DNA from: a virus
IMG/VR virus record: IMGVR_UViG_3300025141_000530
Span: 1-29,219 of that record
Direction: 5' to 3' (one strand)
Length of the DNA stretch: 29,219 nt
Under the pieces are notes generated by a model. That model was not told the DNA's origin. It made no database searches and worked only from the letters and a program-made list of their open reading frames with translations. The position numbers were made by a program, and so were the translations under genes. Positions 1-29,219 of the stretch are shown piece by piece; the stretch's first letter is position 1; the number at the start of each line of letters is the position of its first letter.

Positions 1-1557
1 CAAGTCAAAGAGATATTAAAGTGCGGAAAAGATCCATCTTATTTTCTTAAGACATATGCGCGAATCTCCCACCCCATGCATGGGCTTATCTTATTCGATA
101 CTTATGATTTTCAAGACGAACTTCTGAATAGCTTTAATGACTATCGCTTCAATGTGATTTTAAAAGCAAGACAACTTGGAATTTCCACTATTACTGCCGG
201 CTATGTTGTATGGATGATGCTGTTTCATCGCGACAAGGCCATTTTAGTCATGGCAACTAAGTTCGCGACAGCAGGAAACCTCGTGAAGAAGGTCAAAGGA
301 ATCATGAGACAGCTTCCCGATTGGCTAAAAATTGCCACAATTAGTATTGATAACCGCACCTCCTTTGAGCTTTCCAATGGCTCTTCTATTAAAGCAGCCT
401 CCACTTCTGGAGATGCCGGCCGATCAGAAGCTCTATCACTTTTAGTGCTTGATGAGGCGGCACACATTGAAAACCTAGAAGAATTATGGACAGGGCTATA
501 TCCCACACTATCAACAGGTGGACGCTGTATTGCTTTGTCAACACCAAATGGCGTTGGAAATTGGTTTCATAAAACATGCGCCGATGCTGAGGACGGCGCC
601 AATAACTTTAATATTACTACGCTCCCATGGGACGTCCACCCAGAAAGAGATGAAGAATGGTATAAGAAAGAAACCAGAAATATGTCTAAGCGGCAAATTG
701 CGCAGGAGCTACAGTGTAATTTCAATACCTCTGGCGAAACTGTCATAGACCCTGAGTGTATGGAATGGGTATTGTCTATGGTTAGAGAACCAAAATATCG
801 CACAGGCTTTGATCGTAATTTTTGGATTTGGGAAGAGTTTGATCCTACGTGTAATTATTTAATAGTCGTTGATGTATCCCGAGGCGACGGCGCCGACTTT
901 TCTACTTTTCATATTCTGAAGCTTGAAACATTAGAAATTATCGGAGAGTACCAAGGAAAGCTAACACCGGACCTGTTCGCGAACATGCTCAACCAAGTTG
1001 GCCGAGAGTTCGGGAATGCCATGATGGTAGTGGAAAATAATAATATTGGTTATACAGTACTTGACAAACTCATAGAATACGGTTATTCTAATATATATTA
1101 TTCTATTAAATCAACACATGAGTATATCGAGCAATACCAAGCCGAAGCGCATCACTCCGCAATTCCTGGCTTTTCAACTACGACGAAAACGCGGCCTTTA
1201 ATAGTTGCAAAATTAGAAGAGTTTATAAGAAATAAACTAATTAAAGTGTATTCTTCACGATTGGCCAATGAAATGAAAACCTTTATCTGGAAAAATGGCA
1301 AGCCACAAGCAATGAAAGGTTATAACGATGATTTGATTATGGCTCTTGCAATTGCTTGTTGGGTAAGAGATACTGCTATTCAAGCAAATGCGCGAGACCT
1401 TAACTATCAAAAAGCATTTGTAGACGCGATCATTACAACAAGAACAACAATGAATACACGGATACCGGGCCAACATGGTTATAAAAAAGATAACATCATG
1501 GATCAAATGAGTGAAGCACAAAAACTTTATGAACAATATAAATGGATTATTAAGTGA
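1..1557 (+). CDS. gp17: Terminase large subunit, T4 gp17-like (5' partial)
   Basis: ATPase-nuclease motor that packages DNA through the portal and cuts the concatemer. The frame is open from base 1, and residues before the first ATG (base 76) fit the family (ILKCGKDPSYFLKTYARI), so the true start lies upstream and 518 residues are visible. In visible numbering: a deviant Walker A, ARQLGIST, at about 56-63; Walker B LLVLDEAAH at about 147-155 with the Asp-Glu pair; coupling motif STPNG at about 180-184. The C-terminal RNase H-like nuclease shows VVDVSRGDGADF (Asp about 291), VVENNN (Glu about 345) and YNDDL (Asp about 443-444). T4 gp17 has 610 residues. The portal gene follows after 8 bases, probably in the same operon. 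The P-loop lacks the usual Gly-Lys-Ser/Thr. Identification is firm. Confidence 0.96.
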   Translation, partial: QVKEILKCGKDPSYFLKTYARISHPMHGLILFDTYDFQDELLNSFNDYRFNVILKARQLGISTITAGYVVWMMLFHRDKAILVMATKFATAGNLVKKVKGIMRQLPDWLKIATISIDNRTSFELSNGSSIKAASTSGDAGRSEALSLLVLDEAAHIENLEELWTGLYPTLSTGGRCIALSTPNGVGNWFHKTCADAEDGANNFNITTLPWDVHPERDEEWYKKETRNMSKRQIAQELQCNFNTSGETVIDPECMEWVLSMVREPKYRTGFDRNFWIWEEFDPTCNYLIVVDVSRGDGADFSTFHILKLETLEIIGEYQGKLTPDLFANMLNQVGREFGNAMMVVENNNIGYTVLDKLIEYGYSNIYYSIKSTHEYIEQYQAEAHHSAIPGFSTTTKTRPLIVAKLEEFIRNKLIKVYSSRLANEMKTFIWKNGKPQAMKGYNDDLIMALAIACWVRDTAIQANARDLNYQKAFVDAIITTRTTMNTRIPGQHGYKKDNIMDQMSEAQKLYEQYKWIIK

Positions 1558-1565
1558 GAAAATAA

Positions 1566-3551
1566 ATGGCAGACCCAAAAAACAACCCAGCGAATAGTCA
1601 GTCTAGTTTATTCAAGGCTTTAACAAGATTATTTTCCGGCCCGATTATTAATTATCGGTCTCAGTCCGGCCGCAGAATTAGAAGGCAACATTTAGATAGA
1701 TTTTCTTCTAGATTTAAATCTGCATCTGGGCAACAATTTAAAAAGACGCTATACAGCCCTCTAGACAATATCGCAGTCAACGCAATTTCAAATCAACGTC
1801 GAGCCGAACGTTATGTCGATTTTGATCAAATGGAATACATGCCTGAGATTGCATCGACAATGGATATTTATGCGGACGAGATGACAACATATTCTGAATT
1901 ACGCCCCATGTTAAATATTAAGTGCCCCAATGAAGAGATTAGTGCTGTTTTAAATGTTCTGTTCGACAGCATTCTCAATCTCAGATATAATCTTTTTGGC
2001 TGGGCCCGAACCATGTGTAAATATGGCGACTTCTTTTTGTATCTCGACATCGATGATAAATATGGGGTTCAGTCTGTAATCGCTCTCCCCTCGCAGGAAG
2101 TAGAGAGATTAGAAGGGCAAGACTCGACCAACCCTAATTACATCCAATACCAGTGGAATTCTGCCGGCATTACCTTCGAGAACTGGCAAATTGCTCATTT
2201 CCGGGTGTTAGGAAATGATAAGTATGCTCCATATGGAACTTCAATTTTAGAGCCAGCACGTCGCATCTGGCGCCAGCTAACGCTTATGGAAGATGCTATG
2301 ATGGCCTATCGTGTTATTCGTTCATCTGAACGCCGTGTATTCAAGATTGATGTTGGCGCTGTTCCTCCTAATGAAGTCGAACAGTATATGGAAAAGATTG
2401 TTACAAATCTTAAGAGACATCAAGTTATGGATCCGGACACCGGCCGCGTCGATCTTCGCTACAACCCGATGAGCATCGAAGAAGATTACTTTATTCCTGT
2501 GCGCGCCGGCTCTACTACCGACATTGTTTCACTCCCCGGCGCCAGCAACATTACACAAATTGATGATATTAAGTATTTACGAGACAAGCTTTTTTCAGCA
2601 CTGAAGATTCCGCAATCGTATCTCACCATGGGAGAAGGCGCCGAAGAAGATAAGACGACCCTGGCACAAAAAGATATTCGGTTTGCGAGAACGATTCAAA
2701 GGCTGCAGCGAGTTATTATCGCAGAACTTACAAAGGTTGGCATCATCCACCTCTATACATTAGGCTTTAGGGGCGATGATTTATTGAGCTTTGATCTGTC
2801 GCTGAATAATCCTTCCAAGATTGCTGAACTTCAAGAGATTGAATTTTGGAAGTCTAAGTTTGACATCGCCGGCGCCGCCACAGAAGGTTTTTTCTCACGA
2901 CGTTGGGTCACAGAACACATTTTTGGAATGTCCCACGAAGATTTTATACGCAATCAGCGTGAGATGTATTATGATCGCAAGCATGACGCAGCATTACAAC
3001 AGGTAGCCGAAGCTGCAGCCGCCGAAGGTGGCGGAATGGGTGGCGAATTAGGCGGTGATCTAGGGGGCGATCTAGGCGGCGAAATGGATCTCGGTGGCGA
3101 GGAAATGCCCGCAGGAGAAGCCGGCGGCGATCTCGACCTTGGTGGTGAAGAAGGTGGCGGCGAAGAGTCGACCCTCCTCGCAGTCCCCCCCGGCTCTCGT
3201 AATGAACCCCGACTCACGCCAGGAGCAAAAGGAAAAGTATACTATCCCAAGAAAGTGGATCGCAGAGATGCCGGCGCACGCCAGCGTTCAAATGCCTCTA
3301 AATGGTCTAAAGAAAAAAGTAGCAGCACTCTCCGTAATATAATGCCAGGAATGGGAGATCTCGATGTCCTTGTAAAAATGGGTGGCGCCTCGACAGGTAT
3401 TTATGAGGGAGACGAGTCTACTTATAAAACAGGAGAACTCTTAGAAGAGAATCAGTTATTTCAAATAAATGATTCAATTCGAGATTTAATTACAAGCTTG
3501 GAAAACAACAGCCAGGATACATTGGAGCAACAAGATGAAGACAAAACATAA
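1566..3551 (+). CDS. gp20: Portal protein, T4 gp20-like
   Basis: Forms the ring at one capsid vertex through which DNA enters and to which the neck attaches; in T4 it also starts prohead assembly. The 661-residue product carries typical gp20 stretches, for example SPLDNIAVNAISNQRRAERY, MPEIASTMDIYADEM and, near residue 340, a block ending in IPQSYL. T4 gp20 has 524 residues; the excess is mostly a C-terminal tail. About residues 486-535 form an acidic glycine-rich tract of repeated GGDLGGE-like units, followed by a basic region and a short acidic end. It follows the terminase by 8 bases and overlaps the next gene by 17 bases, suggesting translational coupling. Family call is firm; the role of the tail is unknown. 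Confidence 0.95.
   Translation: MADPKNNPANSQSSLFKALTRLFSGPIINYRSQSGRRIRRQHLDRFSSRFKSASGQQFKKTLYSPLDNIAVNAISNQRRAERYVDFDQMEYMPEIASTMDIYADEMTTYSELRPMLNIKCPNEEISAVLNVLFDSILNLRYNLFGWARTMCKYGDFFLYLDIDDKYGVQSVIALPSQEVERLEGQDSTNPNYIQYQWNSAGITFENWQIAHFRVLGNDKYAPYGTSILEPARRIWRQLTLMEDAMMAYRVIRSSERRVFKIDVGAVPPNEVEQYMEKIVTNLKRHQVMDPDTGRVDLRYNPMSIEEDYFIPVRAGSTTDIVSLPGASNITQIDDIKYLRDKLFSALKIPQSYLTMGEGAEEDKTTLAQKDIRFARTIQRLQRVIIAELTKVGIIHLYTLGFRGDDLLSFDLSLNNPSKIAELQEIEFWKSKFDIAGAATEGFFSRRWVTEHIFGMSHEDFIRNQREMYYDRKHDAALQQVAEAAAAEGGGMGGELGGDLGGDLGGEMDLGGEEMPAGEAGGDLDLGGEEGGGEESTLLAVPPGSRNEPRLTPGAKGKVYYPKKVDRRDAGARQRSNASKWSKEKSSSTLRNIMPGMGDLDVLVKMGGASTGIYEGDESTYKTGELLEENQLFQINDSIRDLITSLENNSQDTLEQQDEDKT
3021..3170 (+). 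repeat. Gly/Asp/Glu-rich low-complexity tract inside the portal gene
   Basis: Imperfect repeats encoding LGGDLGGDLGGEMDLGGEE and related units near the portal C-terminus. The DNA repeats GGCGGTGATCTAGG-like words with variations. It probably encodes a flexible acidic linker. T4 gp20 has no such tract that I know of. Confidence 0.8.
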
Positions 3552-4368
3552 CAAAAAAAGAAATTCTGCTTTTGTTTATGAAGCTCTCGTTAGAGAAGCA
3601 ACAGTTGCAGCACTCAAAAAAGACACGAAGCGTTGTAATACAGCGATAAACATTATTAAGAAACACTTCAAAGAGGACTCTTGGCTCAGAAAAGATTTAG
3701 AATGTCATCGTTCTTTATATGAAAATCAAAATCTTGATAAAGAAACTTCTGAAAAGATTCTGAGGGAAGCCAAAATTACGAGCCGGTTAATTGATCCAGA
3801 TGCCTTGTTTAAAGAGCAGAGCGCTTTAATCCGCGATGTGAACAAAGATTTAGAATCTTCAGTATTTGGGAACTTTGTTCCTAACTATAAAAATCTTGCA
3901 TCAATAGCTCAGATCTTTTCAGATAAAATATCTCCAAAAAATCAAGTTATATTAGAAGGGGAGATTGTTAAAAATATGATAAAAGCCTCAAAAGAAGAGA
4001 CCTCTCTTGACCAAATTGACAACGTTGTTGTTAAAACATTTACTGAAAAGTTTAATAATAAATACAAAACGACACTTCTTGATGAACAGAAAGAACTTTT
4101 AACTTATTATATCTCTTCGTTTGCTGATAATGCTCTTGAACTTAAAGTATTTTTAAATGAGGAAATTAATAGATTAAAAACACAACTTAAAAAAGCAAAA
4201 ATTATAGAAGAAATTAAGAATGATTCTGAAATGCTTGAAAAAACAGAACAGATAATAGAGCGCTTGAACGAGTTTTCAAAGAGTTCTATAGACGACAGCA
4301 TGCTATTAACGGTGATGAAAACACAAAGCCTCGTGAAGGAGATCTACACAGATGGCAGTAATAGTTAG
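3535..4368 (+). CDS. Uncharacterised helical protein, prohead region
   Basis: I do not recognise this 277-residue protein. It starts with a basic segment (MKTKHNKKRNSAFVYEALVR) and is charged and mostly helical by composition. A Lys/Glu-rich probable coiled coil covers about residues 200-250. No signal peptide or membrane segment is visible. The start is supported by GGAG about 7 bases before the ATG. The gene overlaps the portal end by 17 bases and its own end overlaps the next gene by 17 bases. It sits between portal and protease, where T4 carries prohead-core genes 67 and 68, so a head-assembly or packaging role is plausible by position only. It is richer in A+T than the capsid genes. Confidence 0.85.
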   Translation: MKTKHNKKRNSAFVYEALVREATVAALKKDTKRCNTAINIIKKHFKEDSWLRKDLECHRSLYENQNLDKETSEKILREAKITSRLIDPDALFKEQSALIRDVNKDLESSVFGNFVPNYKNLASIAQIFSDKISPKNQVILEGEIVKNMIKASKEETSLDQIDNVVVKTFTEKFNNKYKTTLLDEQKELLTYYISSFADNALELKVFLNEEINRLKTQLKKAKIIEEIKNDSEMLEKTEQIIERLNEFSKSSIDDSMLLTVMKTQSLVKEIYTDGSNS

Positions 4369-4891
4369 AATTGGTGATAAGCCAGAAAGCGCGACTGTTC
4401 GCCTTGAAATAGATGTTCGTAAGAGCATGAATGGAGATCTTATGATCTTCGATCATGGCGATATCGATATCGTTTTATCGACCAAAAATAACAAAATTAC
4501 TGCGTTTCCCAAAGAAACAATGAATGATCTTGTATATGGCGCACAAAATAGATTATTTGCGCACCTTCGCAAGAAAGGACTTGTTGTGGCCGACTCTATT
4601 CAGGGAGGTTCTTTTTATGGCTCTTTCGAGGCCCTGATGGAAGAGGTATCATCGGAAGAACTTAGTACCGCCAAGATGGCCCTTATCAATATTTCTAATT
4701 TTATTGACGAAGAGCGCCCATACTTTGAGTCAACAGAGGCTATTGTATCTATGGCTGATGACGAATTAATTCATCCCGACAAGGAAGATTCAACAGAGCT
4801 TGGAGAAGTACCGCAATCCTCGGAACAAGGTTCTATCCGCCCAGGATATATTAGAGATCCTTATTCATTAAGCTATTTATATACGATTTAG
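4352..4891 (+). CDS. Uncharacterised protein between portal and protease
   Basis: A 179-residue acidic protein that I do not recognise. The first half looks like a compact alpha/beta domain (VIVRIGDKPESATVRLEIDV, then DLMIFDHGDIDIVLSTKNN). The second half is a helical segment and an acidic, probably disordered tail ending in YSLSYLYTI. A good ribosome site (GAAGGAG) lies about 9 bases before the ATG, inside the preceding gene, which it overlaps by 17 bases. Translational coupling with that gene suggests the two act together. Position suggests a prohead or core function, unproven. A copy of the recurring CTATTTATATA element lies in its last codons and may serve the next gene. Confidence 0.82.
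   Translation: MAVIVRIGDKPESATVRLEIDVRKSMNGDLMIFDHGDIDIVLSTKNNKITAFPKETMNDLVYGAQNRLFAHLRKKGLVVADSIQGGSFYGSFEALMEEVSSEELSTAKMALINISNFIDEERPYFESTEAIVSMADDELIHPDKEDSTELGEVPQSSEQGSIRPGYIRDPYSLSYLYTI
4872..4881 (+). promoter_or_regulatory. Candidate late-promoter element (GCTATTTATA)
   Basis: GCTATTTATA, a one-mismatch copy of the recurring ACTATTTA element, about 29 bases before the ATG of the gene at 4901 and just before its AGGAGG ribosome site. It lies in the end of the upstream coding region, so coding constraint is an alternative explanation. Confidence 0.3.
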
Positions 4892-4900
4892 GAGGCTTGT

Positions 4901-5638
4901 ATGTCTGAAATGAAATTGATAATGGAGAACTGGCGAGGCTACCTAACAGAAATTGATGCCAATGATCCCGTTACGTATGAACTTTTAAGTTCTATTTTAA
5001 AATTAATGACGGGCGCAAAGCAAGGCCTTGTAGGCGATGCTCTTGCAAAGTTTGCAGGCTTAAAAGGCGCAGTTGGTGACACGCAAGATCTTATTAAGAT
5101 GGCCATGGACGTCATGGAGGAGGAAGTTCTTAAAGAAGAATTTGGCGTTCTCAACGAAGAAGAGACAAAAGCTGTCCTGAATGAAGCGGTGCTGACCCTT
5201 GCGACCATTTGGGCTGGTCTGAAAGTCTTAGGGGTTCTTAGTCAGGTAAAGGGAATGGCTGGCTTAGGATTAAAAGTATTTAAGAAACTTAGAGGGCAGC
5301 CAACCGATGTAACCGACAAGCTTCCTTTTTTGGATTTACTTAATTTAGACCCAAAATATTCTGCTATTGTAGATGATAGAATTGAAGAAGCGTTTTTAAA
5401 ATGGTGGCTCGCAGAAATAGACGGGAAACCCCCCGGCGACAACGTTGATACTGCAGATTTGGATGTAAATGCAAAGTTAATTGAGTTTTTAAATAGTGAG
5501 TATGGGCGCCAATTAGCCGGCCACGATCCCGCCACGGGAGTCGCCGGCGCCGGCACCACCGGAGCATATAAAAGTGTGAAGAGAGGCGCACGAATAAAAC
5601 GCGCCAAGGGAACCGCAGCCCAACAAGTTGGAGAATAA
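4901..5638 (+). CDS. Putative internal head/core protein with MENWR leader
   Basis: A 245-residue protein, function not established. It starts with an amphipathic leader, MKLIMENWRGYLTEI. In T4, internal head proteins carry short N-terminal capsid-targeting sequences that the gp21 protease removes after a Leu/Ile-x-Glu motif; YLTE here fits that pattern and so does VLNE-A near residue 93. About residues 95-125 are hydrophobic (AVLTLATIWAGLKVLGVL...), perhaps one membrane or buried helix. The C-terminus is basic (YKSVKRGARIKRAKG), compatible with DNA contact. A strong AGGAGG site precedes the ATG. The stop overlaps the next start as TAATG. By position and leader I infer a protein packaged in the prohead. 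Confidence 0.8.
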   Translation: MSEMKLIMENWRGYLTEIDANDPVTYELLSSILKLMTGAKQGLVGDALAKFAGLKGAVGDTQDLIKMAMDVMEEEVLKEEFGVLNEEETKAVLNEAVLTLATIWAGLKVLGVLSQVKGMAGLGLKVFKKLRGQPTDVTDKLPFLDLLNLDPKYSAIVDDRIEEAFLKWWLAEIDGKPPGDNVDTADLDVNAKLIEFLNSEYGRQLAGHDPATGVAGAGTTGAYKSVKRGARIKRAKGTAAQQVGE

Positions 5639-5946
5639 TGGAACTTTTAACATTTATATTGGCATCCTATGGCCTCACACAGATTCTTGTATATGGAAAA
5701 ATTTTAGATAGACTAAGACCAACTAAGGGGTGGCTTGGTCAAATGTTTTCGTGTCCTATGTGTATGGGTTTTCACGTAGGGTGGATTTTAATGCTACTTT
5801 CTCCATATACAGAACTATTTAATTTTGACGTAACGCCTGTAAATTATTTTATTTTAGGTGGCTTGTCATCGGGAACATCTTATGTTCTTAATATGATTTT
5901 TGGAGATGAAGGAATAAAACATGAACATAAATATATGGACACGTAA
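5638..5946 (+). CDS. Small membrane protein, CPMCMGFHVGW motif
   Basis: A 102-residue protein with three likely membrane segments: LLTFILASYGLTQILVY near the start, GFHVGWILMLLSPY in the middle and YFILGGLSSGTSYVLNMIF near the end. The motif SCPMCMGFHVGW resembles the Cys-x-x-Cys plus GFW/GFH signature of DUF1360-type small membrane proteins, whose function is unknown; that match is from memory. It starts on the TAATG overlap with the preceding gene, so it is translationally coupled to it. A membrane protein inside a capsid operon is unusual. Lysis, host-membrane modification or prohead anchoring are all possible and none is shown. Confidence 0.82.
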   Translation: MELLTFILASYGLTQILVYGKILDRLRPTKGWLGQMFSCPMCMGFHVGWILMLLSPYTELFNFDVTPVNYFILGGLSSGTSYVLNMIFGDEGIKHEHKYMDT

Positions 5947-5989
5947 GTGGATGCTTCAACCAGTAAGAAATTGCTGTAAAGGATCTTAG
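5921..5989 (+). CDS. Possible 22-residue peptide before the protease gene
   Basis: ATG to TAG encodes MNINIWTRKWMLQPVRNCCK plus GS. A purine-rich site (GGAGATGAAGGA) lies at a workable distance before the ATG. It overlaps the end of the membrane-protein gene in another frame and fills the gap before the protease gene at 5992. It is basic, with two Trp and two adjacent Cys. Without comparative data it could be chance. Confidence 0.3.
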   Translation: MNINIWTRKWMLQPVRNCCKGS

Positions 5990-5991
5990 CT

Positions 5992-6597
5992 ATGGCAAAA
6001 GTTTTATTGAGAGAATATTATGCACTCTGCGAAGGCGGCGTATGCCAAGATTTATTAACAGAGGAAGAGAAGCGCTTTGTTGCAGATGGCGGCATGATGC
6101 TGTCTGGCAAACTACAAGAAGCAGACATTCAAAATGGGAATGGTCGTGTCTATCCTTATCGCGTTTTGATGCGCGAAGTCGAGAATTATAAGAAATTAGT
6201 AAAAGAAAAAAGAGCCCTCGGAGAATTAGATCATCCCGACGATTCAGTCATTAATCTTAAGAACGCTTCTCACATGGTCACAGATGTTTGGATGGAAAAC
6301 AAAGCTGTAATGGGCAAAGTAAAAGTACTTGAGACCCCTTCCGGCAACATCCTTCGCGGGTTGGTCAACAGCGGGGCCCAGCTTGGTATCTCCTCACGAG
6401 GAATGGGATCCGTTAGCGAAGCCAAAGGACAAACGATTGTTGAAGATGACTTCCAGCTTATTTGTTTTGATTTTGTATCGGAACCGTCCACTCCAGGAGC
6501 TTATATGATGAAAGAAGCGAAAGACATGAGTGTCCCTAACGTATTTACTAGGGCTGATCGTATCAATAGACTATTAAATAAGGTATTGGAAGATTAA
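5992..6597 (+). CDS. gp21: Prohead core protease, T4 gp21-like
   Basis: Serine protease of the prohead core that matures the capsid by cutting scaffold, capsid and internal proteins after Leu/Ile-x-Glu. The 201 residues carry the family hallmarks: KLQEADIQNGNGRVYPYRVL, then GELDHPD with the likely catalytic His81, INLKNASH, and GISSRGMGS with the likely nucleophile Ser134 or Ser135. Length is close to T4 gp21 (212). KLQE-A near residue 43 fits the consensus cleavage site, so self-processing is possible. An AAAGGA site precedes the ATG, and the stop forms a TAATG overlap with the next gene. The fibre cassette separates it from scaffold and capsid genes, unlike in T4. Identification is firm. 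Confidence 0.95.
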   Translation: MAKVLLREYYALCEGGVCQDLLTEEEKRFVADGGMMLSGKLQEADIQNGNGRVYPYRVLMREVENYKKLVKEKRALGELDHPDDSVINLKNASHMVTDVWMENKAVMGKVKVLETPSGNILRGLVNSGAQLGISSRGMGSVSEAKGQTIVEDDFQLICFDFVSEPSTPGAYMMKEAKDMSVPNVFTRADRINRLLNKVLED

Positions 6598-6995
6598 TGA
6601 AAAAATCAGAGTTAAAACAACTAATTAAACCATTAGTTAAAGAATGTATTCACGAAGTCCTTTTAGAAGAAGGGCTTTTGTCTAATGTAGTAGCAGAGGT
6701 CGCAAAAGGATTACAACAGAACATTATTGTTGAGACACAGCAGATTAACGAACAAACACAATTAAGAGAACAGACAAACAACTCAAGATCAAAATTAAAA
6801 GAACACAAAGATAATTTAATGAAGACCATTGGTAAAGATGCTTATAATGGTGTAAACCTTTTCGAAGGAACAGAGCCAGAATCTCAGAACACCCCCTCGC
6901 AGGGCCATAGTGATTTAGGAAATCCGAGAGATTCAGGCGTAGATATTAGCTCCTTACTGGGCAAATCATCTGCAATTTGGCAAGCAATAAAGTAG
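6597..6995 (+). CDS. Small prohead/core-associated protein (putative)
   Basis: A 132-residue protein, not recognised as a named T4 product. The N-terminus (MKKSELKQLIKPLVKECIHE then VLLEEGLLS) is an amphipathic helix. A Gln/Asn/Lys-rich helical middle and a flexible Gly/Ser/Pro tail follow. LFE-G near residue 90 fits the gp21 consensus cut site. It begins on a TAATG overlap with the protease gene and is followed after 8 bases by the bS21 gene. Coupling to the protease and the candidate cut site favour a prohead-core or internal role, but this is inference. Confidence 0.8.
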   Translation: MKKSELKQLIKPLVKECIHEVLLEEGLLSNVVAEVAKGLQQNIIVETQQINEQTQLREQTNNSRSKLKEHKDNLMKTIGKDAYNGVNLFEGTEPESQNTPSQGHSDLGNPRDSGVDISSLLGKSSAIWQAIK

Positions 6996-7003
6996 GAGCA
7001 GAA

Positions 7004-7246
7004 ATGTCTAGAGGCGCACATGTTAAGGTTACAGCAAAAGAATGTCGAGGAATTCCCGAAAGGATGATTCGGAGATTTATAAAAAAAGTTAAAAAAGAAG
7101 GCGTTTTAGAGACGGTAAAAAATCGTCGCCACCACAAGAAGCCTTCTGTCGCCAAAAAAGAAAAGCGTATTAAAGCTGCGCGCAGGCGAATGCGAGAAGA
7201 GCAAAAAAGAAAGAGAGCGCAAGAAAGGCGCAATAGAAATATCTAG
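7004..7246 (+). CDS. rpsU: Phage-encoded ribosomal protein bS21 homologue
   Basis: An 80-residue, very basic protein. The order VKVTAKECRGIPERMIRRF, KKVKKEGVLETVKNRRHHKK, PSVAKKEKRIKAARRRMR follows bacterial bS21, whose pattern is an N-terminal strand, a helix ending in a Gly-Val-Leu turn, an Arg-rich block, Lys-Pro, then a long basic helix. bS21 sits near the 3' end of 16S rRNA on the small subunit and affects initiation. The ATG at 7004 is preferred over an in-frame ATG at 6977, because AGGAG lies 6 bases before it and the longer start runs into the previous gene. Phage-borne bS21 is known from cultured and uncultured phages. Here it may bias host ribosomes toward phage mRNA; that role is inference. 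Confidence 0.85.
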   Translation: MSRGAHVKVTAKECRGIPERMIRRFIKKVKKEGVLETVKNRRHHKKPSVAKKEKRIKAARRRMREEQKRKRAQERRNRNI

Positions 7247-7248
7247 AG

Positions 7249-7257
7249 ACTATTTAC
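7249..7257 (+). promoter_or_regulatory. Candidate late-promoter element (ACTATTTAC)
   Basis: An exact ACTATTTA copy in the only gap between the bS21 gene and the gene at 7288, 39 bases before that ATG, followed by an A/T-rich stretch and a TAGGAG ribosome site. Confidence 0.42.
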
Positions 7258-7287
7258 AATGAATATATATAATTTAGGAGTTTTATA

Positions 7288-7686
7288 ATGGCAACAAAAT
7301 GGCCCGAACCAGGATTAGCTAATGTTGGTTCATACCAAGTCGCTGGCCAACCATATGTTAGTGGTTCAACATCACTAGCTGCAGCACAGGAATTAAAATT
7401 TGCATTTCCATATGTAACAAAGACTGTTACTGTAGTTAACCATTCTACCTACGCAGTCCGAGTACACTTTAATTCAACGAGTTCGGGAGCCGTAGTTCAG
7501 CATGTTCATTATGTAGAGCTTGACAGCGATGAAGATTCGTATACGTTTAATGCTAAATGCAAGGAAATTTATGTTTCAGCGCCATCTGGTAACGGCGGCG
7601 CTGCAGACTTTAGAGTAGTTGCTGAACTCACAAGTATTCCCACAACCAGCATGTATCCTCTAACTGGTTCAGGACTAACGGATTAA
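7288..7686 (+). CDS. Putative capsid/virion surface (decoration) protein
   Basis: A 132-residue protein with beta-rich composition and no signal or membrane segment. Landmarks are GLANVGSYQVAGQPYVSGS, FPYVTKTVTVVNHSTYAVRV, HFNSTSSG, DSDEDSYTFNAKCKEIYVS and a C-terminal PLTGSGLTD. I recall similar small proteins in environmental T4-like phages with no assigned function. A compact single-domain beta protein with its own candidate promoter and strong TAGGAG site, located in the head gene block, suggests an abundant virion protein such as a decoration protein or fibre base. This is inference. It is followed after 14 bases by the large repeat protein. Confidence 0.85.
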   Translation: MATKWPEPGLANVGSYQVAGQPYVSGSTSLAAAQELKFAFPYVTKTVTVVNHSTYAVRVHFNSTSSGAVVQHVHYVELDSDEDSYTFNAKCKEIYVSAPSGNGGAADFRVVAELTSIPTTSMYPLTGSGLTD

Positions 7687-7700
7687 AGGAGAAATATATT

Positions 7701-10112
7701 ATGGGATTTGGTTCTGGAGGTGGCGAGGGGTTTAGCCCCGGAAGAAATGATGTAAGTGGAGACTTCACAGTTGCTGGTAATATATCAGCTTCGTCCGGTG
7801 TTTCAGCCGGCTCGTTTACAGGCGATGGCTCCAACCTTACTAATGTAGGTGGCGGATCCATTACAATTACTGTTGGCAATAGTCTTGCTAGTGGCACCGG
7901 TAACCGTGTGCTTTATCAAGATAGTTCCGACGAATTAGCCGAAAGTGCTAATCTTACATTTAATGGGACCACCTTAGCGGTTGCAACTATCGATGTGAAT
8001 GGTGGTGCAATTGATGGAGCAGCAATTGGCGCTAATTCACGCGCCGCCGGTAACTTTACCACTCTAGACGCAAACGGAAATGTTACTCTCGGTAACGCCG
8101 TAGGAGATGTCATAACAGTTACAGGACAACTAACTGCCTCTTCTGAGGTTAAATTTTCAGATGATGTTGTGTTCGCCGCTGGTTCAACCTTCGCTGGTAC
8201 AACGATTGCCAACTTAGGTACGGTTTCCGCTGCCACTTCAATAACTGCTACAGATTTAATTGGCACCAATGTCGATGGTATTATTGGCGCTGACACTGCC
8301 CGCGCTGGTACTTTCGCAGCTATTGTTGGCACAAGCCTTGACGTCGGTGATGGCAATATAGCCAATGTGGGAGATATTGATTGCGATACTATTAGTGTTG
8401 CGGATACTGCGAATGGCCTTGATGTACAATTCGGTGGCGCCACGACAACCAACAAGATCTCGCTAACCGATGATCTTGCGGATGCTCTTAATATTACCGA
8501 AGGTAGTAATTCTTATTTGAAGTTTACAACCTCAGACGGCTCAGAACAAATTGTTTTTGGAAAAGGTTCGACATTTAACGGCACGACTATTGCCGATTTA
8601 GGAACTGTGACAACTGCCACTTCAATAACTGCTACAGATTTAATTGGCACTAATGTCGATGGTATTATTGGCGCTGACACTGCTCGCGCTGGTACATTTA
8701 CTACTGTGACTGCGAATGGAAACGTAACCCTAGGAAACGCATCTACGGATGTTGTGACCATAACAGGTCAAGTGACCTCTTCTGCAGACGTGCTTTTTAC
8801 TGGAGATGTTCTTTGCCAGGGCGATGTTAATCTTGGGAATGCCGCAGGAGACATTGTAACCATAGCGGGACAATTAACCGCTTCGTCGGAAGTTAAATTT
8901 TCAGATGATGTTGTGTTCGGTGCCGGCTCGACGTTTGCCGGCACTACGATTGCTAACCTTGGTACTGTGACGACTGCTACTTCAATAACTGCTACAGATT
9001 TAATTGGCACCAATGTCGATGGTATTATTGGCGCTGACACTGCCCGCGCTGGTACTTTCGCAGCTATTGTTGGCACAAGCCTTGACGTCGGTGATGGCAA
9101 TATCACAAACGCTGGTGACATAAACTGCGATAGCGTTAGCGTTGATGATGCGGCAGTCGGACTTGATATCGCTTTCGGGGGCAACAACACACTAAACAAG
9201 ATCTCGCTAACCGATGATCTTGCCGACGCCCTTAATATTAACGAAGGCGGCACTTCTTATTTGAAGTTTACCACCACAGATGGTTCAGAACAAATTGTTT
9301 TTGGAAAAGGTTCGACATTTAACGGCACGACCATTGCTGATTTAGGCACTGTGACGACTGCTACTTCGATAACCGCTACAGATTTAATTGGCACTAATAT
9401 CGATGGTATTATTGGCGCTGACACTGCTCGCGCTGGTACATTTACTACTGTGACTGCGAATGGAAACGTTATTATTGGCGATGCTGACGCCGACACAGTA
9501 ACGATAAATGGCGCCCCATCAATTGTTGGCGTATCTAATGGAGCAGCCGCAAGCCTATATTTCAAAGCAGATGAAGGTGGTGCCGATGCTGGAGATGAAT
9601 GGGAATTTAAAGGCGCAGACGCAGGCACATTTACTATCGGTAACGATGTGGCATCAGCGGGTAGCTACGTTTCTCAAATGACGCTTTATCCCCATGCCAC
9701 ACAGACTGGCTCCATGACACAAATTCATGGTCATTTTATTTCGGACAAATTCTTTGTAGTTCAGGGCGCTGAAACAACTCTGCCCGATGACGCTACTGCT
9801 ATAGCGACTACTGATATATTAGCAGGGATTTCAAAATGTACCCCCGGCTCCGGAAGAGCAAAAGACCTTCCAGCAGCCATAGAGATTGTTGGCGCGATTA
9901 CTAACCCATCTGTCGGCATGGCTTTTGATTGGACTGTTATAAATTTAGCGAGTGGGGGAGGCTTATCTGTAACTCTCGGTGATCCAGGTGGCGCGGGACT
10001 CACTACTGTGGGAGACCTCGTTATTCAAGATGGAGCTTCTGCAACATTTAGATTCAGGTTTACGAACGTTGGGGACACCACAGAGGCAGTCACTATTTAC
10101 AGGATAGGCTAA
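7701..10112 (+). CDS. Repeat-built tail-fibre/adhesin-like protein
   Basis: An 803-residue low-Cys protein rich in Gly, Thr, Ala and Asp. A glycine-rich start (MGFGSGGGEGFSPGRND) leads into beta-repeat modules. SAGSFTGDGSNLTNV and ESANLTFNGTTL are shared with neighbouring genes. IGTNVDGIIGADTARAGTF occurs four times (the last with Ile for Val) and resembles the Gly-x-x-x-x-Ala-Gly-x-Phe motif of phage fibre shafts. Bases 8076-9563 are two 744-bp copies. About residues 620-803 form a distinct C-terminal domain ending in AVTIYRIG, probably the receptor-binding or trimerising tip. GGAG precedes the ATG. Fibre-type function is well supported by architecture; whether it sits on head, neck or tail is unknown. 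Confidence 0.88.
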   Translation: MGFGSGGGEGFSPGRNDVSGDFTVAGNISASSGVSAGSFTGDGSNLTNVGGGSITITVGNSLASGTGNRVLYQDSSDELAESANLTFNGTTLAVATIDVNGGAIDGAAIGANSRAAGNFTTLDANGNVTLGNAVGDVITVTGQLTASSEVKFSDDVVFAAGSTFAGTTIANLGTVSAATSITATDLIGTNVDGIIGADTARAGTFAAIVGTSLDVGDGNIANVGDIDCDTISVADTANGLDVQFGGATTTNKISLTDDLADALNITEGSNSYLKFTTSDGSEQIVFGKGSTFNGTTIADLGTVTTATSITATDLIGTNVDGIIGADTARAGTFTTVTANGNVTLGNASTDVVTITGQVTSSADVLFTGDVLCQGDVNLGNAAGDIVTIAGQLTASSEVKFSDDVVFGAGSTFAGTTIANLGTVTTATSITATDLIGTNVDGIIGADTARAGTFAAIVGTSLDVGDGNITNAGDINCDSVSVDDAAVGLDIAFGGNNTLNKISLTDDLADALNINEGGTSYLKFTTTDGSEQIVFGKGSTFNGTTIADLGTVTTATSITATDLIGTNIDGIIGADTARAGTFTTVTANGNVIIGDADADTVTINGAPSIVGVSNGAAASLYFKADEGGADAGDEWEFKGADAGTFTIGNDVASAGSYVSQMTLYPHATQTGSMTQIHGHFISDKFFVVQGAETTLPDDATAIATTDILAGISKCTPGSGRAKDLPAAIEIVGAITNPSVGMAFDWTVINLASGGGLSVTLGDPGGAGLTTVGDLVIQDGASATFRFRFTNVGDTTEAVTIYRIG
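8076..8819 (+). repeat. Intragenic tandem duplication, copy 1 (744 bp)
   Basis: First copy of a 248-codon unit. Landmark words recur exactly 744 bases later: 8235 to 8979 and 8619 to 9363. Within the copy, a related half-unit recurs after 384 bases, giving an A-B pattern. Confidence 0.85.
8820..9563 (+). repeat. Intragenic tandem duplication, copy 2 (744 bp)
   Basis: Second copy. From about 8979 to 9104 it is almost identical in DNA to 8235-8360. Other parts have diverged, mainly at the segment after DVGDGNI and at the 3' end near 9470-9563. Confidence 0.82.
10092..10100 (+). promoter_or_regulatory. Candidate late-promoter element (ACTATTTAC)
   Basis: An exact copy of ACTATTTAC, as at 7249, in the last codons of the large fibre gene and 57 bases before the GTG start at 10149. 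It also encodes Thr-Ile-Tyr, so coding constraint could explain it. Confidence 0.33.
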
Positions 10113-10148
10113 TTATATATGCTAGTTTTAATCGATGGGAGTATTTAA

Positions 10149-10826
10149 GTGGCCAATTTTGGATGGGCATATATAGATTGTGCAGATAGTGGATCCGGCG
10201 GCCAAGCTGCGGGCCCCCCAGGCGCCGTACAATTTCTTACGGGCTCGAATGCTACCAGCGGATCCTCACAATTTCTGTATCACACTGCTGCTTATGGTAG
10301 TTACGCTGCTAGCACTCTAGTTTTAAGTGGTACGTTGGCTGTGGCCGGAACCATTAGTGCTAGCCATTATCATGTTGAGAATGTAACTGAAATTGACTCT
10401 AGCGGTTCAACATATTTTGGAGATACCGATGGTGATATTCACATTAGAACCGGAAGTATGCTCGTTGGCACAGCAAGCGCCGGCAGCATTTTAGAAGTAA
10501 GTACTGCTACTAGCCAAGTTAAAGTTTTGGGATTTGCCGGCGCATATACACGCGTAACAGATACCACTGGTATCACTAGTTCGAATGTTTCCTATATATA
10601 TGGAATCTCTGCGGCAGGTAATGTAGACTTTAGATTACACAGTGCTAGTACGGCCAACTCTGGAGGGATATACGTTATTAAAGATGAGGTTTCTAGTCGG
10701 ACTGGACAGATCACTGTTCAAACGTCTGCAACAGAAACCATTGATGGAGCCGCAACATATCAATTATCCGGTAGTTACCCTGCGATTAGTTTATACTCAA
10801 ATGGTGCAAACTGGTTTGTATTCTAA
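10149..10826 (+). CDS. Fibre-like virion protein with YVIKDE/TIDG C-terminal domain
   Basis: A 225-residue protein beginning at GTG, supported by GGGAG 7 bases upstream; no ATG fits. The N-terminus (MANFGWAYIDCADSGSGG) looks like an attachment segment. The middle holds beta-repeat-like sequence (TLAVAGTISASHYHVENVTE). The C-terminal half (about 140-225) contains IYVIKDE, ETIDGAATY, AISLYSNGANWFVF and matches the C-terminus of the next gene, so these are paralogous tips. The downstream gene follows after 19 bases. A short fibre or fibre-accessory role is likely; the receptor is unknown. Confidence 0.83.
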   Translation: MANFGWAYIDCADSGSGGQAAGPPGAVQFLTGSNATSGSSQFLYHTAAYGSYAASTLVLSGTLAVAGTISASHYHVENVTEIDSSGSTYFGDTDGDIHIRTGSMLVGTASAGSILEVSTATSQVKVLGFAGAYTRVTDTTGITSSNVSYIYGISAAGNVDFRLHSASTANSGGIYVIKDEVSSRTGQITVQTSATETIDGAATYQLSGSYPAISLYSNGANWFVF

Positions 10827-10845
10827 TGAAGGGAGTTCCTACTAA

Positions 10846-11550
10846 ATGGCGTATAATGTATTATCGGGAACCGTATATCTCCCAGGCGAATTATTATCAG
10901 AAGGACAAGTATCGTCAAGTAATTTCGTTGGCGATGGACAGAACTTATCAAACGTTATTCGAATTACTTCGAATCCGACAAACAATTATCTCCTTACCGT
11001 AGGCGCCAATGCCAATAGCATAGTTGGAGAGCCCAACTTAATCTTTAATGGTACCACTCTAACTCTTGCCGGCAATCTCACCGCTAGTGTAGGAATTTCT
11101 GCTTCTTATTTTCAAGGCGATGGAAGCCAACTTGCAAACATTGCAACTTCTCCGGGCGGGTCAAGTGGCTCTATTCAAGTTAATGATGGCAGCAGTTTTG
11201 TTGGCAATACAAACTTAGTATTTACAAATAGAGTTCTACAGGTCAGCGGCGGACTTACACACGCTAGACGCTATCTCGCAGCAAATGCCACAGCTTCACT
11301 TACAGATTATTATATTGGTATAAATTCTACTGGTGCCACTGTAGATTTTTTTCTTTTAAATGCAGCTAGCTGCTCTTCTGGCCAAACATATGTTATAAAA
11401 GACGAAGGCGGCGCCGCAAATACTAACAATATAACCATTCGAGCCAGCGGATCCCAAACTATTGATGGTGAAAATTCGATAGTTTTGGAGTCGTCATACA
11501 CAGCAATCTCGCTTTATTGTAATGGCGTCGATAAATATTTCATATACTAA
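10846..11550 (+). CDS. Fibre-like virion protein, paralogue of its upstream neighbour
   Basis: A 234-residue protein. The start MAYNVLSGTVYLPGE resembles that of the gene at 12819 (MAYNTLRGTVNFS). Two fibre modules follow, with SSSNFVGDGQNLSNV near residue 24, EPNLIFNGTTLTLAG and SASYFQGDGSQLANI near residue 85. The C-terminal domain (TYVIKDE, QTIDGENS, AISLYCNGVDKYFIY) matches the upstream gene. AGGGAG precedes the ATG. It thus combines the N-terminal type of one paralogue with the C-terminal type of another, consistent with modular exchange among adhesin genes. Function is inferred from architecture. Confidence 0.83.
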   Translation: MAYNVLSGTVYLPGELLSEGQVSSSNFVGDGQNLSNVIRITSNPTNNYLLTVGANANSIVGEPNLIFNGTTLTLAGNLTASVGISASYFQGDGSQLANIATSPGGSSGSIQVNDGSSFVGNTNLVFTNRVLQVSGGLTHARRYLAANATASLTDYYIGINSTGATVDFFLLNAASCSSGQTYVIKDEGGAANTNNITIRASGSQTIDGENSIVLESSYTAISLYCNGVDKYFIY

Positions 11551-11570
11551 AAATTTAAGCATATGAGATT

Positions 11571-11580
11571 ACTACTTATA
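11571..11580 (+). promoter_or_regulatory. Candidate late-promoter element, variant (ACTACTTATA)
   Basis: ACTACTTATA in the 101-base gap before the gene at 11652, 81 bases before its ATG. It differs from ACTATTTATA at one position. The remainder of the gap shows only the TAGGAGG ribosome site. Confidence 0.27.
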
Positions 11581-11651
11581 AGAGAACGGGATTGGTGTAT
11601 CTTAGCATATTAATTTTGTTTGCCTGATAAACATGTAGGAGGGTTTTAAAT

Positions 11652-12692
11652 ATGGCTTTTAAATTTCAACTAGGCGATGCTGTGATGAGCGGGTCCTTAG
11701 AACAAGAAGGGGATATCAATATTGATGGTGGTGTCTATAAGCTGGACGGCGCTCTTATTATTGAGACGAACAGAGACTTTCTCCCTAGAGCAATTAGTGC
11801 TAGCGCAGAGATTTCCAGTTCTGCCCAAGGTCTCTTTAAGACGCTTACTATAGAAGATGTTTCTGGACTAGCCGGCGATATGCTGGATGCTTCAGGATAT
11901 CCCAGCAAGCTTACTGTAGATTTGTCGGAAGCTGCCGCGGCCTCTATTGCCGCAGGCGACTATGTAACCTTCCTCGACGGCGGCGAGTCCGGCACCCTGA
12001 AAAAGGGTAGCATTAACGACGTAGCTAATTTGTTTGCCGGAACCGTTACTGCCACTGGTCTTGCTGATACCAGTGGTGTCATGTCTGTGGAAATTCACAG
12101 CTTGGACGCAGAGACGATAGCAACGGGTGATACCCTCGCCTTCTCGGATGTTGGTGATAATGGTCTTCACAAGGAAACTATTGACGATCTGTTCGGCATT
12201 GGCCCTGCATTGGTAACCGAGGAGGCCATGGTCGTTGCCGACGACTATATAACATTCCTCGACGGCGGCGCCACTGGAGAATGTAAGAAAGAAAAGTGGG
12301 CAGACATTGCCGCGCTAATCGCTGGCTCGGGTATTTCTGCTACTAACGGCGTCCTTGCTGCCACCGGCGGCTCAAGTCTTGATGTCCAGTGGATTGGCAA
12401 CGAGAATGGAAGCATCACTGGTGGATTAACTTTTGGAGCCGTTACTTTAAACGCCAATCGCGTTTGGACTCTTCCATCGGGAAGCAATGGAGACGTTGTG
12501 CGTGTTAAAGCTCCCGCTTTGGGTGGCAACACTTTGACGATTAGTGGTGCGTATGCTGCTGTCACAAATGGTCCTTATGTCGATAACGAGGCACACGGAG
12601 CAATTATTGAATCTGATTTTGCTTCCATTACTTTGGTTTATGCAACTTCTTCGGCTGGTGGATTAGGTAGAGATCAGTGGTATATTATTTAA
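11652..12692 (+). CDS. Fibre/structural protein with F-x-D-x-G repeats
   Basis: A 346-residue protein. The N-terminus (MAFKFQLGDAVMSGSLEQEG) differs from its neighbours. The middle carries three related segments: YVTFLDGGESGTLKKGSIND, LAFSDVGDNGLHKETIDD and YITFLDGGATGECKKEKWAD. All read Phe-x-Asp-x-Gly-x-x-Gly followed by a Lys-led helix, a repeat I associate with environmental phage fibre or virion proteins. The C-terminus (VWTLPSGSNGDVVRVKAP...RDQWYII) looks like a beta tip domain. A TAGGAGGG site precedes the ATG. A strong terminator follows the stop by about 35 bases, ending this unit. Confidence 0.84.
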   Translation: MAFKFQLGDAVMSGSLEQEGDINIDGGVYKLDGALIIETNRDFLPRAISASAEISSSAQGLFKTLTIEDVSGLAGDMLDASGYPSKLTVDLSEAAAASIAAGDYVTFLDGGESGTLKKGSINDVANLFAGTVTATGLADTSGVMSVEIHSLDAETIATGDTLAFSDVGDNGLHKETIDDLFGIGPALVTEEAMVVADDYITFLDGGATGECKKEKWADIAALIAGSGISATNGVLAATGGSSLDVQWIGNENGSITGGLTFGAVTLNANRVWTLPSGSNGDVVRVKAPALGGNTLTISGAYAAVTNGPYVDNEAHGAIIESDFASITLVYATSSAGGLGRDQWYII

Positions 12693-12727
12693 TCATCCAT
12701 AATAATATTGATTATTAGTAACCTATA

Positions 12728-12757
12728 GGGCGTTCTTTTCGGGAGCGCTCTTTTTTT
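12728..12757 (+). terminator. Rho-independent terminator
   Basis: GGGCGTTC (12728-12735) pairs with GAGCGCTC (12743-12750) with two G-U pairs. The loop is 7 bases, followed by TTTTTTT. It follows the gene at 11652, and a candidate promoter element begins 4 bases later. Confidence 0.88.
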
Positions 12758-12760
12758 ATA

Positions 12761-12770
12761 ACTATTTATA
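12761..12770 (+). promoter_or_regulatory. Candidate late-promoter element (ACTATTTATA)
   Basis: Exact ACTATTTA directly after a terminator and 58 bases before the ATG at 12819. Its reverse complement contains TATAAATA, the T4 late-promoter word, but all genes here read the other way. Confidence 0.42.
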
Positions 12771-12792
12771 TAAGAAAGTTTGCTAATAATAA

Positions 12793-12802
12793 TCTATTTA
12801 TA
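12793..12802 (+). promoter_or_regulatory. Second candidate element (TCTATTTATA)
   Basis: A near copy of the same element, 32 bases after the first and 26 bases before the ATG at 12819, giving a tandem pair in one gap. Confidence 0.33.
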
Positions 12803-12818
12803 GTGAAAGAGGTAAAAA

Positions 12819-14300
12819 ATGGCTTATAATACACTTCGTGGAACTGTTAATTTTTCAAGTTCTCCCACCGGCTCTATTGAGAGCATGGTTGATGATTATA
12901 GTAATCAAACTATTGGCGGAAGTAAAGTTTTTTCAAGTACGCTATCCGCCAGCGCTGTTACAATCAATGCTGGTTCACTTGTACCCCCCGCGATTACGAG
13001 TATTAGTAACGATGGCGCGAACCGCATTCTAGTATCTGATGGCGATGGCACGGCAACAGCAGACGCCGGCTTTACATTCAACGGAACACGGATGTCTACG
13101 ACAACAGAATTGACTGCATCTGTCTTTTCTGGTTCTGGTGCGGGTCTAACAAGTGTGTCCTTAGAACCACACAAGGTTTCTGGCCAGTTGTCCGCTTCAA
13201 ATATATATATTGGAGATGGATTAGGAGCCTCCAGCGAAAAAATAGTAGCAGTAGGAGACGATGGGATTACAGTTGGGGCATCTGGTGTATCAGTAGATTT
13301 AGCATCCAACTCTGGCTTATCATTCGCAGCCGCTGGCTTGTTAGTATCACCAGCGTCGGCATCAGCAAAGGCCGCCCTTGCTGCAAACGATAAGATTTTA
13401 ATTGGCGACAGCGCCGCCGGCGGAACAAAGAACTCTACAATAACTGTGCTTAAGAATTATATGCAGGATAATATTACCCAAACTGTTGACGGCTATACGA
13501 ATGGATCAGACAATCGGATTATAACATCAACCAACGCATCAGCAATCAACGCTGAAGCTAATTTTACTTTTAATGGAGGTACACTTAGTCTTACTGGAGA
13601 TATGAGTTCTAGTCTGGGAATTACCGCATCCTATTTTGCCGGAGACGGTAGCCGATTATCGGGCCTCCCAACAGCCGCAGTTACGTCTTATACAAATGCA
13701 GCAGACAACAGGGTTATAACGTCTGTTGATTCTAGCACGGTTAATTCTGAAGCTAATCTAACTTTTGATGGTTCAACACTTACGGTAACAGGAAATCTTT
13801 CAGGGTCTGGCAACATTTCCGGCTCTTACTTCTTTGGGGATGCCTCTAATTTAACGAATGTTGGTGCTGGCGATAGTGCTGAGATTGCGATCTATGGTGC
13901 TAATGGAACTTTGGCGTCTGACGGCGCATTTGTAATCAATTCAGGCGGCGGCGCCGAAACCGCTTATCTAACTGCTTCTAACTTGGCTGTGTCATATGAC
14001 GCTCACCTTAACGGTGGGACATACCAGAAATATATCATTAAAACAACAAACTATGCATTGAATACGCATGACCATATTGTTTATTTATCGGGCGCCGCCC
14101 TAACAGCGTCATTACCTGCCGCGGTCACCGTTAATTCAATTATTTATCATATTAAAAACATCCACGGTGATGTGACAGCCTTAATAGAACCTGACGGTAG
14201 TGAAACAATTGAAGGGATCCCTACTAAGGTTCTTGGTCCCGCTGATAGTACTAAAATACAATCCATCAATAATGATCGATGGGTAATATTAGGCGACTAG
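12819..14300 (+). CDS. Multi-module fibre/adhesin-like protein
   Basis: A 493-residue protein with a MAYNTLRGTVNF start. At least three copies of a module of about 50-70 residues are visible: NRILVSDGDG...FTFNGTRM...TASVFSGSGAGLTSV; NRIITSTNAS...NFTFNGGTL...TASYFAGDGSRLSGL; NRVITSVDSS...NLTFDGSTL...SGSYFFGDASNLTNV. The C-terminal domain has YHIKNIHGDVTALIEPDGSE then TIEGIPTKVL and ends DRWVILGD, a distant version of the YVIKDE/TIDG tips upstream. AGAGGT precedes the ATG. It forms its own unit, preceded by a terminator and two candidate promoter elements. Function as a fibre or adhesin is inferred from modules; the attachment site is unknown. Confidence 0.85.
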   Translation: MAYNTLRGTVNFSSSPTGSIESMVDDYSNQTIGGSKVFSSTLSASAVTINAGSLVPPAITSISNDGANRILVSDGDGTATADAGFTFNGTRMSTTTELTASVFSGSGAGLTSVSLEPHKVSGQLSASNIYIGDGLGASSEKIVAVGDDGITVGASGVSVDLASNSGLSFAAAGLLVSPASASAKAALAANDKILIGDSAAGGTKNSTITVLKNYMQDNITQTVDGYTNGSDNRIITSTNASAINAEANFTFNGGTLSLTGDMSSSLGITASYFAGDGSRLSGLPTAAVTSYTNAADNRVITSVDSSTVNSEANLTFDGSTLTVTGNLSGSGNISGSYFFGDASNLTNVGAGDSAEIAIYGANGTLASDGAFVINSGGGAETAYLTASNLAVSYDAHLNGGTYQKYIIKTTNYALNTHDHIVYLSGAALTASLPAAVTVNSIIYHIKNIHGDVTALIEPDGSETIEGIPTKVLGPADSTKIQSINNDRWVILGD

Positions 14301-14354
14301 TTTAATGTATACCAATATTATAGTCGATTATTAGGGATTTTAGAACTTTAAAAC

Positions 14355-14364
14355 ACTATTTATT
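14355..14364 (+). promoter_or_regulatory. Candidate late-promoter element (ACTATTTATT)
   Basis: An exact ACTATTTA copy in the 94-base gap before the scaffold gene, 40 bases before its ATG. It could drive scaffold and major capsid protein together, since no such element lies between those two. Confidence 0.42.
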
Positions 14365-14394
14365 TTGAATTAATGTAATTTTAGGAGCATATTA

Positions 14395-15591
14395 ATGTCT
14401 AGTTTGTTAAGAGACGCTATTGTAGATGCAAAAGCACTTCGTGAAGCCGCCCTCAAAAACGCAGAAACAACGGTGATTGACAAATACTCAGAAGAAGTTC
14501 GTCAGACACTAAATCAACTTTTAGAACAAGACGAAGCAGAAGTGCCTGAGCTTGATCTTGGCGCCCCCACTGACCCTGCGGCCGAACCCGGCGCCGAATT
14601 AGATCTCGGAGCACCCGCGGCCCCGGGCCTTGACCCCGGCGCCCCCATAGAGGAAACAACCCCTGGAGAAGAAATTGTTGAAGATGTCCCTCTTGCGGCA
14701 ACCGACAATTTTTCTGAAAATGAAGGCGAAAATTTAGATCATCTGCCCGCATCAGGAAAAGAAGTTGATATAGAGATTAACTTAGACGCTCTTCAGGAAA
14801 CTGTTCGTCAGCTTCAAGATGAACAAGAAATTATTCTTAGTGAAGCGACCCTTATCTCAATGTTTTCTGAAGGCGCAGAAGCCTCCGCGATACAGGATAA
14901 ATTATCTGGTTATGGCGGTACTGAATCCGATCCTGAAGCTGAAGAAGAAACTACCGATGTTGATCCAAGCCAAGGATATGGCGCTGAAGAGGAAGAGACT
15001 TCAACACAAAATGAAGAATTAGACATTTCCGATGAGATGATAGATTCCATCGTAGAAAAACTTACAGTCGATATGGGCGCTTCCCTGGTTGGTTGGGCCG
15101 GCCGTTCCTCAGAGGATATGAAATATCAAATTGAGAAAGAGCTAGCGCGCAGACGCAGCACCGACATCGAAGAAGAATTAGAAGCTTTAAAGAAGGCTCA
15201 AGAAGAGTTGATTTTCGAAAATAATCAACTTAAAGAGTCACTTAAACAACACAAGCAAGCAACTGTAGAGTTGAGAGAAGGTCTACAACATGTAAACCTT
15301 TCCAATGCTCGCTTGCTTTACACGAACCGTGTTTTGAGAAATACCTCCCTAAATGAGCGGCAAAAGTCAAAAATTGCCGACGCTATTTCAAAAGCTGGTT
15401 CAGTAACAGAGGCGAAAACGATATATCACACGCTTGAAAACGCAACGCCGGCGGCCACCAAGGCTACCCCACAATCGTTGAGTGAAGCAATTGGTCGTCG
15501 TAGAACTTCCGTTATTCGTGCTTCTCGTCAAGAGAGCACACCATCCGATCCATTAGCGGAGCGGATGAAAAAACTAGCAGGTATTAAGTAA
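14395..15591 (+). CDS. gp22: Prohead scaffold protein, T4 gp22-like
   Basis: Internal scaffold around which the capsid shell forms; the protease degrades it before packaging. Called from position directly before the major capsid gene, strong acidity, and a long probable coiled coil (about residues 245-310) flanked by flexible segments. The end, ERMKKLAGIK, resembles scaffold C-termini in T4-like phages as I recall them. Residues about 50-85 form an acidic Pro/Ala/Gly tract with ELDLGAP twice. Consensus gp21 cut sites are visible (ILSE-A, SLSE-A, both Leu-x-Glu-Ala). At 398 residues it is longer than T4 gp22 (269). A TAGGAG site precedes the ATG. Direct sequence identity to T4 gp22 cannot be judged by eye. 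Confidence 0.82.
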   Translation: MSSLLRDAIVDAKALREAALKNAETTVIDKYSEEVRQTLNQLLEQDEAEVPELDLGAPTDPAAEPGAELDLGAPAAPGLDPGAPIEETTPGEEIVEDVPLAATDNFSENEGENLDHLPASGKEVDIEINLDALQETVRQLQDEQEIILSEATLISMFSEGAEASAIQDKLSGYGGTESDPEAEEETTDVDPSQGYGAEEEETSTQNEELDISDEMIDSIVEKLTVDMGASLVGWAGRSSEDMKYQIEKELARRRSTDIEEELEALKKAQEELIFENNQLKESLKQHKQATVELREGLQHVNLSNARLLYTNRVLRNTSLNERQKSKIADAISKAGSVTEAKTIYHTLENATPAATKATPQSLSEAIGRRRTSVIRASRQESTPSDPLAERMKKLAGIK

Positions 15592-15629
15592 AATTAATAC
15601 AAATACATTAACATAGGAGGTATTTTAAA

Positions 15630-17399
15630 ATGGCTGGTATTATTGAACGATTGACCGAAGGTGTTGTCAATCGTGATATGCGTGCTGAGGGGCATGCATT
15701 ATTAGAGAAGTGGGAGCGCACCGGACTCTTAGAGGGTCTTGACGGTGAACGCAAACGCCAATCTATGGCCCGTTTGCTTGAAAATCAAGCAAAGGAGCTT
15801 CTTCGTGAGAACTCCTCCATGGCCGCTGGTGATGTCGAAGGCTTTGCTGCCGTCGCATTCCCCATCGTCCGTCGAGTTTTCGCGGGACTGATCGCTAACG
15901 ATCTTGTTAGCGTTCAACCGATGAGTCTTCCCTCGGGTCTCATCTTCTTCCTGGATTTCGTGTTCTCACCTAATCTGGGTGGTTCTGGCGCTCAAGGAGA
16001 TCGCTTTGGTAATATGGCCGATAGGTCTATTTACGGTGGCGCCGAAGTTGGTGCCGAGATCACCGGCGGCGTTAGCTTAGTCGGTGCTCTGAAGGAAGAC
16101 CTTTCTGGTCCACGTACCGTTGGTGCGCGCGGCTATGCTTATTCCAGTCCGACTGGTTCAAGCACCGTTACAGGTAGTTCTGTTACTCAAACTCTCTTTA
16201 GTTTGACTGGTTCTAGCTTGGCTCAGAGAAAGTCTATTGTATGGGATCCGGATCTTATTTCCTTAAGTTCTTCCGGTACCGCACGGTGGGTTATCCGCAT
16301 GGATGTACCTCAGTCGAGCTTAAGCGCAGACCTGGATTATAATAATCTTGGTACCGTTTCGGCATCTATCGAGAGTCTCAATGGCATCATGGAAGCGACT
16401 GTTACATCTGCTAACACGAAGCAGCTTCGTAGGTTGACTCAGATTACTGGTTCGACTAGCGGCAACGTTCAGTTGTACTGGCTGACTTCCGTCGACATTG
16501 TTGGTTCGTCTCTCATTGGTGGAACCGGCCTTGTCACCACGTACCCGTTACGGGATAACTTCAACGCTGCAAACACTATGGGCGCAGTTGTTGGTGCTAC
16601 TGCGTGGGGCTTGGAAAACCAAGAACTCATCCCTGAGATCGACATCAAAGTCGATTCCATCGCTGTGACCGCACAGACCAAGAAGCTTAAGGCTAAGTGG
16701 ACCCCTGAGTTAGGACAGGATCTTAACGCATACCACAACCTTGATGCTGAGGTTGAGCTTACCAGTATTCTCTCTGAGCAAGTTGCTCTTGAGATCGACC
16801 GTGAGATCCTTGCCGATCTCGTTAACGGCGCAACTGCTGGTACGTACTACTGGTCCCGGTCGCCCGGTCTGTTCTTAGACCGTACAACTGGAACTGAAGT
16901 TGGTGCCTCTAGTAAGGCTCCCGACTTCACCGGTACCGTCAGCGAATGGTACGAGACCCTTATTGAAACCGTCAATGATGTGTCTGCGCAGATTCACGTT
17001 AAGACTCTGCGGGGTGGTGCTAACTTCCTTGTCTGCGGACCTGAAGTGGCAAACATCCTGGAGTTCACTGCTGGATTCCGCGCATCTGTCACTCATGACG
17101 ATGAGAAGGGTAGTGTTGGTGCTGTAAAGGTTGGATCAATTTCTAAGAAGTTCGATGTCATTGTTGACCCGTACTTCCTGCGAAACGTGATTCTGGTTGG
17201 TCGTCGCGGCTCCTCTTTCCTTGAAAGTGGATACGTGTACGCACCTTATGTGCCGCTGCAGACTACACCCACTATCTTTGGACCCGAAGACTTCGTGCCC
17301 CGCAAGGGCGTGATGACTCGGTACGCCAAGAAGATGGTGCGTCCCGATATGTACGGCTTAGTTGTCGTGCGTGGACTCGTAGGTGAGTCAGGCAATTAA
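15630..17399 (+). CDS. gp23: Major capsid protein, T4 gp23-like
   Basis: HK97-fold shell protein, 589 residues against 521 in T4. Recognisable blocks: LIANDLVSVQPMSLPSGLIF near residue 90, IPEIDIKVDSIAVTAQTKKL, then ELGQDLNAYHNLDAEVELTS and SILSEQVALEIDREIL, GGANFLVCGPEVANIL, YVYAPYVPLQTT and a MTRYAKKMVRP end. An N-terminal delta-like segment is probably removed by gp21; LLRE after residue 60 fits, near T4's cut at 65. Residues about 125-310 are Ser/Thr/Gly-rich and may include an insertion. The ribosome site TAGGAGGT is the most complete in the window, and codons look less A/T-rich than in flanking accessory genes, both expected for a very highly expressed protein. A strong terminator follows. 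Confidence 0.96.
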   Translation: MAGIIERLTEGVVNRDMRAEGHALLEKWERTGLLEGLDGERKRQSMARLLENQAKELLRENSSMAAGDVEGFAAVAFPIVRRVFAGLIANDLVSVQPMSLPSGLIFFLDFVFSPNLGGSGAQGDRFGNMADRSIYGGAEVGAEITGGVSLVGALKEDLSGPRTVGARGYAYSSPTGSSTVTGSSVTQTLFSLTGSSLAQRKSIVWDPDLISLSSSGTARWVIRMDVPQSSLSADLDYNNLGTVSASIESLNGIMEATVTSANTKQLRRLTQITGSTSGNVQLYWLTSVDIVGSSLIGGTGLVTTYPLRDNFNAANTMGAVVGATAWGLENQELIPEIDIKVDSIAVTAQTKKLKAKWTPELGQDLNAYHNLDAEVELTSILSEQVALEIDREILADLVNGATAGTYYWSRSPGLFLDRTTGTEVGASSKAPDFTGTVSEWYETLIETVNDVSAQIHVKTLRGGANFLVCGPEVANILEFTAGFRASVTHDDEKGSVGAVKVGSISKKFDVIVDPYFLRNVILVGRRGSSFLESGYVYAPYVPLQTTPTIFGPEDFVPRKGVMTRYAKKMVRPDMYGLVVVRGLVGESGN

Positions 17400-17424
17400 T
17401 CAATAGATTAGTGCCATATTAAAC

Positions 17425-17461
17425 AAGACCCCCGTCCTTTGTGGCGGGGGTTTTTGTTTTT
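17425..17461 (+). terminator. Rho-independent terminator after the major capsid gene
   Basis: ACCCCCG (17428-17434) pairs perfectly with CGGGGGT (17445-17451). The loop is 10 bases and is followed by a run broken by one G, TTTTGTTTTT. It is placed about 25 bases after the capsid stop. Confidence 0.92.
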
Positions 17462-17541
17462 CAATAGAAAACTCAAAAAGTCGATTTGTTAATTTTTTTC
17501 GCCGGTAAATTTTTGAGATTTTTGGTTTTATATTTTAAAAA

Positions 17542-17550
17542 ACTAATTAG
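17542..17550 (+). promoter_or_regulatory. Candidate late-promoter element, variant (ACTAATTAG)
   Basis: ACTAATTA, one base from ACTATTTA, 28 bases before the ATG at 17570 in an A/T-rich gap that starts with a terminator. The gap also holds an 8-bp inverted repeat (CTCAAAAA at 17472-17479 and TTTTTGAG at 17510-17517). Confidence 0.3.
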
Positions 17551-17569
17551 ATTAGCGGGAGTATAACTA

Positions 17570-18841
17570 ATGCCAACGAATTTAAGCCCAACTTCTGAAA
17601 CAAGCGCAATTGTTCTTACATCAACAGGAAGCGCGGTGGCGGTTTCCGGATCGTTACCGTTCGGAATTTACACAGGCTCTGCTGACTTTTTAAGCGGCGC
17701 CGCCCTACAAGTTGCCTATACTTATAAAAAACTTGGCGGCGATGTAATTGATATTGAATTAACGCCATCAAATGTATATGCGGCATACGAAGAAGCTGTT
17801 TTAGAATATTCCTATATTATTAATATTCATCAGTCCAAAAATGCTCTCTCTACTTTTCTTGGAGAAGCCACTGGCACATTTGATCACAAAGGCGAAAGGC
17901 TAACCGGGCCCGAAAACGTCAATTTAAGATACCCAAGATTTACAATTGGATACTCACGTCGAGTAGGCGACGGGGCGGCGGCTGCAGGCGGTTTTGGAGG
18001 CACGGTGCCCCAATATTCAGCATCCTTCAAGCCAATTGAAAATGTTCAAGACTATGATTTACAATCTATTGTCCAAAGTGCTTCCGTATCTGGTGAAGAC
18101 GACTCAGGGACAGCTATTGACTTTAAAGATAAAGTAGATAACAAGCGTATAATAGTTACTAAGGTTTATTATAAATCTCCTAGGGCAATGTGGCGTTTTT
18201 ACGGATATTATGGTGGCTTTGGAGTTGTTGGAAATTATTCTACTTATGGACAGTATGCCGATGATGCAACTTTTGAAATTATTCCAACTTGGCAAAATAA
18301 GCTTCAAGCTAAAATGTATGAAGACTCTATTGTAACAAGAACTTCAAACTATGCGTATGAAATTATAAATAATAAATTAAGACTTTATCCTACCCCTAGT
18401 AATTGGAGCGACGGCTATAATGATCGTGTGTGGGTTAGATTTCATGTTGATATTACTCCGTGGGCTGAAGATGGCGATACAAACACCGGTATTAAAGGCA
18501 TCAACAATCTTAACTCGATGCCATTCGACAATCTTCCATATGAAAATATCAATGCTATAGGAAAACAGTGGATTCGGAAGTATGCCTTGGCCCTGTCTAA
18601 AGAAATGCTAGGACAAATTAGAGGCAAGTTCACAACGATGCCCATTCCAGGAGAAAGCGTTACTCTCAATCATTCAGAATTACTATCACAAGCCAAAGAA
18701 GAACAATCAACACTTAAAGACAAGCTGGTAGAAATTTTGAACACAATGACATACGACGAATTGGCAAAGACCGATCAAGAGCTTACAGATGCTGCTTCCA
18801 ATATTCTTAAGATTACACCTCTCCCAATTTTTGTAGGATAA
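17570..18841 (+). CDS. gp13: Neck protein, T4 gp13-like
   Basis: Head-completion/neck protein that joins the portal to the tail. The 423 residues exceed T4 gp13 (309). Similarity is clearest at GGDVIDIELTPSNVYAAYEE in the N-terminal third (T4 has a similar INVELTPDQIYD) and in the C-terminal helix WIRKYALALSKEMLGQIRGK (T4 VKDYATALAKELNGQI). Both proteins end with a hydrophobic Val-Gly, here PLPIFVG. The N-terminal Ser/Thr-rich extension of about 45 residues and the middle segment rich in Tyr and Gly (FYGYYGGFGVVGNY) are larger than in T4. GGGAG precedes the ATG. It heads a neck operon with the next two genes. The match was made by memory of T4 sequence. Confidence 0.85.
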   Translation: MPTNLSPTSETSAIVLTSTGSAVAVSGSLPFGIYTGSADFLSGAALQVAYTYKKLGGDVIDIELTPSNVYAAYEEAVLEYSYIINIHQSKNALSTFLGEATGTFDHKGERLTGPENVNLRYPRFTIGYSRRVGDGAAAAGGFGGTVPQYSASFKPIENVQDYDLQSIVQSASVSGEDDSGTAIDFKDKVDNKRIIVTKVYYKSPRAMWRFYGYYGGFGVVGNYSTYGQYADDATFEIIPTWQNKLQAKMYEDSIVTRTSNYAYEIINNKLRLYPTPSNWSDGYNDRVWVRFHVDITPWAEDGDTNTGIKGINNLNSMPFDNLPYENINAIGKQWIRKYALALSKEMLGQIRGKFTTMPIPGESVTLNHSELLSQAKEEQSTLKDKLVEILNTMTYDELAKTDQELTDAASNILKITPLPIFVG

Positions 18842-18847
18842 TAAACG

Positions 18848-19339
18848 ATGGCAGATAATAAATGGAAAAAACCGCCTGCCCCACCACCTCCTCTTTTTCT
18901 GGGAAAGAAGGAGCGAGATCTTGTAAAACAAGTTAATGATGAATTAATTGAGAAAGTCATTGGCCAACAAATTCTTTATTATCCTATTGATTTAGAAACC
19001 ACCAATTTTCACGAATTATATGGAGAAGCAATCGAAAAAACATATTTGCCTCCAATTCGAGTGTATGCTTTGGTCGAATTTACCGATTATGTAACTGAAT
19101 ATATGGATGGCTTTGGAATCGACAAATCGTGGGAAATCTCAGTTCATTTCCACAGGCGCCGCTTGACGGAGGACCAAGATCTGTATGTGCGTGAAGGCGA
19201 TTTTGTATTATATGGTGAGTATTTTTATGAAATTGTAAAACTATCTGAACCAACAAAGCTTTTTGGTCAAGTCGATCATAGCTTTGAAATTGCTGCTGTC
19301 TGTAAGAGAGCCAGAAAGGGACTATTCGATGCTACCTGA
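18848..19339 (+). CDS. gp14: Neck protein, T4 gp14-like
   Basis: Acts with gp13 in the neck to prepare the head for tail joining. The 163 residues are shorter than T4 gp14 (256). After a Pro-rich start (KKPPAPPPPLFLGKKERDLV), the core contains QQILYYPIDLETTNFHELYG, a central YMDGFGIDKSWEISVHFHRR and REGDFVLYGEYFYEIVKLSE with LFGQVDHSFEI. This parallels T4 gp14 segments (YYVPREY, FGEDL, GDLIYFP, LFEINWVEP, QLGQN). It begins 6 bases after the gp13-like stop, and its end overlaps the next gene by 11 bases. The long T4 C-terminal extension is missing. Position between the gp13- and gp15-like genes, as in T4, supports the call. Confidence 0.82.
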   Translation: MADNKWKKPPAPPPPLFLGKKERDLVKQVNDELIEKVIGQQILYYPIDLETTNFHELYGEAIEKTYLPPIRVYALVEFTDYVTEYMDGFGIDKSWEISVHFHRRRLTEDQDLYVREGDFVLYGEYFYEIVKLSEPTKLFGQVDHSFEIAAVCKRARKGLFDAT

Positions 19340-20219
19340 TAATTTTGATTTTGCGATGATTCCTACGGGAAGTAACGGTAAGGCTGACTTTACTCTTAAA
19401 GAAGTAGGGATGCTGGCATCTACTATAGAAAATATAGATTATTCTCTTGTTTCGTGGATTAAGGAAGATCTTGATCTAAGCGTGTACACAAATGAAGGAT
19501 TTACGAAGGTGCCGGTTTTGTGGCAAACACCAGAGCGCACTTTTCAAATTAAAAATGAAAAATCATTACGAGATGACGCCGGCGCGCTCAAACTTCCTTT
19601 AATAAGCATCGAGAGAACTGGAATTACGAAAGACCCCGGGCGCAAAGGAGGATTCCAGGCACATTATTATTCTAAAGAGAAAAATCAGCGCGTCGGACGT
19701 TTTGTGCTCGCTAGAAGAGTTGTACAAGACAAAACAAGAAATTTTGCTGTTGCTTCTGGCACACGAGAAACAGCCGGCGGGGATAAACAGCGTTATTATC
19801 CGCGAATAAACAAAAAAGTCGTCATTCAAACATTGTCTGTCCCCATCCCAGTCTATATTAATGCCGAATATAAGATTTCAATTAGATCTGAATATCAGCA
19901 GCAGATGAACAGTCTAATGACTCCTTTTATGGGACGAACCGGCCAAATCAATTCTTTTGTCTTGAAAAGAAACGGACACCTTTATGAAGCCTTTATCGAA
20001 CAAGGTTTTGCGCATAATAATAATGTAGCAGCTTTGGGAGAAGAGATGCGCATGTTCACTACTGACATTAATATTCGGGTTTTGGGATATCTCATGGGGG
20101 AAGAAAGCAACGATGATCGGCCCATTGTTACAATAGAAGAAAATGCGGTTGAGATTACTTTTCCCAGCGAGGGCCCCGTCCCAGAAGGCAATACTAACAT
20201 CTTTGGGGGCACTTCCTGA
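19329..20219 (+). CDS. gp15: Tail sheath stabiliser/completion protein, T4 gp15-like
   Basis: The gp15 ring caps the finished tail and connects it to the neck. A 296-residue product is predicted from the ATG at 19329. An in-frame ATG at 19263 lies deep in the preceding gene and is less likely; AAAGGGA sits before 19329. Similar layout to T4 gp15: KVPVLWQTPERTFQIKNEKS, LPLISIERTGITKDP, then SVPIPVYINAEYKISIRSEY and MNSLMTPFMGRTGQINSF. T4 gp15 has 272 residues. An acidic tail follows. Gene order 13-14-15 matches T4. The stop codon lies inside a long hairpin (20214-20251). Call rests on layout and remembered T4 segments. Confidence 0.82.
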   Translation: MLPDNFDFAMIPTGSNGKADFTLKEVGMLASTIENIDYSLVSWIKEDLDLSVYTNEGFTKVPVLWQTPERTFQIKNEKSLRDDAGALKLPLISIERTGITKDPGRKGGFQAHYYSKEKNQRVGRFVLARRVVQDKTRNFAVASGTRETAGGDKQRYYPRINKKVVIQTLSVPIPVYINAEYKISIRSEYQQQMNSLMTPFMGRTGQINSFVLKRNGHLYEAFIEQGFAHNNNVAALGEEMRMFTTDINIRVLGYLMGEESNDDRPIVTIEENAVEITFPSEGPVPEGNTNIFGGTS

Positions 20220-20256
20220 AGTAAAGCCTTATTTTTCTTTACAGTTCAGGAGCTTT
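20214..20256 (+). terminator. Bulged hairpin at the end of the neck operon
   Basis: TCCTGAA GTAAAG (20214-20226) pairs with CTTTAC and TTCAGGA (20237-20251), with a two-base AG bulge and a 10-base loop. GCTTTTT follows. It includes the stop codon of the gp15-like gene. It may be a terminator or an mRNA 3' stabiliser; the short T run makes termination less certain than at the other sites. Confidence 0.6.
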
Positions 20257-20270
20257 TTGGGATTAAAAAT

Positions 20271-20280
20271 ACTATTTAAT
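20271..20280 (+). promoter_or_regulatory. Candidate late-promoter element (ACTATTTAAT)
   Basis: An exact ACTATTTA copy 20 bases after the hairpin and 62 bases before the sheath ATG. The context AAATACTATTTAATT is nearly the same as before the tube gene. Confidence 0.42.
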
Positions 20281-20332
20281 TAATGATTGTAGTAGCATGT
20301 TTTTGCTATTGTTTTAAAAGGAATCACAAAGT

Positions 20333-23314
20333 ATGTCAGTAAAAAGCTTTAAATTTGTATCTCCCGGCGTTTTCATAAATGAAATTGATAATTCGTTTAT
20401 CCCCAAATCAGCAGACGCTATCGGGCCAGTTGTTATCGGTAGGGCTCGTCGCGGTCTAGCGATGCAGCCAGTAAAGGTACAATCATATTCGGAATTCGTT
20501 GAGATGTTTGGAAATACCGAACCCGGTATTGGTGGTGTGGGTGATGTGTATCGAAATGGTGGCAGCACTTCTCCAATGTACGGCACTTATGCCGCTAAAG
20601 CTTTTTTGCGCTCAAATGTGGCGCCCCTGACATACATTCGGCTTTTAGGACAACAGTCCAGCGGTAATGACGGTTCCACAGCCGCTCAAGCCGGCTGGAA
20701 AACATCAAACAACGCTGCTTCTGCCCTTGCCTCGAATGGAGGCGCTTATGGTCTTTGGGTTTGGCCCTCTTCATCTACCAACGTTCTTGGTGGTGATGTA
20801 ACAAAACCCGGTGTTCTTGCTGCTGTCTGGTATGCAGACAGTGCCACACAATTTGTTTTAAGTGGTACCGTTGCCGGCTTCAATCATCCTACTGGTGGTC
20901 TTGGCTGGGTAATCGCAAATGATACCAATAATGCTGGCTCTTTCACGGTTGAAGTTGCAAAGGACGGCTCTACCAACGAAAAGATTAGATTTAACTTTGA
21001 TGATTCTTCTGATCTTTTCATTCGCAAGCGGTTTCAGACTAACCCACAGCTTGCTTCGACAGCCGGCACCTTTTTCCCGGCAGGCGCATATCAGACTTAT
21101 TGGCTTGGAGAATCATTCGAACAGGAATTGAGAGACGGCCCTCAAACCGCTGGACGCTTCACGGACACCACCGGAAACGACTTAACGTCTCAGACCCAAG
21201 CCCTGCAGGGTGTCATGCTCCCCATCGCACTTAATAGTGCGGTAGGTACAGGTCCCCACAACATGTTGGGCCTTAGCGCTCAGGAAGCTAAGGCCGGCTG
21301 GTTTATTGGCCAGCACCTTGGTACTCCAACCGATTATGTCCCCCAAAACATGCAAAAACTGTTTAGACTTAAAGGTCGTGGACATGGTGAGTGGCTACAA
21401 AGAAACTGTAAGGTTTCAATTGAGAATATTAGAAAGTCTACCACTACTGCTAGTGAATATGGCTCATTTAGTGTTGTTCTCCGCGTGCTTTCTGATACCG
21501 ATAGCGCAGTTGAGGTAATGGAGCGTTTTGATAACTGTACATTAAATCCAGCCTCTCCCAATTTTATCTCGCGAGTAATTGGAGACAAGTATACGCAATG
21601 GGATACTACTGCTCGTCGTCTGAAGACTTATGGCGAATACCCGAATCAGTCAAAATTTGTATATGTTGAAATGAACTCCGATGTTGAAGGCGGCGCCACA
21701 GACCCCGAGCTTCTGCCTTTCGGTTATTTCGGGCCCCCCCGCTTCAAGAGTGGAACAAGTGTAACAGGTTCAGGCGATTTGGCCACCCAAGACTTAATGG
21801 TTTTTAATCCTGCTTCCGTAATTTATGGTACGCCTGTTACTGCTTCTAATTCCACCGGAAATGGCTACTATCTGTTCGGTAAGCTGCAGTCCGCCGCCTG
21901 GGATGGTACCCCCGATCCAGCGGCGGGTGGCACCCTAGGAATGACTGGTTCTATAGCCTTCCCTGTCGCACGACTTCGCCTTTCTGCCTCTGATGGTGGT
22001 TTGTCTGACCCCACGGATGGTTATTTTGGATTCCAAAACACAAGAGCAAACGGTAGCTCCAGAAACGATGTTAGTGTCGCAGGGGTACATCGCTCCTGGT
22101 ACACTGGCCAGGATGATGATCCAAGTTCGACTTCTGATGCCGGCGTAGAAGGCTATGCTTATGTTTTCTCGCTGGACAACGTTACTCTTGACTCGCCTAA
22201 GAGTACATATTTTTATCTCTCTGGCTCTCGTGTTGCTGGCACTAGTGTAACTAGCGCCTCCTACGGCGACTTGCTCGATAAGGGTTATGATCGCTTCACT
22301 GCTCCGTTCTTCGGCGGCTTTGACGGGTTTGATATTAGGAAGCCAGATCCTCTCCGCAATGGAGAAATGGGTTCTACTTCTACAGAATTCAATAGCTATC
22401 CTTATTATACTTATAAGAGAGCAATTGATACCGTAGCAGATCCTGAATCATTAGATATGAATGTGCTTACTGTTCCCGGCTTAACGACGGACGCATTAAC
22501 ACAGCATATGATTAATGTTTGTGAAGAGCGCGCAGATGCCATGGCACTTATTGACTTGGCTAACGTGTACATTCCTCCTCACGAGGCGCAAAAATCTAGC
22601 AAGGTTAATAGAATCGGTACTACGCCGAAACAGGCCGCGAATGCTCTTCGCGCCAGGAGAATTGATTCTAGCTATGGCGCCACATTCTATCCTTGGGTTC
22701 AAACCCGAGATGAAGCGTCTGGCGTTAATGTTTGGATACCGCCCTCTGTCGCAATGCTTGGTGTTCTTGGTACTTCTGAGGCACGTTCGGATCTTTGGTT
22801 TGCCCCCGCAGGCTTCAACCGCGGCGGCTTGAGCGATGGCGCAGCAGGAATTCCGATTACTGCTGTCACAGAGAAGTTAACCTCCAAGGAGCGCGACACT
22901 CTCTATGACGCACGGATTAATCCGATTGCCTCTTTCCCATCTAGTGGAATTGTGGTTTTCGGGCAGAAGACCCTCCAAGAGCGTCAATCTGCACTCGATA
23001 GAATTAATGTAAGAAGATTGGTAATTTACTTGAAGAAGCAGATTTCCATTCTCTCCACACAGATTCTTTTCGAGCAAAATGTCCAAGATACTTGGGCTCG
23101 CTTTAGAGGACTTATTGAGCCATTCTTAGCGAATGTCAAGGTTAGCTTCGGAATCACTGAGTTTAGATTGATTCTTGATGAATCCACTACTACTCCGGAT
23201 TTGGTTGACCAAAATATCTTGTATGCCAAGATTATGATTAAGCCCGCGCGCTCAATCGAATATATCGCAATTGACTTTGTGATTGCTTCCACGGGAGCAT
23301 CGTTTGATGATTAA
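20333..23314 (+). CDS. gp18: Contractile tail sheath protein, T4 gp18-like
   Basis: Polymerises around the tail tube and contracts on infection. The N-terminus (SPGVFINEIDNSF, VVIGRARRGLAMQPVKVQSY, EFVEMFG) and C-terminus (LVIYLKKQISILSTQILFEQ, WARFRGLIEPFLANV, KIMIKPARSIEYIAIDFVIA) are typical of sheath proteins. Length is 993 residues against 659 in T4; the excess lies in the middle, about residues 130-640, which is rich in Ser, Gly, Thr and Asp and probably forms surface-exposed domains. AAGGA precedes the ATG. It is placed in its own unit with the tube gene downstream, flanked by candidate promoter elements. Codon use looks like that of a highly expressed gene. Confidence 0.95.
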   Translation: MSVKSFKFVSPGVFINEIDNSFIPKSADAIGPVVIGRARRGLAMQPVKVQSYSEFVEMFGNTEPGIGGVGDVYRNGGSTSPMYGTYAAKAFLRSNVAPLTYIRLLGQQSSGNDGSTAAQAGWKTSNNAASALASNGGAYGLWVWPSSSTNVLGGDVTKPGVLAAVWYADSATQFVLSGTVAGFNHPTGGLGWVIANDTNNAGSFTVEVAKDGSTNEKIRFNFDDSSDLFIRKRFQTNPQLASTAGTFFPAGAYQTYWLGESFEQELRDGPQTAGRFTDTTGNDLTSQTQALQGVMLPIALNSAVGTGPHNMLGLSAQEAKAGWFIGQHLGTPTDYVPQNMQKLFRLKGRGHGEWLQRNCKVSIENIRKSTTTASEYGSFSVVLRVLSDTDSAVEVMERFDNCTLNPASPNFISRVIGDKYTQWDTTARRLKTYGEYPNQSKFVYVEMNSDVEGGATDPELLPFGYFGPPRFKSGTSVTGSGDLATQDLMVFNPASVIYGTPVTASNSTGNGYYLFGKLQSAAWDGTPDPAAGGTLGMTGSIAFPVARLRLSASDGGLSDPTDGYFGFQNTRANGSSRNDVSVAGVHRSWYTGQDDDPSSTSDAGVEGYAYVFSLDNVTLDSPKSTYFYLSGSRVAGTSVTSASYGDLLDKGYDRFTAPFFGGFDGFDIRKPDPLRNGEMGSTSTEFNSYPYYTYKRAIDTVADPESLDMNVLTVPGLTTDALTQHMINVCEERADAMALIDLANVYIPPHEAQKSSKVNRIGTTPKQAANALRARRIDSSYGATFYPWVQTRDEASGVNVWIPPSVAMLGVLGTSEARSDLWFAPAGFNRGGLSDGAAGIPITAVTEKLTSKERDTLYDARINPIASFPSSGIVVFGQKTLQERQSALDRINVRRLVIYLKKQISILSTQILFEQNVQDTWARFRGLIEPFLANVKVSFGITEFRLILDESTTTPDLVDQNILYAKIMIKPARSIEYIAIDFVIASTGASFDD

Positions 23315-23341
23315 AAGATGTAAGAGTTTTTTCTCTAACTT

Positions 23342-23351
23342 ACTATTTAAT
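23342..23351 (+). promoter_or_regulatory. Candidate late-promoter element (ACTATTTAAT)
   Basis: An exact ACTATTTA copy in the sheath-tube gap, 46 bases before the tube ATG. It allows tube protein expression independent of the sheath. Confidence 0.42.
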
Positions 23352-23387
23352 TTTGAAACACTTTATACTTTAAGGAGTAAATGAATT

Positions 23388-23990
23388 ATGCCATTCTGGG
23401 CCTCAGACTTTTCATCGACCGACACCGCGATCACCGAACCGAAAAGAAAATTTAGATTTTTAGTTAGATTCACCGGCATCACCGGCGGTAGTACCGGCGA
23501 CAGTACCGCACTTTGGTACGCCAAGACTGCCGCTAAGCCGTCCTTTACAATTGCTGCCACTGAACATAAGTATTTGAATCATACTTTTTATTATCCAGGA
23601 GCAGTTACATGGAACGAAGTCGCAATTACTTTAGTCGATCCGCTGGAGCCTGATGTGGCCGGTAAGCTCTCCCAGATTGTTAAGGCAGCAGGCTATGTGC
23701 CCCCCGGTACCGCGGATGATCGAAGCACCATGACCAAGGGTAAAGCTGCCCAGGCATTAGGCCAAGTCTCAATCACTCAGATTGATCATACAGGCACGAA
23801 GGAACTTGAAACATGGACGCTTTTTAATGCTTGGATCTCAGATGTAAAATATGGTGATTTGGCTTATGGCGATGATGAATTAGTAGAGCTATCAGTCACC
23901 CTGAAGTATGATTGGGCGAAGATCGAAGACTCCACGGGAACTACGGCATTCGAAGGCCCACTCCAGACTGGGACAGGCGCAGAATCCTAG
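23388..23990 (+). CDS. gp19: Tail tube protein, T4 gp19-like
   Basis: Subunit of the inner tail tube through which DNA passes. The 200-residue product is slightly longer than T4 gp19 (163). It has features of the myovirus tube family: an N-terminal FRFLVRFTGI strand, KTAAKPSFTIAATEHKYLNH (the family's conserved Lys-x-x-x-Pro region), TFYYPGAVTWNEVAITLVDP, and a C-terminal FNAWISDVKYGDLAYGDDEL followed by VTLKYDWAKIE. AAGGAG precedes the ATG by 10 bases; an ATG at 23381 lies in another frame. It follows the sheath gene, as in T4. Confidence 0.92.
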   Translation: MPFWASDFSSTDTAITEPKRKFRFLVRFTGITGGSTGDSTALWYAKTAAKPSFTIAATEHKYLNHTFYYPGAVTWNEVAITLVDPLEPDVAGKLSQIVKAAGYVPPGTADDRSTMTKGKAAQALGQVSITQIDHTGTKELETWTLFNAWISDVKYGDLAYGDDELVELSVTLKYDWAKIEDSTGTTAFEGPLQTGTGAES

Positions 23991-24028
23991 TCGACCCCCT
24001 AGTAATTTTATATAATAAGAGGTGAATA

Positions 24029-24886
24029 TTGTCACGCAATAAAGATCGCCTGGGAACGGGAACCACAAAACCTGAAAACAACAGTCCCCCTCCCCAAGCG
24101 TTACAACAAGATAATCCGGGATTTTCATTTGTAGTCCCGACAGAATTCGTAGATCTGCCTTCGAACGGCTTATATTATACTGAAGGCCATCCATTACATG
24201 GCCAAGACTGTATAGAGATTAAACAGATGACCGCCAAAGAAGAAGATATTTTGACGTCAAGAACGTTGCTTAAAAAAGGTGTTGCTTTAGACCGCGTACT
24301 CCAAAGCTTAATAATTGACAAGAGTATTAACACAGACACTTTACTAATAGGCGATAGAAATGCGATAATCATTGCTGCCCGCCGGTCAGCTTATGGAAAT
24401 ATATACGAAACAAGTGTTACCTGCCCCGGCTGTGCTGCAGTACAGGCTCATTCTTTTGATTTAAACGAAGCAGAAGTTTATTTAGGCGATGACTATGAAG
24501 GGTTTGATGTTGTTGATAATAGTGATGGTACATTTAATGCAACCCTTCCAAAGACACAAGTAGAAGTTACATTTAGGCTTTTAACTGGAACAGACGAGAA
24601 AAAAATGTTAAACAATGCAAACAAAAAGAAAGTCGATATTTACGAAAACATAATAACAACTCAATTAAACAATATTGTAGTCGCGGTTAATGGAGACAAC
24701 AGCCCACAAGCCATTAAGTATTTAGTTGAAAATATTCCGTCCATGGACTCTCGTCATCTTAGAGTAATAAACAAACTAGTAACCCCAAATATTGATCTTA
24801 CACAGAATTTTGGATGCGACGAGTGTGATTATGAAGTAGACATGGAGGTTCCGCTTTCCGCGGACTTTTTTTGGCCTCAGTCCTGA
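24029..24886 (+). CDS. gp26-like baseplate/tail-assembly protein with two CxxC motifs
   Basis: A 285-residue protein of the T4 gp26 baseplate type (recalled as Pfam T4_baseplate). It starts at TTG with AGAGGTG just upstream; no ATG or GTG start fits. After a Pro/Gln-rich leader, FVVPTEFVDLPSNGLYYTEG and IEIKQMTAKEEDILTSRTLL are the family hallmarks. Cys132-Pro-Gly-Cys135 and Cys263-Asp-Glu-Cys266 could form one zinc site. It ends in PLSADFFWPQS at a T7 run, where a +1 shift would continue into the ORF at 24840-25115. Its place between tube and tape measure is that of tail-assembly chaperones in other tailed phages. The family call is fairly sure; a chaperone role is inference. Confidence 0.83.
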   Translation: MSRNKDRLGTGTTKPENNSPPPQALQQDNPGFSFVVPTEFVDLPSNGLYYTEGHPLHGQDCIEIKQMTAKEEDILTSRTLLKKGVALDRVLQSLIIDKSINTDTLLIGDRNAIIIAARRSAYGNIYETSVTCPGCAAVQAHSFDLNEAEVYLGDDYEGFDVVDNSDGTFNATLPKTQVEVTFRLLTGTDEKKMLNNANKKKVDIYENIITTQLNNIVVAVNGDNSPQAIKYLVENIPSMDSRHLRVINKLVTPNIDLTQNFGCDECDYEVDMEVPLSADFFWPQS

Positions 24887-25115
24887 ATATATAGAGAACG
24901 TGTATGAGCAGTTCTTCTTTTTAAAATATTCTGGCGGATGGTCGTTCTCTGAAGCCTATAATCTGCCCATTGGTTTGCGCGAGTGGTTTGTTAAACGCTT
25001 GTCGACACAATTAAAGGATGAAGCTGAGGCGATTGAGCAGGCCCAGAAGGGCACCGGTAAGTCACAGACGCTTACCCCCTATAATAATCCGATGCCGGCA
25101 TCAATAGTTAAATGA
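24840..25115 (+). CDS. Short +1-frame ORF before the tape measure; likely frameshift extension
   Basis: Open from 24840 to the TGA at 25113. If translated alone it could begin at GTG 24900 and give 71 residues, but only a weak AGAGA lies upstream and no good ribosome site is visible. The residues just before that GTG (FFGLSPEYIENV) form a natural helix leading into YEQFFFLKYSGGWSFSEAYN then LPIGLREWFVKRL, so they look like real coding sequence. This argues for expression as an extension of the gp26-like protein through the T7 run. In T4-like and other phages, small proteins at this place help tail assembly. A terminator overlaps its stop codon. Confidence 0.7.
   Translation, partial: TWRFRFPRTFFGLSPEYIENVYEQFFFLKYSGGWSFSEAYNLPIGLREWFVKRLSTQLKDEAEAIEQAQKGTGKSQTLTPYNNPMPASIVK
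24866..24874 (+). other. Candidate +1 ribosomal frameshift site (TTTTTTTGG)
   Basis: In frame 0 the site reads GAC TTT TTT TGG CCT CAG TCC TGA. A +1 slip of Phe-tRNA on the T7 run gives TTT GGC CTC AGT CCT GAA and joins FFGLSPEYIENVYEQFFF in the downstream frame. The +1 frame is open from 24840. A fused product would have about 361 residues. A homopolymer sequencing error would look the same. Confidence 0.42.
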
Positions 25116-25141
25116 CAGGGTAAAGCCCTGTCTTTTTTTTT
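25114..25141 (+). terminator. Rho-independent terminator before the tape measure gene
   Basis: GACAGGG (25114-25120) pairs perfectly with CCCTGTC (25126-25132), loop TAAAG, followed by nine T residues. It overlaps the stop codon of the upstream ORF and ends the tube/gp26-like unit. Confidence 0.93.
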
Positions 25142-25145
25142 GTAA

Positions 25146-25154
25146 ACTAATTAT
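25146..25154 (+). promoter_or_regulatory. Candidate late-promoter element, variant (ACTAATTAT)
   Basis: ACTAATTA five bases after the terminator T run and 38 bases before the tape measure ATG. It is the same variant as before the gp13-like gene. Confidence 0.32.
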
Positions 25155-25183
25155 CTGTACACCCATTAATGTGAGGCAAACTT

Positions 25184-28006
25184 ATGGCCAACGGCGACTC
25201 CGACGATCCTAGCGTCCCCCCCGCTCCCCCCGCTCCAACTGATACCGACGTTGCTAATATTGAAGCCGTTGTTGAGGCGTCCAAAGAGGGCTTAAAAGTC
25301 AGGCGCGAAGAGCTTGAAGTTCTCAAAGAAATTGCTCGGCGCCACAAGGAGAACATAGACCTTTCTGATGAGCAGAACACCCGACTAATAAGCATCTACG
25401 AGGCGGAAAAGACTCTCCAGCAGGTTCTCGATGAACAGCAAAAACTTGCGAAGGGTATTAACTTTGAAAAGTTAAAAGAGCTAGAAACTGAACAAAATCT
25501 TCTAGACGGCTACAAACAAGGTGGCCGCGCCGCCAAATTAAAGAAAGAAATTGCCGAGTCGGAAAAGAAAATTCAGGAACTGCAACTCGGGGTTCTTAAA
25601 GACCAGTTAACGTCCCTAGATAACCAACTCGCCGCCGGAGAGACAGTAGACGAGAAGGGACAGGATCTGGTCGAAACGCAGAAAGAAGTCCAGGCCGCAA
25701 TTGACAAAATAACGAAGGCGTTGGAGGATCAGGCCGACCTTCAAGATCAAATAAAGGATGGCGAGGAAGCGATAAATAAAATTAAGGCCAAGGGCCTATC
25801 GATTCTCACCAGCGTGTATACTAAGACATTAGGTGTAGCTACAGCCGCTTTCGATGCGCAAAAACAATTTGAGCGCACTTTTCAGATGCCGCAAGAATAT
25901 ACAGATCAATTAGGCGAGCTTCACAAGGACTTGGCCATTACTGGCGTTTCGATGAAAGACCTTACTGAGGGTACCGGAGAGTTAATTAATAGTGTTACTG
26001 ATTTTACCATGGCTTCTGAAGGTCAAAGGAAGGCATTACAGGATACGACCGCACGATTATCGAAGCTTGGTATAGCCGCGTCCGACACAGCAAAGGGCGT
26101 TCAAAACTCCATGAAGCTGTTTGGACAATCTATAACAGAAGCCGAACAAACCTCCCGAGAACTAGTTTCAGTCGCGAACGAATTAGGCGTTGCCCCAAAA
26201 CAAATGGCAGCAGAATATGCATCGATGGGTACTCAGTTAGCAAAATTCGGTACCGAGGGAACTAAAACATTTAAAGAATTAGCGAGAATTCAAAAGCTTA
26301 CTGGCATGGAAATGAGCAAGGTAGTTCAGATTGCCTCTAAGTTTGATACTTTTGAAGACGCAGCGACGGCGACAGGAAAGCTTAATGCTGCTTTGGGCGG
26401 CAACTTCGTTAATGCGATGGATATGATGATGGACACTGATCCAGTATCCAGATTTGATACTATTAGGGGCGCAATCGAAGACGCGGGACTTTCCTTCGAT
26501 ACAATGTCTTATTACCAGAAGCAGTTTTATACTGAAGCCTTGGGTCTTTCTGACGTCGGTGATTTGGCTTTGATGATGAGTGGTCGAACCGATCTAATGA
26601 CCGACGCAACACAAGCAAGCGCCGCATCGCAGATAGAACTGGCCGAACGCCAGCAAAAAGTAATGAATATTTCAGAACAATGGAACGCAATGATTGCTAA
26701 AAATTCAGATAAAATAATTGAATTAATGCATACGGTTCAGGGCTTTATAGCGGGCCTTATGGAGTATGCTTGGCTGATTAAAGGCTTAATTATGATATAT
26801 GCTGCTTATAATGCTGTCCTGGCAACGAATGCAGTCGTTACGGCCGCCATCGGTCTTAAAGTAAAATGGACCGCCGCGCAGTTGTTGATACAGGAGGGCG
26901 CCACCATAAGTTCAGCAATCGCCCAAGCCTTTTTTGGGGCATCCTCCACCGTCGCCTCTGGTGGCGCCAAGCTTTTCACTAGAGCACTACTTCCATTGGT
27001 CGCAGGTCTTGCTGCTTTTGCTTTAGTTATGATGATTGCTTCACCTTCTTTATTAGTTATTGAGCTAGTTGCTTTCGGCGCAGCGCTATATCTCCTTGGA
27101 ACTATTCTTCCCGGTGTCTCACCAGGACTCACTACGGCCGGCTTGGCCATGATGGTATTTGGAGCAGGATTGTTTACTGTTCTGGGCCCAATTGCTCTTG
27201 TGGTTGCCTCGGTGGCGTTACTAGCTGCCGGCATCGGATTTATGGCCGCAGGATTTGCAAAGATGTTTGCTGCCGTAGAAATACCTAAATTAGTGGCATT
27301 AGGCAAATTTTTTGTCTCCATGGGCGCGGGTGTTGGGTTCATAATAGCAGGAGCCATAGGCATGGGACTCTTTGCCGCATCGATGGTAGCTTTCGGAATT
27401 TCTCTTGCGTTTGTTAGTGGAAAAAAACTAGCCTCTCTTGCCACAATTATGGAATCGATGGCTCTGCTTCAAGGAGAAGGCCTAAAAGATTCAGCAACCG
27501 GTCTTAAGGGCATTACTGCGGCAGTTGCTGATGTCAAGAATATAAAAGCGGTGGAAGGAATGGCCGAAGCATTTGATCGTCTTGGCGAGTCCGTTGCCGG
27601 CGTGGTCACCCCCATGGAAGTACTAGTCGCAGCAATGGGAAGCTTAACCGAACCACAGTGGAATGCCCCGGCACAATCATTTAGCACCATATCGACATCC
27701 ATCAATGAGCTTCCCTTATTGAAAACTACACTAGTAACAGCAGCACTTGGTGAAGCAGCCATAGCAGCAGTAGCTTTAGCACCAATGGTAGCGGCATTTG
27801 GCGGGGGTGCTGCCGCAATAGGAGCCGGCACAGCCGCAATCGGATCCGCTTTCGGCGGCAACACAGGAGGCGGCAACACAGGAGGCGGCAACACAGGAGG
27901 CGGCGGCGCGCGAACAGAGCCCATTCAAATTGTAGTAGAAATAGATGGAGACATTTTCAAGAAGAAAGTGGAGAAGGTAATGGGCGAATACCACAAGGAA
28001 GGATAA
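25184..28006 (+). CDS. Tape measure protein, T4 gp29-type position
   Basis: Sets tail length and is thought to be threaded inside the tube. The 940 residues show a Pro-rich start, a long coiled coil (about 25-200), a helical middle with GKLNAALGGNFVNAMDMMMD and YYQKQFYTEALGLSDVGDLA, then several strongly hydrophobic segments (about 520-760, such as PLVAGLAAFALVMMIASPSL), typical of tape measures that may insert in the host membrane. The C-terminus has a Gly/Asn/Thr repeat (GGNTG three times) and a short basic alpha/beta end (IQIVVEIDGDIFKKKVEKVM). Longer than T4 gp29 (590), which suggests a longer tail. GAGG lies 9 bases before the ATG. The upstream tube/chaperone-like genes fit. Confidence 0.9.
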   Translation: MANGDSDDPSVPPAPPAPTDTDVANIEAVVEASKEGLKVRREELEVLKEIARRHKENIDLSDEQNTRLISIYEAEKTLQQVLDEQQKLAKGINFEKLKELETEQNLLDGYKQGGRAAKLKKEIAESEKKIQELQLGVLKDQLTSLDNQLAAGETVDEKGQDLVETQKEVQAAIDKITKALEDQADLQDQIKDGEEAINKIKAKGLSILTSVYTKTLGVATAAFDAQKQFERTFQMPQEYTDQLGELHKDLAITGVSMKDLTEGTGELINSVTDFTMASEGQRKALQDTTARLSKLGIAASDTAKGVQNSMKLFGQSITEAEQTSRELVSVANELGVAPKQMAAEYASMGTQLAKFGTEGTKTFKELARIQKLTGMEMSKVVQIASKFDTFEDAATATGKLNAALGGNFVNAMDMMMDTDPVSRFDTIRGAIEDAGLSFDTMSYYQKQFYTEALGLSDVGDLALMMSGRTDLMTDATQASAASQIELAERQQKVMNISEQWNAMIAKNSDKIIELMHTVQGFIAGLMEYAWLIKGLIMIYAAYNAVLATNAVVTAAIGLKVKWTAAQLLIQEGATISSAIAQAFFGASSTVASGGAKLFTRALLPLVAGLAAFALVMMIASPSLLVIELVAFGAALYLLGTILPGVSPGLTTAGLAMMVFGAGLFTVLGPIALVVASVALLAAGIGFMAAGFAKMFAAVEIPKLVALGKFFVSMGAGVGFIIAGAIGMGLFAASMVAFGISLAFVSGKKLASLATIMESMALLQGEGLKDSATGLKGITAAVADVKNIKAVEGMAEAFDRLGESVAGVVTPMEVLVAAMGSLTEPQWNAPAQSFSTISTSINELPLLKTTLVTAALGEAAIAAVALAPMVAAFGGGAAAIGAGTAAIGSAFGGNTGGGNTGGGNTGGGGARTEPIQIVVEIDGDIFKKKVEKVMGEYHKEG
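27854..27898 (+). repeat. Three perfect 15-bp tandem repeats in the tape measure gene
   Basis: GGCGGCAACACAGGA occurs three times in tandem (27854, 27869, 27884), encoding Gly-Gly-Asn-Thr-Gly units, a flexible linker before the C-terminal domain. The copy number could vary between relatives. Confidence 0.95.
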
Positions 28007-28014
28007 TAATATAA

Positions 28015-29219
28015 ATGAGTAGAAAACGTGATAAAAAGAAGATTGAAAGTACATTTTTTAATGCCGGCAAATTAGGCTTAGAAGGCGCAGCCCTCCGCAA
28101 AGGCCACCGCAACCGGGCCTATGTTGACGGGTCAGATGCCCTGGCAAACTTGGGGTATGTTGTAGACTTCACACATGTTCCTACTGGTAGGCAACTATTC
28201 TTTAAAGCTTTCATAGTGGCATATAACGAAACCTTTTCGCCTGACTGGAGTGAAGAAACCGTATATGGTCGAATGGATCCGATTTACCAGTTTAAAAATA
28301 CAACTCGCAGCATTACAATGAATTTAAAGATACCAGCAGCAACATCAAGCGAAGCTTTTGAAAATTTAGCAAAAGTTCAAGCTTTGACGCAGTTTTTATA
28401 TCCAAATTATTATGATGTAGGATCTGCTACCACCATTGCGCAATCTCCAATTCTTAGGCTTGGTGTTATGAATTTAGTAAGAGATCAGACCCGTTGGTCG
28501 CCCACCGAAGAAATGCGCAAAGATGGATACCCTGTGCTGGAACCCGGCGAAGGTTTTACGGAATCCATGGGCACTGGACGAGGCACACACGCCGGCGTAT
28601 TGGGTGTTTTGAAGAGTTTAACAATTAATCATAATTTAGAGACTGATGCTGGCGTAATTGAAAGGGGAGATTCCACCGGCGCCGGATCCTCCGAACTTCT
28701 CGTCGGCGGATCCATTTTGCCAAAATTAATTGAAATTAACTTTGATTTTTCTGTTATCCATGAGCATCCATTAGGTTGGGATAATGAGGGCAACTTTTCT
28801 AATGAAGCATTTCCTTACGGGGTTGATTATGAGAGCAGTCGGAGTCCGCATGCCGCGACAAGGAGCAATGGTTCGTTTCCTCTCGCGACAGAAGAAAAGT
28901 GGGCGCTAGCCAGTGCCCGCCAGCGCACGCGCGAGGAAGAAGAAAACAAAAACCCCGGCGCGCCGACAGGAACAGGAGGCGATCCCGTGCTCGAAGAACA
29001 GACTCCACTTGACAACGACTCCAGCGCCAAAGACAAGAAAAACACCCCGGCCGACGAAATGGCGCTTGCTAATGACTTGTCCCAGGTAAGCAACACCATC
29101 ACGGCACCCGCCGAGCATGCTCGCGATAGAAGGATCCGACAACGCCAGGAGCGCCGCGGCAATATCTGGAAAGGCATCAAGACAGGGGTCAGGTATACCC
29201 TGGGTGCTGAAGGCCCCTT
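28015..29219 (+). CDS. Tail/baseplate structural protein (3' partial)
   Basis: Open from ATG 28015 to the window end, 401 codons, no stop reached. AAGGAAGGA precedes the ATG. After a basic start (MSRKRDKKKIESTFFNAGKL) there is a domain with FFKAFIVAYNETFSPDWSEE, VYGRMDPIYQFKNTTRSITM and LKIPAATSSEAFENLAKVQA followed by LTQFLYPNYY. Similar segments occur, as I recall, in uncharacterised tail or baseplate proteins of environmental T4-like phages. The layout faintly resembles the T4 tube-baseplate junction proteins gp48/gp54. From about residue 275 it is charged and probably disordered (REEEENKNPG...), ending in a basic stretch. Position after the tape measure supports a baseplate or tube-initiation role; exact identity is unsure. 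Confidence 0.72.
   Translation, partial: MSRKRDKKKIESTFFNAGKLGLEGAALRKGHRNRAYVDGSDALANLGYVVDFTHVPTGRQLFFKAFIVAYNETFSPDWSEETVYGRMDPIYQFKNTTRSITMNLKIPAATSSEAFENLAKVQALTQFLYPNYYDVGSATTIAQSPILRLGVMNLVRDQTRWSPTEEMRKDGYPVLEPGEGFTESMGTGRGTHAGVLGVLKSLTINHNLETDAGVIERGDSTGAGSSELLVGGSILPKLIEINFDFSVIHEHPLGWDNEGNFSNEAFPYGVDYESSRSPHAATRSNGSFPLATEEKWALASARQRTREEEENKNPGAPTGTGGDPVLEEQTPLDNDSSAKDKKNTPADEMALANDLSQVSNTITAPAEHARDRRIRQRQERRGNIWKGIKTGVRYTLGAEGP

Follow-up and report, generated by a model that had tools for sequence, protein, structure and literature searches.

Introduction

In phage lambda, the gene lying between the tail tube and tape measure genes yields the tail assembly chaperones gpG and gpGT, the longer of which is made by a -1 frameshift. 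According to a 2016 review, long-tailed phages other than T4 widely conserve the G/GT shift; the roles that it gives to the short and long lambda forms are our model for analogy (PMC5009743). Both T4 gp26 and T4 gp51 belong to family PF12322 and only gp51 carries a C-terminal extension; judged by these sequences, T4 therefore appears to encode the short (gp26) and long (gp51) forms as two genes, with no shift. The two-gene T4 solution and -1 shifting are already known: PMC10885494 and PMC12846349 credit Vladimirov, Gautam and Davidson (2022) with T4-like chaperone genes, with the finding that some of these phages have distinct genes for the short and long forms, and with poly-T -1 signals. The cyanophages and KVP40-like phages considered below shift -1 at U UUU UUN.

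Natural +1 shifting may be compared with prfB, the gene of release factor 2, where a P-site tRNA slips on CUU-UGA with a Shine-Dalgarno (SD) element 3 nt upstream and a stop codon in the A site. A +1 shift has been described as very likely for the chaperone of the haloarchaeal myovirus HSTV-2 (PMC5009743), which differs from the present phages in its host domain. In test constructs, hairpins close to the ribosomal E site raise +1 and lower -1 shifting, and a SARS coronavirus element naturally lowers -1 (PMC6321510, PMC3639245); in 70S extracts an artificial hairpin placed upstream stimulated +1 shifting about 60% as strongly as an internal SD did (PMC6321510). At the transcriptional level, the Roseiflexus IS630 element has a stem-loop 5' adjacent to a slippery run, and its product has lost one base (PMC5009743).

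The locus described here resembles lambda in gene order and the T4-type phages in its PF12322 protein and homologous C-terminal domain, but it differs from both in its +1 direction and, from lambda, also in its gp26-type protein and 5' hairpin. It shares with prfB the YUU-U slip and the SD-like sequence upstream, whereas the SD-like sequence lies 20 nt off, on the far side of a hairpin, and the A-site codon is UGG, UAC or UUC. The +1 direction across a large clade, together with its 5' hairpin, is apparently new.

Results

The window is the whole 29,219-nucleotide stretch of the IMG/VR virus record IMGVR_UViG_3300025141_000530 that was analysed (positions 1 to 29,219), and all features below lie on its plus strand. 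The tail tube protein gene (23388..23990; phrog_4542 tail tube, E=1.3e-28; Phage_T4_gp19, E=1.6e-5, below its cut-off) is followed by a gene for a gp26-like protein of 285 aa, the putative short chaperone (TAC-N; 24029..24886), which starts with TTG and ends with TGA at 24884-24886. This protein matches PF12322 T4_baseplate in Pfam (E=1.3e-15; 58.1 bits against a gathering cut-off of 24.5) as well as phrog_150, baseplate hub (E=3.6e-17), and the TTG start is found in 71/71 relatives with a placeable start. The gp26-like gene and its extension thus lie between the major tail tube gene and a large ORF at the tape measure place (25184..28006), a candidate tape measure protein of 940 aa by position and length. 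In Flavobacterium phage immuto and in SP-15 the corresponding gene carries a tail tape measure annotation, and the family searches that typed the tail tube found no family match for the ORF itself.

The gp26-like ORF ends PLSADFFWPQS* at a run of seven T located exactly at 24866..24872, and an open +1 frame, spanning 24840 to 25115, reads FFGLSPEYIENVYEQFFF, both as the initial annotation had reported and as confirmed by the sequence and the ORF list of the window. Beyond the end of the gp26-like ORF this frame continues FFGLSPEYIENVYEQ to 25115. The only listed start of the +1 ORF is the GTG at 24900, with no clear ribosome site ahead of it. The extension (24873..25115; stop TGA 25113-25115) would contribute 80 aa, as a chaperone C-terminal domain, to a fusion of 361 aa; the proposed P-site codon is UUU at 24869-24871 and the A-site codon UGG at 24872-24874. 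Upstream of the run lie an SD-like GGAGG (24844..24848), 20 nt 5' of the P-site UUU, and a hairpin, TCCGC-TTTCC-GCGGA (24850..24864), which ends one nucleotide before the T run.

A search with the +1 segment gave the same frame relation in 80/80 contigs (76 with GACTTTTTTTGGCCT, 2 with GATTTCTTTTGGCCT and 2 with GACTTTTTTTGGACT). Because loci should not be chosen by their junction, the second search used an alignment of the gp26 body only; the +1 relation was present in 77/78 scorable loci, the exception being L148, which reads the extension in -1. Altogether, 140 distinct relatives have the +1 relation at [TC]TT-T(GG/AC/TC), and a combined extension HMM built on the +1 and -1 sets matches 256/261 loci, 166 in +1 and 90 in -1. 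Most of the loci are metagenomic fragments of related sequences, so these counts are not independent events, and clustering reduces this kinship without removing it. By far the commonest site is UUU UGG CCU (135), followed by UUU UAC CCU (17), UUU UGG CCA (4), CUU UGG CCU (3), UUU UGG ACU (2) and UUU UUC CCU (2); the three CUU-U relatives have exactly the slip codon of prfB. Among isolates, the T7GGCCT of the window recurs in Microcystis phage Mel-JY01, and the +1 junction of Flavobacterium phage immuto reads TTTCTTTGGCCT.

As the initial annotation had anticipated, relatives keep the T run and the frame relation as well as the FFGLxxxY segment. Neither of the two contrary outcomes that it had named was seen: a single ORF across the junction was looked for and found in 0 relatives, and many lack any start codon for the short ORF. 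Its proposal of a +1 slip on TTT at seven T is supported as to the direction. What is conserved is UUU-U (or CUU-U) with GG, AC or UC after it rather than the seven T themselves, and the slip element first described was incomplete, since the upstream hairpin and GGAGG also belong to it. All seven T are kept at 129/140 sites, T7 or T8 at 133/140, and the first F codon is TTT at 136/140 sites as against 78% gene-wide. The +1 relation also survives where the run is broken to TTTCTTTT, TTCTTTT or TTTCTTT, and runs of only 3-4 T occur on four separate tree branches (L038/L066, L157, L178, L011/L161; six loci) with the frame relation kept; in all six, a P-site YUU followed by U still permits +1 re-pairing.

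Just past the slip, the 70 loci of the window clade have the +1 Gly in 70/70 and the +1 Leu (CTN) in 70/70 through synonymous changes, while the frame-0 codon that overlaps this Leu varies between D, N, K, Q and E. In the 76 gp26 genes of the window clade, synonymous variation is near expectation (median ratio 0.93) except in the start-codon region and the last 11 codons. Constrained codons before the junction are GAG (76/76), CCG (70/76), GCG (62), GAC (73), TTT (74), TTT (76) and CCT (74); the first of these, the E codon in the GGAGG block, is GAG in 37% of cases gene-wide. This constrained block holds both the GGAGG and the hairpin.

The shifted frame was scanned between its last stop codon ahead of the slip and the 12th codon beyond it, and 83 distinct loci, 32 of them in +1, have no ATG, GTG or TTG there. 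Within the window clade, the shifted frame has an ATG nine codons in at 53/70 distinct loci, a slightly later start at three more and no start in that stretch at 13/70. The 83 loci without a possible start, the conservation of the +1 frame past the slip and the synonymous constraint together indicate that a fusion is very probably made.

For the hairpin, the 30 nt before the slip were compared with synonymous shuffles. Among +1 loci, 19/60 clusters reached p<=0.05, about a third being individually significant, and the combined Stouffer value, calculated on capped p-values, was 1.6e-10. No such excess was found in the -1 loci (4/60 clusters) or at six control offsets in the same genes (2-8 of 71-108). 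In clear cases the hairpin lies 0-3 nt from the U run, and in some relatives the stem is strong but unlike that of the window in sequence, as in L179 (GTTGCGGTC-CCTGT-GACCGCAAC), L153 (CGATATCCC-GTTT-GGGGTATCG) and L120 (GACATCC-CTAT-GGATGTC). In the stem shared by L171, L178, L179 and L181, 3/7 pairs are changed on both sides and 96% of cells pair, compared to 21-50% in slid controls; a second set of six loci is less informative, and covariation on fixed columns has limited power here, as the register of the stem varies among lineages and each set holds few loci.

The GGAGG is invariant in the window clade, where pairing with the anti-SD reaches -10.3, against -5.6 in synonymous shuffles. Relative to the P-site codon, the excess over shuffles lies 18-20 nt upstream for the window clade, about 27 nt upstream for the distant +1 loci and 9-10 nt upstream, a dnaX-like spacing, for the -1 loci. 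GGAGG could alternatively pair with GGCCU and so enclose the U run; both are nearly invariant, which places this pairing beyond the reach of covariation. A search for a stimulatory structure on the 3' side was negative, RNAalifold giving -1.6 kcal/mol and the downstream z lying between -1.1 and -1.8.

The gp26-like part and the extension were folded separately with AlphaFold, giving pLDDT 85 for the former and pLDDT 79 for the latter, which is modelled as three helices. The top Foldseek match of the gp26-like model in the PDB is the HK97 tail assembly chaperone 2OB9 (E 0.21, prob 0.90). VIA ranked 3FGX (Z 6.3, rmsd 4.4, 88 aligned), 2OB9 (5.6, 4.0, 95) and YqbN 3KLU (5.4, 5.6, 87) highest, the next match having Z 3.9; every Z is under 8 and these are middling scores. 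We take 3FGX and YqbN to be XkdN-like phage tail chaperones. A PDB match by sequence was not found, and the fold search with the extension model gave no useful match. The extension scores 16.5 bits against DUF6760 (PF20546; E=0.009), below the cut-off of 27. Residues 211-248 of T4 gp51 match the extension HMM with an i-Evalue of 5.5e-8, calculated for a search space of one sequence, where the best of the shuffled controls reached 0.045. Gene order, the supportive HK97 chaperone fold match and the homology of the extension to the gp51 C-terminus point to a probable chaperone pair of the G/GT type, in agreement with the earlier suggestion that a gp26-type protein is the equivalent of G/GT here.

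A search with cyanophage-type gp26 proteins, together with a set of named phages, yielded a sister group (cyanophages, pelagiphages, KVP40-like phages) that carries a homologous extension in -1. The shift site is U UUU UUN in 88/90 of its loci: U UUU UUC in 70, U UUU UUU in 17 and U UUU UUA in 1 (L210). Compared as profiles, the -1 and +1 extensions match with 98.8% probability (E=5e-17). Mapped on a tree built from 190 sequences, the shift direction requires only 3 changes; shuffled labels require about 60. The +1 sequences cluster in a single large group separate from the -1 group of T4 type, with long branches that leave the deep order uncertain. Direction varies within the G/GT kind of chaperone, and therefore +1 marks a variant, with -1 a feature of a sub-type.

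Short ORFs just after gp26 are annotated as gp51 or hub assembly catalyst in P-SSM2, Syn33 and HTVC008M (L099, L100, L101), and they look like -1 frameshift extensions of gp26 rather than separate genes. In Klebsiella phage KFM-TASP06 and Salmonella phage SeF3a (L108, L109) a long open -1 frame follows the gp26-like gene; its junction (ATT TTC ATT TAA) has no U UUU UUN heptamer and its match to the extension HMM is weak.

SagM-GXN1 (L012), SP-15 (L013) and LR756508 are +1 by frame with less clear sites, possibly UUU-C; L012 and L013 are distant relatives, as is the megaphage record LR756511 (L014), which reads -1 near U UUU UUC. The exceptional L148:2432-3471, inside the +1 clade, has its extension in the -1 frame (AAT TTC TTC TGG CCT TCC CGA TAG), and either its direction has reversed or the assembly contains an indel. 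A scan of genome contigs for bacterial relatives gave one distant locus, L271, and tblastn against plasmids found no relative.

Discussion

We hypothesize that the window carries a lambda-like (G/GT) gene for tail assembly chaperones, based on a gp26-type (PF12322) protein, in which the ribosome slips +1 with a push from the 5' hairpin, and we put the probability of this reading at roughly three in four. Most ribosomes would end the short form at TGA 24884. Some would slip one base forward while UGG waits in the A site, the peptidyl-tRNA-Phe re-pairing from UUU (24869-24871) to UUU (24870-24872). Translation in +1 would then give the 361-aa long form with its additional three-helix domain and ADFFGLSPEYIENVYEQ as the peptide across the junction. 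Behind the ribosome, the refolding hairpin, with GGAGG at its base in the window clade, may supply the forward push. By analogy with lambda, coating of the tape measure would fall to the short form, and recruitment of tail tube subunits to the long form. Such a conserved one-letter-forward skip most likely gives a short and a long tail-assembly helper in a large group of bacterial viruses, many of them marine.

Could RNA polymerase, instead of the ribosome, make the slip? The nascent hairpin might cause it to drop one U from U7, and the resulting U6 mRNA would encode the same long protein, so that the locus would still be a two-product chaperone gene, recoded at transcription. This is the main rival, which we consider improbable. 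The layout is like that of Roseiflexus IS630, where GCGGGCgcaaGCCCGC stands 5' adjacent to T5C5 and transcripts lack one base (PMC5009743). T7 or T8 and the TTT codon are kept more than a ribosomal UUU-U site strictly needs, and the hairpin adjoining the U tract, which our scan calls terminator-like, also resembles a polymerase-slippage stem-loop or a terminator. Two further points weigh against our own reading: the hairpin is individually significant in only about a third of clusters, and an SD spacing of 20 nt, unless reduced by the hairpin, matches neither the 3 nt known for +1 nor the roughly 10 nt known for -1 shifts. Against polymerase slippage, the frame relation survives in relatives with 3-4 T on four branches, three of these loci (L038, L066, L178) also keeping the hairpin, whereas the IS630 run is T5C5 and realignment over C needs an rC:dA mismatch reported as non-viable at that site (PMC5009743). 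It also gives the selected SD-like sequence no role, and the sister phages have canonical ribosomal -1 heptamers at the same place. Ribosomal +1 slippage is favoured because of the short-run loci, the SD-like signal, the sister -1 heptamers and the stimulation by upstream hairpins in 70S extracts.

The remaining explanations are far less probable. The extension might be an independent downstream gene, re-initiated after the TGA at its own start (GTG 24900, or the ATG nine codons in for most relatives) with no fusion made, and both the frequency of that ATG and the name gp51 given to the short ORF by cyanophage annotators speak for it. This is very unlikely, as FFGLxxxY is conserved in the shifted frame upstream of any start, the synonymous constraint and the hairpin also lie upstream, T4 gp51 has the domain fused in frame, and the 83 loci without an upstream or nearby start codon led us to reject an independent start. 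A -2 ribosomal slip on the U run would add one residue (FFFGL) and re-pairs on plain U7 as perfectly as +1; broken-run relatives (TTC TTT TGG, TTT CTT TGG) allow +1 re-pairing and not -2, which makes this slip just as hard to credit. A sequencing or assembly error, or a broken gene, is suggested by the homopolymer at the break, with one ORF as the true sequence. The relatives refute it, leaving it the least probable of all: the same break occurs in 140 distinct sequences including the isolates Mel-JY01 and immuto, with frames conserved on both sides, and the seven T are not a read error because contigs of many different metagenomes, and the isolate Mel-JY01, show exactly this run.

Since +1, -1 and two-gene solutions all occur in the wider gp26 family, a single gene allows tests of how recoding direction evolves. 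Since the hairpins of PMC6321510 and PMC3639245 are test constructs, apart from the SARS coronavirus element, the 5' hairpin at these natural +1 sites would be their natural counterpart and a compact model for a ribosome moved by an upstream structure. Annotation of the chaperone locus should change, as the short gp51 ORFs of cyanophages, like many hypothetical proteins encoded ahead of the tape measure gene, probably do not represent genes of their own.

Two minor observations concern the surroundings of the locus. A terminator-like stem followed by T9 (25114..25132, with its tail to about 25142; GACAGGGTAAAGCCCTGTC) lies between the extension and the tape measure gene, outside the slip site, and a similar stem was scored in 18/64 window-clade loci. 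The tail sheath protein of the window (20333-23314) is unusually long, at 993 aa.
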